Shown piece by piece: positions 1 through 64,000 of a stretch of 64,000 nucleotides of DNA. The position numbers were made by a program, and so were the translations under genes. The DNA is from Actinoplanes derwentensis (lineage in GTDB: Bacteria; Actinomycetota; Actinomycetes; Mycobacteriales; Micromonosporaceae). The stretch spans positions 9,758,001 to 9,822,000 of the forward strand of contig NZ_LT629758.1 in the NCBI RefSeq assembly GCF_900104725.1, in the 5' to 3' direction. Below the pieces are notes generated by a model. The model was not told the DNA's origin. It saw nothing but the letters and a program-made list of their open reading frames with translations, and ran no database searches. The first letter of the stretch is position 1, and every line of letters begins with the position of its first letter.

Positions 1-129
1 AAACCCGACGAGAACGACTGGGGCGCGATCATGGCCGCTTCGACGCTGATGACGGTGCCCGTGCTGATCTTCTTCCTCATCGTCCGGCGCCGCCTCGTCG
101 CGGGTCTCGGAGGGGCGGTCAAAGATTGA
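1..129 (+). CDS. Sugar ABC transporter permease, C-terminal end (partial)
   Basis: Only the last 42 residues are inside the window. The frame is open from base 1 and ends with a TGA at 127-129. The tail reads ENDWGAIMAASTLMTVPV, then a hydrophobic stretch, then IVRRRLVAGLGGAVKD, which is the usual end of MalG-type carbohydrate importer permeases: an EAA-loop-distal segment, the last membrane helix and a short basic cytoplasmic tail. The stop overlaps the TTG start of the following hexosaminidase by 4 nt (TTGA), so the two are translationally coupled. The neighbour suggests that an N-acetylglucosamine oligosaccharide such as chitobiose is imported (DasC-like), but the substrate is inferred from context only. 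Confidence 0.8.
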   Translation, partial: KPDENDWGAIMAASTLMTVPVLIFFLIVRRRLVAGLGGAVKD

Positions 130-1511
130 TTCCCAAGCCCGCTTCGGTACGGATGACGCCCGGTCCCGTTCCGCCCGGCGCGGAGGTCCGGACCCGTGTC
201 GACCCCACCCTCGCCGCGGAGGGCTACGTCCTGTCCTGCGGGCCGGCCGGCATCGACCTCGCCGGTGGCTCCGAGGCCGGCGTCTTCTACGGACGGCAGA
301 CGTTGCGCCAACTGGGGCCGGACGTGCCCGGAGTACACATCGAGGACGCGCCCCGATTCACCTGGCGGGGCGTGATGCTCGATGTGGCACGGCACTTCAT
401 GCCCGTACCCGATGTGCTCAGGTTCGTTGATCTGATCGCCTTCCACAAACTCAACGTGCTGCACCTGCACCTCACCGACGACCAGGGCTGGCGCATAGAG
501 GTGCCCGGCTGGCCACGGCTCACCACGGTCGGCGCGTGGCGTTCGTCGACCATGCTCGGATCTCGCGTCCACGACCTCCACGACGGCGAACCGCACGGTG
601 GCTTCTACACCACCGCCGACCTGCGGCAGATCGTCGAGTACGCGGCGCGGCGGCACGTCACCGTGGTTCCCGAAGTGGACATGCCCGGGCACATGCAGGC
701 GGCCGTCGCGGCGTACCCCGCGCTCGGCAACGGTTTCGACGGCCCGGTCCGGACCGGCTGGGGCATCTCCAGCCACGTCCTCAACCTGTCCGAGGCGACC
801 TTCGACTTCTGCCGCCGGGTCCTCGACCACGTCTGCGACATCTTCCCGTCCGAGTTCATCGGCATCGGCGGCGACGAGTGCCCCACCGTCGAATGGCCCG
901 GCGGCCGCGAGCTGCAGGCCGACTTCACCGCACGGATGGCGTCCCACCTGGCCACCCGGGGCCGCCGTGTCTACGGCTGGGACGAGATCCTGGCCGGTGG
1001 GGCACCCGACGGGGCGGTGATCGCCGCGTGGCGCGGTGTCGAACCCGCCGACGTGGCTATCCGGGCCGGCCACCAGGTCGTCTGCTGCCCCGACGTGAAG
1101 CTCTACCTCGACTACCGGCAGTCCGACGACCCCGGCGAACCCACCCCCGTCGGTACGCTGCTCACCCTCGAAGACGTCTACACCTACGAGCCACCGAGCT
1201 CGCCGCTCGTCCTCGGTGCCCAGGCCAACATCTGGACCGAACACATGGAGTCGCGCAGCCGGGTCGAATACATGGCGTTCCCGCGACTGTGCGCCCTGGC
1301 CGAAGTGGTGTGGGGCCCGGCGGAACGCGACTTCGGCGACTTCACCGCACGCCTGCCCGCGCACCTGGCCCGGCTCGGCGCGCTCGGCGTGAACTACCGC
1401 CCGCTGAGCGGCCCGCGGCCCGCCGACGCGCGACCGTCCGCTCCCGGCAACCCACGGACCCTCGCCGACCGCCTGGCCGAACTGCACGAGATGACCGCGG
1501 ACCTGCGATGA
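126..1511 (+). CDS. Beta-N-acetylhexosaminidase, GH20 family
   Basis: 461 aa. The (beta/alpha)8 GH20 domain starts near residue 75 with FTWRGVMLDVARHF and the LHLHLTDDQGWRIE motif. The catalytic pair is Asp250-Glu251 in IGIGGDEC, the substrate-assisted GH20 signature. The N-terminal accessory domain is short (about 70 residues) and there is no signal peptide, so the enzyme should act in the cytoplasm on imported GlcNAc-containing oligosaccharides. The start is TTG at 126, overlapping the stop of the upstream sugar permease. That coupling supports an import-then-hydrolyse operon of the chitobiose type. The C-terminal 40 residues are Pro/Ala/Arg-rich and probably unstructured. The family is clear; exact substrate is inferred. 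Confidence 0.9.
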   Translation: MIPKPASVRMTPGPVPPGAEVRTRVDPTLAAEGYVLSCGPAGIDLAGGSEAGVFYGRQTLRQLGPDVPGVHIEDAPRFTWRGVMLDVARHFMPVPDVLRFVDLIAFHKLNVLHLHLTDDQGWRIEVPGWPRLTTVGAWRSSTMLGSRVHDLHDGEPHGGFYTTADLRQIVEYAARRHVTVVPEVDMPGHMQAAVAAYPALGNGFDGPVRTGWGISSHVLNLSEATFDFCRRVLDHVCDIFPSEFIGIGGDECPTVEWPGGRELQADFTARMASHLATRGRRVYGWDEILAGGAPDGAVIAAWRGVEPADVAIRAGHQVVCCPDVKLYLDYRQSDDPGEPTPVGTLLTLEDVYTYEPPSSPLVLGAQANIWTEHMESRSRVEYMAFPRLCALAEVVWGPAERDFGDFTARLPAHLARLGALGVNYRPLSGPRPADARPSAPGNPRTLADRLAELHEMTADLR

Positions 1512-1609
1512 CGCCGCCGCTGCCCACACGGTCGTCATCGCGCTCGCCGGCTTCCGCACCGTGTTTGCCGATCTTCTCGCCCCGCCCGTCAGTTTCCTCG
1601 CCGGGTCCG

Positions 1610-2608
1610 TCAGCTCAGCAGCGGCAGCAGCCGTTCCGCCAGGCGCAGCGCCCGGGTGTTCGCCACCCCGTCGCCTTCGAAGGTCCACACCTCGGAGAGG
1701 ACACCCTTGACGAAACCCCAGGCCAGCACCCGCTCCACCGGCATACCGAGGCCGTCAGCGAGCTGCTCGGCCCGAGTCTCGGCCAGATCCAGGACGGTGT
1801 CGTCCGTACCCGCCGGGTCCGGGTTGTAAAGGAGGGCCCCCACCTCATAGCCGGGATCACCCACGACCCCGTGCGGATCGATCGCCAGCCACGGCTCCCG
1901 CTCCGCCGCGAGAACATTGTCGTGATGCAGGTCCCCGTGCAGAACCACCCGCCCGGTCGCCGACGCGCAGAGCTCGCCGAAGAGCCCCGCCGCCCGCACC
2001 ACGAGATGCCGTGGAACGGGCCCGCCGTCCGGAAACCGGCGCAGGTGCCGCTCGAACGCGCCACTCCGCCCGGCCAACTCCGGCAGAGCCACCCTCCCCG
2101 GCGCCCCGCCCTCGGGGACCGTCCCGGCCGGCTCGTGTCCCGTCGGTGCCAGGCCCGCCGGCTCGATCCCGGTGTGCTCCTCCCTGGCAGGGGCCGGGCG
2201 GTGCAGCCGTCGCATGATCTGGATCAGCGCGGCGGTCGCCTCCTCGTCGCGGTGCGGGACCAGAGACCGAACCTGGGTTCCCGGCCGGGCCTCCTCCAGC
2301 AGCAGGGCACCCCTAAGGTCGTCGCGGGCCAGCACCTCGATCGCCCCGCACCCGGCGAACCACTCCAGCGCCGTGGCCTCATCCGCCAGATGTCCCGCCT
2401 CCGGCACCCCGAGCTTGAGTACCGCCGTCGACCCGTCCGCCCGCCGAACCCGGCTCACCCAGTTCATGCTCAACGGGAGAAGCCCCGCCGGGCTGAGCTC
2501 CCACTCACGCATCATCTCCGCAGCGATTCCGGGGAGAGCGGCGAGCCAGGCCCGGCCACCGTCACCCCAGCACTCCTCGACATTCCGCACGAACGTTGCA
2601 GGCAGCAT
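1610..2608 (-). CDS. Aminoglycoside/hydroxyurea phosphotransferase family protein (APH(6)-like)
   Basis: 332 aa. The sequence matches the streptomycin 6-kinase/hydroxyurea phosphotransferase family: ATP-lobe Lys65 in TAVLKLG, catalytic loop HGDLHHDN (Asp226, Asn231), and the metal-binding Asp244 in LAIDPHG followed by GDPGYEVG. Such enzymes transfer phosphate from ATP to small alcohols, including streptomycin in resistant strains; many chromosomal members have unknown substrates, so resistance cannot be asserted. Residues about 141-172 are an atypical Pro/Gly/Glu-rich insertion between the lobes. The gene is divergent from the aldolase-like gene at 2739, with about 130 nt between them. Confidence 0.82.
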   Translation of the reverse strand: MLPATFVRNVEECWGDGGRAWLAALPGIAAEMMREWELSPAGLLPLSMNWVSRVRRADGSTAVLKLGVPEAGHLADEATALEWFAGCGAIEVLARDDLRGALLLEEARPGTQVRSLVPHRDEEATAALIQIMRRLHRPAPAREEHTGIEPAGLAPTGHEPAGTVPEGGAPGRVALPELAGRSGAFERHLRRFPDGGPVPRHLVVRAAGLFGELCASATGRVVLHGDLHHDNVLAAEREPWLAIDPHGVVGDPGYEVGALLYNPDPAGTDDTVLDLAETRAEQLADGLGMPVERVLAWGFVKGVLSEVWTFEGDGVANTRALRLAERLLPLLS

Positions 2609-2738
2609 CCGTCAATGGTCGCCGCCGTCCGGCCGTGTCCGCGAAACGACCTCCGACCAGCCGATTCCCAGACGACTTCCCGCTGGGAATCCGTCTCCAT
2701 TCCGGCTCGACGGCCGGAGCATCCCCGGAAGGAACGCG

Positions 2739-3917
2739 ATGACCATCGACTGGCGTAGCAAGGGCTTCTGGCAGCCGGAAGGCTCTCTCGCCGATGTGGA
2801 GCGGCCCGGCATCTTCGACGGCGGTTTCACCTGGCCACTGATGGTGGTGCGCCGGGACGCGGTCGAGGCCAACATCGCCACCATGGCCGCGTACTGCCGC
2901 AGGCACGGTTTCGACTTCGCTCCCCATGCCAAGACCACGATGGCCCCGGTACTGCTGGAGGCCCAACTGCGGGCCGGTGCCTGGGGGATGACGGTGGCCA
3001 CGCCCAACCAGGCGCTGGTGATGAGAAGACTCGGTGTCGATCGGGTCCTGATCGCCAACCAGATCCTCGACCCGACGGTGCTGCGCTGGCTGGCCGCGGA
3101 GACCGCGGCGGGCTGGCAGGTCTGGTTCCAGGTCGATTCGCTGGCCGGGGTCACGGCCGCCGCCGCCACCGGTGGCCCGCTTCGCATCCTGGTGGAACTG
3201 GGCCACGCCGACGGTCGCACCGGCGTCCGTGACCTCGACGAACTGGAGACGGTGGCCCGCGCGGTGACCGCCGCGCCCGGCCTGGAACTGTCCGGTGTGA
3301 CCGGCTACGAGGGCCAGCTCCAGACCCGGGAGGACGTGGACGCCTACCTGAACCGCCTGGTAGCCGGAGTGGTCCGGTTGAACGCCGCGGGACTCCTCCC
3401 GCCACGCCCGATCGTGTCCGCCGGAGGTAGCGCCTGGTTCGACCGGGTGGCCGACCGGTTGGCAGCCCTCGACGTCTTGGCCCAGTTGATCCTGCGCAGC
3501 GGCGCTTCGGTGACCCACGACGACGGCTTCTACCGGGAGATGACCCCGTTCACCCGGATTCCCGAGGAAGGCCCGCTCACGGCAGCGGTGGAGATCTGGG
3601 CCCAGGTGCTGTCGACTCCCGAGCCGGGCCTGGCACTGGCCGGAATGGGTAAACGCGACGCCCCGTTCGACGAGGGCCTCCCGATCCCTGAACAGATCCG
3701 CCGCCCCGACGGAACCCTGACTCCCGCCACCGGCCTGACAGTCACCAAGCTGAACGACCACCACACCTACTTGAAGGTCACCACCTCCGCCCTGACCCCC
3801 GGCGACCTGATCCGTTTCGGCATCTCCCACCCGTGCACCGCCTTCGACAAGTGGCGATCGATCCCGCTGGTGGACGATTCCCACCGCATGGTGGACATCC
3901 TCCACACCCTCTTCTGA
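2739..3917 (+). CDS. D-threonine aldolase / D-serine dehydratase-like PLP enzyme (fold type III)
   Basis: 392 aa, an alanine-racemase-like N-terminal barrel followed by the D-Ser-dehydratase-like domain. The Schiff-base lysine is Lys65 in PHAKTTMAP. The divalent-metal pair typical of D-threonine aldolase and eukaryotic D-serine dehydratase is His364 and Cys366 in ISHPCTAFDKW. It would act in the cytoplasm on D-beta-hydroxy amino acids; which one cannot be told from sequence. ATG at 2739 is preceded by a GGAAGGA ribosome-binding site (2727-2733); the open frame extends much further upstream but has no family similarity there. It may be called amino acid deaminase/aldolase in annotations. Confidence 0.88.
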   Translation: MTIDWRSKGFWQPEGSLADVERPGIFDGGFTWPLMVVRRDAVEANIATMAAYCRRHGFDFAPHAKTTMAPVLLEAQLRAGAWGMTVATPNQALVMRRLGVDRVLIANQILDPTVLRWLAAETAAGWQVWFQVDSLAGVTAAAATGGPLRILVELGHADGRTGVRDLDELETVARAVTAAPGLELSGVTGYEGQLQTREDVDAYLNRLVAGVVRLNAAGLLPPRPIVSAGGSAWFDRVADRLAALDVLAQLILRSGASVTHDDGFYREMTPFTRIPEEGPLTAAVEIWAQVLSTPEPGLALAGMGKRDAPFDEGLPIPEQIRRPDGTLTPATGLTVTKLNDHHTYLKVTTSALTPGDLIRFGISHPCTAFDKWRSIPLVDDSHRMVDILHTLF

Positions 3918-3944
3918 TGCCGAGCGGCCATTTTGAGGTGCGGC

Positions 3945-4118
3945 GTGACGCGCTTCGAGATCGACGCGGACTTCGGCGCCCGCTACCCGATCCGGCAGGC
4001 CGGCGGCGGCGACATCCTCGAACTGTGGGTTCCCGCCGAGGAACTGGAAGAGTTCAACGACCACATCATCGGCACGATCGAGGTGACTCACGAGTTCCGT
4101 TGGTCGTACCGATGGTGA
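3945..4118 (+). CDS. Short hypothetical protein, possible C-terminal remnant of a larger family
   Basis: 57 aa from GTG at 3945, with GAGGT six nt upstream; a TTG at 3933 is an alternative. The sequence TRFEIDADFGARYPIRQ and LELWVPAEELEEFN resembles, from memory, the C-terminal half of roughly 100-residue actinobacterial proteins often labelled ADP-ribosylation/crystallin J1. The N-terminal half is absent: the frame closes only 28 nt upstream, at the stop codon of the aldolase-like gene, which uses the same frame. It may therefore be a truncated relic rather than an intact gene. Function unknown. Confidence 0.5.
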   Translation: MTRFEIDADFGARYPIRQAGGGDILELWVPAEELEEFNDHIIGTIEVTHEFRWSYRW

Positions 4119-4262
4119 GCGAGTGCCGGGTGAATCGGTAGGCGGGGGCCCGTACTGACGGAGGCCTTTCCCCTCGTGGGGGATGGTCCGGCGAATCGAC
4201 AGTGTTTACGGTGATTGAGCACTGAACGAGCGCTTTCCGCCTATGCGCTGCGGGAGTCTGTC

Positions 4263-5150
4263 ATGTCTGTTTTCCGTGGAGCCGCCAGCGAACCCACCTC
4301 CCGCCGTCCGGCACCTCAGCGACATCCCACTACGCCCAGCCAGTGGGCTCCGCCACGAGCTCCTGGGCCGGCCTATGCCGAGGGCCCGACTGAACCGCTC
4401 GGCGCAGCCAGGGAATCCGCTGGGGCGCCCCGGAAACCTGCCTGGGACGCTGAGGAACCCACCGCCGCAGCCAGGGAATCAGCCGCCGGGGCCCGTTCCG
4501 CTATCGAGCCACGAGCAGTGACCGAGTCGCCGGCCGTCTTCGGGAAAAGCCCGGTCAAGCCTCGTAGGGCCCGTCGTGGGGTGGCCGTCGCCGTGGTCTT
4601 CAGTCTTCTCGCGTTCGCTGTCGCGGCGGGCGCGGGATTCCTCTCCTGGCGGACCTTCGAAACGGTCGACGGGCTCGGCCCGCTTCCGTTGGTCACGGCG
4701 GTGCCGTCACGGGAAGCGGCCACCCGGCCCCGACCGCTGGATCCGGTCCGATATCCGGTCTCGTACGCCAAGGAACCGCTCCGTCTCGACCTGGCCTGCG
4801 CGGCCGTGATCCATCTGGATCTCGATGAGCCGCGCGCCGACGTGGCCGAGAGCCTGGCCGACCTCAGGTACGAGAGTCGCTGTGGCGCCGAACCGCCGAA
4901 ACTGAGCCTGGGTGCCGGTGCGGCGGCCGGAAGCCGGCAGGTCAGCGCCGACAGCGACGCGGCCGGATGCGACCGGGCCATCCGGACCGGTCCGCTCGGC
5001 CGAGGGCTGCAGATCGAGGTCAAGAGTGGCTCGGCTCTCTGCGTCCTCACCGCGGCGACACCGGCCGAACTGGTCCTCGTGGAGGTCATCGACGTCGGCG
5101 GCTCCGGCACCGCCGGCCTGCGCGCCACTTCGTGGCAGGTGCCGAAGTAG
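4263..5150 (+). CDS. Single-pass membrane protein with Pro/Ala-rich cytoplasmic tail
   Basis: 295 aa, family not recognised. Residues 1-100 are Pro/Ala/Glu-rich and probably disordered. A basic patch (KPRRARRGV) precedes one membrane helix (VAVAVVFSLLAFAVAAGAGF), giving N-in topology. The remaining about 175 residues, outside the cell, contain four cysteines (LACAAV, SRCGAE, AGCDRA, ALCVLT) that could form two disulfides. ATG at 4263 has GGGAG eight nt upstream; a TTG at 4215 would add 16 residues without a good ribosome-binding site. It is monocistronic and lies before aspS. The architecture (disordered inside, one helix, small Cys-containing outside domain) parallels the giant protein at 9615. 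Confidence 0.7.
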   Translation: MSVFRGAASEPTSRRPAPQRHPTTPSQWAPPRAPGPAYAEGPTEPLGAARESAGAPRKPAWDAEEPTAAARESAAGARSAIEPRAVTESPAVFGKSPVKPRRARRGVAVAVVFSLLAFAVAAGAGFLSWRTFETVDGLGPLPLVTAVPSREAATRPRPLDPVRYPVSYAKEPLRLDLACAAVIHLDLDEPRADVAESLADLRYESRCGAEPPKLSLGAGAAAGSRQVSADSDAAGCDRAIRTGPLGRGLQIEVKSGSALCVLTAATPAELVLVEVIDVGGSGTAGLRATSWQVPK

Positions 5151-5178
5151 AGAGCGGTAACCGGCCCGTGGCACGCGG

Positions 5179-5218
5179 CGCGGGGCGCCCCTGACAGAAT
5201 GTCGGGTGGCGCCCCGCG
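5179..5218 (+). promoter_or_regulatory. 11-bp inverted repeat flanking a candidate -10 box before aspS
   Basis: Perfect arms CGCGGGGCGCC (5179-5189) and GGCGCCCCGCG (5208-5218) enclose an 18-nt loop containing CAGAAT (5195-5200), a plausible -10 hexamer for aspS. It could be a terminator of the upstream gene, lacking a T run, or an operator. No T-box features are present. Confidence 0.4.
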
Positions 5219-5240
5219 AACTCTGTAAGGAGACATTTCC

Positions 5241-7043
5241 GTGATCCGTACCCATGACGCCGGCACTCTGCGCGCGAGCGACGCCGGCACGACGGTGACG
5301 CTCGCCGGCTGGGTCGCGCGTCGGCGCGACCACGGCGGTGTCATCTTCGTCGATCTCCGTGACGCCTCAGGTGTCGTCCAGGTCGTCTTCCGCGAGGAGG
5401 ACGCGCACGCGCTGCGCAACGAGTTCTGCGTCAAGGTCGTCGGCGAGGTCAACACCCGCCCGGCCGGCAACGAGAACCCCGACCTGGCCACCGGTGAGAT
5501 CGAGGTGGTCGCGAGCGAGTTGACCGTGCTGTCCGAGGCGGCCCCGCTGCCGCTGCCGGTCGACGACACGATCACCGCCTCCGACGACCTCCGCCTGAAA
5601 TACCGTTACCTCGACCTGCGCCGCTCCGGCCCGGCCAACGCCCTGCGCCTGCGCAGCCGCGCCAACCAGATCGCCCGCGAGATCCTGCACGCCCGCGACT
5701 TCAACGAGATCGAGACGCCGACGCTGACGCGCTCGACGCCGGAGGGCGCCCGCGACTTCCTGGTCCCGGTCCGCCTCCAGCCGGGGACGTGGTACGCCCT
5801 GCCCCAGTCGCCGCAGCTGTTCAAGCAGCTCCTGATGGTCGCCGGCATGGAGCGCTACTACCAGATCGCTCGCTGTTACCGCGACGAGGACTTCCGCGCC
5901 GACCGGCAGCCCGAGTTCACCCAGCTCGACATCGAGATGTCCTTCGTCACTCAGGACGACATCATCGAGCTGGGCGAGGAGATCGTCTCCCGGCTGTGGA
6001 GCGAACTCGCCGACTACCAGGTGCAGCTGCCGATCCCGCGGATCACCTGGACCGACGCGATGAACCGTTACGGCTCGGACAAGCCCGACCTGCGGTACGG
6101 CGTCGAACTGGTCGAGCTGACCGACTACCTGCGGGGCACGGCCTTCCGGGTCTTCGCGGGCGCGATCGACGCCGGCGGTTACGTCGGTGCGGTCGTGATG
6201 CCGGGCGGTGCCTCGCAGACCCGCAAGGAGCTCGACGGCTGGCAGGACTGGGCGAAGGCCCGTGGCGCCCGTGGTCTGGCCTATGTGGTCCTCGACGCCG
6301 AGACCGGCGAGGCGAAGGGCCCGGTCGCGAAGAACCTGTCGGCCGAGCACCTTTCCGGCCTGGCGGACGTCGTCGGCGCGAAGCCGGGTGACGCGGTCTT
6401 CTTCGCCGCCGCCAACGAGCGCCGTGAGGCGCAGGAACTGCTCGGTGCGGCCCGGATCGAGATCGCCAAGCGGGCGAAACTGATCGACGAGTCCGCCTGG
6501 GCGTTCTGCTGGGTGGTCGACGCGCCGATGTTCGAGAAGACGGACGACGGCGGCTGGACCGCGGTCCACCACCCGTTCACCTCACCGAACGACGAGTGGA
6601 TCGACAACTTCGAGACCGCTCCGGACCAGGCCCTGGCCTACGCCTACGACATCGTCGTCAACGGCAACGAGATCGGCGGCGGTTCGGTCCGTATCCACCG
6701 TGCCGACGTGCAGAGCCGTGTCTTCGAGTTGCTCGGCATCACGCCGGACGAGGCGGCCGACAAGTTCGGCTTCCTGCTGGAGGCATTCAAGTACGGCCCG
6801 CCGCCGCACGCCGGTATCGCCCTCGGCTGGGACCGCACCTGCATGCTGCTCAGCGGCAACGAGTCGATCCGCGAGGTCATCGCCTTCCCGAAGACCCGCG
6901 GCGGTTTCGACCCGCTGACCACCGCGCCGACGCCGATCACCTCGCAGCAGCGCCTCGAGGCCGGCATCGACGCCAAGCCGAAGGCAGCGGCCGGAGCCCC
7001 GGGCACCGACGGCCAGGCCGCCCCGGTCCAGCACTCCAGCTAG
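5241..7043 (+). CDS. aspS: Aspartate--tRNA ligase
   Basis: 600 aa class II synthetase that charges tRNA-Asp with aspartate in the cytoplasm. An N-terminal OB-fold anticodon-binding domain (residues 1-110; [19 protein letters not shown]) is followed by the bacterial-type catalytic domain with motif 2 around [20 protein letters not shown], the large GAD insertion domain, and motif 3 in [12 protein letters not shown]. The GTG start at 5241 has an AAGGAGA site 7 nt upstream. The last about 35 residues after TTAPTPIT are Ala/Gly-rich and dispensable-looking. Actinobacterial enzymes of this type often also serve the tRNA-Asn transamidation route, but that cannot be read from this sequence alone. 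Confidence 0.97.
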
Positions 7044-7208
7044 ATCGTCACCAGGAACCGGCAGCCGGGGAACCTCCCGGCTGCCGGTTCCTGTCGTATC
7101 GGCATCTCGAAAAAGCCGCGATCAAGTTCGCTCGGGATGGCGTTTCGGGAGCATTCCCATCCGGGTATCAGCCTGTTCACAGGCTCTCTGACCCCCCGGA
7201 GGAAATCG

Positions 7209-7430
7209 ATGCTCGCCATCGCCGCTGCCGTCGTCTTCGGCATCTATCTGCTCGCCGATCTGCTGGACACCAACTTCGGTGCTCCCGATCTCTTCAACTT
7301 CTCGACCATGGCGTCTCTGGGGCTCCTGCTCCTCTCGCTGTACCTGGCAGGCATCGGCAGTGGCCCGCGCAACGCTTCGGGCTCCGGCACCGGCCGCCGC
7401 TTCTACGGCCGTCGTCCCGGTCGCGGCTGA
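7209..7430 (+). CDS. Small two-helix membrane protein
   Basis: 73 aa, not a recognised family. Two hydrophobic stretches, MLAIAAAVVFGIYLLADLL and a second around MASLGLLLLSLYLAGIG, are joined by a short polar loop (DTNFGAPDLFNFS), followed by a basic, Gly/Arg-rich tail (GRRFYGRRPGRG). ATG 7209 is preceded by a strong CGGAGGAA ribosome-binding site; starts further upstream have none. It sits alone between aspS and rarA. A role is not evident. Confidence 0.72.
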   Translation: MLAIAAAVVFGIYLLADLLDTNFGAPDLFNFSTMASLGLLLLSLYLAGIGSGPRNASGSGTGRRFYGRRPGRG

Positions 7431-7702
7431 TCGGAGCGGCCCCCGGCCGCCAGCCCTCCGGCTACTCCGGCCCGTCTGCCCCCAGACGGGCCGGAGCCGT
7501 GTCCGGGGACGATCCGCCGGCTCGTGATCTCGTTGATGTGTGCCCGTTCGTCGATCGGTTCCTGGTGCAGGCGAGCCTCAGGACAGAGACGCCGGCATGT
7601 GGCGGTGATCGATGGGAACACACTCGGTGAGTCCGTCGTGGCTGCTCGGGAGGTTGTCCACAGGTCGGTAGGTGGCGTTTCGGATCGGGTCGGTTCGGCC
7701 GG

Positions 7703-7708
7703 TACTGT
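7703..7708 (+). promoter_or_regulatory. Candidate -10 box (TACTGT) for leaderless rarA
   Basis: TACTGT ends 8 nt before the rarA ATG at 7717 and there is no Shine-Dalgarno sequence in between, so the mRNA probably begins at or beside the start codon. No clear -35 element is visible. Confidence 0.4.
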
Positions 7709-7716
7709 CGGTTCTG

Positions 7717-9618
7717 ATGGAAACGGATGGGCTCTTCTCCCTCACGCCGCCGGACGCGCGGACCACGGAACCGGCTGGTGCCGGCACCGCTGGATTCGGG
7801 CGTCCCGCCGGTGACGCGCCGCTTCCGGTGCGCATGCGGCCAGCCTCGCTGGACGAGCTGATCGGGCAGGGGCACCTGCTGGCGCCCGGCGCCCCGTTGC
7901 GCCAGCTGGTCACCGGTGCCAGCCCGATGTCGGTGATCCTGTGGGGGCCGCCCGGCACCGGCAAGACCACCATCGCGCACCTCGTCGCCAACGCGACGGA
8001 CCGCAAGTTCGTCGCCATGTCCGCGCTGACCGCAGGTGTCAAGGACGTGCGCGCGGTGATCGACACGGCGCGCCGGGAGCGGCGTTACGGCGGACCGCCG
8101 ACCGTGCTGTTCATCGATGAGGTCCACCGTTTCAGCAAGACTCAGCAGGATTCGCTGCTCGCCGCGGTCGAGGACCGGACGGTCACCCTGCTCGCGGCGA
8201 CCACCGAGAACCCCTACTTCTCGGTCATTTCGCCCCTGCTCTCCCGCTGTGTGCTGCTGACTCTTCAGCCCCTCGACGAGGACGACGTCCGCCGTCTCCT
8301 CCGCCGCGCGGTCACCGACGAGCGCGGGCTGGGCGGTTCGGTCACGCTCACCCCGCAGGCCGAGGAGCATCTGGTGCGCCTGGCGTCCGGTGACGTCCGC
8401 AAAGCTCTGACCGCGCTGGAGGCCGCAGCCGGTTCGGCGCTCGCACAGGACGTCGCGGAGATCGACCTCTCCACCGCCGAGAAGGCGGTCGACGTGGCGG
8501 CGGTCCGTTACGACCGCGACGGCGACGCGCACTACGACATCATCAGCGCGTTCATCAAGAGCATGCGCGGCAGCGATCCCGACGCGGCCCTGCATTACCT
8601 GGCCCGGATGCTGGTCGCGGGCGAGGACCCGCGGTTCCTCGCCCGGCGCATCGTCATCTTCGCCAGTGAGGACATCGGGATGGCCGATCCGCAGGCGCTG
8701 CTGGTGGCGACCGCGGCGGCCCAGGCGGTGCAGAACGTGGGGCTTCCCGAAGCCGGACTCAATCTCGCGCACGCGGTGGTGCACCTGGCCACCGCGCCCA
8801 AGTCGAACAGTGTCACCGTCGCCCTCGGCGAGGCGATGGCCGACGTCCGGGCCGGGCGAGGCGGGCCGGTCCCGTCGCACCTGCGGGATGGGCACTATCC
8901 GGGTTCGCGGGGGCTCGGGCACGGAATCGGCTATCGCTACCCGCACGACGATTCGCGAGGTGTGGTCCGCCAGCAGTACGTTCCGGACGATCTTGTCGGT
9001 ACCGACTACTATCGCCCGACCGATCACGGTGCCGAGCGGGCGGTGGCCGAGCGGGTGCCGCGACTCCGGCGGATCGTGCGGGGTCTCGGCCCGGCGGCCC
9101 GGCCGCCCGCTGGTGACGTCTCGGAAGGGCGGCGAGTGACTACGGGTGGCCCACAGGTAGCGCGTGGTGATCATTCGGATGGATCTTCCGAGACTGCCGA
9201 GAAAGCGAATTCCGGCGCGCTGAGCAGCGCGAATGACGATTCGGTGTCAGTCGCGGACCCCGTGGTGGGTGGTGCTTCAGGCTCGGATGAGTCACAGTTT
9301 TCGGCGGACTCCGAACCGGAAAACGCGAAGACGACTTCGGTGCGTCACATAACTGTGGCGGAAAGTGTTGAAGTCGCTGGCGGTAACGATCCAGATCCAG
9401 CGGACGGAACCGATGATCCCGGTTCCCCGCCGGGGAAGAGACCACCCGGGAGAAAACGGCCCGGGAACAAGCAGTCCGGGAGTGAACCGGCCGGGAGCGC
9501 GACAACCGGAGCCCGGCCGGCCGAGGACGAGCCGGACGGACGAGGTTCGGCTGAGGCAGCAGGCCGGAACGCGAGTGTTGACGACAGCGGCGACAGTGCC
9601 GGGAAGGAACAGCGGTGA
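7717..9618 (+). CDS. rarA: Replication-associated recombination protein A (RarA/MgsA) with long C-terminal extension
   Basis: 633 aa. AAA+ ATPase acting at stalled replication forks. Walker [10 protein letters not shown] (77-85), Walker B VLFIDE (130-135) and the sensor-1 region TTENPYF are intact, followed by the MgsA C-terminal tetramerisation domain with the conserved [11 protein letters not shown] segment. Family members usually end near residue 450-470. Here about 160 further residues (from roughly 474) are Ser/Asp/Glu/Gly/Pro-rich and low in complexity, including [13 protein letters not shown]. The DNA for the start of this tail (about 9160-9400) is less GC-rich than the surrounding genes. 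The stop overlaps the GTG of the giant downstream gene (GTGA), so the two are coupled. ATG 7717 fits a leaderless promoter. Confidence 0.93.
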
Positions 9619-12600
9619 CAGGGCGGGGTGCCGATCGACCCGACGACGAGACGGGTCCGCGCGACGAGCAGGGCGGGAAGAACCGCCGGCGCTTCGGGCG
9701 TGGAGGCCGTGCCGAGCAGCCGGTTGTTCCCCAGGAGGTCTCCGGCGAGGAGGTCGGCTGGCTCGATGACCTACGGACGGCCAAGCAGGACCGCAGCGCC
9801 ATCGGCCCGGGGACCTTCCCCGGTGAGGGGCGGATCAGCAAGTCCGGGCGGATGGCTCCCGGCCCTGACGACGTTCCCGACGACGACTTCGCGTTCCCCG
9901 GCGAGCCGGGCGACGACTTCGACGAGCCCGCGGCCCAGCGGGAGCCTCGCGGTGGCCAGCCTGATTCCGGACAGGTGAGTCCGGGCCCGGCGCCCCGGGG
10001 AGCGGCCGGTCCGGCCGGTCCGCCCGGCCAGCGTCCCGGTCCGGCTGGACCTATGGGTCCGGGCCAGCGCCCGGGAGCGGGACCGTCGGGTCCGGTCTCG
10101 CCCGGCGCGGGCCAGCGTGGGGCCGCCGGTGTGCCCGGACAGATGCCGCCGGGTCAGATGCCGGCAGGTCAGATGCCGCCGCCGGGGCAGCGGTCCGGTG
10201 CGATGCCGCACGGCCAACTTCCGCCCGGCGTGGTCGGTCCCGGCCAGGCGCCGTCGGGGCCCGTCCCTTCCGGTCAGCTCCCACCCGGCGGTGCGCCGGC
10301 TGGTCAGATGCCGCCCGGACAGGGCCAGTTCGATCCGGCGGGCCGCGGACGCCGTGGCCCGGGCCCGGCCGGACAGCGCCCTCCCACCGGTCAGATGCCA
10401 CCTGGCCAGATGCCTCCCGGTCAGGGCGGTCCTGTTCAGGGCGGCCCTGGTCAGATGCCGCAAGGACCGGGCGGACCCGGCCAGATGATGCAAGGACCGG
10501 GCGGACCTGGTCAGATGCCGAATGGGCCCAGCGGTCCCGGTCCGGTGGCGCAGGGTCAGGGCCGACCCGGCCAGATGTCCCAGGGTGGACCCGGTCAGAT
10601 GCAGCCGGGTCCCGGCGGACCCGGTCAGATGCAGCCGGGTCCCGGTGGGCCTGGTCAGATGCCGCAGGGCGGGCCGCCCGGTATGGGCGCGGGGCAGATG
10701 CCGCCCGGCGCGCGCCGGGCAGGCCCGCAGCCGGGCGGTCGTGCGCAGGTCGGTCAGGAGCCGGGCAGTGGGCGCCGCCAGATCGACGCGGACCTCTCCG
10801 GGCAGATGTTCCCCGGACAACCCCCAGCTTCTGGTACGGCGGTCCCGCTCTCCGGCAACGCCCCGGAGATCCCGGCGCCCCGCCCCGGGACACCCGCTGC
10901 TCGCGGTGCCGCTTCCGGGGTCCGCCCGGTGTCGCCGGGTCAGCGTTCGGCGGGTCCCGGTATTCGGCCGACCTCACCGGCCGGTCCCGCGCGAGACCGT
11001 TTCCGTCCCGCGGACCCGGTCTCGGGTGGTCCTGACGCGGCGCACCGTTCCGGCCCCATCCCGCGTGGCTTCGACGAGGTGCACCAGTCCGGTCCGATCC
11101 CGAACGCCTATGACGCTGTACATCAGTCGGGCCCCATCCCGCGTGGTTACGACGAGGTCAATCAGTCCGGGCCGATTCCGCGTGGCTTCGACGAGGTGCA
11201 CCAGTCGGGGCCGATTCCGCGTGGCTATGACGAGGTCCATCAGTCCGGGCCTATCCCGAACGCCTATGACGAGGTTCACCAGTCCGGCCCGATACCGAGC
11301 GGGTATGACGAGATCCACCAGTCGGGGGCGATCCCGAACGGGTATGACCAAGGCCGGAGCTATGGGAGCGCGGCGCCGACGTCGCCGGGTGCGGTCGGCG
11401 AACAGCCTGGCCGGGGACGGAAGCGGCGGGCGCGTGCCGAAGAAGGCGTAGCCGAGGAGCGAACCGGACGCCATGGGCGGGCCGGGCAGCCGGACCCGGA
11501 GGGCGACTTCGGCCACCGGGCCGACCAGGACGCGCCGGGAGACGAGGGCTCGGGCCGGCACGGTGCTTCGTGGGCCGCCACCGGTACCGGCTCGCACGCC
11601 GCCTTCCCCCGGACTGGCTCCGAGACCGGTTCGCACGCGTTCGTACAGACCGGCAGCGAGACCGGAAGCCACGGTGTGATCCGTCGCGGCGACGAGCAGT
11701 CGCCCGCTGACGGATGGCCCGGAGCGGACGGGCAGTCCGGAGAGGCGCGTTCGCCGGGCGAGTCGCGCCGTCGCCGGAACGCGCGTCGAGGTGAAGACCC
11801 GGACGAGCCTGAGATCGGCGGATTCACCGGCACGCCGGACGTTCCCGGCCCGCGCCGCATCGGCCCTGGTGACGGGCGTCCGGTGCGAGCAGCGGCGGTT
11901 GTCCCGCCGGTGGTCCCGGGTCGGCAGGGTGCCCGTACCCCCGCAGTCCCCGGTCGTGCCGGAGCCATGGCCGACAGTACCTCCGGAATCATCCAGCGCC
12001 CCGGAACCGGGCGTGTCCAGCGCGGACCGGGAGTCCCGCCACAGACCGGCGAGGACCGCACCTCCGGCGCCGGTGTCTCGGTTCCGGAACAGGCCGGACC
12101 CGGCCGCCGAGCGGCCCGAGCGGATGGTCCGGGCCGTGGGGATGGTTCGGGGCGAGCGGATGGTCCGGGTGGCGTGCAAGCCGCCGGAGCCTTCCCGGCT
12201 GACGGCGAGGAGCACACCGGACGGCACAGCGGGGTACGGCCGGACGCCCCCGGGATGGCCCGGGCCGGAGCGGCAGCGCCCGTCTCCGGCAACGGTCCCG
12301 CCCAGCAGATGGGGCCCGGCCGAGCCGTGGCCGGTCAGCCCGGCCACGGTGGAATGCCGCCCAACGGGCCTGGCGGAATGCCGTCTAACGGCCCGGGTGC
12401 GATGCCGCCCACCGGTCCTGTCGGCCTGCCCGGGAACGGTCCCGGCGGCCCTGGTGGTCCTGGCGGTATTTCTGCGGGTGGCCCTGGTGGGATGGCTCCT
12501 GGCGGTCCCGACGGTGGTCCTGCCCGTGGCGGAGCTCAGGTACCGGGCCGAGGCCCGGTGCGGGGTGGCGCGGCGGTGCCCGGACGTGGGCCGGATGGAA

Positions 12601-14930
12601 CGAATCCGGCCGCCATGGGTGCGGTCGCCCCCGGCCGGGGACGACCCGGACGGGGCCCGGGGGGCACTGACAACGGCCCCGCAGGTCTGAACGGCCCGGA
12701 TGGCGGCACCGGTGTGGTGTCGCGGCACGGTAGGCCTGGACCGGACGGCGGTCCGGCCGACCGGGATGGCGGGACCGCTGCGGTCTCGCGTCGCGGGATG
12801 CCGGGGCCGGAGAGTGGTACCGGTGCGGTGTCGCGTCATCAGCGGCCCGGCCCGGACGACGATGTGACCGGGATGGCCGGGCGTGGCGCGGCTGGTTCGG
12901 GCGATGGGCCCGGACGTGCGGGCGCCGGGCCCGACGGTGGACCCAACGGTCCGCAGAGGCGTAGTGGACCGGGCCGTCGTGGCGCCGGTCCCGGAAATGG
13001 ACCGTCCGGGGCGCCGCCTCGTGGAGCTGACGGTTCGCGGGCGACGGGCGGTGCGCCGGTACCGGGACAGGGCCTGGACGGCCCGTCGCGGGCGATGGGC
13101 GGAGCCGCTGTACCGGGCCGCGCCGGGATGGGGCCTGACGGCTCGCCGCAGGGGGCACATGCCGGCAACGGCCCGGACGGACCGTCCCGTGCCATGGGTG
13201 GCGCGTCGATCCCCGGCCAGGGGCCGGACGGCCCTTCGCGGGCGATGGGCGGTGCCTCGGTTCCCGGTCAGGGGCCGGACGCATTCTCGCGTGCCTTGGG
13301 TGGCGCGCCGGTTCCCGGACCGGGACCGGACGGCCCTTCTCGGGCGATGGGCGGCGCTGCCGTTCCCGGACGGGCTATGCCCGGACCGGACGCCGGCGAG
13401 GGTCGGCCGATGGGCCCGGGGCCGAGAGACGGCATGGGCCCGGGAGGGCCTGGTCCACGCGACGGTATGGGTGCGGGTTCGCGTTCCGGGATGGGACCAG
13501 GCGGTCCCGGTGCCCGCGACGGGATGGGTCCTGGCGGCCCCGGTCAGCGTGACGGCGGCGGTCCGGCCAGTGGCATGGGCCCTGGTGGTCCTGGTTCGCG
13601 TGAGGGCAGAGGGCCCGGTGGTCCTGGGCATCGGGACGGGACGGGGCCTGTCCGGGGCGGTGCGGTGGTGCCCGGGCGGGCTGTTGGAGGGCCTGACGGT
13701 GGTTCTGGGCAGGCTACGGGTTCGGTGATGCCGGGCGGGGCGGCGATGGGTGCTGCCTCCGTCGGTGCGGCTCCGGCCGGGTCGGCTTCGGTGGGTTCCG
13801 CTTCGGTGGGTTCCGCTTCGGTCGGGGCTGCCGCGGTGGGCGGTGCCTCGGTCGGTGCTGCCTCTGTGGGAATGGGCGCCGGGCGAGGTGGTCCTGAACG
13901 GACGGACGGGCGGCCGGGCGCGGGACGGGCCGGGGTCGCTGGTGGGCCGGGTGCCGGGTCCGGAGCAGGGCTGGGCGGTAACGGCAGCGGCGGCTCGAAC
14001 GGCGTCGGTGATGGCCCTGACGGCGGCGTCGGCACTAACAGCGGCGGCAATGGCGGCAACGGCCCGAACCGGGGCAATGGCCCGAACGGCGGCAGCGGCG
14101 GTGGCCCTAACACCGGCGGTCCGAACGGCGGCGTCGGTGGGAACGGCAGTGGTGGTGGGAGTGGCCGGGCGGGTGCCGGTGGTGTTCGCGGTGGGGCTTC
14201 GGTCGTACCGGCGGCGGGGTTTGATCCTCGGGTGGAACCGGCGGCGGACTCGGCGGATGAGAAGGCTGAGGGTGGTCTGGCTGAGCTGCGCCGCAAGATG
14301 CGGACTCAGCGGCGGCTGCGGCTGGTGACGTTGATCTCGCTCGCCGCGATGGTGCTGCTGGTGCTGCCGGTTTTCTTCGGGGTTCGGGCGATGAGTACCG
14401 ACCCGGTCTTCGCCTCGCTGGACCGGTTGCAGGTGGACAGCTGGGCGGAGACCGCGCCGCCGAAGGATCAGGAGTTCGGCAGCGCCCTGTGCATCGAGGA
14501 GTGTTCGTTCCGGGAGCGGGAGGCCGCGTCGGATCGGCCGTTCCCGGAGACGGCCACCGAATATTCGGAGGCGCTGTCCAAGGCGGGCTGGACGCAGTGG
14601 AAGGCGGCGGCCTGTGAGAAGCCGGCCCGCCCGGAGGAGGAGAGTCACAGCTGCTGGCGGCTGGACGAGCTGACTCTGGATCTCTTCGTGGGCCTGCCGG
14701 GGTGTGCGGTGGACCAGTTCGCGGCCGAGTTGAACCCGCTGGCCGCCGAGGAACCGGTGGAACCGCAGGAGCCGGGGGAGTGCGCCGGGTCGTCGGTGCG
14801 GATCAAGGTGCAGAACACGATCGTCGACACTCGGGGCAAGACGGACACCGCTCCGGGGCCGCTGGGGGAGACGCCGGACACCGTGTTGCCGGACACGGAT
14901 TCCATCTTCCCGACACCCCAGGCGTCCTGA
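9615..14930 (+). CDS. Giant Gly/Pro-rich repeat protein with one C-terminal membrane helix and Cys-containing outer domain
   Basis: 1771 aa, function unknown. Order: an acidic/basic N-terminus (1-115) with a non-repetitive motif [20 protein letters not shown]; collagen-like GQMPPG repeats (about 175-365); eight 13-residue repeats (477-580); TGSETGSH repeats; a long GP/GGPG region with [12 protein letters not shown] units; SVGSA pentapeptides; and an Asn/Gly-rich stretch. Then come a basic segment ([11 protein letters not shown]), one membrane helix at about 1570-1590 ([20 protein letters not shown]), and an about 180-residue outer domain with six cysteines (CIEEC, AAC, HSC, PGC, GEC). With no signal peptide and basic residues before the helix, the repeats should be cytoplasmic (N-in). 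GTG 9615 overlaps the rarA stop and has AGGAAC upstream. The continuous frame over 5.3 kb, the in-frame repeats and the folded-looking ends argue that it is real. Confidence 0.82.
10137..10710 (+). repeat. Collagen-like GQMPPG repeat region inside the giant gene
   Basis: In-frame degenerate hexapeptide repeats built on [16 protein letters not shown] and close variants. At DNA level they recur as GGTCAGATGCC-like units. Gly recurs frequently but not strictly every third residue, so a true collagen triple helix is not established. Confidence 0.85.
11043..11354 (+). repeat. Eight 39-bp tandem repeats (13-aa units)
   Basis: Eight consecutive 13-residue units with consensus [13 protein letters not shown]: the variable slots are R/N/S at position 8, G/A at 9 and F/Y at 10, and the last unit degenerates to [13 protein letters not shown]. 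All are in frame with no indels. Synonymous codons vary between copies, so selection on the protein rather than very recent amplification is likely. Confidence 0.92.
13071..13383 (+). repeat. [12 protein letters not shown](S/A)VPG(Q/R) repeats inside the giant gene
   Basis: Five recognisable copies of a 17-20 residue unit with core GPSRAMGGA followed by VPG or IPG; one copy is diverged ([14 protein letters not shown]) and one interruption carries a different spacer ([11 protein letters not shown]). Confidence 0.8.
13749..13871 (+). repeat. Pentapeptide (G-S/A-A-S-V) repeats inside the giant gene
   Basis: Eight consecutive five-residue units of the type [10 protein letters not shown], in frame, encoded by near-identical 15-nt blocks around TCGGTGGGTTCCGCT. 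Length variation by slippage would preserve the frame. Confidence 0.85.
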
Positions 14931-15010
14931 CGCGGGTGGTGGTCACGGACGGTAGGGTCTGCTAGTCGTCTCGCCGAATCCGTGACCACCCGAATAGGAG
15001 ACCGCGCCAC

Positions 15011-15460
15011 ATGAATGCCGGAGATATCGCAGGCCTTGTCGCGGCGGGCGCCTTCCTCATGCTCGTTCTGGTGCTGGCAGTGCCGATCCTCAAGCTGGGG
15101 CGCACCATCGACGCCACGACCAACGCGATCAACGACGTGGTCGACCGGACCGGGCCGCTGCTCACCAACGTGAATCACACGGTGGAGAACGTGAACGTGG
15201 CGTTGAGCCAGGTGCAGGTCTCTTTGGACGGTGTGAACGTGCAGCTGGCCAAGGTCGACACGATGACCGAGCACGCGCAGAACGTGTCGGCGAACATCGC
15301 GAACCTGGTCACCGTCGTGTCGGCGGCTGCCGCGAACCCGCTGGTCAAGGTCGCTTCGTTCGGGTACGGCCTGCGTAAGGCCGCGAACGCGCGCCGCAGT
15401 GCCGAGGACGAGCGTGAGGTCCGTGCCTCGATCAAGCAGCGCCGCAAGGCCGCCCGCTGA
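15011..15460 (+). CDS. DUF948-containing membrane protein
   Basis: 149 aa. One N-terminal helix (IAGLVAAGAFLMLVLVLAVPIL) is followed by an amphipathic region rich in Val/Asn/Asp (TTNAINDVVDRT, VENVNVALSQVQVSLDGVNVQL), typical of the chemotaxis-receptor-like coiled-coil of DUF948, and a basic C-terminus (KQRRKAAR). It is a membrane-anchored cytoplasmic or cell-wall-side coiled coil of unknown function. ATG 15011 has TAGGAGA upstream. It lies between the giant gene and a small DUF6167-type gene, just before alaS, a conserved actinobacterial position. Confidence 0.88.
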   Translation: MNAGDIAGLVAAGAFLMLVLVLAVPILKLGRTIDATTNAINDVVDRTGPLLTNVNHTVENVNVALSQVQVSLDGVNVQLAKVDTMTEHAQNVSANIANLVTVVSAAAANPLVKVASFGYGLRKAANARRSAEDEREVRASIKQRRKAAR

Positions 15461-15496
15461 CCGAGCCCGACCACCGGAGAGAGGTATCACGCCGTC

Positions 15497-15787
15497 ATGA
15501 AGCGTCTGCTGTGGCTCGGTGTCGGCTTGGCCGTCGGCGCCCTGGTCGTCCGCAAGCTGAACCAGAAGGCCAACGAGTTCACCCCCACGGGCATCGCCAC
15601 CTCGCTGTCGGAATCCGCTGGCGGCCTCGTCGAGTCGGTGCGTAACTTCGTGGAAGACGTCCGCGAGGGGATGACCGAGCGGGAGCAGCAGATCCACGAG
15701 GCCTTCGCCGCGGGTGAGCTGTACGAGGACAAGTTCGCCGAGTTGCGTGACGATGCGCAGCCCGGATCGCAGGAGGAGAACCGATGA
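15497..15787 (+). CDS. DUF6167-like small protein
   Basis: 96 aa. A short hydrophobic N-terminus ([20 protein letters not shown]) precedes a helical, charged region ([31 protein letters not shown]). This is the small protein typically found between the DUF948 gene and alaS in actinobacteria; I assign the family from memory of that context and the N-terminal pattern. Its stop overlaps the alaS start (ATGA), indicating translational coupling. Function unknown. Confidence 0.78.
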
Positions 15788-18465
15788 AAACGGCGGAGAT
15801 CAAGCGGCGCTATCTGGCGCATTTCGAGGCGAACGGCCATACGGTCGTCCCGAGCGCTCCGCTGCCCGCTATCGACGACCCGAACCTGCTGTTCATCAAC
15901 GCCGGCATGGTGCAGTTCGTGCCGTACTTCCTGGGTCAGCAGACCCCGCCATTCAACCGGGCGGTCAGCGTCCAGAAGTGCATCCGGACGCCGGACATCG
16001 ACGAGGTCGGCAAGACCAGCCGGCACGGCACGTTCTTCCAGATGAACGGCAACTTCTCGTTCGGTGACTACTTCAAGGAAGGCGCGATCAAGCTCGCCTG
16101 GGATCTGTCGACGAAGTCGGTGGCCGACGGCGGTTTCGGGCTGGACCCGTCGCGGATCTGGCCGACCGTCTACCTGGACGACGACGAGGCGTTCGAGTTG
16201 TGGCGCGGGATCGGTGTGCCGGACGAGCACATCGTGCGCCGGGGCAAGAAGGACAACTACTGGTCGATGGGCATTCCCGGCCCGGCCGGCCCGTGTTCGG
16301 AGCTGTTCTACGACCGTGGCCCGGAGTACGGCAAGGACGGCGGCCCCGAGGTCGACGAGGACCGGTTCATGGAGTTCTGGAACCTGGTCTTCATGCAGTA
16401 CGAGATCACCGATGTGAAGTCGAAGGAGGACTTCACGATCGTCGGTGACCTGCCGAAGCAGAACATCGACACCGGCATGGGCCTGGAGCGCATCGCGTCG
16501 ATCCTGCAGGGTGTCGACAACCTGTACGAGATCGACGAGGTCCGCCCGATCCTGGCCCGTGCGGCCGAGATGACCGGTAAGAACTACGGCGCCAACTCGG
16601 GCCACGTCGCGGGCGAGTCGCACCCCGACGACGTCCGCCTGCGGGTGATCGCCGACCACGTGCGGACCGCGCTGATGCTGATCGGCGACGGTGTGGTGCC
16701 GGCGAACGACGGCCGTGGTTACGTGCTGCGCCGCATCATGCGCCGGGCGATCCGGTCGATCCGGCTGCTGGGCTGGCAGGAGCCGGCGCTGCCGATCCTG
16801 CTGCCGATCGCGCGGGACTGCATGTCCCCGTCGTACCCGGAGCTGGCGTCGGACTTCGAGCGGATCTCCACGTACGCGTACGCGGAGGAGGACGCGTTCC
16901 TCTCCACGCTGAAGTCGGGCACCACGATCCTGGACACGGCGATCATCGACACCAAGAGCGGTGGACGGACGCAGCTCAGCGGGGACAAGGCGTTCCAGCT
17001 GCACGACACGTACGGCTTCCCGATCGACCTGACCCTGGAGATCGCGCAGGAGCAGGGCCTGGAGGTCGACCAGGAGGGTTTCCGGCGGCTGATGGCCGAC
17101 CAGCGGAACCGGGCGAAGGCGGACGCGGCGGCGCGCAAGACGGGTCACGCCGACCTGTCCGCGTACCGTTCGGCGCTGGACTCCGGCGGCGCGGTCGAGT
17201 TCACCGGCTACCAGGAGATCACCCGGGAGTCGCGGGTCCGGGCGCTGATCGGCGCGAGTGGCCGGATCGAGGTGGCCGGTGAGGGTGACTTCGTCGAGCT
17301 GGTCCTGGACACCACCCCGTTCTACGCCGAGGGCGGTGGCCAGCAGGCCGACAACGGCGTGATCAACGTCGGCGGCGGCCGGCTGGAGATCGTCGACGTG
17401 CAACAGCCGTTGCCGGGCCTGATCGTGCACAAGGCGCGGGTGGTCCGGGGTGAGGTGCGCGCGGGTGAGACGGCGCTCGCCGAGATCGACGTGACCCGCC
17501 GTAAGGCGATCTCCCGGTCGCACACCGCGACCCACCTGGTGCACCAGACGATGCGCAACTTCCTCGGTGAGTCGGCGACCCAGGCGGGTTCGCTGAACGC
17601 TCCGGGCCGGCTGCGGTTCGACTTCCACACCCCGGGCGCGGTCAGCCCGTCGGTGCTGTTCGACGTCGAGCAGCAGATCAACGAGGTGCTGCTGCGTGAC
17701 CTGGAGGTCACCGCGTTCACCACCTCGCAGGCGGAGGCGCGGCGGCTGGGCGCGATGGCGCTGTTCGGCGAGAAGTACGGCGACGAGGTCCGGGTCGTCG
17801 AGGTCGGTGACTACGCGCGGGAGCTGTGCGGTGGCACCCACGTGGCCCGTTCGGGTCAGCTGGGCCTCGTGAAGATCCTCAACGAGCAGTCGATCGGTTC
17901 CGGCGTACGCCGCGTGGAGGCCCTGGTGGGTCTGGACGCGTTCAGCTTCCTGGCCAAGGAGCACCTGCTGGTGTCGCGTCTGGCGGACCTGTTCCGGGTG
18001 CCCGGCGACCAGGTGGCCGACCGGGTCGAGCAGACCGTCACGGCGCTGCGCGACGCGGAGAAGGAACTGGAGAAGATGCGGGCGCAGATGGTCCTGGGCG
18101 GGGCGGGCGCGCTCGCCGGCCAGGCCAAGGACGTGCGCGGTGTCGCCTACGTGGGCACCGAGGCGCCGGAGGGTGCGGCCGGCAACGACGTGCGCACGCT
18201 CGCGCAGGAGATCCGCGGCAAGATCGACGCCGCTCGTCCGGCGGTCGTCGCGGTGACCGCGCGGGCCAACGGCAAGGCCTCGCTGATCGTGGCGATCAAC
18301 GCGGCGGCCAAGAGCCGTGGTGTCTCCGCGCAGGATCTGGTGAAGGCGGCGCTGTCCGGCCGGGGTGGCGGTAACGCCGATCTGGCGCAGGGTGGTGGTG
18401 TCCCGGCGGAGCAGGCGCCGGTGCTGCTCGCCGCGATCGAGAAAGCGATTGCCGACCTGGCATGA
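15784..18465 (+). CDS. alaS: Alanine--tRNA ligase
   Basis: 893 aa class II synthetase. The catalytic core begins with [18 protein letters not shown] and includes [10 protein letters not shown] and [22 protein letters not shown]. The editing domain has the zinc-binding residues His580 and His584 ([11 protein letters not shown]) and Cys682/His686 (CGGTHV), so mischarged Ser-/Gly-tRNA-Ala can be hydrolysed in cis. The C-Ala domain ends with [14 protein letters not shown], which binds the tRNA elbow. Full length for the family. ATG 15784 overlaps the previous stop. Confidence 0.98.
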
Positions 18466-18491
18466 GTCGGTCGATCTGAGGTCTACGATTC

Positions 18492-18522
18492 AAGGGCGCT
18501 CCGGGGGTTCCGGGGCGCCCTT
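18492..18522 (+). terminator. Intrinsic terminator after alaS
   Basis: AAGGGCGC pairs with GCGCCCTT across an inner CCGG/CCGG stem, followed by GCGTTTCTTT. It lies 27 nt after the alaS stop. Confidence 0.85.
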
Positions 18523-18722
18523 GCGTTTCTTTCACCCAAAGTGATCAAAAATGTCGTCTGTGTGGGTCATTTCTTAGCGGAACTTTAGGCCTTGTACCGG
18601 GTGGCGGCACGCGAACGGGTGATGCGGTTAAGCTCTGGGCGCGATCGGGTAGGCGATCATCTAAATGGTCGATCGCTACTCTTCGCATCAAGCGTTCGGT
18701 ACGGGAGGCACGTGTTGGTGCT

Positions 18723-19202
18723 GTGCAGGTTGAAGGCGTGACTCAAGACTTCGCTCGGGGCGTCCGCCTGGGGGTGGACGTGGGGCAGGTGCGTGTCGGG
18801 GTGGCCAGGTGCGACCCGGACGGCATTCTGGCCAGCCCGGTGGTGACCGTGCCTCGGGACCGGGAGACCGGTGACGACGGCACGCCGAAGGACATGACGG
18901 AGCTGGCCCGGTTGATCGCCGAGTTCGAGGCGGTCGAGGTCGTGGTGGGGCTGCCGGTGGCGCTCAACGGGCGTGAGGGTGTGGCCGCCGGCCACATCCG
19001 GGCGTACGTGGAGCGGCTCGGTGCCGTGATCGCGCCGATTCCGGTGCAGCTGACCGACGAGCGGATGTCGACCGTCGTGGCCAGTCGCCGTTTGTCCGAG
19101 CGTGGTGTCAGAGGCAAGCGCCAGCGTGCGGTCGTCGACCAGGCGGCGGCCGTGGAGATCCTGCAGAGCTGGCTCAACGCGCAGCGGAGGCAGACTAATT
19201 GA
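18723..19202 (+). CDS. ruvX: Holliday junction resolvase-like RNase H-fold protein RuvX (YqgF)
   Basis: 159 aa. RNase H-like fold with the first catalytic Asp in RLGVDVGQVRVGVA, the Glu in the VVVGLPVALNGREG strand, and DERMSTVVASR with a final Asp in KRQRAVVDQAAAVEIL. Family members process pre-16S rRNA 5' ends and can act on Holliday junctions. The start is uncertain: GTG 18723 gives the longest plausible product, while GTG 18738 would drop five residues; neither has an ideal ribosome-binding site. The last codons overlap the TTG of the first mltG. alaS-ruvX-mltG-aroE order is the standard actinobacterial arrangement. Confidence 0.93.
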   Translation: MQVEGVTQDFARGVRLGVDVGQVRVGVARCDPDGILASPVVTVPRDRETGDDGTPKDMTELARLIAEFEAVEVVVGLPVALNGREGVAAGHIRAYVERLGAVIAPIPVQLTDERMSTVVASRRLSERGVRGKRQRAVVDQAAAVEILQSWLNAQRRQTN

Positions 19203-20380
19203 TCGGCGAGATGGAAGATCTCAGGTTCGAGGACAACCCGGATCCCGGGCGATGGCGACATCGCAAGCGGGAGGGATCCGGTCGGTCCGTCGTGGCGTTC
19301 GTCCTGGTACTGCTGCTGTTCGGCGTCCTCGGCGGCGGTGCCTGGTACGGCTATGACAGATTCTCCGGTTACTTCCTCGCCGCGGACTACGACGGTCCCG
19401 GCAGTGGTGAAGTGGTCGTCGAGGTCAAACCGGGTGACGGTGGCTCCGCGATCGGGGCGACCCTGGAGGCGGCCGGGGTGGTGAAGAGCGCCCGGGCTTT
19501 CGTCAACGCTGCGAACGATAATTCCGACAGTACGGGCATTCAAGTCGGATCGTACAAGCTCCGCAAAGAGATGAAGGCCAGCGACGCGGTGCTGGCGCTG
19601 CTGGACCGCAAGAACATGACGATCAACGGGGTGACCATCCCCGAGGGCTGGACCAAGATGCAGGTCTTCGAGGAGTTCTCGAAGAAGACCGGCATCAAGT
19701 ACGCGGAGTTCGAGAACGCCGCCAAGGACATCTCGAAGCTCGGTGTCACCGCCGAGTGGCTCAAGCGCACTGACGGCAAGAAGGTCGACAAGTCCAACAT
19801 CGAGGGCTTCCTGTACCCGGCGACCTACGAACTCCCGGACGACCCGAACGCCACCGACATCCTCAAGGCGATGATCAAGAACTTCAACGCCGAGATGGAC
19901 AAGCTGAACTTCGCGGCAACCGTCAAGGAGAAGTACAACATCTCGCCGTACGAGGCCCTGGTCGCGGCGTCGATCACCCAGGTCGAGGCGCTGCTGCCGG
20001 AGGACATGGGCCCGGTCTCCCGGGTGCTCTACAACCGGGCGTACTCCGGCGACTTCCCGTGCGGCTGCCTCCAGCTGGACAGCACCGTCAACTACTGGTT
20101 GCGGCTTCAGGGCAAGGAGGGCAAGTCCTCCGAGAAGCTCACGATCGACGAGTTGCACGGCGAGGCGAACCCGTACCGGTACAACGCTCCGGGCATGTCG
20201 ATCGGCCCGATCAGCAACCCGGGTGACATCGCTCTGAAGGGTGCTCTCAACGCCAAGAAGAGCCCGTACTTCTTCTTCGTGACAGTCGACGCGAAGGGCC
20301 GCATGGCGTACGGCAAGACCTTTGCCCAGCACCAGGCAAACATCCAGGTGGCGTGCAAGAACGGCATCCCGATCTGCTGA
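19199..20380 (+). CDS. mltG: Endolytic murein transglycosylase MltG, copy 1
   Basis: 393 aa. Cleaves nascent peptidoglycan strands, terminating glycan synthesis at the membrane. A short acidic cytoplasmic N-terminus is followed by one helix (VVAFVLVLLLFGVLGGGAW, about residues 32-50) and the extracytoplasmic YceG domain. The conserved Glu263 lies in AASITQVEALLPED. Cysteines occur at DFPCGCLQ and VACKNGIPIC. TTG at 19199 is chosen because it lies 8 nt after GGAGG and because the second copy at 20556 starts in exactly the same context and aligns from its first residue; ATG 19211 is an alternative. It overlaps ruvX by 4 nt. Confidence 0.92.
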   Translation: MIGEMEDLRFEDNPDPGRWRHRKREGSGRSVVAFVLVLLLFGVLGGGAWYGYDRFSGYFLAADYDGPGSGEVVVEVKPGDGGSAIGATLEAAGVVKSARAFVNAANDNSDSTGIQVGSYKLRKEMKASDAVLALLDRKNMTINGVTIPEGWTKMQVFEEFSKKTGIKYAEFENAAKDISKLGVTAEWLKRTDGKKVDKSNIEGFLYPATYELPDDPNATDILKAMIKNFNAEMDKLNFAATVKEKYNISPYEALVAASITQVEALLPEDMGPVSRVLYNRAYSGDFPCGCLQLDSTVNYWLRLQGKEGKSSEKLTIDELHGEANPYRYNAPGMSIGPISNPGDIALKGALNAKKSPYFFFVTVDAKGRMAYGKTFAQHQANIQVACKNGIPIC

Positions 20381-20555
20381 AGTCCCCGACGTGTGTTCCT
20401 GTGGCCGACCGGATTCGCTCCGGTCGGCCACAGTCGTCAGACAGGTTGAGGGGTGGGCGACGGGGTATCGATGTGGGTATGGTGCCCGTCAGTGCTGATG
20501 CGGCCGCGGTGACGATCCCGCGGAGTCGGCCGGACTGGCAGCGGAGGCAGACGAC

Positions 20556-21737
20556 ATGATCGATGAACTGGACGTGGCGTTCGAAGAGGACGCCGAACCG
20601 AGCGGATCGGACCTGCGGCGCCGCTCCGGAAAAGGTGCCGGCAAGTCCGCGATCGCCCTGTTCATGACCCTTCTGTTGTTCGGTGTCCTGGGCGGTGGCG
20701 TCTATTTCGGCTACACCAAGGTGGCCGACCTCTTCATCGCGGCCGACTACGACGGGTCCGGCAGTGACCCGATCGAGGTGACGATCGCCAAGAACTCCTC
20801 CCTCACCGAGATCGGCAACAAGCTCGTCGAGGTGGATGTGGTGAAGAGCACCAAGGCGTTCCTCAACGCCGCCGAGGCCGAGCCACGCAGCAAGAACATC
20901 CAATCCGGGACGTACGTGCTGCGCCGCCAGATGTCCGCCGCGCAGGCCGTGACCCAGCTCCTCGATCCGAACACCCGGCTCAGCAAGGGTGTGACCATCC
21001 CCGAGGGCAAGACCGCCAAGCAGACGTACGAGCTGCTCGCGAAGGCCACCGGCATCCCGGTCAAGCAGTTCCAGGAGGCCGCAAAGGATCCCGAGGCGCT
21101 CGGCGTGCCGGACTGGTGGTTCAAGCGCGACGACAAGAAGCCGGTGTCCAAGACCGCCGAGGGTTTCCTCTTCCCGGACACCTACGAGCTCGACCCGAAG
21201 GCGAACGCCACCCAGGTGCTGCGCACGATGGTGGAGCACTTCCTCACCGTCACCGGCGAGATCGGTTTCGCCGACGGAGTGCAGAAGAACCTGGGTGTCG
21301 CGCCGTACGAGGCTCTGATCGTGGCGTCACTGGCGCAGGCCGAGGCCGGTGTCCCCGCCGATCTGCCCAAGGTGGCCCGGGTCGCCTACAACCGGGCGTA
21401 CAAGAAGAAGATGCCGTTGCAGTTCGACGTCACCACGAACTACTGGCTGGAACTCAGCGGCAAGAAGGCCAAGCACTCCGGCAAGCTGACCGTGGCCGAG
21501 ATGACCGACCCGAAGAACCCGTACAACTCGGAGAACGTGATCGGCCTGCCGATCGGCCCGATCAACAGCCCCGGCAAGGCGGCCCTGAACGGTGCGATGA
21601 AGCCGCCGACCGCGTCCTGGCTGTTCTTCGTCGCGGTCGACAAGAAGGGCAACTCGGCGTTCGCCTCCACCGACACCGAGCACGAGAAGAACAAGAAGAA
21701 GGCGTGCGACAACGGGATTCCGCTGTCCGACTGCTGA
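20556..21737 (+). CDS. mltG: Endolytic murein transglycosylase MltG, copy 2 (tandem paralogue)
   Basis: 393 aa, the same length as the upstream copy, with the same layout: acidic N-terminus, one membrane helix (IALFMTLLLFGVLGGGVYFG) and YceG domain. The conserved Glu is again residue 263 (VASLAQAEAGVPAD), followed by PKVARVAYNRAYKKKMPLQFD, closer to the usual MltG pattern than copy 1. It ends KACDNGIPLSDC. A 15-nt sequence GCAGCGGAGGCAGAC upstream (20538-20552) is identical to the one before copy 1, including the ribosome-binding site at identical spacing, so the duplication included the 3' edge of ruvX. Both copies look intact, which suggests divided roles. Confidence 0.92.
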   Translation: MIDELDVAFEEDAEPSGSDLRRRSGKGAGKSAIALFMTLLLFGVLGGGVYFGYTKVADLFIAADYDGSGSDPIEVTIAKNSSLTEIGNKLVEVDVVKSTKAFLNAAEAEPRSKNIQSGTYVLRRQMSAAQAVTQLLDPNTRLSKGVTIPEGKTAKQTYELLAKATGIPVKQFQEAAKDPEALGVPDWWFKRDDKKPVSKTAEGFLFPDTYELDPKANATQVLRTMVEHFLTVTGEIGFADGVQKNLGVAPYEALIVASLAQAEAGVPADLPKVARVAYNRAYKKKMPLQFDVTTNYWLELSGKKAKHSGKLTVAEMTDPKNPYNSENVIGLPIGPINSPGKAALNGAMKPPTASWLFFVAVDKKGNSAFASTDTEHEKNKKKACDNGIPLSDC

Positions 21738-21778
21738 CCACGGCGTGTGGGTGAGGGCACCCGGCGGGCGTCCACCCG

Positions 21779-21784
21779 TAGAGT
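21779..21784 (+). promoter_or_regulatory. -10 box (TAGAGT) of leaderless aroE
   Basis: TAGAGT ends 6 nt before the GTG at 21791, and no Shine-Dalgarno sequence lies between them, as expected for a leaderless actinobacterial transcript. Confidence 0.5.
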
Positions 21785-21790
21785 GAGCCC

Positions 21791-22693
21791 GTGCAGAAGC
21801 CCGAGGAGACTTTGCCGACCGCCGGAGTGAAACCGGCAGCGATGAAGGCCGCCGTGTGCGGCAAACCGATCGCGCACTCACTCTCACCGTTCATCCACAC
21901 CGCCGGTTTCGCCGCGGCCGGCCTGCCCGGCTGGAGCTACACCTCGATCGAGTGCGCCGAGTCGGAGCTGCCCGATCTGGTCAGCCGGCTCGGCCCGGAG
22001 TGGGCGGGTCTGTCGCTGACCATGCCTCTCAAGGAGGCGGCGCTGCGGCTGGCCGGTTCGGCTTCGCCGCTGGCGATCGCGGTCGGCTGCGCCAACACCC
22101 TGATCCACCAGCCGGACGGCAGCTGGCACGCGGACAACACCGACGTCCCCGGCATGGTCCACGTGCTGCGGTCCGCCGGTCTGGGACTGAGTCGGGGCCG
22201 GCACGCGGTCCGGGAGTCGCCGCCGCGGGTCACCGTGCTGGGTGGTGGTGGCACCGCGCGTGCTGCTCTGGCCGCCGCCGCGGAGCTGGGTGCGGAGGCC
22301 GTCAACGTGGTGACCCGCCGGGCCGACGCCCGTGAGGAGCTGGGCCCGGTCGCGGTGGCCCTCGGCCTGACCCTGACCGGTGTCTCCTGGCCGGAGGCGG
22401 CCGGGGCCTTCGACGCCGACGCGGTCATCTCCACCGTGCCCAAGGGTGCCGCCGACGACCTGGCCGGCCGGGTCACCTGGAAACCCGGCAGTGTGTACTT
22501 CGACGCCCTCTACGACCCGTGGCCGACACCGCTCGCCGCGTCGGCGATGCAGCACGCGGTCACCGTGGTCTCCGGCCTGGACCTGCTGCTGGCGCAGGCG
22601 CTCGGACAGTTCGAGCAGTTCACCGGCCTGCCCGAGGCGCCGGAGGACGCCATGCGCCGGGCTCTGGAGGACGCGGTCCGCAGCCGGGTCTGA
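21791..22693 (+). CDS. aroE: Shikimate dehydrogenase (NADP+)
   Basis: 300 aa. Reduces 3-dehydroshikimate to shikimate. Substrate-binding motif [17 protein letters not shown], catalytic Lys in [10 protein letters not shown] and Asp in NTDVPGMV, then the NADP-binding loop [19 protein letters not shown] with VVTRRADAR for the phosphate. The start GTG 21791 is favoured by the TAGAGT box 6 nt upstream (leaderless); ATG 21842 would begin just before the conserved core. First gene of the aroE-aroC-aroK cluster. Confidence 0.95.
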
Positions 22694-22772
22694 ATCACGT
22701 GGTGAATGTCCGCAGGGCGGGACGGAGGCGGCCACCCGCCGTGCGGTGAGGGAGCCGTGCCAGACTGTTGCG

Positions 22773-23951
22773 GTGTTGCGCTGGCTGACTGCAGGGGAAT
22801 CGCACGGACCGGCGCTCGTCGCCATGCTGGAGGGTGTGCCCGCCGGCGTCGAGGTGACGAGCGCGGACATCACCCGTGATCTGGTACGGCGTCGTCTCGG
22901 TTACGGCCGTGGTGCCCGGATGAAGTTCGAGCAGGACGAGCTCGAGATCATCGGTGGCATCCGGCACGGGGTGACGCTTGGTTCGCCGGTGGCGATCCGG
23001 GTGGGCAACAGCGAGTGGCCCAAGTGGGAGACCGTGATGGCGGCCGACCCGGTGGACCCCGACGTGCTCGCCGCCCAGTCGCGCAACGCGCCGCTGACCC
23101 GCCCGCGTCCCGGCCACGCCGACCTGGCGGGCATGCAGAAGTACGGGCACACCGACGCCCGCCCGATCCTGGAACGCGCGAGCGCCCGGGAGACCGCGGC
23201 CCGCGTCGCCGTCGGGGTGGTCGCCAAACAGCTGATCAAGCAGGCGCTCGGCATCGAGATCGTCTCGCACGTGATCGAACTCGGCTCGGTCGCCGCCAAA
23301 CCCGGCGTCGTCCCGGTGCCGGACGACTTCGACCGCATCGACGAAGACCCGCTGCGCTGCCTCGACCCGGAGGCCAGCGCCCGGATGGTGGCCGAGGTCG
23401 ACGCCGCGAAGCAGGACGCGGACACCCTCGGCGGCATCGTCGAGGTGCTGGCATACCACGTACCGCCGGGTCTCGGATCGCACGTCCAATGGGACCGCAA
23501 GCTCGACGCCCGCCTCGCCACCGCCCTGATGTCGATCCAGTCGGTCAAGGGTGTCGAGATCGGCGACGGTTTCACCCAGGCCCGCTCGCGGGGTTCGGTC
23601 GCGCACGACGAGATCGTCCCGACGCCGGACGGCGTCAAGCGGATCACCGACCGGGCCGGTGGCCTGGAAGGCGGCATCACCAACGGCGAGCCGCTGCGGG
23701 TGCGGGCCGCGCTGAAGCCGATCTCGTCGCTGAACCGGGCGCTGCAGACGATCGACATCACCACCGGCGAGGCCACCACCGCGATCAATCAGCGTTCCGA
23801 CGTCTGTGCGGTCCCGGCCGGCGCGATCGTCGCCGAGGCGATGGTGGCACTGGTGCTGGCAGAGGCCGCGACTGAGAAGTTCGGTGGCGACTCGGTTGCC
23901 GAGATCCGCCGCAACCTGGCGTCGTACCTCGACAACCTGATCATCCACTGA
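22773..23951 (+). CDS. aroC: Chorismate synthase
   Basis: 392 aa. FMN-dependent trans-elimination of phosphate from EPSP to give chorismate. It begins [21 protein letters not shown], the canonical N-terminus, and carries [45 protein letters not shown] and the C-terminal [20 protein letters not shown] 22773 lies 6 nt after a CAGACT box, a probable leaderless start; the reading frame is open 390 nt further upstream but only as a shadow of aroE. It overlaps aroK by one base (TGATG). Confidence 0.97.
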
Positions 23952-24454
23952 TGGCCCCGGTCGCGGTCTTCGTCGGCGTGATGGGCGCCGGCAAGACCAC
24001 CATCGGCCAGGCCGTCGCGGCGCAGTGGGGCGTGCCGTTCGCCGACACCGACCTGATCATCGAGGCGCGGGCCGGCAAGCCGATCCCGGAGATCTTCGTC
24101 GACGACGGCGAGGACGTCTTCCGCGCTCTGGAACGCGAGACGGTGGCGTCGTCGCTGGAGAGCTTCGGCGGCGTGCTCGCGCTGGGCGGCGGAGCGATCC
24201 TCGACGAGGGTACGCGGAAGCTGCTCGCCGCCCAGACGGTCGTCTACCTGTCGGTGGAGTTGACCGACGCGATCCGGCGTGTCGGCCTGGGTGCCGGCCG
24301 CCCGTTGCTGGCGATGAACCCCCGGGCCACGCTGAAGTACCTGCTCGACCAGCGCCGTCCCCTCTATCAGGAGGTGGCCACCCACACGGTGCTCACCGAC
24401 GGCCGGGCGGAGCCGGAGATCACCGCCGAGGTGATCGGTCTCCTGCGAGGCTGA
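23951..24454 (+). CDS. aroK: Shikimate kinase
   Basis: 167 aa P-loop kinase phosphorylating shikimate at O3. Walker A is GVMGAGKTT; the shikimate-binding DTD motif is FADTDLIIEARAGKPIPEIF, with ALGGGAILDEGTRKLL and the lid/adenine region GAGRPLLAMNPRATLKYLLDQRRPLYQEVA. The start codon shares a base with the aroC stop. The aro series is then interrupted by a convergent minus-strand gene before aroB. Confidence 0.97.
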   Translation: MAPVAVFVGVMGAGKTTIGQAVAAQWGVPFADTDLIIEARAGKPIPEIFVDDGEDVFRALERETVASSLESFGGVLALGGGAILDEGTRKLLAAQTVVYLSVELTDAIRRVGLGAGRPLLAMNPRATLKYLLDQRRPLYQEVATHTVLTDGRAEPEITAEVIGLLRG

Positions 24455-24481
24455 CTAAGCACAGGCTGATGAGGCACAGGC

Positions 24482-24497
24482 TGACCGAAAACGGTCA
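24482..24497. terminator. Short hairpin between convergent aroK and the RHH/Clp-N gene
   Basis: TGACCG-AAAA-CGGTCA, a 6-bp stem with tetraloop; its right arm contains the stop codon of the minus-strand gene. It follows two copies of GCACAGGCTGA (24459-24469 and 24474-24484) in the 40-nt gap. It could stop transcription from both sides, though there is no long T run. Confidence 0.45.
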
Positions 24498-25217
24498 ACC
24501 CGCCCGCTTTTCCAGCGCCTCGATGCGCCCGATGATCGGGCGCAGTTCGGCACGCAGTGCGGTCAGCATCGCGGCCGGCGACGCGGCGTCGTGGGAGGCG
24601 GCCGGGTTCGTGGCCCGGAGGTGGGCATAACCCTCCAGGGCCGCGGCCACCGTCCGCCGGGCCGACTTGCCGTCGACGGCCCGGGAACGCAACAGTTCGC
24701 CGGCCGCGCCGTCGGGTTCGGCGGCCAGGCCGATCAGCAGATGCTCACAGCCGACGTAATTGTGCCCGAGACCGATCGCCTCGCCGACGGTCAGTTCCAG
24801 CGCGACCGCGGCCGGAGCGCTGAAACGCAGCGTGCTGTCGGCGGTGGCCGGTTCGGCGGTGTCCGGTGCGGTCAGCGAGGACGGGGCCACGTCCATCGAG
24901 GTGAGCAACCGCAGCGCCAGGTTCTGACTCTCGGTGAGGACGCCGTGCAGGAGGTCACCGGTAGTGACGGCGACGGCGCCGGATTCGGTGGCGCGGCGGG
25001 CGGCCAGGGCGATCACGGTGACGAGGCGGGCGGTGAAGGTCGGCAACTGGCCGGCCAGTTTCTCCGGGGCGAGGTCGGTCAGGACGGCCTGGCGGATCGT
25101 GGTGATCCGGCGGACCGCCTGCTCCAGGGCACGCTGGCAGATCGGCGAGACGGGCAGGCCGGTGTCCCGGACCGCTTCGGCGAGATCGTCGGGCAGGTAG
25201 ACGTTGATTTTCGGCAT
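24495..25217 (-). CDS. Ribbon-helix-helix / Clp N-terminal domain protein
   Basis: 240 aa. The N-terminus MPKINVYLPDDLAEAVRDTG reads as a ribbon-helix-helix DNA-binding motif (beta strand KINVYLP, then two helices through QRALEQAVRRI). The remainder resembles two Clp-N repeats (LVTVIALAARRATESGAVAV; TVGEAIGLGHNYVGCEHLLIGL), the substrate/adaptor domain of ClpA/ClpC, but there is no AAA+ ATPase. The C-terminus may be a short coiled coil. The likely role is a transcriptional regulator, possibly tied to proteolysis; this is inference. Start ATG at 25217; longer upstream frames overlap aroB antisense and lack similarity. Repeats just upstream suggest autoregulation. It interrupts aroK-aroB. Confidence 0.85.
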   Translation of the reverse strand: MPKINVYLPDDLAEAVRDTGLPVSPICQRALEQAVRRITTIRQAVLTDLAPEKLAGQLPTFTARLVTVIALAARRATESGAVAVTTGDLLHGVLTESQNLALRLLTSMDVAPSSLTAPDTAEPATADSTLRFSAPAAVALELTVGEAIGLGHNYVGCEHLLIGLAAEPDGAAGELLRSRAVDGKSARRTVAAALEGYAHLRATNPAASHDAASPAAMLTALRAELRPIIGRIEALEKRAG

Positions 25218-25225
25218 GCCGTCAT

Positions 25226-25260
25226 ATGTAACCCCTCTGGGGTCATCTGTATATAACCCC
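25226..25260 (-). promoter_or_regulatory. Candidate operator/promoter of the RHH/Clp-N gene
   Basis: The plus strand holds ACCCC-TCT-GGGGT (25231-25243) and two TAACCCC copies (25229-25235 and 25254-25260), 25 bp apart. On the minus strand this reads GGGGTTATATACAGATGACC followed by a second GGGGTTACATATGAC. TATACA could be the -10. Direct and inverted repeats 10-45 bp upstream of the start fit an RHH autoregulatory operator. Confidence 0.5.
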
Positions 25261-25283
25261 ATGGCGGCCCGCAGCCGTACGAA

Positions 25284-25289
25284 TAGGGT
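25284..25289 (+). promoter_or_regulatory. -10 box (TAGGGT) of leaderless aroB
   Basis: TAGGGT ends 7 nt before GTG 25297 and there is no Shine-Dalgarno sequence. The divergent RHH/Clp-N promoter lies about 25 bp upstream, so binding there could affect aroB too. Confidence 0.45.
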
Positions 25290-25296
25290 GTATCCC

Positions 25297-26361
25297 GTGG
25301 TGACGCGGATTTCAGTGACGGGTGACCGTCCATATGACGTGGTCGTGGGCCGAGGGCTCGAAGGCGAGCTGCCCGCGATGATCGACGGCGCGGCCCGGGT
25401 GGCGGTGCTGCACCCGCCGACGCTGCGCGGGCGCGCCGAGGCGGTGGCGAAGTCGGCCGGGGTGGCGACCGTGGTGCCGATCGAGGTGCCGGACGCCGAG
25501 GCCGGCAAGTCGATCGAGGTCGCCGCCCGGTGCTGGGACGAGCTGGGCGCCGCCGGTTTCACTCGAACGGATGTCGTCGTCGGCGTCGGTGGCGGCGCGA
25601 CCACCGACCTGGCCGGCTATGTGGCCGCCGCCTGGCTGCGCGGGGTCCGCTGGGTGCCGGTGTCGACGTCGGTGGCCGGCATGGTCGACGCCGCCGTCGG
25701 TGGCAAGACCGCGGTCAACATCGCGGCCGGCAAGAACCTGGTCGGCGCGTTCCACCCGCCCGCCGGGGTGATCTGCGATCTGGACGCGCTGGACACGCTG
25801 CCCGCCGAGGACCTGGCGGCCGGTCTGGCCGAGGTGGTGAAGGGCGGTTTCATCGCCGACCCGCGGATCCTCGAGCTGATCGAGGCCGACCCGGCGCGAG
25901 CCCTGGACCCGCACTCGGACGTGCTGCGGGAGCTGATCGAGCGCAAGATCCGGGTGAAGGCGGACGTGGTCGGGGTCGACCTCAAGGAGTCCGGCCTGCG
26001 GGAGATCCTGAACTACGGGCACACCCTGGCGCACGCGATCGAGCGCCGGGAGCGGTTCTCCTGGAAGCACGGTCACGCCGTCGCGGTCGGCATGATCTTC
26101 GCGGCTGAGCTGGGCCGGCTCACCGGGCGGCTGGACGACGCCACTGCGGCACGGCACCGGAGTGTCCTGGTTTCACTCGGCCTGCCCACCTCGTACGACG
26201 AAGGCGCCTGGGACGACCTGCTGCCCGCCATGCGCGTCGACAAGAAGGCCCGTGCGGCGACCTTGCGGTTCGTGGTCCTGAACGGCCTGGCGAAACCGGG
26301 CATCCTGAGCGGCCCGGACGAACAGACGCTGCGCGAGGCGTACACGGCGGTGGCCCGATGA
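25297..26361 (+). CDS. aroB: 3-dehydroquinate synthase
   Basis: 354 aa. NAD+ and Zn2+ dependent cyclisation of DAHP to 3-dehydroquinate, second step of the shikimate pathway. NAD-binding [21 protein letters not shown], then [16 protein letters not shown], the zinc ligands Glu in [11 protein letters not shown] and His in [12 protein letters not shown] and [13 protein letters not shown] 25297 or the adjacent GTG 25300 begins the protein ([19 protein letters not shown]); the TAGGGT box upstream fits leaderless translation. The final ATGA overlaps aroQ. Confidence 0.96.
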
Positions 26362-26777
26362 TCTACGTGCTGAACGGGCCGAACCTGGGCCGGCTGGGCC
26401 TGCGGGAGCCGGGTGTCTACGGCTCGGCGACCTATCAGGATCTTGTCGACATGTGCCAGGGCGTGGCCGAGGCGCTGGGCCGGACGGTCGAGGTGCGGCA
26501 GACGAACGCCGAGCACGAGATGCTCGAATGGCTCTATCAGGCCGCCGACGAGGGTGCCGATGTGGTGCTGAACCCGGGCGCGTGGACCCATTACAACTAC
26601 GCGGTCCGGGACGCCTGTGCGATGCTCCGCGGCAAATTGGTGGAAGTACACATCTCCAACGTCCATACCCGGGAGGAGTTCCGGCACCATTCGGTGATCT
26701 CGGCCGTCGCGACCGGTGTGATCGCGGGTCTCGGCTTTGACGGATATCGGCTGGCTCTGGAGCACATCGCGCGATAG
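26358..26777 (+). CDS. aroQ: 3-dehydroquinate dehydratase, type II
   Basis: 139 aa, usual size of the dodecameric type II enzyme. [22 protein letters not shown] carries the N-terminal signature with the catalytic Tyr ([10 protein letters not shown]) nearby; [31 protein letters not shown] and [15 protein letters not shown] are the family motifs, with the catalytic His expected in the C-terminal part ([19 protein letters not shown]). The ATGA overlap with aroB indicates coupling. Confidence 0.97.
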
Positions 26778-26852
26778 GCCCGATTCGCTCCCGGCGGGTC
26801 AACGTCGGTAGAGTGGTTCGGTCACCGATACCCGTCAAGATCAAGGCAGGAC

Positions 26853-27410
26853 ATGGCTTCCACCAACGACCTGAAGAACGGCCTGGTTCTCAACCTCGAC
26901 AAGGAGCTGTGGTCCGTCGTTGAGTTCCAGCACGTCAAGCCGGGTAAGGGTCCCGCCTTCGTGCGCACCACGCTGAAGCACGTGCTGTCTGGCAAGGTGG
27001 TCGACAAGACCTTCAACGCCGGTACCAAGGTCGAGACGGCGACCGTCGACAAGCGCACGATGCAGTACCTGTACCAGGACGGTGAGGACTACGTCTTCAT
27101 GGACCTGGACAACTACGAGCAGATCCACGTCCCCGGCGCCACCGTCGGTGACAACGCGAACTACCTGTTGCCCGAGGCTGAGGCCACGGTCGCGCTGCAC
27201 GAGGGTGTGCCGCTCTACATCGAGCTGGCGACCAGCGTGTACCTCGTGGTCACCTACACCGAGCCGGGTCTGCAGGGTGACCGCTCCACCGGCGGCACCA
27301 AGCCGGCCACGGTCGAGACCGGCGCCACCGTCAACGTTCCGCTCTTCATCACCAACGGTGAGAAGATCAAGGTCGACACCCGCGACGGCCGCTACCTCGG
27401 CCGCAGCTGA
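26853..27410 (+). CDS. efp: Translation elongation factor P
   Basis: 185 aa, three OB-like domains. It binds between P and E sites and rescues ribosomes stalled on polyproline. The loop that enters the peptidyl-transferase centre is KPGKGPAF with Lys32 at the modifiable tip. This may matter locally because the giant protein at 9615 is extremely proline-rich. ATG 26853 follows AGGCAGGAC; a TAGAGT box at 26809-26814 implies a leader of about 30 nt. The stop overlaps nusB (TGATG). Confidence 0.98.
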
Positions 27411-27844
27411 TGGCGGAAGGTCCCAAGAAGGAACGGCTCGCGCGTCGCAAGGCTCGCAAGCGCGCGCTCGACGTCCTCTTCGAGGCAGACCTGCGTGACC
27501 TGCCGCCGAGTCAGGTGCTGCTCACGTACCTGGAGCGGATCGCCAAGCCGCACCCCGAGCACCTGGAGTACTCGAAGACGATCATCGACGGTGTCGGCAA
27601 GCACCTCGATCGGATCGACGAGCTGATCGCGAGTTACGCCGAGGGCTGGACCATCGACCGGATGCCGGCGGTGGACCGCAACCTGGCCCGGATCGCGGTT
27701 TACGAACTGCTCTTCGAGCCCGACGTCGACGACCCGGTGGCGATCACCGAGGCGGTCGAGCTGGCCAAGGAGATGTCGACCGACGACAGCCCGCGGTTCC
27801 TCAACGGGTTGCTCGACCGGATCGCGGCTTTCGCGACACGCTGA
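27410..27844 (+). CDS. nusB: Transcription antitermination factor NusB
   Basis: 144 aa, all-helical. With S10 (NusE) it binds boxA RNA in rRNA antitermination. KKERLARRKARKRALDVLFEADLR is the typical N-terminus and MPAVDRNLARIAVYELLF and DSPRFLNGLLDRIA the conserved C-terminal segment. It is translationally coupled to efp and followed by a terminator. Confidence 0.96.
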   Translation: MAEGPKKERLARRKARKRALDVLFEADLRDLPPSQVLLTYLERIAKPHPEHLEYSKTIIDGVGKHLDRIDELIASYAEGWTIDRMPAVDRNLARIAVYELLFEPDVDDPVAITEAVELAKEMSTDDSPRFLNGLLDRIAAFATR

Positions 27845-27864
27845 GGCATTCGCTTTCTGCGGGG

Positions 27865-27896
27865 AACGGCTCGGATCGAGAGGTCCGGGCCGTTTT
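27865..27896 (+). terminator. Intrinsic terminator after nusB
   Basis: AACGGCTCGGA pairs with TCCGGGCCGTT (one G-T pair) over an 8-nt loop, followed by TT. It lies 20 nt after the nusB stop. Confidence 0.75.
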
Positions 27897-27900
27897 CATA

Positions 27901-27951
27901 CCCGGGTCCGGAAATACCCGGGGTCCGGAAATGCCCAGGGGTACGGAGATA
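27901..27951. repeat. Three degenerate 16-18 bp tandem units between nusB and bldD
   Basis: CCCGGGTCCGGAAATA, CCCGGGGTCCGGAAATG and CCCAGGGGTACGGAGATA follow each other directly. They lie in the intergenic space between two convergent terminators. No function is evident. Confidence 0.6.
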
Positions 27952-27999
27952 TCCGGGATACCGAACTGTCCGTCACGGGGTTCGGGAGAAGCGAATGCG

Positions 28000-28028
28000 A
28001 AAGCCCGCGCCGGGGGGACGCGGGCTTT
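28000..28028. terminator. Bidirectional terminator between nusB and bldD
   Basis: AAAGCCCGCG (28000-28009) and CGCGGGCTTT (28019-28028) form a perfect 10-bp hairpin whose AAA/TTT flanks give a short U run in either direction. It is 60 nt downstream of the bldD stop on the minus strand. Confidence 0.8.
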
Positions 28029-28088
28029 ACGGGGGGCGCTACAGGGTGTTGCTGATTTTGTTCAGTTGACGCAATCGCTGAAAAGAAT

Positions 28089-28577
28089 TCAGCTGGCGAA
28101 GAACGCGCGGGGGTCGGCCACCAGAACACCCTGCTCGGTCAGGCGCTCGATGAGGCCGGACGGCGAGATGTCGTAGACGATGGCGAGCGCGCGCAGGTCG
28201 TCGGCGCGGATGGACAGAACGCGACCGTTGTAGTCGCCGCGCTGCTGCTGGATGGCCCGGGCGTAACGAGCCACGTAGGCGAGGTCCTCGCCGGTGGTGT
28301 CGTACAGCTTCTCCAGGTCGAGGACGATCTTGTTGGTGGCCTCCAGGCGGATACCGCTGCCGTCGGGCAGCAGCTCCGAGACGGGCACCCGGTAGAAGTC
28401 GGCCAGTTCGGCCAGGCGCGACACGGTGACCGCGCGGTCGCCGCGCTCGTAGGAGCCCACCACGACCGCTTTCCAGCGACCGTTGGACTTCTCTTCGACG
28501 CCCTGCAGGGACAGGCCCTGCTGCTGGCGGATGGAGCGCAGGCGAGCGCCCAGCGACTTCGCGTACTCAGACGGCAT
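28089..28577 (-). CDS. bldD: Developmental master regulator BldD
   Basis: 162 aa. An N-terminal XRE-type helix-turn-helix (ARLRSIRQQQGLSLQGVEEK, YERGDRAVTVSRLAELADFY) is followed by the BldD C-terminal domain. The c-di-GMP-binding signature RGD-X8-RxxD is present and intact as Arg113-Gly-Asp115 and Arg124-x-x-Asp127. In streptomycetes a c-di-GMP tetramer dimerises BldD, which then represses sporulation genes. ATG 28577 is preceded on the minus strand by GGGAG. The gene lies between the aro-nusB block and the pyr operon and is divergent from pyrR. Presence supports a differentiating actinomycete. Confidence 0.96.
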   Translation of the reverse strand: MPSEYAKSLGARLRSIRQQQGLSLQGVEEKSNGRWKAVVVGSYERGDRAVTVSRLAELADFYRVPVSELLPDGSGIRLEATNKIVLDLEKLYDTTGEDLAYVARYARAIQQQRGDYNGRVLSIRADDLRALAIVYDISPSGLIERLTEQGVLVADPRAFFAS

Positions 28578-28630
28578 ATGGACACTCCCGGTACTGTGCT
28601 GGCACCGTAAGGGTTCTTTCCTCACGGTTC

Positions 28631-28645
28631 GCTACGCTGCGTGAC
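28631..28645. promoter_or_regulatory. Candidate BldD box upstream of bldD
   Basis: GCTACGCTGCGTGAC is a pseudo-palindrome with ACGC/GCGT core, 54-68 bp upstream of the bldD start. It matches the shape of the streptomycete BldD box (TnAC-N5-GTnA) except one half-site base. BldD is known to regulate its own gene in Streptomyces, so autoregulation is plausible. Confidence 0.35.
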
Positions 28646-28813
28646 GGTACGGAGTTTGCGACCGCCGGTCAAGTGTTGGTTACCGATGAGTCGCGCCATC
28701 CCGTACGAAAGTCACCGGCTGTATCCCAAGTAGACGGGATATGTCCGGTCTGCTCTAGTCAGGCACGTCACCATGGTCAACGCTGCGTTCACTGGTAACG
28801 TAGCGTCAGCCAT

Positions 28814-28835
28814 CGGGCCTGTTTTCGCAGGCCCG
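28814..28835 (+). promoter_or_regulatory. Stem-loop in the pyr leader
   Basis: CGGGCCTG-TTTTCG-CAGGCCCG, an 8-bp perfect hairpin about 50 nt before pyrR. It lacks a following T run, so it is probably a leader structure rather than a terminator. The rest of the 308-nt bldD-pyrR gap holds the two divergent promoters; no further gene is seen. Confidence 0.55.
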
Positions 28836-28855
28836 ACCGACATCCTTTAACGACC

Positions 28856-28869
28856 CGTCCCGTGAGGCG
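28856..28869 (+). promoter_or_regulatory. PyrR-binding RNA loop overlapping the pyrR ribosome-binding site
   Basis: CGTCCCGTGAGGCG matches 12 of 14 positions of the PyrR anti-antiterminator consensus ARUCCNGNGAGGYU, and flanking CCCG/CGGG can form the lower stem. The GGAAGGAGG ribosome-binding site of pyrR begins at 28871, directly on the 3' side. In mycobacteria PyrR binding at such a site represses translation, and the same is likely here. Confidence 0.7.
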
Positions 28870-28885
28870 GGGAAGGAGGTCCGCC

Positions 28886-29446
28886 GTGGCGCAGCCACGC
28901 GCAGACGCGCCCAGCAAGATCATTCTGGAAGAGTCCGACCTGCATCGGGTCGTCGACCGCATCGCGCACCAGATCCTCGAGAAGACCTCCGGCGCCACCG
29001 GCACCGTGCTGCTCGGCATCCCCACCCGCGGTGTCCCCCTCGCGCACCGGCTCGCCGCCCGGATTCACGCCTTCGAGGGCGTCGAGGTTCCGGTGGGTTC
29101 TCTGGACATCACCCTTTACCGCGACGACCTGCGCCTGAAGGCCACCCGCGCGCTCGGCCGCACCGAGTTGCCGCCGGCCGGCATCGACGGCCTGCGGGTC
29201 GTCCTGGTCGACGACGTGCTGTTCTCCGGACGCTCGGTGCGTGCCGCGCTGGACGCGCTCAAGGACCTCGGCCGGCCCAGTTCGGTGCAGCTCGCCGTGC
29301 TGGTCGATCGCGGTCACCGGCAGCTGCCGATCCGCGCTGACTACGTCGGTAAGAACATCCCCACCGCGCTCAGCGAGAGCGTCAAGGTGGCCCTCACCGA
29401 GACCGACGGGGCCGACGAGGTCCGCCTGATCGGAGGCCTGAGTTGA
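28886..29446 (+). CDS. pyrR: Bifunctional pyr operon regulator / uracil phosphoribosyltransferase PyrR
   Basis: 186 aa. Type I PRTase fold; the PRPP-binding loop is [35 protein letters not shown] and the basic [10 protein letters not shown] region correspond to the pyr-RNA-binding face. It senses UMP/UTP and binds the leader RNA, and can salvage uracil. GTG 28886 follows GGAAGGAGG; in-frame codons upstream (from 28862) would overlap the RNA element and are not chosen. The stop overlaps pyrB. Confidence 0.96.
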
Positions 29447-30363
29447 TCAAGCACCTGCGCTCGGCCGCCGACCTGGACGCGGCCACCGCCACCCTGATCC
29501 TGGACACCGCGGGCGAGATGGCGGCACTGTCCGGGCGAGAGGTCAAGAAGCTGCCCGCGCTGCGCGGCCGGACCGTGGTCAACCTCTTCTACGAGGACTC
29601 GACCCGCACCCGGATCTCGTTCGAGGCGGCCGCCAAGCGACTCTCCGCCGACGTGATCAATTTCTCCGCCAAAGGCTCCAGCGTCTCCAAGGGCGAGAGC
29701 CTCAAGGACACCGCGCTGACCCTGCAGGCGATGGGCGCCGACGCGGTGGTGATCCGGCACTCGGCCAGCGGTGCCCCGCACCGGTTGTCCAACTGGGTGG
29801 AGGGCTCGGTCGTCAACGCCGGCGACGGCACCCATGAGCACCCGACGCAGGCCCTGCTCGACGCGTACACCATGCGCTCTCGTCTGGGTCGTCTCGACGG
29901 TCTCAAGGTCGCCATCGTCGGTGACGTGCTGCACAGCCGGGTCGCCCGGTCGAACGTCCTGCTGCTCACCACACTCGGCGCGCAGGTCACCGTGGTCGGC
30001 CCGCCCACCCTGATCCCGCTCGACGTCGCCGCCGCGCTCGGCGAGAAGACCCAGGTGTCGTACGACCTGGACGCGGTGCTGCCGGACAGCGACGTGGTGA
30101 TGATGCTGCGGGTGCAGACCGAGCGCATGCAGGACTCCTACTTCCCCTCGGCGCGGGAGTACAGCCGCCGCTACGGGCTCGATGTGCCTCGTCTCCACAA
30201 GATGCCGGAGCACGCGATCGTCATGCACCCCGGTCCGATGAACCGTGGGATGGAGATCGCGCCCGAGGTGGCCGACTCCGCCCGCTCCACCATCGTCGAA
30301 CAGGTCGCCAACGGTGTCAGTGTCCGGATGGCCGTCCTCTACCTGCTTTTGGGAGGCAAGTGA
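29443..30363 (+). CDS. pyrB: Aspartate carbamoyltransferase catalytic subunit
   Basis: 306 aa. Condenses carbamoyl phosphate and aspartate to carbamoyl aspartate. The carbamoyl-phosphate site is STRTRISFE, with Lys in [13 protein letters not shown], the [11 protein letters not shown] segment, and [11 protein letters not shown] near the end. No PyrI regulatory subunit is encoded nearby, as usual for actinobacteria. The TTG start overlaps the pyrR stop (TTGA), and the stop overlaps pyrC. Confidence 0.97.
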
Positions 30364-31628
30364 TGGCGTACCTGCTCAAGGGCGTCTCGATCCTCGGCGC
30401 CGCGCCGACCGATCTCCACATCGTCGACGGCGTCGTTTCCGACACACCGGAAGAGGGCGCTGAAGTCATCGACGCGACGGGACTCGTCGCGCTGCCCGGC
30501 CTGGTCGACGTGCACACCCACCTGCGCGAACCCGGCCGCGAGGACGCCGAGACCGTCGAGACCGGATCGAGGGCCGCGGCCCTGGGCGGTTACACCGCGG
30601 TCTGCGCGATGGCGAACACCTCGCCGGTCGCCGACACCGCCGGTGTGGTCGAGCAGGTCTGGCGCCTGGGCCGGGAGGCCGGCCTGGTCGACGTGCAGCC
30701 GATCGGCGCCGTCACCGTCGGGCTGGCCGGCAAGCAGATGGCCGAGCTTGGCGCGATGGCCACCTCCGCGGCGAACGTGCGGATCTTCTCCGACGACGGC
30801 TTCTGCGTCGCCGACCCCAAGCTGATGCGCCGCGCCCTGGAGTACGTGAAGGCGTTCGACGGCGTCATCGCCCAGCACGCCGAGGAGCCCCGCCTCACCG
30901 AGGGCGCGCAGATGCACGAGGGCGAGGTCAGCACCCGGCTCGGCCTGACCGGCTGGCCCGCGGTCGCCGAGGAGGCGATCATCGCCCGCGACGTGCTGCT
31001 GGCCGAGCACGTCGGCAGCCGCCTGCACGTCTGCCACGTCTCCACCGCCGGTTCGGTCGAGGTGCTGCGCCAGGCCAAGGCCCGCGGCGTCCGCGTGACG
31101 GCCGAGGTCACCCCGCACCACCTGCTGCTCACCGACGAGCGCGCGGAGGGCTACGACCCGGTCTTCAAGGTCAACCCACCGTTGCGTACGCGTGACGACG
31201 TCGAAGCCCTCCGCCAGGCCCTGCGCGACGGGGTGATCGACGTGGTGGCCACCGATCACGCCCCGCACGCGGTGCAGGACAAGGAATGCGAGTGGTCGTA
31301 CGCCCGCCCTGGCATGCTCGGTCTGGAGACCGCGCTGTCGATCGTGCTGAGCGTCTACGGCCCGCAGTGGGACCTGATCGCCGACCGGATGTCGACCGCT
31401 CCGGCCCGCATCGCCGGGCTGACCGGGCACGGCGGTGACCTGACCAAGGCCGGCACCCCGGCCAACCTGACGCTGGTGGACCCGTCGGTGCAGCGGGTCG
31501 TCGACCCGGCCGAACTGGCGAGCCGCAGCCGCAACACGCCGTACGCCGGCATGACCCTGCCCGGTCGCATCGTCGCGACCTTCCTGCGGGGCGAGGCCAC
31601 GGTTCTGGACGGAAAGGCAGTCAAGTGA
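30363..31628 (+). CDS. pyrC: Dihydroorotase
   Basis: 421 aa, class I amidohydrolase that cyclises carbamoyl aspartate. Zinc ligands: HxH in LVDVHTHLREPGRED, His in HVCHVSTAGSVE, and Asp in VATDHAPHAVQDKE. The bridging lysine normally found near the middle is not conserved as such: the IFSDDGFCVADP region suggests the Asp-containing actinobacterial variant. ATG 30363 follows GGGAGG; the stop overlaps the carA start. Between pyrC and carA there is no counterpart of the small membrane protein found there in M. tuberculosis (Rv1382). Confidence 0.95.
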   Translation: MAYLLKGVSILGAAPTDLHIVDGVVSDTPEEGAEVIDATGLVALPGLVDVHTHLREPGREDAETVETGSRAAALGGYTAVCAMANTSPVADTAGVVEQVWRLGREAGLVDVQPIGAVTVGLAGKQMAELGAMATSAANVRIFSDDGFCVADPKLMRRALEYVKAFDGVIAQHAEEPRLTEGAQMHEGEVSTRLGLTGWPAVAEEAIIARDVLLAEHVGSRLHVCHVSTAGSVEVLRQAKARGVRVTAEVTPHHLLLTDERAEGYDPVFKVNPPLRTRDDVEALRQALRDGVIDVVATDHAPHAVQDKECEWSYARPGMLGLETALSIVLSVYGPQWDLIADRMSTAPARIAGLTGHGGDLTKAGTPANLTLVDPSVQRVVDPAELASRSRNTPYAGMTLPGRIVATFLRGEATVLDGKAVK

Positions 31629-32731
31629 CCAAAGCGATCCTCGTTCTTGAAGACGGTCGCACGTTCCACGGCACGTCGTACGGCGCGGTCGGGGAGACGT
31701 TCGGCGAAGCGGTGTTCACCACCGGCATGACCGGGTACCAGGAGACGCTGACCGACCCGTCGTTCCACAAGCAGGTCGTGGTGCAGACCGCGCCGCAGAT
31801 CGGCAACACCGGCGTGAACGCCGAGGACGACGAGTCGGACCGCATCCACGTCGCCGGTTACGTGGTCCGCGACCCGGCCCGCCGCCCGTCCAACTGGCGC
31901 TCCACCGGCGACCTGGGCGAGCGCCTGGCCGCCGAGGGCATCGTCGGGATCAGCGGCATCGACACCCGCGCCCTCACCCGCCACCTGCGCGAGCGGGGCG
32001 CCATGCGGGTCGGCATCTCGTCGCTCGACCTCGACGTCGAGGGCCTCCGGCAGCGGGTGCTGTCTCAGCCGGAGATGCTCGGCGCCGACCTGTCCGCGCA
32101 GGTCACCACCTCCTCGCCCTACAAAGTCGAGGCCGAGGGCGAGCACCGCTACACGGTCGCCGCCCTGGACCTGGGCATCAAGCGCAACGTCTCGCGCCGC
32201 CTGGCCGCCCGGGGTGTCACCACGCACATCTTCCCGGCGTCGTCCTCGATCGAGGACCTGCTCGCGGTCAGCCCCGACGCGGTGTTCTTCTCGCCCGGCC
32301 CCGGCGACCCGGCCACCGCCGACGGCCCGGTCGCCCTGGCCCAGGAGGTGATGCGCCGCCGGGTGCCGCTGTTCGGCATCTGCTTCGGCAGCCAGATCCT
32401 CGGCCGCGCGCTCGGCTTCGGCACCTACAAGCTGGGTTACGGCCACCGCGGCATCAACCAGCCGGTGCTCGACAAGACCACCGGCAAGGTCGAGGTGACC
32501 AGCCACAACCACGGTTTCGCCGTGGACGCACCCGTAGGGCAGCGCATCGACACCGAGTTCGGCGGCGTCGAGGTCTCGCACGTCTGCCTCAACGACAACG
32601 TGGTCGAGGGCCTGCGGGGCCTGGAGGTCCCGGCTTTCACCGTCCAGTACCACCCCGAGGCCGCCGCCGGCCCGCACGACGCCGACTACCTGTTCGACAG
32701 GTTCGTCGAGCTCGTGGAAAAGAAGGGCTGA
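31625..32731 (+). CDS. carA: Carbamoyl-phosphate synthase small (glutaminase) subunit
   Basis: 368 aa. Hydrolyses glutamine and passes ammonia to CarB. The N-terminal CPSase small-chain domain ([24 protein letters not shown]) is followed by a class I glutamine amidotransferase domain with nucleophile Cys in [15 protein letters not shown] and the His/Glu pair in [18 protein letters not shown] 31625 overlaps pyrC by 4 nt. Confidence 0.98.
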
Positions 32732-32736
32732 CCCAC

Positions 32737-36047
<3,311 letters not shown>

Positions 36048-36051
<4 letters not shown>

Positions 36052-36140
36052 CCGCCTGCACCGAGCGGCACCATGCCGAGCCGTCGGACGACCTCGCGGG
36101 CGAGGGCCAGAAGGGCAATCCGAAGGTGGGTCCAGCGTGA
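36048..36140 (+). CDS. Putative 30-aa ORF coupled to carB and pyrD
   Basis: ATG 36048 overlaps the carB stop (ATGA) and the ORF stop overlaps the pyrD start (GTGA), so this ORF exactly bridges the two genes. The product starts [20 protein letters not shown] and ends with GPA; it is hydrophilic and resembles nothing I know. It could be a real small protein, or simply the coupling device that carries ribosomes from carB to pyrD. Confidence 0.45.
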
Positions 36141-37165
36141 GTCTGTTCACGAACGTCGCCCGGCCGGCACTGTTCCGGCTGGGCGGCGGGGACGCCGAGC
36201 ACGCCCACGAGTGGACGCTGAACCGGCTCGCCCAGCTGCCCGCCCCGGCGCTTGCGGCGATGCGCCGGTGGTACTCGTTCGCCAACCCGGTCGAGGTCTT
36301 CGGCGTCCGGTTCCCGAACCGGGTCGGCCTGGCCGCCGGCGTCGACAAGAACGGGGTGGCGCTGCCCGCGTGGCCGGCGCTCGGCTTCGGTTTCGTCGAG
36401 GTCGGCACGGTCACCGCGAAGCCGCAGCCGGGCAACGACAAGCCGCGCCTGTTCCGGGCCAAGTCCAGCGAGGGCATCGTCAACCGGATGGGCTTCAACA
36501 ACGCCGGCGCGGCGGCTCTGGCCGACCGGCTGGCCGCGCTGGGCCCGCTCGACGTGCCGCTCGGTGTCTCGCTCGGCAAGTCCAAGGTCACTCCGCTGGA
36601 GGACGCGGTCGAGGACTACCTGACGTCCTACCGGCTGCTGCACCCGTACGCGGACTACATCGCGGTCAACGTCTCCTCGCCGAACACGCCCGGCCTGCGC
36701 ACCCTGCAGGACAAGGACGCGATCGGGGCACTGCTGAAAGCCCTCGACGGCCCGGTCCCGGTGCTCGTCAAGATCGCCCCGGACCTGACCGAGCCGGCCA
36801 TCGCCGAACTCATCGAGGTCTGCCTGGCGCACGGCGCGGCCGGGATCATCGCCACCAACACCACGCTGTCCCGGAACGGGCTGGCGCCGGAGGACCAGCA
36901 CCTGGCGAGCGAGGCGGGTGGCCTCTCCGGCGCGCCGTTGACCGCTCGCGCCCGGGAGGTGGTCCGGTTCGTGCACACCGAGAGCGGCGGACGGCTGCCG
37001 ATCATCGGGGTGGGCGGGATCATGTCGGCCGACGACGCGTCCCGCATGCTCGACGCCGGTGCCGCGCTGGTGCAGCTCTACTCCGGTTTCATCTACAAGG
37101 GCCCGGACCTGGTCCTGGAGGTCGCCCGGGGCGCCCGCCCATCACGGGCTGCTGTTACGCGATGA
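36137..37165 (+). CDS. pyrD: Dihydroorotate dehydrogenase (quinone), class 2
   Basis: 342 aa. FMN enzyme oxidising dihydroorotate with membrane quinone as acceptor. The class 2 N-terminal helical extension ([25 protein letters not shown]) mediates membrane association. [21 protein letters not shown] and [14 protein letters not shown] (catalytic Ser) are conserved, and [13 protein letters not shown] binds FMN phosphate. GTG 36137; the stop overlaps bioA (ATGA). Confidence 0.97.
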
Positions 37166-38436
37166 GCCCGGCCGGGCGCGATCTGATCGCACTCGACCGG
37201 GCGCACGTCTGGCATCCCTACGGGCCGATGCCGGGGCGCAGCGACCCCTACCTGGTGGAGAGCGCCCAGGGTGTCCGGCTGCGCCTGGCCGGCGGGCGTG
37301 AGGTGATCGACGGGATGTCGTCGTGGTGGGCCGCGATCCACGGGTACCGGAACCCGGCCCTGGACGCGGCACTCACCGAGCAGGCGGGCCGGATGAGCCA
37401 CGTGATGTTCGGCGGCCTGACCCACGAGCCGGCGATCAACCTGGCCACCGAACTCGTCGAGATCACCCCGGCGGGGCTGGAGCACGTCTTCCTCTGCGAC
37501 TCCGGCTCGGTCGGGGTCGAAGTGGCGATCAAGATGGCGTTGCAGGCCCAGCTCGCGCTCGGGCGGCCGGGCCGGCGACGGCTGGCTACCTGGCGCGGTG
37601 GCTATCACGGCGACACCTTCCACCCGATGAGCGTCTGCGACCCGGTCGGAGGCATGCACTCGCTGTGGACCGGGGTGCTGCCGGCGCAGGTCTTCGCCGG
37701 GCCGCCGCCCAGGGAGTTCGACGAGGTCTACGCCGCCGAACTCACCACGATGATCGAGCGACACGCGGACGAGATCGCCGCGGTGATCGTCGAACCGGTC
37801 GTGCAGGGCGCCGGGGGGATGCGGTTCCACCATCCGGAGTACCTGCGGGTGGTCCGGGAGGCCACCGCGGCCCACGGGATCTTTCTGATCTTCGACGAGA
37901 TCGCCACCGGCTTCGGCCGGACCGGGCGGTTCTTCGGGGCCGACCACGCCGGGGTGACTCCGGACATCATGTGCCTGGGCAAGGCGCTGACCGGCGGGTA
38001 CCTGACCCTGGCCGCGACCCTGTGCACCCCTGAGGTGGCCGAGGCGGTCTCGGCGGGGGAGGGCGGTGGCCTCGCGCACGGCCCGACCTTCATGGGCAAC
38101 CCGCTCGCCTGTGCCGTCGCAGGAGCCTCTCTGCGGCTGTTGCGCGGGGGCGGGTGGCAGGAACCCGTACGAATGATCGAAAAAGGCCTCAGAGACGGTC
38201 TGGAGCCGCTTCGCGGTATGTCCGGGGTCGCCGACGTGCGGGTCCTGGGCGCGATCGGCGTCGTGCAGATGGACCACGACGTGGATGTGCCCCGGGCGAC
38301 CGCCGCGGCGGTCGGGGCGGGCGTGTGGCTGCGGCCGTTCCGGGACCTGATCTACACCATGCCGCCGTTCGTGACGGACGAGGCGGACGTGGCCCGGATC
38401 GCGGCCGGTATCGCCGCCGCGGTCGCGGCCACCTGA
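37162..38436 (+). CDS. bioA: Adenosylmethionine--8-amino-7-oxononanoate aminotransferase
   Basis: 424 aa class III PLP aminotransferase that makes DAPA in biotin synthesis using SAM as amino donor. HVWHPYGPM is the BioA N-terminal signature; [16 protein letters not shown], the Asp in [13 protein letters not shown] and PLP lysine in [16 protein letters not shown] are present; [14 protein letters not shown] completes the site. It is fused by overlap into the pyr operon between pyrD and pyrF, with no other bio gene visible. BioA is told from other class III transaminases by WHPY and [10 protein letters not shown]. Confidence 0.93.
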
Positions 38437-38469
38437 CGACTGTTGCCGACTCGAAAGTGGGAAATGTTG

Positions 38470-39300
38470 ATGGAAACCTTCGGTGAACGACTCCACGCGG
38501 CGGTAGCGGAGCGTGGTCCTCTCTGTGTCGGCATCGATCCGCACGCCGCGCTGCTGGCCCGCTGGGGCCTCCCGGACGATGTCTCCGGCCTGGAACGCTT
38601 CGCCCGTACGGTCGTTGAAGCGCTGGCCGATCGGGTGGCAATTCTGAAGCCACAGTCGGCGTTTTTTGAGAGATTTGGGTCACGTGGAGTCGCGGTTCTA
38701 GAGTCAACTATCCGACAGTCCAAAGAGGCCGGAGCTCTTGTCCTGCTCGACGTGAAGCGGGGCGACATCGGCTCGACGATGGCCGCGTACGCCGACGCCT
38801 ATCTGAATCCGGCCAGCACTCTCTGTAGTGACGCCATTACGGTGAGTCCCTACCTCGGAGTCGGTTCGCTGCGTCCCGCGTTCGATTCCGCGGCCGCTCA
38901 CGGGGGCGGTGTCTTCGTCCTGGCGCTCACCTCGAACCCGGAAGGGCCGGCCGTCCAGCATGCCGTCGGGCGTGATGGAAAAACCGTCGCGCAAACCGTC
39001 ATCGATGAGATTTCCCAGGTCAACGCGGGTGTGAAGCCGCTCGGAAGTTTCGGCCTCGTGGTCGGCGCGACGATCGGCGAGACCGGCCACGACCTCTCGG
39101 CGGTCAACGGTCCGCTGCTCGCGCCGGGCCTCGGAGCACAGGGTGGAACCCCTGATGACCTGCGCGCCGTCTTCGGTGAGAGCCTTCACAACGTGTTGCC
39201 GTCGTACTCACGCGAAGTTCTCTCCGCGGGGCCGGAGATCGCCGCTCTGCGGGCCGCGACGGAGCGCGTTCTGGACGGCTGCCGGACCGCGCTCGGGTGA
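38470..39300 (+). CDS. pyrF: Orotidine 5'-phosphate decarboxylase, type 2
   Basis: 276 aa. Last step to UMP. Catalytic network Lys-Asp in VLLDVKRGDIGSTMAAYADAYL, with CVGIDPHAALL at the N-terminus, matching the longer type 2 family (about 270-280 aa) of actinobacteria. ATG 38470 lies 8 nt after GGGA (38458-38461); ATG 38464 and TTG 38467 in the same frame are too close to it. It ends the pyr operon and is followed by a hairpin with a T run. Confidence 0.95.
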   Translation: METFGERLHAAVAERGPLCVGIDPHAALLARWGLPDDVSGLERFARTVVEALADRVAILKPQSAFFERFGSRGVAVLESTIRQSKEAGALVLLDVKRGDIGSTMAAYADAYLNPASTLCSDAITVSPYLGVGSLRPAFDSAAAHGGGVFVLALTSNPEGPAVQHAVGRDGKTVAQTVIDEISQVNAGVKPLGSFGLVVGATIGETGHDLSAVNGPLLAPGLGAQGGTPDDLRAVFGESLHNVLPSYSREVLSAGPEIAALRAATERVLDGCRTALG

Positions 39301-39359
39301 AACGGCCTGCTTAGCAGGGTTCCGATCAGGCGGTTCGGGGGTACCCCCACGTTGCCGAA

Positions 39360-39375
39360 AGCGGTTTTGACCGCT
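39360..39375 (+). terminator. Weak intrinsic terminator after pyrF
   Basis: AGCGGT-TTTG-ACCGCT followed by AGTTTT, 60 nt after the pyrF stop. The right arm overlaps the -35 of the downstream promoter. A further hairpin (AGGGAACCA/TGGTTCCCT) lies at 39391-39418. Confidence 0.55.
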
Positions 39376-39395
39376 AGTTTTCCCGGCGCTAGGGA
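39367..39395 (+). promoter_or_regulatory. Promoter of mihF
   Basis: TTGACC (39367-39372), 17 bp, then TAGGGA (39390-39395). This is one of the few sites in the window with both a good -35 and -10 at standard spacing. The mihF start is 90 nt downstream with a GAGGAGAA ribosome-binding site. Confidence 0.55.
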
Positions 39396-39484
39396 ACCAC
39401 ATGCCCCTTTGGTTCCCTGGCACACCACGTTTCACAGAAGCGCCGGTATTGAACTACCGCCGCTCAGGGACCTGAGGAGAACTG

Positions 39485-39802
39485 GTGCCGCTCCCGTCAT
39501 TGAGCCCCGAACAGCGTCAGGCTGCGCTGGAGAAGGCCGCGGAAGTTCGCAAGGCTCGGGCTGAGCTGAAGGAACAGCTCAAGTCCGGCAAGACCACCCT
39601 CGCCGCCGTGCTCGAGCGCGCGGAAGGCGACGAGGTCGTCGGCAAGCTGAAGGTTTCGGCAGTGCTTCAGGCACTGCCGGGCATCGGCAAGATCCGCGCG
39701 ACGCAGATCATGGAGAAGCTGAAGATCGCCGAGAGCCGCCGGCTCCGGGGTCTCGGCGACCAGCAGCGCAAGGCCCTCCTGGGGGAGTTCGCTGCGAACT
39801 GA
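39485..39802 (+). CDS. mihF: Integration host factor, actinobacterial type (mIHF)
   Basis: 105 aa nucleoid-associated protein. It is not related to HU/IHF but carries a helix-two-turn-helix of the S13-like H2TH type (KVSAVLQALPGIGKIRATQIMEKLKI) that binds duplex DNA. The N-terminal long helix (SPEQRQAALEKAAEVRKARAEL) is typical. GTG 39485 follows GAGGAGAA. The order mihF-gmk-rpoZ-coaBC-metK is conserved in actinobacteria. Confidence 0.96.
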   Translation: MPLPSLSPEQRQAALEKAAEVRKARAELKEQLKSGKTTLAAVLERAEGDEVVGKLKVSAVLQALPGIGKIRATQIMEKLKIAESRRLRGLGDQQRKALLGEFAAN

Positions 39803-39828
39803 CTCATCGGCTCGTGTAGGAATGAGCC

Positions 39829-40422
39829 GTGAGCATGGATGACGACGCGCGCCCGGCAGCTCGACTCACTGTTCTTTCCGGCCCTTCCGGGGTCGGAAAG
39901 GACAGTGTGATCGAGGTGATCCGGGCGCGCTCGCCGTGGATCAAACTCTCGGTGTCGGTGACAACACGCAAGAAACGCGACTACGAGACCGACGGCGAGC
40001 ACTATCACTTCGTAAGCAGGTCCGAGTTCCAGCGCCTGGTCGATGGTGATCAGCTCCTGGAGTGGGCGGAATTCGCGGGGAACCTCTACGGCACACCCCG
40101 CGCGCAGGTCGAGGGCTGGCTCCGTGAGGGCCGGCCCGTTTTGTTGAAGATCGACCTACAGGGCGCCCGGCAGGTCCGTGCCGCCATGCCGGAGGCCCAA
40201 CTGGTCTTCCTGGCCCCACCCAGCGTCGACGAGCTGCAGCGCCGGCTGATCGGCCGGGGCACCGACGACGAAGAAACGATCAAGCGCCGGCTCGCTCACG
40301 CCGACGAGGAACTGGCGGCCGAGGCGGAGTTCGACGCCACCGTCGTGAACGACTTCGTCGAGCGTGCTGCCGATGAGCTGGTAGGATTGCTCGGTTCGTT
40401 ACACCTCGCACACGAGCATTAA
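39829..40422 (+). CDS. gmk: Guanylate kinase
   Basis: 197 aa. Phosphorylates GMP to GDP. The P-loop reads [14 protein letters not shown]: the residue after the Walker lysine is Asp followed by Ser, unlike the usual Ser/Thr-Thr; related kinase PhnN has a similar GKD motif. GMP-binding [23 protein letters not shown] and [14 protein letters not shown] are intact, so guanylate kinase remains the best call. GTG 39829 or ATG 39835 may be the start; TAGGAAT lies just upstream and no ribosome-binding site is visible. Confidence 0.93.
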
Positions 40423-40435
40423 GGACTTCGCCACA

Positions 40436-40699
40436 GTGGGAACCATCGCGAACCCCGAAGGAATCACCAACCCGCCGATCGACGAGCTGCTCGACAAGAC
40501 CTCGTCGAAGTACTCGCTGGTGATCTTCGCGGCCAAGCGCGCCCGCCAGGTCAACGCCTACTACAGCCAGCTCGGCGAGGGTCTGCTCGAGTACGTCGGT
40601 CCGCTCGTCGAGACCACGCCGCAGGAGAAGCCGCTGTCGATCGCGATGCGCGAGATCAACGCGGGTCTCTTGACTGCTGAGGCGACTGACAACCCCTGA
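40436..40699 (+). CDS. rpoZ: RNA polymerase omega subunit
   Basis: 87 aa. Binds beta-prime and aids assembly of RNA polymerase. [28 protein letters not shown] is the conserved region and [14 protein letters not shown] the C-terminal motif. GTG 40436 lies 13 nt after the gmk stop. A strong terminator follows. Confidence 0.96.
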
Positions 40700-40713
40700 T
40701 CGATCCGACTCTC

Positions 40714-40749
40714 TTGATCCCGCGTCCCACACCTTGGGCGCGGGATCAA
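40714..40749 (+). terminator. Intrinsic terminator after rpoZ
   Basis: TTGATCCCGCG and CGCGGGATCAA form a perfect 11-bp stem over a 14-nt loop, followed by TTGTT. The coaBC start lies 20 nt downstream, so the hairpin also sits in the coaBC leader. Confidence 0.8.
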
Positions 40750-40769
40750 TTGTTATCCGAGGTGGGACT

Positions 40770-41978
40770 GTGACCGAGGTCGTGTTGGGGGTCGGGGGCG
40801 GGATCGCCGCCTACAAGGCCTGTGAGCTGCTGCGACTGTTCACCGAGTCGGGGCACGGGGTGCGGGTGGTGCCGACTGATTCGGCACTCAGGTTCGTCGG
40901 GGAGCCGACCTGGGCGGCGCTGTCCGGGCGGCCGGTCGCCACCGGCGTCTGGAACGACGTGCACGAGGTGCCGCACGTGCGGATCGGGCGGGCCGCCGAA
41001 CTGGTCGTGGTCGCTCCGGCCACCGCCGACCTGCTGGCCAAGGCCGCCCACGGCATCGCCGACGACCTGCTCACCAACACGCTGCTCACCGCCACCTGCC
41101 CGGTCGTCTACGCGCCGGCGATGCACACCGAGATGTGGGAGAACCCGGCGACGCGGGCCAACGTGGCCACCCTGCGCGAGCGTGGGGCGATCGTCATCGA
41201 GCCCGCCGTCGGCCGCCTGACCGGCAAGGACACCGGCAAGGGGCGGCTCCCCGATCCGGCGGCGATCTTCGAGACCGCGGTACGCGTACTCAAGCGGGGT
41301 CTTGATCTTGATCTGGCCGGTCGTCATGTGGTGGTGACCGCCGGTGGGACGCGCGAGCCGCTGGATCCGGTCCGTTTCCTGGGCAACCGTTCGTCCGGCA
41401 AGCAGGGTTACGCGCTGGCGAAGGTCGCCGTCGCCCGCGGCGCCCGAGTGACACTCGTCTCGGCGAACGTGTCGCTGCCCGAACCCGCCGGGGTGGACCT
41501 GGTCCGAGTCGGCACCACCGAGGAGCTGCGTAAGGCCACCGTGGAGGCGGCGGCTTCGGCAGACGTCGTCGTGATGGCCGCGGCGCCCGCCGACTTCCGG
41601 CCCGCGTCGGTCGCCGAGCAGAAGATCAAGAAGACCGACGACGGTACGCCCGGGCCGATCGTCCTCGTCACGAATCCGGACATCGCGGCCGAACTGGGCG
41701 CGGCCAAACGTTCCGGGCAGGTTCTCGTGGCGTTCGCGGCGGAGACGCACGATGCGCTGGAGAACGCCCGTGGCAAGCTGGTCCGTAAACGCGCGGACCT
41801 GATCGTCGTCAATGAGGTGGGTGCCGGCCGGGTCTTCGGCCAGGACCGCAACACCGTCACTCTGCTGGGCGCCGACGGCTACACCGCCACCCACGGGGAA
41901 CTCCCCAAAGGCGATGTGGCGGATATGATTTTCGATCAGGTGGTGAGCCGCCTGGAAGCCCAGGTAGGCGAACGCTGA
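40770..41978 (+). CDS. coaBC: Bifunctional phosphopantothenoylcysteine decarboxylase / phosphopantothenate--cysteine ligase
   Basis: 402 aa, two steps of CoA synthesis. The CoaC flavodoxin-like half (1 to about 180) begins VVLGVGGGIAAYKACELLR and has the active-site stretch APAMHTEMWENPAT, where the canonical PxMNxxMW Asn is His, as in other actinobacteria. The CoaB half has VVTAGGTREPLDPVRFLGNRSSGKQGYALA and the KIKKTDDG / LVTNPDI segments. GTG 40770 with GAGGTGGG upstream. Confidence 0.96.
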   Translation: MTEVVLGVGGGIAAYKACELLRLFTESGHGVRVVPTDSALRFVGEPTWAALSGRPVATGVWNDVHEVPHVRIGRAAELVVVAPATADLLAKAAHGIADDLLTNTLLTATCPVVYAPAMHTEMWENPATRANVATLRERGAIVIEPAVGRLTGKDTGKGRLPDPAAIFETAVRVLKRGLDLDLAGRHVVVTAGGTREPLDPVRFLGNRSSGKQGYALAKVAVARGARVTLVSANVSLPEPAGVDLVRVGTTEELRKATVEAAASADVVVMAAAPADFRPASVAEQKIKKTDDGTPGPIVLVTNPDIAAELGAAKRSGQVLVAFAAETHDALENARGKLVRKRADLIVVNEVGAGRVFGQDRNTVTLLGADGYTATHGELPKGDVADMIFDQVVSRLEAQVGER

Positions 41979-42034
41979 GCCACTCTGGCTAAACTTCCGC
42001 GTTACGTTGTAATTCGACAAATCTGAGGAGCACC

Positions 42035-43225
<1,191 letters not shown>

Positions 43226-43236
43226 CCCGGTCTCAC

Positions 43237-43273
43237 CAACGGCCGGCACCCTTTTTCCGGGTGCCGGCCGTTG
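43237..43273 (+). terminator. Intrinsic terminator after metK
   Basis: A perfect 15-bp stem: CAACGGCCGGCACCC (43237-43251) and its complement at 43259-43273, with loop TTTTTCC. It is followed by G-rich sequence, so no T run lies downstream. Confidence 0.8.
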
Positions 43274-43339
43274 GCGTTGATCCGCTGGCGCCGGTTTTGC
43301 GTGTTCGTTCGCATGAGTCTCGTGGGTGGTTCTGGCGGC

Positions 43340-43345
43340 TACGCT
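43340..43345 (+). promoter_or_regulatory. -10 box (TACGCT) of leaderless histidine phosphatase gene
   Basis: TACGCT ends 6 nt before ATG 43352 with no ribosome-binding site between. Confidence 0.4.
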
Positions 43346-43351
43346 CCGGTG

Positions 43352-43915
43352 ATGACGGCTGTCCAGGGTGAACGGGTGATCGTTGTCCGCCACGCCATGC
43401 CGGCGGTCGATCCGGACGTGCCGTCGGAACAGTGGCAGCTCGCACAGGAGAGCCGGGTCGCCGCCCGCCTGCTGCGATTGCACGTCTGTCATCCGGCTTA
43501 TTACGTGGCCAGCACCGAACCCAAGGCCGCACAGACCATGCAGGAGATCGCCGGCGCCCAGCGGGTGGTCCGCGACGCCGGGCTCGCCGAGGTGCACCGC
43601 CCGCACGTGTGGTTCACCGACGAGGGTTACCACTCGGCCGCGCTGGCCTACGCGCGTGGCGAGTGCCCCGAGGGCTGGGAGCCGCGGGACCAGGTGATCG
43701 AGCGGTTCGACGCCGCGGTGGTCCGGCACGCCGCCGCGGCCGCCGCACAGAACCGCACCCTGGTGATGGGCACCCACGGTCTCGCCCCGACGGTGTGGAT
43801 GGCCAGTCGCTACCAGCTGGCCACCGACCCGGCCCGGTTCTGGGCCGACCTCCGGTTCCCCGACATCGTCGAGATCGACCTGCGGGCCTCGACGGTGAGC
43901 TGCCTGACCCACTGA
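43352..43915 (+). CDS. Histidine phosphatase (phosphoglycerate mutase-like) family protein
   Basis: 187 aa. The catalytic His lies in VIVVRHAMPAVDP (the RHG-like motif is RHA), and the second His in TLVMGTHGLAPTVWM. The family includes phosphatases of many small substrates, so no substrate is proposed. ATG 43352 is chosen because a TACGCT box ends 6 nt upstream; the frame is open for 27 codons more but those lie in the metK terminator region. It stands between metK and priA. Confidence 0.83.
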   Translation: MTAVQGERVIVVRHAMPAVDPDVPSEQWQLAQESRVAARLLRLHVCHPAYYVASTEPKAAQTMQEIAGAQRVVRDAGLAEVHRPHVWFTDEGYHSAALAYARGECPEGWEPRDQVIERFDAAVVRHAAAAAAQNRTLVMGTHGLAPTVWMASRYQLATDPARFWADLRFPDIVEIDLRASTVSCLTH

Positions 43916-43952
43916 CGCCCGCACCCCGCCCGGAAGTGTCGTACCGGGCGGG

Positions 43953-43958
43953 CAGAAT
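43953..43958 (+). promoter_or_regulatory. -10 box (CAGAAT) before priA
   Basis: CAGAAT ends 8 nt before the priA ATG at 43967, again without a ribosome-binding site; probably leaderless. Confidence 0.35.
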
Positions 43959-43966
43959 GTTCGGCG

Positions 43967-45949
43967 ATGGCCAACAAGGGAACACGCGGGGAGCGGGAGC
44001 CGGCCGAGCGGCTGCCCGTGGCCCGGGTGTGCGTGGATGTGGCGCTGGCTCACCTGGACCGGCCGTTCGACTATCTGGTCTCCACCGGCGACGACGAGGC
44101 GGCGCAGCCCGGGGTGCGGGTCAAGGTCCGCTTCGCCGGGCAACTGGTCAGCGGCTTCCTGCTGTCGCGGGCCGAGAGTTCGGAGCACCCCGGGAAACTC
44201 TCCTACCTGGAGAAAGTGGTCTCCGCCGAGCGGGTCCTCGACCCGGACGTCGCCCAGCTGGCCCGAGCGGTCGCCGACCGCTATGCGGGCAACCTCGCCG
44301 ACGTTCTGCGCCTCGCGGTCCCGCCCCGCCACGCCCGGGTGGAGTCGCAGGCGGCCGACCCGCCGGCGATCGAGGAGGACTCCGGGATCAAGGAGCCCGC
44401 CGCCGGCGGCTGGGATTCGTACCTGACCGGCGGTGCCTTCCTCCGTGCTCTGCGGGACGGGAAGCCGGCTCGGGCCGTGTGGTCGGGGCTTCCGGGGGAG
44501 GACTGGCCGGCCCGCCTCGCGGAGGCGGCCGCCGCGACCGTGCTCGGCGGGCGCGGCGTGGTGATCGTCGTCGCGGACGCCCGTGACCTGGACCGGGTCG
44601 ACCGGGCGCTGCAGGCGACCCTGGGACCGGGGCGGCACGTAGCGCTGAACGCGGCACTCGGGCCCGCCGAACGATACCGGCGGTTCCTCGCCGCCAGCCG
44701 GCATCAGGTGCCGGTCGTGGTGGGGACCCGGGCCGCGGTGTGGGCGCCGGTCGCCGACCTGGGACTGGTGATCATCTGGGACGACGGCGACGATGTGCAC
44801 GCCGAGCCGCGGGCGCCCTACCCGCACGCGCGGGACGTGCTGCTGACCCGGGCCCGGCTGGCGGACTGCGCGGCGCTGGTGGCGGGGTTCGCCCGTACCG
44901 GCGAAGGGCAGTTGCTCCTGGAGACCGGCTGGGCACGGGAGATCACCGCGGATCGGGCGGTGCGCCGGCACCGCTCCCCGGCGATCACGCCGACCGGCGA
45001 CGACTCGCAGCTCGCCCGCGATCCCGGCGCGGTGGTGGCCCGGCTGCCCAGTCTGGCGTGGCAGGCGGCCCGGGAGGCGCTGCAGGCCGGGACCCCGGTG
45101 CTGGTGCAGGTGCCCCGGCGCGGCTATCTGCCGTCGGTGGCGTGCGCCGAGTGCCGCTCCCCGGCGCGATGCCCGCACTGTTCCGGTCCGCTGGGGCTGC
45201 AGGGCGCCCGGGACGTGCCGGTGTGTCACTGGTGCGGGCGGGCCGCGGCGGCCTGGGAGTGCCCGGTCTGCCACGACCGGCGGCTGCGGGCCTCGGTGAT
45301 CGGGGCCCGGCGGACCGCGGAGGAGATGGGCCGGGCTTTCGCCGGTTTCCCGGTGCGCACGTCCGGGCGCGACGAGGTGCTGACCACCGTCGCGGCCGAG
45401 GCGGCGCTGGTGGTGTCGACGCCGGGGGCGGAGCCGGTGGCCGAGGGCGGGTTCGGGGCGGTGCTGCTGCTCGACACGTGGGCCCTGCTGAGCCGGGCCG
45501 ATCTGCGGGCCGCCGAGGAGACGATGCGGCGCTGGCTGAACGCGGCGGCGCTGGCCCGGTCCGCGGCCGACGGTGGCCGGGTCGTGGTGGTCGCCGACGG
45601 CTCGCTGGCGCCGGTGCAGGCGCTGCTGCGGTGGGATCCGGGCTGGTTCGCGGCCCGGGAGCTGGCCGAGCGCCGGGATCTGGGCTTCCCGCCGGCGGCC
45701 CGGATGGCCAGTGTCACCGGGCTGACGGTGGCGGTCAACGAGCTGCTGGGGCTGGCCCGGCTGCCGGAGGGGGCCGAGGTGCTGGGCCCGGTTCCGGCCG
45801 GCGAGGAGCAGGAGCGGATGCTGTTGCGGGTGGCCCGTTCGAAGGCCGCCGATCTGGCACACGCGCTGCACGAGGCGGCGGGGGTGCGCAGCGCCCGCAA
45901 GGCGGCTCTGCCGGTGCGGATCCAGGTGGATCCGGCCGACCTGTTCTGA
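43967..45949 (+). CDS. priA: Primosomal protein PriA-like, helicase-inactive actinobacterial type
   Basis: 660 aa. The N-terminal 3'-DNA-binding domain (VARVCVDVALAHLDRPFDYLVS, GVRVKVRFAGQLVSGFLL) and the zinc-binding region with eight cysteines (CAECRSPARCPHC; CHWCG; CPVC) are intact. The helicase motifs are degraded: the Walker A loop appears as SGLPGEDWP and the DEEH box as WDDGDD, so ATP-driven unwinding is unlikely. Actinobacterial PriA is known to be of this kind. It presumably still loads the replisome at forks as a structural factor. ATG 43967. Confidence 0.92.
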   Translation: MANKGTRGEREPAERLPVARVCVDVALAHLDRPFDYLVSTGDDEAAQPGVRVKVRFAGQLVSGFLLSRAESSEHPGKLSYLEKVVSAERVLDPDVAQLARAVADRYAGNLADVLRLAVPPRHARVESQAADPPAIEEDSGIKEPAAGGWDSYLTGGAFLRALRDGKPARAVWSGLPGEDWPARLAEAAAATVLGGRGVVIVVADARDLDRVDRALQATLGPGRHVALNAALGPAERYRRFLAASRHQVPVVVGTRAAVWAPVADLGLVIIWDDGDDVHAEPRAPYPHARDVLLTRARLADCAALVAGFARTGEGQLLLETGWAREITADRAVRRHRSPAITPTGDDSQLARDPGAVVARLPSLAWQAAREALQAGTPVLVQVPRRGYLPSVACAECRSPARCPHCSGPLGLQGARDVPVCHWCGRAAAAWECPVCHDRRLRASVIGARRTAEEMGRAFAGFPVRTSGRDEVLTTVAAEAALVVSTPGAEPVAEGGFGAVLLLDTWALLSRADLRAAEETMRRWLNAAALARSAADGGRVVVVADGSLAPVQALLRWDPGWFAARELAERRDLGFPPAARMASVTGLTVAVNELLGLARLPEGAEVLGPVPAGEEQERMLLRVARSKAADLAHALHEAAGVRSARKAALPVRIQVDPADLF

Positions 45950-46021
45950 CCGTCGCCGGGCACGGCCCGTCAGAGGTGTTCGTGCGGTCACTGTCAGCGC
46001 GGCGTCGTACGGGTCACTCCG

Positions 46022-46027
46022 TAGACT
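46022..46027 (+). promoter_or_regulatory. -10 box (TAGACT) upstream of def
   Basis: TAGACT ends 6 nt before a GTG at 46034 that opens an 11-codon ORF running into the def start. Transcription should begin at about 46034. Confidence 0.5.
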
Positions 46028-46033
46028 GGGCCG

Positions 46034-46069
46034 GTGCCGCCCATCAGAGTCAGGAGTTTCACCGCGTGA
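46034..46069 (+). CDS. Leaderless 11-codon upstream ORF overlapping def
   Basis: GTG 46034 encodes [11 protein letters not shown] and stops at TGA 46067-46069, which overlaps the def GTG (GTGA). It is positioned exactly where a transcript from TAGACT would start. Inside it, AGGAG (52-56 of this hundred) is the def ribosome-binding site, so ribosomes on the small ORF would pass over it. Coding of a functional peptide is doubtful; a coupling role is more likely. Confidence 0.4.
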   Translation: MPPIRVRSFTA

Positions 46070-46638
46070 CCGTTCAGCCCATCCGTCTCTTCGGCGATCC
46101 GGTGCTCCGCACACCGGCCGACGACGTCGCCGATTTCGACAAGGAACTGCGCAAGCTGGTGAAGGACCTGATCGAGACCATGCAGGACGAGGGTGGTGCC
46201 GGTCTGGCCGCGCCGCAGCTCGGCGTGGGCCTGCGGGTGTTCAGCTTCGACGTCGACGACGTGGTCGGCCACATCGTCAATCCGGTGCTCTCGTTCCCGG
46301 ACGAGGAGGAGCAGGACGGCCCGGAGGGCTGCCTGTCGATCCCCGGCATCTACGTGGACACCAAACGCCGGCAGAACGTGGTGGCCAACGGTTTCAACGA
46401 GTTCGGTGACCCGGTCCAGCTCGTCGGCACCGGCATGATGTCGCGGTGCGTCCAGCACGAGACCGACCACCTGGACGGGGTGCTCTTCCTGGACCGCCTG
46501 GACTCGGCGGCCCGCAAGGACGCCATGCGGCAGATCCGGACCGCCGACTGGTACGACGCCGGCAAGCCCCCCACGATCAAGGAGAACCCGCACAGCAGCG
46601 GGATCTTCGGGTCCGGTCTCTTCAGTTCGGGGCGGTGA
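46066..46638 (+). CDS. def: Peptide deformylase
   Basis: 190 aa metalloenzyme removing the formyl group from nascent N-terminal Met. All three motifs are intact: [18 protein letters not shown] (metal Cys) and QHETDHLDG (two metal His and catalytic Glu). The about 25-residue C-terminal tail ([19 protein letters not shown]) is typical of actinobacterial forms. GTG 46066 follows CAGGAG by 9 nt. It is directly followed by fmt, the partner formyltransferase. Confidence 0.97.
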
Positions 46639-46643
46639 GGCGG

Positions 46644-47570
46644 ATGCGCCTGGTCTTCGCGGGTACCCCGGCGGTAGCCGTCCCCAGCCTGGACGCGCTC
46701 GCCGCCTCCGGGCACGAGCTGGTCGCGGTCGTGACCCGGCCGGACGCCCCGGCAGGTCGGGGCCGCCGTCTGGTCCGCTCCCCGGCCGGTGCGTGGGCCG
46801 ACGAGCGTGGCATCGAGGTGCTGACACCGGAGAAGCCACGGGACCCGGAGTTCCAGGAGCGGCTGCGGCAGATCGCGCCGGACTGTGTGCCGGTCGTGGC
46901 GTACGGCGCGCTGGTCCCGCCGTCGGCTCTGGAGATCCCGAAGTTCGGCTGGGTGAACCTGCACTTCTCGCTGTTGCCGTCGTGGCGCGGTGCGGCGCCG
47001 GTGCAGCACGCGGTCCTGCACGGCGACGCGGTGACCGGGGCCAGCGTGTTCGACCTGGAGGCGGGTCTGGACACCGGCCCGGTCTACGGGACGCTGACCG
47101 ACCAGATCCGGTTCAACGACACGTCCGGGCATCTGCTGGAGCGGCTGGCGGTCGAGGGCGCCGGGCTGCTGGTGGCGGTGCTGGACGCGATCGAGGCTGG
47201 GACGGCGCGGGCCCATCCGCAGCCGGCCGACGGGGTGACACACGCCCCGAAACTGACGGTGGACGACGCCCGGGTGCGCTGGGACGATCCGGCGTTCGCG
47301 GTGGACCGGCGGATCCGGGCGTGCACCCCGGCGCCGGGCGCGTGGACGACGTTGCGCGACGAGCGGCTGAAACTGGGCCCGGTGCGGCCGGTGGCGAACG
47401 CCCCGGCGCTGCGGCCCGGTGAGCTGCTGGTCGAGCGTAAGCAGGTATTGGCCGGCACGGCCACCACGCCGGTGCAGCTCGGCGAGGTCCGGGCGGCCGG
47501 CAAGAAGCCCATGTCCGCGACGGACTGGGCGCGCGGTATGCGTATCGAAGCAGGGGAGAAGTTGGCGTGA
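46644..47570 (+). CDS. fmt: Methionyl-tRNA formyltransferase
   Basis: 308 aa. Formylates initiator Met-tRNA using 10-formyl-[22 protein letters not shown] is the canonical start; catalytic [15 protein letters not shown] and [13 protein letters not shown] follow, then the C-terminal OB domain. ATG 46644 gives the family N-terminus; GTG 46635, three codons earlier, overlaps the def stop and is also possible. The stop overlaps rsmB (GTGA). Confidence 0.96.
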
Positions 47571-49036
47571 CGGAACACAGGGCCTCGCGCCCGCACGGCG
47601 GACGGCCGAGCCGCCCGAGCGGCCCGGGTAGCCCCCGGGACGAGCGCAGCGGCCGGGCTCCGCGCGCGGGCCGGCCACCGGCGGACCCGGCACGGCAGGC
47701 GGCGTACGAGGCGGTGGCCGCCGTGCACCGCGACGACGCGTACGCGAACCTGGTCCTCTCCGACATCCTGCGAGGGATGGGCCTGCACGGCCGGGACGCG
47801 GCGTTCGCCACCGAATTGACGTACGGCACGCTGCGCGCGGTCGGCACCCTCGACCTGATCATCGCGGCGGCCGCCGAGCGTGAGGTCGCCCGGATCGACC
47901 CGCCGGCCCGGGACGCGCTGCGGCTCGGCGCCTACCAGCTGCTCTACACCCGGGTGCCGACCCACGCGGCGGTCAACCAGACGGTCGACCTGGTGCGCTC
48001 GGTGGCTCCGGGTGCGGCCGGGTTCTCCAACGCGGTGATGCGCACGATCTCCGAGACCACCCTCGAGGCCTGGCTGGAGCGGCTCGCGCCGCCGTACGAG
48101 ACCGACCCGATCGGGCACCTGTCGGTGATCCACCACCACCCGCAGTGGGTGATCCGGTCGTTCGCGGAGGCGCTCGGCGGCGACCTGGAGGACACCGCCC
48201 GGCTGCTGATCGAGGACAACCAGCCGCCGGCCGTGCACCTGTGCGCCCGTCCGGGCCGGGCCGACGCGGTCGAGCTGGCCGACGAGGTCGGCGGGGTGCC
48301 GGGAGCGTTCTCGCCGTACTCGGTGTACCTCAACGGCGGCGCCCCGCGGGAGATGGCCGCGATCCGGGAGGGCCGGGCGCACGTCCAGGACGAGGGTTCG
48401 CAGCTGGTGGCGGCCGCGCTGCTGGCGGCCCCGATCGAGGGCCGGGACACCCGCTGGCTGGACCTGTGCGCCGGTCCCGGTGGCAAGACCGGGCTGATCG
48501 GTGCGATCGCCGCCGGGCGGGGTGCCGAGGTGACGGCCGTCGAGGTGGCCGAGCACCGGGCCCGCCTCGTCGACCTCGCCACCGAGGGCATGCCGGTGAC
48601 GGTGCTGCCGATGGACGGCCGCTCGGTGGGCCGGGACCCGGACCTGCCGGAGGAGGGCTTCGACCGGGTGCTGGTGGACGCGCCGTGCACCGGGCTGGGT
48701 TCGCTGCGGCGCCGGCCCGAGTCGCGGTGGCGCCGGCAGCCGGCTGACCTGCCGCCGCTCACCCGGCTCCAGCGGGAGCTGCTGGTGGCGGCGTTGCGGG
48801 CGGTCCGGCCGGGTGGTGTGGTGGCCTATGTGACGTGCTCGCCGCACATGGTGGAGACGCAGGTCACGGTCAGCGAGGGGGCCCGGCGCAGTGGCGTCGA
48901 GGTCGACTTCGTGGACGCGCGCCCGCTGCTGCCGCCGGGCATGCCGGGTCTGGGCGCCGGGCCCACGGTGCAGCTCTGGCCGCATCGGCACGGCACGGAC
49001 GCGATGTTCCTGGCGGTGCTGCGCCGTACCAGCTGA
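47567..49036 (+). CDS. rsmB: 16S rRNA (cytosine-C5) methyltransferase RsmB (Sun/Fmu)
   Basis: 489 aa. A basic, disordered N-terminus of about 45 residues precedes a NusB-like RNA-binding domain ([21 protein letters not shown]) and the SAM domain: [19 protein letters not shown] for cofactor, [18 protein letters not shown] and [13 protein letters not shown] with the two catalytic cysteines. Methylates 16S rRNA, C967 in E. coli numbering. It is coupled to fmt. Confidence 0.95.
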
Positions 49037-49051
49037 TCTGATCGGAAAGTG

Positions 49052-49077
49052 GCCGGGCCCGAAGGGGCCCGGCTTTT
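49052..49077 (+). terminator. Intrinsic terminator after rsmB
   Basis: GCCGGGCCC-GAAG-GGGCCCGGC followed by TTTT, 16 nt after the rsmB stop: a 9-bp GC stem with a tetraloop. Confidence 0.88.
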
Positions 49078-49120
49078 CCACGGGGACCGGCCTGTCGGCG
49101 ACCATGCTGTCCGGGGGTCC

Positions 49121-49126
49121 TAGACT
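49121..49126 (+). promoter_or_regulatory. -10 box (TAGACT) of leaderless rpe
   Basis: TAGACT ends 7 nt before GTG 49134, with no Shine-Dalgarno sequence. Confidence 0.5.
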
Positions 49127-49133
49127 TCGGGTC

Positions 49134-49811
49134 GTGGAACGATCGCCCATCATCGCGCCCAGCATTCTCGCCGCCGACTTCTCCCGCCTGGGGGAGGAGG
49201 TGCGTGCCATCGAGGGAGCGGCCGACTGGGTGCACGTGGATGTCATGGACAACCATTTCGTGCCGAACCTGACGATCGGCCTGCCGGTGGTGACGAGCCT
49301 GCGCAAGGCGACGACGATCCCGTTCGACGTGCACCTGATGATCAACGACCCGCAGCGGTGGGCCCCGGCCTACGCGGAGGCGGGCGCCTACAACGTGACC
49401 TTCCACGCCGAGGCGTGCGAGGACCCGGTGGCCCTGGCGAAGGCGCTGCGGGCGGCGGGTTCGAAGGCGGGGCTGGCGATCGACCGGGACACGCCGGTCG
49501 AGCCCTACCTGGAGCTGCTGCCCTACCTCGACACGATCCTGATCATGACGATCAAGGCCGGGTTCGGCGGGCAGTCGTTCATGCCGGAGCTGCTCGGCAA
49601 GGTGCGTGACGTGCGCCGCCGGGCCGACGTCAACGACCTGCAGATCCGCATCGAGGTCGACGGTGGCATCGCCGCCGACACCATCGAGCAGGCGGCCGAG
49701 GCGGGTGCGGACGCGTTCGTGGCGGGCACCGCGGTCTACGGCGCGGCCGACCCGGCGGAGGCGATCCGTAAGCTGCGCGCGTTGGCCGCCGGGCGGATGG
49801 GGCTGGCGTGA
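49134..49811 (+). CDS. rpe: Ribulose-phosphate 3-epimerase
   Basis: 225 aa TIM barrel interconverting Ru5P and Xu5P, supplying Ru5P to the neighbouring riboflavin pathway (via RibB) among others. [35 protein letters not shown] (catalytic Asp, metal His), [24 protein letters not shown] and [11 protein letters not shown] are all present. GTG 49134 fits the leaderless promoter; the longer frame overlaps rsmB. Confidence 0.97.
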
Positions 49812-49858
49812 CTCGCCGGTAAGGACCATTATCGAGCCTGACTGGGCTGGAAGGTGAG

Positions 49859-50857
49859 ATGAGCAAGGCAGAGCCGCTTCCCGAGATCGATCCCGAACTG
49901 GACTCCGAGGAGGGACCGAGCCTCGTGCTCGTGGTCGACGACGATCAGGACATCGCTGGCTTCGTCGAGTTCAATCTCAAGCTGCGTGGTTTCGAGGTGA
50001 TCCGGGCCCGGGACGGCCAGGAGGCGCTCGACCTGATGGAGACGCACCTGCCCGACCTCGCGGTGATCGACTGGATGATGCCGCGGATGGACGGGGTCGA
50101 GCTGATCCGGCAGCTGCGGGCCGAGCCGCTGACCTCGGCGCTTCCGGTGATCATGCTGACCGCGATGGGGCTGACCGGGGACAAGGTGCACGGCTTGCAG
50201 GCCGGCGCCGACGACTACCTGGTGAAACCGTTCGACCTGGAGGAGCTGATCGCCCGGGTCACCAACACGCTGCGCCGGCACCGGGACGCGCGTGAGGTGT
50301 CGCCGCTGACCGGCCTGCCCGGTAACGCCCGGGTGCGGCGCGAGATCAGCGACCGGATCCGGTCCGGCCGGGACTACTCGGTCGGCTACATCGACGTCGA
50401 CCGGTTCAAGAGCGTCAACGACGTGTACGGGTTCGACCGCGGTGACGAGTTCATCATCGCGCTGGCCCGGAGTCTGCAGCGGGCGTCGAGTCAGACCGGG
50501 AAACCGTCTATCTTCCTCGGGCACATCGGTGGCGACGACTTCGTGTTCATCTGCGAGCCCGATCAGGTGCTGCCGCTGACCCAGCGGACGGTGACCGACT
50601 TCGAGACCGCGGCGGACCGGCTGTACGAGCCGAAGGACGCTCAGCGTGGTTACATTGAGGTGCCGGACCGGCGTGGCAACAAGCAGAAGGCGGCTCTGGT
50701 CACGCTTTCGATCGGGGTGGCGCAGGCGACCGAGGACGGGCGCCGGTTCCTCGATCCGCGGGCGGTGATCGCGGTGGCTTCGGAGATGAAGAAGGTCGCG
50801 AAGTCACAGCCCGGGTCGTACGTCGCGATCGACCGCCGCCGCGACGAGGCCGACTGA
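49859..50857 (+). CDS. Response regulator with GGDEF-like (GGDDF) output domain
   Basis: 332 aa. An N-terminal receiver domain: acidic pair VVDDDQD, phospho-acceptor Asp71 in AVIDWMMPRMDG, Lys123 in YLVKPF. Then a diguanylate-cyclase-type domain with YIDVDRFKSVNDVYGFDRGDEF and the signature at 224-228 reading GGDDF rather than GG(D/E)EF. No inhibitory RxxD I-site precedes it. It either synthesises c-di-GMP with an altered active site or binds nucleotide as a receptor. No sensor kinase is adjacent. A c-di-GMP link to BldD in this window is tempting but inferred. ATG 49859 with GGAAGGTGAG upstream. Confidence 0.87.
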   Translation: MSKAEPLPEIDPELDSEEGPSLVLVVDDDQDIAGFVEFNLKLRGFEVIRARDGQEALDLMETHLPDLAVIDWMMPRMDGVELIRQLRAEPLTSALPVIMLTAMGLTGDKVHGLQAGADDYLVKPFDLEELIARVTNTLRRHRDAREVSPLTGLPGNARVRREISDRIRSGRDYSVGYIDVDRFKSVNDVYGFDRGDEFIIALARSLQRASSQTGKPSIFLGHIGGDDFVFICEPDQVLPLTQRTVTDFETAADRLYEPKDAQRGYIEVPDRRGNKQKAALVTLSIGVAQATEDGRRFLDPRAVIAVASEMKKVAKSQPGSYVAIDRRRDEAD

Positions 50858-51002
50858 AAGATGTATTCCCATGGGTGATGTGGTATTCGTGACATGCCCA
50901 TCTGTCCTGCTCAGGGCTTTTTCGGCGAGGCTCGTTGTGAACTAGATCCCCCGGCAGGTGGCAAAGTCGCGAACCCGTGCAAGACTCGGGGGTGACCCAC
51001 CA

Positions 51003-51174
51003 CGCGCTGGCGGGACTCGGTGAAATTCCGAACCGGCGGTGATCCGACGCGAAAGCGACGGTAAGCCCGCGACCCGATCGCCCCACCAAGGGCGAGCGGT
51101 GGACCTGGTGAGACTCCAGGGCCGACGGTTGATCAGCACATGCTGGTCTGACAGTCCGGATGGGAGACAGCGCG
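51003..51174 (+). ncRNA. FMN riboswitch (RFN element)
   Basis: The conserved blocks are in order: GGTGAAATTCCGAACCGGCGGT, split by bases 51020-51041; AGCCCGCGACC; GGTGAGACTCC; GGGCCGACGGT; GACAGTCCGGATGGGAGA. The closing P1 stem is CGCGCTG (51003-51009) with CAGCGCG (51168-51174). It controls ribD-ribE-ribB-ribH by FMN binding. Confidence 0.95.
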
Positions 51175-51186
51175 CGGAATCGGACG

Positions 51187-51210
51187 GGTCGTGCCCTCAT
51201 CGGCACGACC
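51187..51210 (+). promoter_or_regulatory. Hairpin downstream of the FMN aptamer (expression platform candidate)
   Basis: GGTCGTGCC-CTCATC-GGCACGACC, a 9-bp perfect stem 12 nt after the aptamer and 95 nt before ribD. It is not followed by T residues, so termination would have to be Rho-dependent or U-tract-independent. Confidence 0.5.
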
Positions 51211-51304
51211 TCGCCGGGGTGCGCGAAGCGTACCCTCAGTGTCCGATTCCTGGCGTTCTCCCACCATCTCTCCGCGCGTGCCGTTACCGCGCGAGAGGAC
51301 TTTG

Positions 51305-52408
51305 ATGGTCACCGAGGACGAGGCGATGCGCCGCGCTGTCGCGCTGGCCGTCCGGGGTCTCGGCACGACCAGCCCCAACCCGGTGGTCGGCTGCATCCTG
51401 CTCGACCCCGCCGGTGAGGTGGCCGGGGAGGGTTTCCACGCCTACGCCGGCGGCCCGCATGCCGAGATCGTGGCCCTGGCCCAGGCCGGCGAGCGCGCCC
51501 GCGGCGGGACCTGCATGGTCTCCCTGGAACCCTGCAACCACACTGGCCGGACCGGCCCGTGCTCCCAGGCCCTGATCAACGCCGGTGTCCGCCGGGTCGT
51601 CATCGCCGTCGACGACCCGACCCCGGTGGCCTCCGGCGGTGCCGCCACGCTGCGGGCGGCCGGCGTCGAGGTGATCACCGGGGTCCGGCGGGCCGACGCC
51701 GAGCTGGGCAACGTGGCCTGGCTGACCGCGGTGCGCCGGGGCCGGCCCTACGTGACGTGGAAGTTCGCGGCCACCCTCGACGGGCGGTCGGCCGCCGCCG
51801 ACGGCACCAGCCAGTGGATCTCCTCGGCCGAGTCCCGGGCCGACGTGCACGTGCTGCGCAGCACCGTCGACGCGATCGTCGCCGGAGTCGGCACCGTGGT
51901 CGCCGACGACCCGCAACTCACCGTCCGTGACCTGCGGGACGGGACACTCGCCATCAAACAGCCGATGCGGGTGGTGGTGGACTCGTCCGGGCGGACCCCC
52001 GCGGACGCCCGGGTCCGGGACGCCGCCGCACCCACCTGGATCGTCACCACCGCCGAGTCCGGCGCCGGGCCGGACGGCCGCGTCGACCTGTCCGCCCTGC
52101 TCACCGAGCTGTTCGCCCGCGGCGTCCGCAACGTCCTGCTGGAGGGCGGGCCGACGCTGGCCGGCGCCTTCCTGGCCGCCGGGCTGATCGACCGGGTGAT
52201 CGGTTACGTCGCGCCGAAACTGCTCGGTGCCGGCCGGACCGCCCTGCTCGACGCCGGGATCGGCACCATCACCGACGCGGTCGACCTGAACTTCCTGGAA
52301 ATCGCGCAGATCGGCGGCGACCTGCGTTTCACGGCGACCCTGCGCCCGAAAGAGAGCCATCCGACCGCCCCGCCCGCCACCCTCAAAAAGGAAGAACGGA
52401 CTTTCTAG
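51305..52408 (+). CDS. ribD: Bifunctional pyrimidine deaminase/reductase RibD
   Basis: 367 aa. The N-terminal deaminase domain has zinc motif HAE (His52, Glu54 in GGPHAEIVALAQAG) and LEPCNHTGRTGPC; the C-terminal reductase has VTWKFAATLDGRSAAADGTSQWISS and LLEGGPTLAGAFLAAGLIDR. Converts the GTP cyclohydrolase II product in two steps. ATG 51305 (MVTEDEAMRRAVALAVRGLG) follows GAGAGGA; the frame is open upstream through the riboswitch but that part is untranslated RNA. Confidence 0.95.
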   Translation: MVTEDEAMRRAVALAVRGLGTTSPNPVVGCILLDPAGEVAGEGFHAYAGGPHAEIVALAQAGERARGGTCMVSLEPCNHTGRTGPCSQALINAGVRRVVIAVDDPTPVASGGAATLRAAGVEVITGVRRADAELGNVAWLTAVRRGRPYVTWKFAATLDGRSAAADGTSQWISSAESRADVHVLRSTVDAIVAGVGTVVADDPQLTVRDLRDGTLAIKQPMRVVVDSSGRTPADARVRDAAAPTWIVTTAESGAGPDGRVDLSALLTELFARGVRNVLLEGGPTLAGAFLAAGLIDRVIGYVAPKLLGAGRTALLDAGIGTITDAVDLNFLEIAQIGGDLRFTATLRPKESHPTAPPATLKKEERTF

Positions 52409-53008
52409 ATGTTCACCGGAATCATTGAAGAACTGGGCGAGATCATCCGCCTGACCGAGGGAGCCGAGGACTCCGCGGTGATCGCCGTCCGCGGCCCGGT
52501 CGTCACCTCGGACGCGCGGCACGGCGACTCGATCTCGGTGAACGGCGTCTGTCTCACCGTGATCGACAACGAGAGCGGGGTGTTCACCGCCGACGTGATG
52601 GGCGAGACGCTGCGGCGCAGCTCGCTCGGCGCGCTGCGGACCGGCAGCAACGTCAACCTGGAGCGGGCCGCCGCCCTCGGCAGCCGCCTCGGCGGCCATC
52701 TGGTGCAGGGCCACGTGGACGGCGTCGCGCGGATCATCGCCCGTGAGCCGGCCGACCAGTGGGAGGTGGTGCGCTTCTCGCTCCCGCCTGAGCTGGCGAG
52801 ATACGTGGTGGAGAAAGGGTCGATCACCGTCGACGGGGTGTCACTGACCGTCATGACGGTCGACGAGGACAGCTTCGCGGTCGGGATGATCCCGGCCACC
52901 TCGAAGCTGACCGTGCTGGGCAGCAAGGCCATCGGCGATCCGGTCAACCTCGAGGTCGACGTGATCGCCAAGTACGTCGAGAAGATGCTGGGGAGCCGCA
53001 ATGTCTGA
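52409..53008 (+). CDS. ribE: Riboflavin synthase alpha chain
   Basis: 199 aa. Two lumazine-binding barrels repeated internally: [12 protein letters not shown] with NGVCLTV, and [13 protein letters not shown] with VDGVSLTV. It dismutates two 6,7-dimethyl-8-ribityllumazine molecules into riboflavin. ATG 52409 directly abuts the ribD stop; 8-nt overlap with ribB. The symbol ribE follows actinobacterial usage (ribC in E. coli). Confidence 0.96.
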
Positions 53009-53684
53009 GAGCATCGAACGCGCGATCAAGGACATCGCGGCCGGTAAGCCGGTGATCGTGGTGGACGACGAGGACCGGGAGAACGAGGGCGACCTGATCT
53101 TCGCGGCCGAGCACGCCACACCGGAGCTGGTCGCGTTCATGGTCCGCTACACGTCCGGTTACGTCTGCGTGGCCATTCCGGAGACCGAGGCGGACCGGCT
53201 CGACCTCCCGCCGATGGTGAAGACCAACCAGGACAACCTCAAGACGGCGTACGCGGTGACCGTCGACGCCCGGCACGGCATCACCACCGGCATCTCGGCC
53301 GCCGACCGCGCCCACACCATCCGCCTGCTGGCGGCGGCCGACAGCGGCCCGGACAGCTTCAACCGCCCGGGTCACGTCGTTCCGCTGCGGGCCAGGCCGG
53401 GTGGTGTGCTGCGCCGCCCCGGTCACACCGAGGCCGCGGTCGACCTGGCGGCACTCGCCGGCTGCCGCCCCGCCGGGGTGCTCTGCGAGATGGTCAACGA
53501 CGACGGCACCATGCAGCGCCGCCCGGACCTGGAGACGTTCGCCGCCGAGCACGACCTGCCCCTGATCACCATCGCCGACCTGGTGGCCCACCTGGGGCAG
53601 ACCGCCGGGACGGTCGTGCGGTTCCCGGACAACGTGCGTTACCTGCACGACAAGCGTGGCCACCTCTTCGCCGAGTTGGCCTGA
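53001..53684 (+). CDS. ribB: 3,4-dihydroxy-2-butanone-4-phosphate synthase (stand-alone)
   Basis: 227 aa. Converts ribulose 5-phosphate to the four-carbon precursor of riboflavin. Acidic metal site [13 protein letters not shown], then [46 protein letters not shown] and [11 protein letters not shown]. Actinobacteria often carry a RibBA fusion; this protein ends after about 25 non-conserved residues beyond the RibB fold ([19 protein letters not shown]) with no GTP cyclohydrolase II domain. RibA activity must then be encoded elsewhere. Confidence 0.94.
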
Positions 53685-53729
53685 CCAGTCCCCGAGCAGG
53701 GTGAATGATGACTAACGAGGGGGACTTCC

Positions 53730-54206
53730 ATGGCCGGTTTCGGTGATCCACATCTGCAGACCGTCGACGCGGCCGGGCTACGGCTCGGCATCGTCGGCTC
53801 CCGCTGGCACAACGACCTGGTCGACCACATGATCAGCCGGGCCGAGGCGGCCGCCGAGGCGTGCGGGGTGACGGACGTCGTGGTGATGCGGGTGGCCGGT
53901 TCGGTCGAGCTGCCGGTGGTCGCACAGGCCTTGGCCCGCAAACTCGACGCGGTGGTCGCCCTGGGCGTCGTGATCAAGGGCGAGACCCAGCATTTCGAGT
54001 ACGTCTGCGACTCCGTGACCGCGGGCCTGACCCGGGTGGCGCTCGACGAGAGCACCCCGGTCGGGCACGGCGTGCTCACCGTGCAGAGCCTCGGCCAGGC
54101 CCGCGACCGGGCCGGTCTGGAGGACTCGATCGAGGACAAGGGCTGGCAGAGCACCGTCGCCGTCCTGGACGCCGCGCTGGCCATCCGTGAGGTGGTCAAG
54201 CAATAG
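53730..54206 (+). CDS. ribH: 6,7-dimethyl-8-ribityllumazine synthase
   Basis: 158 aa. Condenses the RibD-derived pyrimidine with the RibB product; forms 60-mer or pentameric shells. RLGIVGSRWHNDLVDHMI, VVMRVAGSVELPVVAQALA and the catalytic GVVIKGETQHFEYVCDSV are conserved, with LALDESTPVGHGVLT-like VALDESTPVGHGVLT following. ATG 53730, 45 nt after ribB. Last rib gene; a large palindrome follows. Confidence 0.97.
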   Translation: MAGFGDPHLQTVDAAGLRLGIVGSRWHNDLVDHMISRAEAAAEACGVTDVVVMRVAGSVELPVVAQALARKLDAVVALGVVIKGETQHFEYVCDSVTAGLTRVALDESTPVGHGVLTVQSLGQARDRAGLEDSIEDKGWQSTVAVLDAALAIREVVKQ

Positions 54207-54237
54207 CTTGACTTCACCCGCACGACACCTCGAGTTC

Positions 54238-54290
54238 CCGGAATAGGCGCTCGGCACGGGGAAGCTTCCCCGGTCCGCCGCCTATTCCGG
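54238..54290 (+). promoter_or_regulatory. 53-bp nested palindrome between ribH and the glycosyltransferase gene
   Basis: Outer arms CCGGAATAGGCG (54238-54249) and CGCCTATTCCGG (54279-54290) are perfect and share a centre with an inner 14-bp palindrome GGGGAAGCTTCCCC (54258-54271). The right arm ends in GG of GGAG (54289-54292), the Shine-Dalgarno of the next gene. No T run follows. It may be a terminator for ribH, a translational switch, or an operator. Confidence 0.65.
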
Positions 54291-54300
54291 AGATGAGCAG

Positions 54301-56529
54301 TTGATTCCCCGTCTCAGCATCGTCGTGCCGTTCTACGACGTGGAGCGTTACCTCGCGGCCTGCCTCGACTCCCTGGCCCGGCAGACGTTCCGGGACTTCG
54401 AAGTGGTGCTGGTCGACGACGGTTCGCGGGACGGCAGCGCGGCGATCGCCCGCGATTTCTGCGCGCGGGACCCGCGGTTCCGGCTGGTCACCCAGGAGAA
54501 CCAGGGCCTCGGCCCGGCCCGCAACACCGGGGTCACCCACGCGCGGGGCGAATACCTGACGTTCGTGGACAGCGACGACCTGGTGCCCCGGCACGCGTAC
54601 GAGCTGCTGGTCGGTTCTCTCGACCGGACCTCGTCGTCGATCGCCGGCGGCAACGCGCGGAGATTCAACAACACGTCGGGCGTACGCCAGTCGTACGTGC
54701 ACCGGATCGCCTACGCCACCGACCGTCCCGCCACCCACGTGCTGGAGTTTCCCGAGCTGGCCGTCGACCGGATGGTCTGGAACAAGGTCTACCGACGTCG
54801 CTTCTGGGACCAGTTCGACTTCAAGTTCCCCGCGATCCGGTACGAGGACTACCCGGTCACGTTGAAGGCCCACATCGACGCGGTGACCGTGGACTGCCTG
54901 GCCGCACCGGTCTACTACTGGCGCGAGCGTGAGTCCGGCGAATCGATCACCCAGTTGAAGTTCCAGATCGGCAACCTGGAGGACCGGGTGGTCTCGGCGG
55001 AACGGGTTCTCGACATCGTCGACCGCAAAGCCCCCGGCCTGCGCCCCGGAGTGCACGGCCACCTCGCCCAGATCGATCTCACCACCGTGGTCCAGGCGTT
55101 CGGCGCGGCCCCCGACCACGAGGCCCCGGCCCTGCTGGAACTGGGCCGGCGACTGACCCGGCGACTGCTGCCCGAGGTGTTCGAGAAGGCGTCGTCGTTC
55201 CAGCGGATGGAGTACTACGGGCTGCAGTCCGGCGATGTGGAGCTGCTGCAGCGGCTGGCCCGGTTCCGGGCCGACGGCGGGCTGGCGGCCGGGCCGCGCG
55301 CGCGACGGCACCCGGTGCTGCCGTGGCGGTTCCGCGGGCACTATCCGGGCCTGCCGGAGACCGCCGGAGTGCCGTCCGAGGTCTACCGGCTGTCCCGCGC
55401 CGATCTCGACCTGCGCGCCGCCGTCACCGAACTGACCTGGGACGACGACGCGCTGATCGTCCGCGGCACGGCGGAGATCCACCACCTGCGGGCGACCGCC
55501 GACGCGACGTTGCGGATCTCGCTGCTCGCCGGGACTCGGGAGACACCCCTGGAGAGCGAACGGTTCGACGTGCCGGACGCGCGTGGCGAACAGCGCCCGG
55601 CCGGGTTCACCGCCCGGGTGCCGCGGGAACTACTCGCGTCGGTCGCCGCGAACCGGGGAGCGGTGCAACTGCTGGCCACCGTGCGCAGCGGCCGGGTGCG
55701 CCGCCGCAAACTGATCAACTCGCAGGTGCAGTACCCGGCCGGCGCCCGGATCGCCGACGACTGGTTCCAGCCGGTCCGGGCCAACGACGGCCGGCTGCTG
55801 CTGCGCCGGATGAACGGCGACCCGGAGCTGACCGGTGCGGTCGCCGACGGGGACACGCTGGTGCTGACCGGCCGGCTGCCCGGCGCGGTGGACGACCCGG
55901 TGCTGCGGCTGACCCGGGCGGCCCGGGAGATCCGGGTGCCGCTGGACCTCGGCCCCGGCGGTGTCTTCACCGCCCGTGTCCCGGCCGGTGCGGTGGTCGA
56001 CGCGGCCAGCCCCGACGATCCCTTCCTCGGTCGTACGGTGCTGATCCCCAAGATCGGCGGCAAGCTGATCCTGATCACCGGTCTGGACCGGGCGGTGAGT
56101 GTGCCGCACGGCGACCGGATGCTCAGCGTCTCCCGCTCACCCGGGCAGTACCTGAACCTGATCGAGGCGCCCGCCCGGGCCTCCGTCTCGGACCTCGGCA
56201 TCGACGGCGACCTGGTCACCGTCAGCGGGCCGTGCCGGCCGGGCGTCGACCACCGGGGCATCGTGTGGCGGCGTTTCCTGCCGAACTCCGACGACGCCGT
56301 GGACACCGTCTGCCGGATCACCGACGACGGGGTGACCTGGTCGGCGGAGGTGGACCTGGCGGCACTCGGTGCGGCGGACGAGACCGACTGGACACTGTTC
56401 GCCCGTGCGGACGGCGAGCTGCCGTACGCCGTCCAGGTCGAGACGTTCGCGCTCACCGGGCTGCCCCGCCGCCTCGGCCGCCACCGCCTCTACGCGCGGG
56501 CCGGCACCCTGCACCTGGAGACGAGCTGA
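54301..56529 (+). CDS. Family 2 glycosyltransferase with long C-terminal beta-rich region
   Basis: 742 aa. The N-terminal GT-A domain begins LSIVVPFYDVERYLAACLDSL with LVDDGSRDGS and the metal-binding DxD at Asp90-Ser-Asp92 (TFVDSDDLV), then EDYPV. Residues about 360-740 are a repeat-like beta-rich region (ATADATLRISLLAGTRETPL; DDPVLRLTRAAREIRVPLDL) similar in style to extensions on teichoic-acid polymerases. Probably transfers sugars onto a surface glycan at the membrane. TTG 54301 is the only start compatible with GGAG at 54289-54292. First of three tightly spaced genes. Confidence 0.86.
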   Translation: MIPRLSIVVPFYDVERYLAACLDSLARQTFRDFEVVLVDDGSRDGSAAIARDFCARDPRFRLVTQENQGLGPARNTGVTHARGEYLTFVDSDDLVPRHAYELLVGSLDRTSSSIAGGNARRFNNTSGVRQSYVHRIAYATDRPATHVLEFPELAVDRMVWNKVYRRRFWDQFDFKFPAIRYEDYPVTLKAHIDAVTVDCLAAPVYYWRERESGESITQLKFQIGNLEDRVVSAERVLDIVDRKAPGLRPGVHGHLAQIDLTTVVQAFGAAPDHEAPALLELGRRLTRRLLPEVFEKASSFQRMEYYGLQSGDVELLQRLARFRADGGLAAGPRARRHPVLPWRFRGHYPGLPETAGVPSEVYRLSRADLDLRAAVTELTWDDDALIVRGTAEIHHLRATADATLRISLLAGTRETPLESERFDVPDARGEQRPAGFTARVPRELLASVAANRGAVQLLATVRSGRVRRRKLINSQVQYPAGARIADDWFQPVRANDGRLLLRRMNGDPELTGAVADGDTLVLTGRLPGAVDDPVLRLTRAAREIRVPLDLGPGGVFTARVPAGAVVDAASPDDPFLGRTVLIPKIGGKLILITGLDRAVSVPHGDRMLSVSRSPGQYLNLIEAPARASVSDLGIDGDLVTVSGPCRPGVDHRGIVWRRFLPNSDDAVDTVCRITDDGVTWSAEVDLAALGAADETDWTLFARADGELPYAVQVETFALTGLPRRLGRHRLYARAGTLHLETS

Positions 56530-56534
56530 TCGGC

Positions 56535-57377
56535 ATGCATCATCACAACCACTACTACGGGCAGACGCACATCCTGGCGCGCTGGTGCGGCCTGGACGAC
56601 GAGCACCCGCCCCGGATCCGCGGCTACCTGCAGCACGGGTGGAACGTCGGCTGCGGCTGGAACCCGGTGCACGAGTTCTTCGACGGTGCCTGGCGGTACA
56701 CCTGGAGCGACCCGCCACGCCGGCGCGGCCACTCGCTCGGGCGCCGGGACTACCACGTGGTCGGCGCGCCCTTCCTCTACCTCGCCGAACTGGAACCCAC
56801 CCTCGGTGCGGTGCCCGAGCCGGAACGCCGAGGCACGCTCTGGTTCCTCTTCCACGGCTGGGAGGGCGGCGGCAAGGGCGGCAAGATCGAGGGTGACCAC
56901 GCCCGGCTGATCTCCGAGATCAAGGAGACCGAGACCGAGCCGGTCACGATCAGCCTCTACTACACCGAGTTCGAGCGGCCCGAGGTCCGGCGAGCCTACG
57001 AAGAGGCCGGTTTCGAGGTGATCTGTTTCGGCAAGCGGGGCTGGAACTACGAGGGCACCGACCGGCGCTTCCTGTACAAGCAGCTGGAGGCGTTCCGCGG
57101 CTTCAAACGGGTCGCCGCCAACCGGCTCAGCACCGCGATCTTCTTCGGTGTCGCGGCCGGGTGCGAACCCGCCGTCTACGGCGACCCGATGGAACTGGAA
57201 GGCGACAACCCGCTCTTCGGCGGGCAGGCCCGGATCGCCCGGCTCTGGCCGGAGATGCTGGGCAAACAGATCGACCTCGCCACGGCCCGCGCCACCACCG
57301 ACGCCGAACTGGGCCGCCACCACCTGATGCCGCCGGCCGAGATGCGCATGCTCTTCGATTGGAACCCTCGTGACTGA
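56535..57377 (+). CDS. Putative GT-B-like surface glycan synthesis protein
   Basis: 280 aa. IRGYLQHGWNVGCGWNP, LWFLFHGWEGGGKGG and NRLSTAIFFGVAAGCEPAVYGDPM resemble the nucleotide-binding half of GT-B transferases of the CDP-glycerol phosphotransferase (TagF)/polysialyltransferase kind and proteins found in actinobacterial glycan clusters. The N-terminus is histidine-rich (MHHHNHYYG). No signal peptide or helix. ATG 56535, 5 nt after the preceding stop; overlaps the next gene by 8 nt. The exact reaction is unknown. Confidence 0.6.
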   Translation: MHHHNHYYGQTHILARWCGLDDEHPPRIRGYLQHGWNVGCGWNPVHEFFDGAWRYTWSDPPRRRGHSLGRRDYHVVGAPFLYLAELEPTLGAVPEPERRGTLWFLFHGWEGGGKGGKIEGDHARLISEIKETETEPVTISLYYTEFERPEVRRAYEEAGFEVICFGKRGWNYEGTDRRFLYKQLEAFRGFKRVAANRLSTAIFFGVAAGCEPAVYGDPMELEGDNPLFGGQARIARLWPEMLGKQIDLATARATTDAELGRHHLMPPAEMRMLFDWNPRD

Positions 57378-58917
57378 CCGCACGCTGCCGCCCGTCGTCC
57401 GCGGCGAGATCCAGCCGTGGACCGACCGGAACCCGGCCGGTGGACCGGCGCTGACCGGTTTCCTCGCCGACCTGCTGCCGGACCGGCCCGGCCGGGTGCT
57501 GGTGGCCGGGCCGCACCACACCGGCGTGCTCGACCTGGTCGCGAGCCGCAGCGACGACGTCACCGTCCTGCTGCGGTCGGTCAGTGACGCCGAGGCGGTA
57601 CGGGGCAACATGTACGCGGTGGTCACCGGCGCCCTGGACGGGCTGGCCGACGAGAAACCCGAGCCGTTCGACGTGGTGATCGCCGCCGACGGGCTGGACC
57701 GGCTGCTCGGCCCGGACTCGGCGGCCCTGGACTGGCCGGAACGGGCGGCGCTGCTGCGCGGACTGGCCGGGCCGGCGGCGCTGGTCGTGATCGGAGTGGA
57801 GAACGGCTTCTCGATCACCGGGCTGCTGGACCGGCGGCCCGCCAAGGACCGCTACGGCGACGACGAGTGGCGGCCACTGCACGACGACCCGCGCCGGCCG
57901 GGGTCGGCAGCACAGGTGAACGACCTGCTCGGCGGGGTGCAGCGGCGTTACGCCCGCTTCGGGGAGCACACGCTGCTGGAATCGGGGGCTCTCACCCGTA
58001 CCCAAGCAGGGTTTCCGGCGATGCGCCTCGCGGTCGCCGCGCTGGAGGCCTCGGACACGCCGCTCCTCGCGTCCGTCGGCGACGCCGCCGAGGCCGCGGC
58101 CCGGTCCGGGATGCTCGACGCCGTCGCGCCGGGCTGGCTGGTGGTGCTCGGTTCCGGCGGCGCCACGCACACCGTCTACACCCCGGCCGGGGCTGCGGAT
58201 CTCGCGGCGGACGGCTGGCATGTCGGTGACCGGGTGGTGCCGGACGTCGAGGACGCTGAGACGGTGCTGCTGCGGTTGGCTGCCGCTGAGGACGTGCCGG
58301 GATTCCGGGCATATGCCGCGAATCTCGATGCGGTCCGGTTCGACGGCGACCCATTCCAGGCCTCAGCTACGGCTAGCCGTAGCTCAGATGCCTTTGAACG
58401 ATCGGCGAACCTCGCCGCCGCGTGGTTCCGCTTCCGGCACCGACTGATCGGCGGCCACCACCGGCACCCGTGGCCCCCGTGGATGACCGACGGCGACGAC
58501 CTGGTGAAGATGTGGCTGGCGATGTCCGGCACCGAGCCCACCGACGAGATCCTGACCCGCGGGCGAGAGATCGCCGGGACGGTGCCGGACGGGCGGCCCG
58601 CCCTCGCCGGGACGGTGCCGGACGTTTCGGACGTGCCCGACCTGCGGACCGCCCTCGCCGACGCCGACCAGGCCCGCGCCACGATCAAGGAGCAGGCCGG
58701 TCACATCTTCGGCCTGGAACGGACCATGCGCTTCCGGGACCAGCAGTTGCGCACCCGGGAGCAGCAGCTCCGCAACCTGCGCGACGAGTTGCGGCGACTC
58801 AAGAGCGGCCGGTCGGCCAAGGTCGCCGCCACGATCAGCCGGGTGGCCCGGTTGCGTGATCCCAAACACCTGGCCGGCGCGGTCAAGAAGCGGGCTAAAG
58901 CCTTCCTGCTTCGATGA
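57370..58917 (+). CDS. SAM-methyltransferase-like protein with C-terminal coiled coil
   Basis: 515 aa. Residues about 30-200 look like a Rossmann methyltransferase (RVLVAGPHHTGVLDLVAS, DVVIAADGLDRLLG) with a weak glycine motif (GPHH). A middle domain of unknown type follows. Residues about 430-490 form a coiled coil (DQQLRTREQQLRNLRDELRRL), then a basic tail (VKKRAKAFLLR). Third gene of the glycan cassette; GTG 57370 lies inside the previous gene's end. It might methylate or cap a sugar chain, by analogy with coiled-coil length regulators such as WbdD; this is inference. Its 3' end overlaps the convergent ABC gene by 23 nt. Confidence 0.6.
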   Translation: MTDRTLPPVVRGEIQPWTDRNPAGGPALTGFLADLLPDRPGRVLVAGPHHTGVLDLVASRSDDVTVLLRSVSDAEAVRGNMYAVVTGALDGLADEKPEPFDVVIAADGLDRLLGPDSAALDWPERAALLRGLAGPAALVVIGVENGFSITGLLDRRPAKDRYGDDEWRPLHDDPRRPGSAAQVNDLLGGVQRRYARFGEHTLLESGALTRTQAGFPAMRLAVAALEASDTPLLASVGDAAEAAARSGMLDAVAPGWLVVLGSGGATHTVYTPAGAADLAADGWHVGDRVVPDVEDAETVLLRLAAAEDVPGFRAYAANLDAVRFDGDPFQASATASRSSDAFERSANLAAAWFRFRHRLIGGHHRHPWPPWMTDGDDLVKMWLAMSGTEPTDEILTRGREIAGTVPDGRPALAGTVPDVSDVPDLRTALADADQARATIKEQAGHIFGLERTMRFRDQQLRTREQQLRNLRDELRRLKSGRSAKVAATISRVARLRDPKHLAGAVKKRAKAFLLR

Positions 58918-59635
58918 TGCGGGCCAGGAACTGCCTGGTCCGGGCTTCGACGGGGTCGCCGAGCACCTGCTCGGGCGGCCCCTGTTCGAGGACCTTGCCG
59001 CCGTCCAGGAACGCCACCCGGTCGGCCACCTGTTTGGCGAAACCCATCTCGTGGGTGGCCAGCACCATGGTCATGCCCTCGCCCTTGAGGTCACGGATCA
59101 TGGTGAGCACCTCGCCGACCAGCTCCGGGTCGAGCGCCGAGGTGACCTCGTCGAGCAGCAGCAGGCGCGGGTTGTTGACCAGGGCCCGGACGATGGCGAC
59201 CCGCTGTTGCTGGCCGCCGGAGAGCCGGTCCGGATAGGCGCCCGACTTGTCCGCCAACCCGACCCGGTCCAGCCACTGCATCGCCTGCTCACGGGCTTCT
59301 TTCAACGGCTTTTTGTGTACGCGTACCGGAGCCAGGGTGATGTTGTCCAGCACTGTCATGTGCGGGAACAGGTTGTAGCTCTGGAACACCAGCCCGATCC
59401 GCTGGCGCACCTCGTCCGGATCGGCCTTCGGGTCGGTGATCTCGTCGCCGTCCAGGTGGATCGTGCCGTCGTCGATGTCGGTGAGCAGGTTGACGCAGCG
59501 CAGCAGGGTCGACTTGCCCGAGCCGGAGGCGCCGATCAGGGCCACCACCTCGTGCTCGCCGACGTCCAGGCTGAGCCCGTCGAGGATGACGTTCTCGCCG
59601 AAGACCTTGCGGACCTCGTGACAGGAGAGCAGCAC
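58895..59635 (-). CDS. Amino-acid ABC transporter ATP-binding protein
   Basis: 246 aa, GlnQ/HisP type. Walker A GASGSGKST, Q-loop VFQSYNLFPHMTV, signature LSGGQQQR, Walker B LLLLDEVTSALDPELV and switch His in LATHEMGFAKQVADRV are intact. Drives import by the permease and binding protein encoded just upstream on the same strand. GTG 59635 shares a base with the permease stop (TAGTG). The 3' end overlaps the methyltransferase-like gene tail to tail. Confidence 0.95.
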   Translation of the reverse strand: MLLSCHEVRKVFGENVILDGLSLDVGEHEVVALIGASGSGKSTLLRCVNLLTDIDDGTIHLDGDEITDPKADPDEVRQRIGLVFQSYNLFPHMTVLDNITLAPVRVHKKPLKEAREQAMQWLDRVGLADKSGAYPDRLSGGQQQRVAIVRALVNNPRLLLLDEVTSALDPELVGEVLTMIRDLKGEGMTMVLATHEMGFAKQVADRVAFLDGGKVLEQGPPEQVLGDPVEARTRQFLARIIEAGRL

Positions 59636-60474
59636 TAGTTCCCCGCGTTCTGGCGACGGGCCGCGCGCAGGGTCACCCAGTCGGTGACCGCGATCAGCGG
59701 CAGGGCGAGCAGGACGAACAGCACCCCGGCAACGATGTACGGGGTGAAGTCGGCGTCCTGGGCCACCCCGATCTGGGCGGCCCGGATCGCGTCGATCGGT
59801 CCCGCGAGGGAGATCAGGCCGACGTCCTTCTGCAGGGCCACGGTGTCGTTGAGCAGCGGCGGAGACACCCGGCGGACCGCTTGCGGCAGTACCACGTGCC
59901 GCATCGCCTGCCGGTAGCTCAGCCCGAGCGAACGGGCCGCCGCGATCTGGCTCGGGTGCACCGATTCGATGCCGGCCCGGAACACCTCGGCCAGGTAGGC
60001 GCCGTAGGTCACGATGATCGCCCCGGCGCCCAGCCACAGCACGTCCGGGGTGCCCTGCAACCGCAGGCCGGGAATGCCGAAGGCGAACAGGTAGATCACG
60101 ATGATCAACGGCAGACCACGGAACGAGTACGTGTACCCGGTCGCCAGCGCCCGTACCGGGAAGGTGACCGGTCCGCGCAGGGTGCGCAGCACCGCCACCA
60201 GCAGCCCGAGCGCCATCGCCAGGGTCGCGCAGACCACCAGCAGTTTCAGGTTGAGCCAGAGGCCCTCGAGGATCTGCGGCAGGTATCGGACGGCGGTGTC
60301 CGGGTCGAAGAAGGACTCCTTGACCCGTTCCCAGCCGGGCGCGCCGGTGATGCCGACGACGAGCAGTGTTCCGACGACGGCCGTCGATGTGGCGGCCAGC
60401 AGAACGGAACGGATCGCCCGCCCCCGGCGGTATGCGACCCGTTCCTGTTGCCGTGCGCTGGGTATGTGACTCAC
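59635..60474 (-). CDS. Amino-acid ABC transporter permease
   Basis: 279 aa. The N-terminal helix ([20 protein letters not shown]) is extra to the core; then [26 protein letters not shown], the EAA-like loop [25 protein letters not shown] and further helices: the His/Glu/Gln/Arg/opine (HisM/GltJ) family. One permease gene is present, so the transporter probably uses a homodimer. The ATGA overlap with the binding-protein gene shows coupling. Confidence 0.94.
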
Positions 60475-61349
60475 GAGAGCTCGGGAGCTCCGTCACTGCC
60501 GGCGAGCCACGTCTTCTCCAGAACGGCGAGGGTGCCGTCGTTGCGGAGCTGGTCGACGGCCTTGCTGACACAGCCGGTGAGCGGCGAGTTCTTGTCGAGC
60601 ACGATGCCGAACTGCTCGGGTACGCCGACCTGCGGCAGCTGGCCGACGATCACGCCGTTGTCCAGTTCGGCACCGGTCATGTAGAACGCGGTCGGCAGGT
60701 CCACCACGATGCCGTCGACGGTGCCGTTCTCCAGGGCCTTCTTGGCGTCGTCGTTGTTGTTGAACACCGACGGGTCGGCGCTCGGCTTGATCACTTCGGT
60801 GAGCGCCTGGTAGCTGGTGGTCCCGACCTGGGCGCCGAGTTTCGCGGTCTTCAGGTCCGCGAGGGACTTGGCACCGGCGATCTTCGAGCCCTTGGTGGTG
60901 ATCACGGCCTGGCGCACCAGGTAGTACGGGGACGAGAAGTCCACCGCCGCCTTGCGCTCGTCGGTGATCGAGAACTGGTTGACGTCGATGTCGTACGTCT
61001 TGGGCCCGGGCGCGACCGCGTTGAGGAACGTCACATCGGTCCAGACCACGTCGGACTGCTGGTAACCCAGGCGCTCGGCGACCTGATAGGCCACGGCGGA
61101 CTCGAAGCCCTTGCCGTTCGCCGGCTTGTTGTCGCTGAACCACGGGCCGTACGCCGGGTTGTCGGTTCCGATCGTGAGCTTGCCGGCGGCGAGCGTCTTC
61201 AGGTCCGCCGGAGCGCAGGTCGCGGCGGCGGAGGACGATGGGCCCGACGTGGCGGAGGGGCTGTTTTCTTCCATCGGGGAGCAGGCCGTCACGCTGGCGA
61301 GCAGCAGCGCTGCGCCACCGAGGGCCACGGAGGGGATTCGGCTGACCAT
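60471..61349 (-). CDS. Amino-acid ABC transporter substrate-binding lipoprotein
   Basis: 292 aa. Lipoprotein signal peptide with lipobox ending in SVTAC (Cys23), followed by a Ser-rich linker. The SBP_bac_3 fold shows [63 protein letters not shown] (split here between residues 120 and 145) and [11 protein letters not shown]. Binds a polar amino acid or similar; substrate unknown. First gene of the minus-strand operon and divergent from hisE, with 78 nt between. Confidence 0.94.
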
Positions 61350-61427
61350 GACCGGAACTTTAGAAGACGTCCCACGGGCTGGGGGCGTTCGTCGTCAAGA
61401 CGTGATGAGCTGCCACAATCGGATCTC

Positions 61428-61691
61428 GTGAAGACGTTCGAAGAACTGTTTGCCGAGTTGCAGAACAAGGCGGCGGACAAGACACCCGGGTCGGGCACCG
61501 TCGCGGCGCTCGAGCGAGGAGTCCACTTCATCGGCAAGAAGGTCGTCGAAGAGGCGGCCGAGTCGTGGATGGCCGCCGAGCACGAGGGGCCGGAACGCAC
61601 CGCCGAGGAGATCTCCCAGCTGCTCTACCAGGTTCAGTGCCTGATGATCGCCTCCGGACTGGAGCTGAAGGACGTTTACCGACATCTGTGA
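61428..61691 (+). CDS. hisE: Phosphoribosyl-ATP pyrophosphatase
   Basis: 87 aa, second step of histidine synthesis. All-alpha MazG-like fold with metal-binding motif [16 protein letters not shown] and [14 protein letters not shown]. Stand-alone, as usual in actinobacteria, rather than fused to HisI. GTG 61428 lies 8 nt after CACAAT (61414-61419), a likely -10; no ribosome-binding site. hisG follows after 43 nt. Confidence 0.95.
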
Positions 61692-61734
61692 ACGCGCGTC
61701 CCGCCGACCCGTTCACAGATCGAAGGAGCACGTC

Positions 61735-62577
61735 ATGCTGCGCATCGCCATTCCCAACAAGGGCACCCTCTCGGCCCCCGCGTCACAGATGTTGCGGGAC
61801 GCCGGGTACCGCCAGCGCACCGATCCCAAAGACCTGATTTGCCGTGACGAAGCCAACAACGTCGAGTTCTTCTACCTGCGGCCCAAGGACATCGCGACGT
61901 ACGTGGGCTCGGGTGACCTGGATCTCGGCATCACCGGCCGGGACCTGCTGGTCGACTCCGGAGTCCCGGCCACCGAGCTGCTCGACCTGAACTTCGGCCG
62001 GGCCACGTTCCGCTGGGCCGCCCCGTCGGGGACGCTCACCGGCGTCGACGAGATCGGTGGCCGCCGGATCGCCACCGCCTACCCCGGGGTGGTCGGCCGC
62101 TACCTGGCCGAGCACGAGCTGAAGGCCGACGTGGTGCGTCTCGACGGTGCGGTCGAGAACGCGGTCCGGCTCGGGGTGGCCGATCTGATCGCCGACGTGG
62201 TGGAGACCGGTGCGACGCTGCGCCAGGCGGGTCTGGTCACCCTCGGTGAGCCGATCATGGAGTCCTCGGCGATCCTGATCGGGCGTGACCAGGAGGCCGT
62301 CGGCGGGGCCGCGCAACTGCTGCGGCGGCTGCACGGTGTGCTGGTGGCCCGCAGTTTCGTGATGCTGGCGTACGACGTCCGGGCCGACCTGCTCGACCAG
62401 GCCACCGCCCTGACCCCCGGTATCGAGTCGCCGACGGTGTCCCCGCTGCACCGGGAGGGCTGGGTGGCCGTCCAGGCGATGGTCCAGCGCAGTGACGTGC
62501 ACCGGATCATGGACGAGCTGTACGACCTGGGCGCCCGCGCCATCCTGGTCACCGCCATCGCGAATTGCAGGCTCTGA
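61735..62577 (+). CDS. hisG: ATP phosphoribosyltransferase, long form
   Basis: 280 aa. Commits ATP and PRPP to histidine synthesis. MLRIAIPNKGTLSAPASQML, DLGITGRDLLVDSG and the PRPP loop ADLIADVVETGATLRQAGL form the catalytic core. The C-terminal ACT-like domain (SPTVSPLHREGWVAVQAMV, LYDLGARAILVTAIANCRL) gives feedback inhibition by histidine, so no HisZ is needed. ATG 61735 has AAGGAG upstream. Confidence 0.96.
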   Translation: MLRIAIPNKGTLSAPASQMLRDAGYRQRTDPKDLICRDEANNVEFFYLRPKDIATYVGSGDLDLGITGRDLLVDSGVPATELLDLNFGRATFRWAAPSGTLTGVDEIGGRRIATAYPGVVGRYLAEHELKADVVRLDGAVENAVRLGVADLIADVVETGATLRQAGLVTLGEPIMESSAILIGRDQEAVGGAAQLLRRLHGVLVARSFVMLAYDVRADLLDQATALTPGIESPTVSPLHREGWVAVQAMVQRSDVHRIMDELYDLGARAILVTAIANCRL

Positions 62578-62578
62578 G

Positions 62579-63028
62579 ATGACTGGTGTGCTCTATCGCC
62601 CGAAGAAGATCCGCTGGGTGGCCGTGCCCCTGGCGATCGCGCTCGCGCTGTTCTTCACGGTGATCAGTTTCGGCCTCACCGGTTCGGCCGGGTTCGAGAA
62701 CAAGAACGCCAGCTTCCAGCGCGGCGACCAGTTCGCCATGATCGGCCTGGGGATCCTGCTGGGCCTCGGCGTGCTCACGTTCTGCCGGCCACGGGTCACC
62801 GCCGACGACGACGGTGTGCACGTGCGCAACGTCATCGGCGGTTACGACCTGCCGTGGAACGTGGTGCGCGCGGTCCGTTTCGACCGGAACTCGGCGTGGG
62901 CGCACCTGGAGCTGGAGAACGACGACCAGGTACCGATCCACGCGCTGCAGGCGGTGGACAAGGACTATGCCGTTGATGGCGTACGAACGCTGCGGTCTTT
63001 GCATTCGGCCTCGCAACCACCTGCGTAG
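62579..63028 (+). CDS. PH-domain membrane protein
   Basis: 149 aa. Two N-terminal helices (VAVPLAIALALFFTVISFGLT; FAMIGLGILLGLGVLTF) are followed by a bacterial PH-like domain (PRVTADDDGVHVRNVIGGYD, LPWNVVRAVRFDRNSAWAHL). This is a common actinobacterial protein beside hisG; function unknown. ATG 62579 starts 1 nt after the hisG stop, probably by reinitiation. Confidence 0.85.
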   Translation: MTGVLYRPKKIRWVAVPLAIALALFFTVISFGLTGSAGFENKNASFQRGDQFAMIGLGILLGLGVLTFCRPRVTADDDGVHVRNVIGGYDLPWNVVRAVRFDRNSAWAHLELENDDQVPIHALQAVDKDYAVDGVRTLRSLHSASQPPA

Positions 63029-63058
63029 AGGCATGCGGGCTGCTCTTCAGGCGCCTGC

Positions 63059-63381
63059 TAGGATGGCTAGCAGTCGACCACGTCCATGCTTAGGCTCCGT
63101 GCTTTTGCAGGGACGCGAAAGAGGAGCCCGCTGGTTCCCACCCGAGTCATTCAGTGGCCGGGTCCGGTCTCCCTGACAGGGATTAGTCCCTGTCAGGTGT
63201 GCGTCCTTGGTTGTGGGCGCCGATGACCGGTCGAGCGGGCCCCGGCATGCTCTTTTTCATTCAGAGCGTGCGGGGCCTTCTGCTTTCCCGGCGTCCCGCC
63301 GCCAGCGGGACACTCGGGGCCGACCGACATTGGCAGCGCCTGGCCTAATTGGCCGGGCGAGGTATCAACTGAGGAGGCCCC
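63059..63381 (+). promoter_or_regulatory. infC promoter and structured 5' leader
   Basis: The gap of 353 nt before infC contains no gene. TAGGAT (63059-63064) is a likely -10, giving a leader of about 310 nt. It holds at least three hairpins: CCTGACAGGG/CCCTGTCAGG (63172-63197); GGCCCCGGCATGCTC/GAGCGTGCGGGGCC (63238-63277), followed by TTCTGCTTT like an attenuator; and GTCCCGC/GCGGGAC (63293-63311). Confidence 0.6.
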
Positions 63382-64000
63382 ATCAGCGTCGAACCACGCG
63401 TGAACGAACAGATCCGGGCTCGTGAGGTCCGCCTGGTCGGTCCGGAGGGTGAGCAGGTCGGCATCGTGCCGCTCGAGCGCGCTCTCCAGCTGGCCGCGGA
63501 TGTCGATCTGGATCTGGTCGAGGTTGCTCCGATGGCGCGGCCGCCGGTGTGCAAGCTCATGGACTTCGGCAAGTTCAAGTACGAGAGCGCACTCAAGGCC
63601 CGCGAAGCGCGACGCAACCAGCAGCAGACCGTCATCAAGGAAATGAAGCTTCGGCCGAAGATCGACCCGCACGACTACGAGACCAAAAAGGGTCACGTGG
63701 TGCGGTTCCTCAAGGCGGGCGACAAGGTCAAGGTGACGATCATGTTCCGTGGTCGTGAGCAGAGCCGTCCCGAGCTGGGTTTCCGGCTCCTGCGCCGGCT
63801 CAGCGAGGAGATCTCGGAACTCGGCTTCGTCGAGGCCAGTCCGAAGCAGGACGGCCGAAACATGATCATGGTGCTGGCTCCGCACCGGGCCACCAAGGCC
63901 GCTGCCGTCGCCGCTGTCGCCGCCGGCGCCAAGCCCGCACGTGAGCCGCGCGAGGGCGACGTCGTCGAGGACGATGTCGTCGAGTCCGAAGCCGAGGCCG
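63382..64000 (+). CDS. infC: Translation initiation factor IF-3 (partial, rare AUC start)
   Basis: 206 codons are visible; the 3' end lies beyond the window. The N-domain shows [40 protein letters not shown] and [18 protein letters not shown]; the C-domain [37 protein letters not shown] and [11 protein letters not shown]. No ATG/GTG/TTG fits: GAGGAGG (63371-63377) is followed by ATC at 63382 ([10 protein letters not shown]...), while the next GTG (63400) is 22 nt from the site and would cut the conserved N-terminus. A non-standard AUU/AUC start is the hallmark of infC autoregulation. The acidic tail ([11 protein letters not shown]) is typical of actinobacteria. Confidence 0.93.

Follow-up and report, generated by a model that had tools for sequence, protein, structure and literature searches.

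The window, a 64,000-nt stretch of the Actinoplanes derwentensis chromosome, carries directly downstream of rarA a 1,771-codon frame (gene X) that is a real gene under protein-level selection. It belongs to a protein family without a Pfam or NCBIfam model, in which the coding frame, the place in the chromosome, an N-terminal motif and the cysteines of an outer domain are conserved. The product is best read as a membrane tether with its N-terminus inside and its C-terminus outside, whose flexible arm would present short binding motifs in the cytoplasm; we give this reading about an even chance, the capture of a partner being presumed. The genes and signals of the locus are as follows.

7672..9618, + strand: rarA, MgsA-type AAA+ ATPase (Pfam MgsA_C, 2.2e-67)
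9602..9618, + strand: ribosome-binding-like GGAAGGA (9602-9608) and GTGA overlap of the rarA stop and the X start
9615..14930, + strand: gene X, whole coding sequence (1771 aa, GTG start, no interruption)
10974..14648, - strand: long antisense ORF, judged spurious (ratio 2.47 in the antisense frame)
15011..15460, + strand: DUF948 gene, downstream neighbour (Pfam DUF948, 4.4e-21)
15497..15787, + strand: DUF6167-like gene (17.6 bits, under the Pfam cut-off of 27)
15784..18465, + strand: alaS, downstream neighbour (Pfam tRNA-synt_2c, 5.2e-180)

The uninterrupted frame reported in the preliminary description was confirmed by its selection pattern and by the recurrence of its layout in relatives. 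Compared with one ortholog, the in-frame dN/dS of the linker was 0.205 over residues 67-1545, while four of the five other frames, that of the long antisense ORF among these, gave 1.9-2.6. Because the ratio was low in frame and high in four others, the frame is a real gene, and a spurious ORF was thereby ruled out. The ratio of antisense frame -1 was likewise low (0.25), yet this frame contains 58 stops. Across all segments of the protein dN/dS was 0.14-0.24, indicating purifying selection throughout. The antisense ORF, with a ratio of 2.47 in the frame assigned to it by hand, gave no signal of protein-level selection. An assembly artefact, which the preliminary description had named as a possible objection, was rejected since X is present in many independent genomes, several of them single-contig.

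The proposed coupling to rarA held at the gene level, where the start of X and the stop of rarA share GTGA. The X start lay at offset -3 relative to rarA in 47 of 55 loci, and a permissive SD tetramer was found no more than 22 nt upstream of it in 51 of 55 (L084, L085, L103 and L107 were left out of these counts and of the RarA tail lengths below). A match to X was obtained for 138 of the 150 genomes from the family Micromonosporaceae, which is known for its antibiotic producers. One match (G139, E 0.042, away from the rarA locus) is probably spurious, and five further matches had one stop within the aligned stretch. For the locus comparison, 62 loci were hand-picked from the matches and are thus a non-random set (2 from one search, and 20 Actinoplanes and 40 other genomes of the family from further ones). 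The order rarA - X - DUF948 - DUF6167-like - alaS makes up the syntenic set; rarA neighboured X in 59 of the 62 loci, tblastn matched the DUF948 gene in 60 and the DUF6167-like gene in 59, and alaS was present in 60. The Pfam-scanned neighbours were tRNA synthetases, RarA, DUF948, RuvX, YceG and AroE-like proteins, with no regulator gene among them.

Stops or frameshifts in relatives would have spoken against the gene, and 55 of the 58 loci showing both rarA and the outer domain (the head) keep X in one frame; at L084, L085 and L103 the head is out of frame relative to the upstream part. The giant size, by contrast, did not hold as a fixed trait. The length of X varies about tenfold, and eleven loci encode hardly anything besides the head (178-205 aa, and one of 296 aa with a longer C-terminus). 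Twelve family genomes gave no X match, and in the three inspected (G121, G111 and G193) the interval contained no X. These head-only versions and X-less intervals indicated that relatives can do without X or without the arm. The parts of the protein were assigned as follows.

9744..9812, + strand: N-terminal motif of 23 residues (44-66; pattern match, alignment, profile matches)
9945..14279, + strand: low-complexity Gly/Pro/Ala/Arg linker, residues 111-1555 (composition)
10842..10868, + strand: conserved island 1, VPxSGNAPE[IV]P (SGNAPE in 20/22 Actinoplanes; also in L078)
10920..11006, + strand: conserved island 2, VRPVSP...PARDRFR (VRPVSP in 17/22 and PARDRF in 17/22 Actinoplanes)
11049..11348, + strand: repeat array, 39-nt unit, starts [FY] (TRF scores 282-348)
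11844..12005, + strand: conserved island 3, 48-residue core and flank (PPVVPG and GRAGAM in 22/22 Actinoplanes)
14286..14324, + strand: basic juxtamembrane stretch LRRKMR..., residues 1558-1570 (similar in relatives)
14322..14393, + strand: single transmembrane helix, approximate ends (hydropathy; helix in the AF2 model)
14394..14927, + strand: outer domain with six cysteines (alignment, models, fold comparison)

The N-terminus had been described as non-repetitive and conserved, and a W[LI]xxL motif was indeed common to 43 of the 44 long in-frame versions. Within the first 140 residues, W[LIV][DAE][DEG]L[RKWQ] was found in all 22 Actinoplanes and in 21 of 22 other long versions, and near the free end the motif takes the form GEExGW[LI]xDLRxAK or a looser version of it. 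In each of 6 genomes the sole strong match was X itself, without a second strong copy. The long version L092 is without the motif, as is L115 (410 aa), and the head-only versions lack it because they have no arm to carry it.

The claim of an almost wholly repetitive protein went too far. Residues 111-1555 are indeed a linker of 56% Gly+Pro+Ala, with zero Cys and 21 aromatics in 1,445 residues, but Tandem Repeats Finder arrays cover just 1256 of the 5316 nt of X (24%; copies less than about 70% alike escape detection), and islands 1-3 are non-repetitive stretches conserved across Actinoplanes. The linker contains 118 Arg and 2 Lys, has a positive net charge, and includes 30 RG pairs and 6 RGG. 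It lies barely on the disordered side of the charge-hydropathy boundary (0.414 vs 0.418), and the arm is presumably unstructured. A collagen-like protein was rejected, the longest Gly-X-Y run being 9 triplets. The position of island 3 varies among Actinoplanes (residues 595-1071); the best 6-mer in five shuffles reached just 12 of 22, no strong second copy was found in 5 genomes, and the L078 match scored 19 bits. For island 2, no profile match in other genera was convincing.

The single-pass layout of the preliminary description, a basic stretch followed by one helix and a six-cysteine outer domain, was borne out by hydropathy and residue positions. One hydrophobic helix starts at about residue 1570, and the six cysteines lie at 1626, 1630, 1667, 1680, 1697 and 1723; exactly six follow the helix in 59 of 60 tails. 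In all 51 aligned outer domains (51 of the 61 at hand, from 60 loci and the window; a second alignment adds L155), D, P, five Cys, two R, T and W are invariant. The protein is predicted to have an N-in/C-out topology, and its outer domain is probably held by disulfides.

No known sequence family matched the protein or its ends, in agreement with the view that no described family has this layout. Pfam gave zero families for the X protein or its ends at E 1, zero for the short versions L112 and L150, and only stray matches among the 51 outer domains (best 0.0091). NCBIfam gave none for the X protein, its outer domain or L112, and one stray match for L150 (13.5 of 250 bits). Modelling and fold comparison tentatively suggest a Mog1p/PsbP-like alpha/beta fold for the outer domain, for which Foldseek returned no match at E 0.001. 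Mog1p/PsbP-like proteins (DcrB, the Eag chaperones SciW and EagT6, PA94 and the PA1624 N-domain) share 5-13% identity with it. The X domain differs from these in its six conserved cysteines, in the lack of a Pfam match (DcrB/DUF1795 included), and in its place behind a helix that is preceded, in this protein, by a giant cytoplasmic arm. Among the matches listed in a literature search, titles and abstract openings held nothing on gene X.

Tether or spacer was one of the functions first proposed, and a tether remains the best reading of these data, as a proposal drawn from the layout. Its constant part would be the compact outer domain on a single transmembrane helix, and the cytoplasmic N-terminus would have grown into a Gly/Pro/Ala/Arg arm in most genera sampled. 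Here the arm of about 1,450 residues would have a contour of roughly 520 nm, with the N-motif close to its free terminus; in Actinoplanes it also bears three islands spaced along its length. Such an arm could act as a fishing line, by which membrane-fixed X would catch or concentrate a cytoplasmic partner binding the arm motifs, and the outer head may fix or sense a position in the envelope. Tethers of the ZipA and TonB type combine a membrane anchor, a flexible Pro-rich low-complexity linker and a partner-binding piece. X resembles them in its membrane anchor and low-complexity, presumably flexible spacer, but has no known binding domain (no Pfam match anywhere at E 1); its free end is the cytoplasmic N-terminus, its folded domain lies outside, and its linker is very long and Gly-rich.

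It is unlikely, though worth taking seriously, that the arm grew mostly neutrally, with a working outer head and a GC-rich linker that expands by slippage and is tolerated as the tail matters little. A pre-membrane part of 17 to 1,787 residues among relatives, repeat copies that differ between species of one genus (0 to 8 SGPIP copies among 22 Actinoplanes), the existence of head-only versions and a local GC of 70-78% all fit such growth, and the raw correlation of X length with IF-2 length (Spearman 0.73, n=46) hints at a lineage-wide trend. However, the linker dN/dS of about 0.2 is as low as that of the head, and the N-motif is conserved over genera and the islands over the genus. These islands also look like specific motifs and not like a large set of equivalent stickers, which argues against a membrane-bound condensate scaffold, in which many arms would together form a separate phase at the membrane that enriches client proteins or nucleic acid. 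We regard this scaffold as improbable; the long Arg-rich linker with its RG pairs and positive charge speaks for it, and the scarcity of aromatics and of RGG is mildly against it. The least probable of the readings considered is transmembrane signalling on the model of membrane anti-sigma and regulated-proteolysis systems, where the outer domain would sense the envelope, and cleavage or a change of shape would free a cytoplasmic effector peptide. The predicted topology, the cysteine-rich outer domain and the conserved cytoplasmic N-motif are consistent with it, but a head-only version has next to no cytoplasmic chain for relaying a signal, and the scanned neighbours include no regulator.

For the tether, RarA, which is translated directly before X, is at most a candidate partner, on the basis of synteny and length co-variation. 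Its tail beyond residue 460 has about 188 residues, mostly low-complexity, and tail length correlated with X length (Spearman 0.86, n=55). In independent contrasts, from which L079, L093 and L095 were also left out, r was 0.31 (p=0.025, n=51), 0.57 within Actinoplanes (p=0.005, n=22) and 0.30 with long versions only (p=0.054). The control contrasts of X against IF-2 length, without three fragment-like values, gave r=0.14 (p=0.35, n=46). These results indicated that the link is weak overall after phylogenetic correction and clearer in Actinoplanes, and the co-variation could come from regional mutation in adjacent DNA. We think it a long shot that the membrane-fixed arm captures RarA via the N-motif, that arm and RarA low-complexity tail grew together, and that these filamentous bacteria would thus perform fork repair, or store it, at their membrane in a family-specific system. 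Most of the sampled family genomes carry X at the same location, and its natural series, from head-only to a 1,787-residue arm, offers a system for studying how the length of a linker and its short motifs affect a bacterial membrane tether. It also suits the question whether a membrane partner takes part in the fork repair of filamentous actinobacteria, and annotators gain a domain and a motif to model.

Searches were extended beyond the family. The 249 genomes of the order gave 42 strong family matches and 4 weak ones outside the family, and the 296 of the class gave 3 family matches and 3 weak ones. As scoring covered only 11 and 13 first-look candidates in each genome, respectively, absence is provisional. 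A Cryptosporangium protein of 157 aa lies away from the rarA locus and reached a probability of 5% (E 0.0076) in profile comparison; its other profile matches came from a query profile that held one copy of the same protein. The G572 match is lipoprotein-like, with no rarA or alaS within 6.5 kb. By tblastn, an outer domain downstream of rarA was found in 0 of 14 other-family genomes, in a test that likewise failed to pick up the genuine short gene in G113. Protein database searches gave none among 670 candidates for the C-terminal and 138 for the N-terminal region, in a database from which the known long orthologs are absent too. At the X locus itself, Stackebrandtia (L112) and Natronoglycomyces (L155) encode the whole outer domain without an arm, and Longispora (L150) a lipobox protein that matched the profile of the outer domain with a probability of 76% (E 2.3e-5); all are named 'hypothetical protein'. 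The Longispora form shares part of the outer domain but has fewer cysteines, no arm and no N-motif, and its lipobox fits an outer location of the head.

The long frame claimed for this gene (X) in the preliminary description was confirmed: 1771 codons run without interruption at 9615-14930 (+). The claimed overlap with rarA also held, since the GTG start of X lies inside the rarA stop (GTGA), preceded by GGAAGGA. In a comparison set of 55 loci (54 and the window), the start offset relative to rarA was the same in 47 under our own start rule, and a Shine-Dalgarno-like tetramer was present within 22 nt of the start in 51 by a permissive test. The codons of X were then compared with those of the ortholog L057 (genome G055), which is 87% identical over the C-terminal 201 residues. 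The dN/dS of the linker was 0.205 (1331 aligned codons), and every segment of X fell within 0.14-0.24, the C-terminal part at 0.238. In the remaining two sense frames the ratios were 2.6 and 1.9, and antisense frames -0 and -2 gave 2.5 and 2.0, respectively. Antisense frame -1 gave 0.25, yet it contains 58 stops. The long antisense ORF at 10974-14648 falls in frame -0, as assigned by hand. X is a real gene. The alignment of X with L057 contains 45 gap runs, which indicates that the arm also evolves through insertion and deletion.

The constant part of X comprises a basic stretch, one helix and a six-cysteine outer domain. Exactly six cysteines follow the helix in 59 of 60 tails, while L107 has ten. 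In 51 aligned outer domains a D, a P, five cysteines, two R, a T and a W were invariant, and the sixth cysteine was kept in at least 90%. At the rarA locus of Longispora (L150), a short lipobox protein (4940-5425, minus strand) replaces X; against an outer-domain profile built without L150, it reached a probability of 76% and an E-value of 2.3e-5. A 157-aa Cryptosporangium protein (L125:2953-3471, minus strand), encoded at another locus than X, has a single helix and is similar to the outer domain in its C..C / AGW pattern; in a profile comparison it reached a probability of 5% and an E-value of 0.0076.

The two matches that carry a species name, A. siamensis and A. rectilineatus, make Actinoplanes (Micromonosporaceae) the very probable genus. 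The C-terminal 201 residues matched 60 of 100 genomes, namely every one of the 60 from this genus and none of 40 genomes from other families of the order. Within Micromonosporaceae, 138 of 150 genomes matched (E 0.1), covering 40 of 44 genera; the counted match in G139, away from the rarA locus, is probably spurious. With few candidates scored per genome, an order search (249 genomes) gave 42 strong family genomes and 4 weak others, and a class search (296 genomes) gave 3 family matches and 3 weak others. There was no recognisable X in the interval in G121, G111 and G193. When the N- or the C-region of X served as query against a protein database, no full-length ortholog came up, though many genomes encode one; such ORFs may have been dropped by gene callers or database filters. 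By tblastn at 62 chosen loci, rarA was found at 59, DUF948 at 60, a DUF6167-like gene at 59 and alaS at 60, and the three rarA misses were two contig ends and the G139 locus. Pfam supported aspS, alaS, ruvX, an AroE-like gene and two YceG genes as neighbours:

19199-20380 and 20556-21737: a pair of YceG-like (MltG) genes in tandem, with ruvX on one side and the aroE-like gene on the other

Upstream of aspS, a 311-aa ORF (4215-5150) with cysteines after its helix looks like another Pro/Ala-rich protein that crosses the membrane once; it had no Pfam match.

The linker (residues 111-1555) is 56% Gly/Pro/Ala, with zero cysteine and 21 aromatics, and tandem arrays make up 1256 of the 5316 nt of X. 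It is not uniform. PGRAGA, PPVVPG, GRAGAM and RAGAMA each occurred in 22/22 Actinoplanes linkers, compared with 12/22 for the top 6-mer in five composition shuffles. These four 6-mers build one conserved island:

11844-12005: island in 22/22 Actinoplanes, also present in L078 from another genus

The position of PPVVPG varies by species (residues 595-1071). SGNAPE, the marker of a second island, was found in 20/22 Actinoplanes, and the HQSGPIP and GGAxVPG repeats are variable, several Actinoplanes species being without them.

The stretch before the membrane spans 17-48 residues in eleven head-only versions, which are too short to hold the N-terminal motif, and as many as 1,787 residues in Actinoplanes. 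This motif, W[LIV][DAE][DEG]L[RKWQ], was present in 22/22 Actinoplanes and 21/22 other long in-frame versions; it was absent from L092 and from the 410-aa L115. L084, L085 and L103 were left out of these counts as out of frame, their heads being shifted relative to the upstream frame by sequencing error or real breakage. The Actinoplanes N-region profile exceeded 25 bits in 17 of 37 proteins of other genera, and in each of 6 genomes the motif region matched strongly at X and nowhere else.

The data show X to be a protein under selection that has a hydrophobic helix and an arm of variable length; its head, its N-terminal motif and the islands on the arm are conserved. The basic stretch and the cysteines point to an N-in topology, the composition predicts a disordered arm (charge-hydropathy 0.414 vs. 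a boundary of 0.418), and motif conservation suggests that the arm may capture a partner. We judge a flexible tether the most likely reading, with about an even chance of being right; 1,445 residues at 0.36 nm would give the arm a contour of ~520 nm. The second-ranked reading, in which a large share of the linker grew neutrally, is rather unlikely yet a serious rival. A condensate scaffold, ranked third, appears improbable; a role in signalling comes fourth and is slightly less probable still.

RarA (7672-9618), which in B. subtilis works near replication forks according to PMC6374455, has a long low-complexity tail in the window. Past the matched core, this tail measures 12-21 residues where X is head-only and as many as 224 in Actinoplanes. 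Its length correlated with that of X (Spearman 0.86, n=55), both among Actinoplanes (0.68, n=22) and among the other genera (0.72, n=33). Independent contrasts gave r=0.31 (p=0.025, n=51); restricted to long versions they gave 0.30 (p=0.054, n=42), and restricted to Actinoplanes 0.57 (p=0.005, n=22). In the control contrasts, X vs. IF-2 length gave 0.14 (p=0.35, n=46; Actinoplanes 0.24, p=0.31, n=20), and RarA tail vs. IF-2 gave 0.07 (p=0.66; Actinoplanes 0.13, p=0.58). These results point to a joint constraint without proving it, and regional mutation is a possible cause. In a DDSG stretch near the RarA end, the third base was invariant in three of four codons across 22 Actinoplanes, and this stretch looks more like a DNA or RNA signal ahead of X than a binding peptide.
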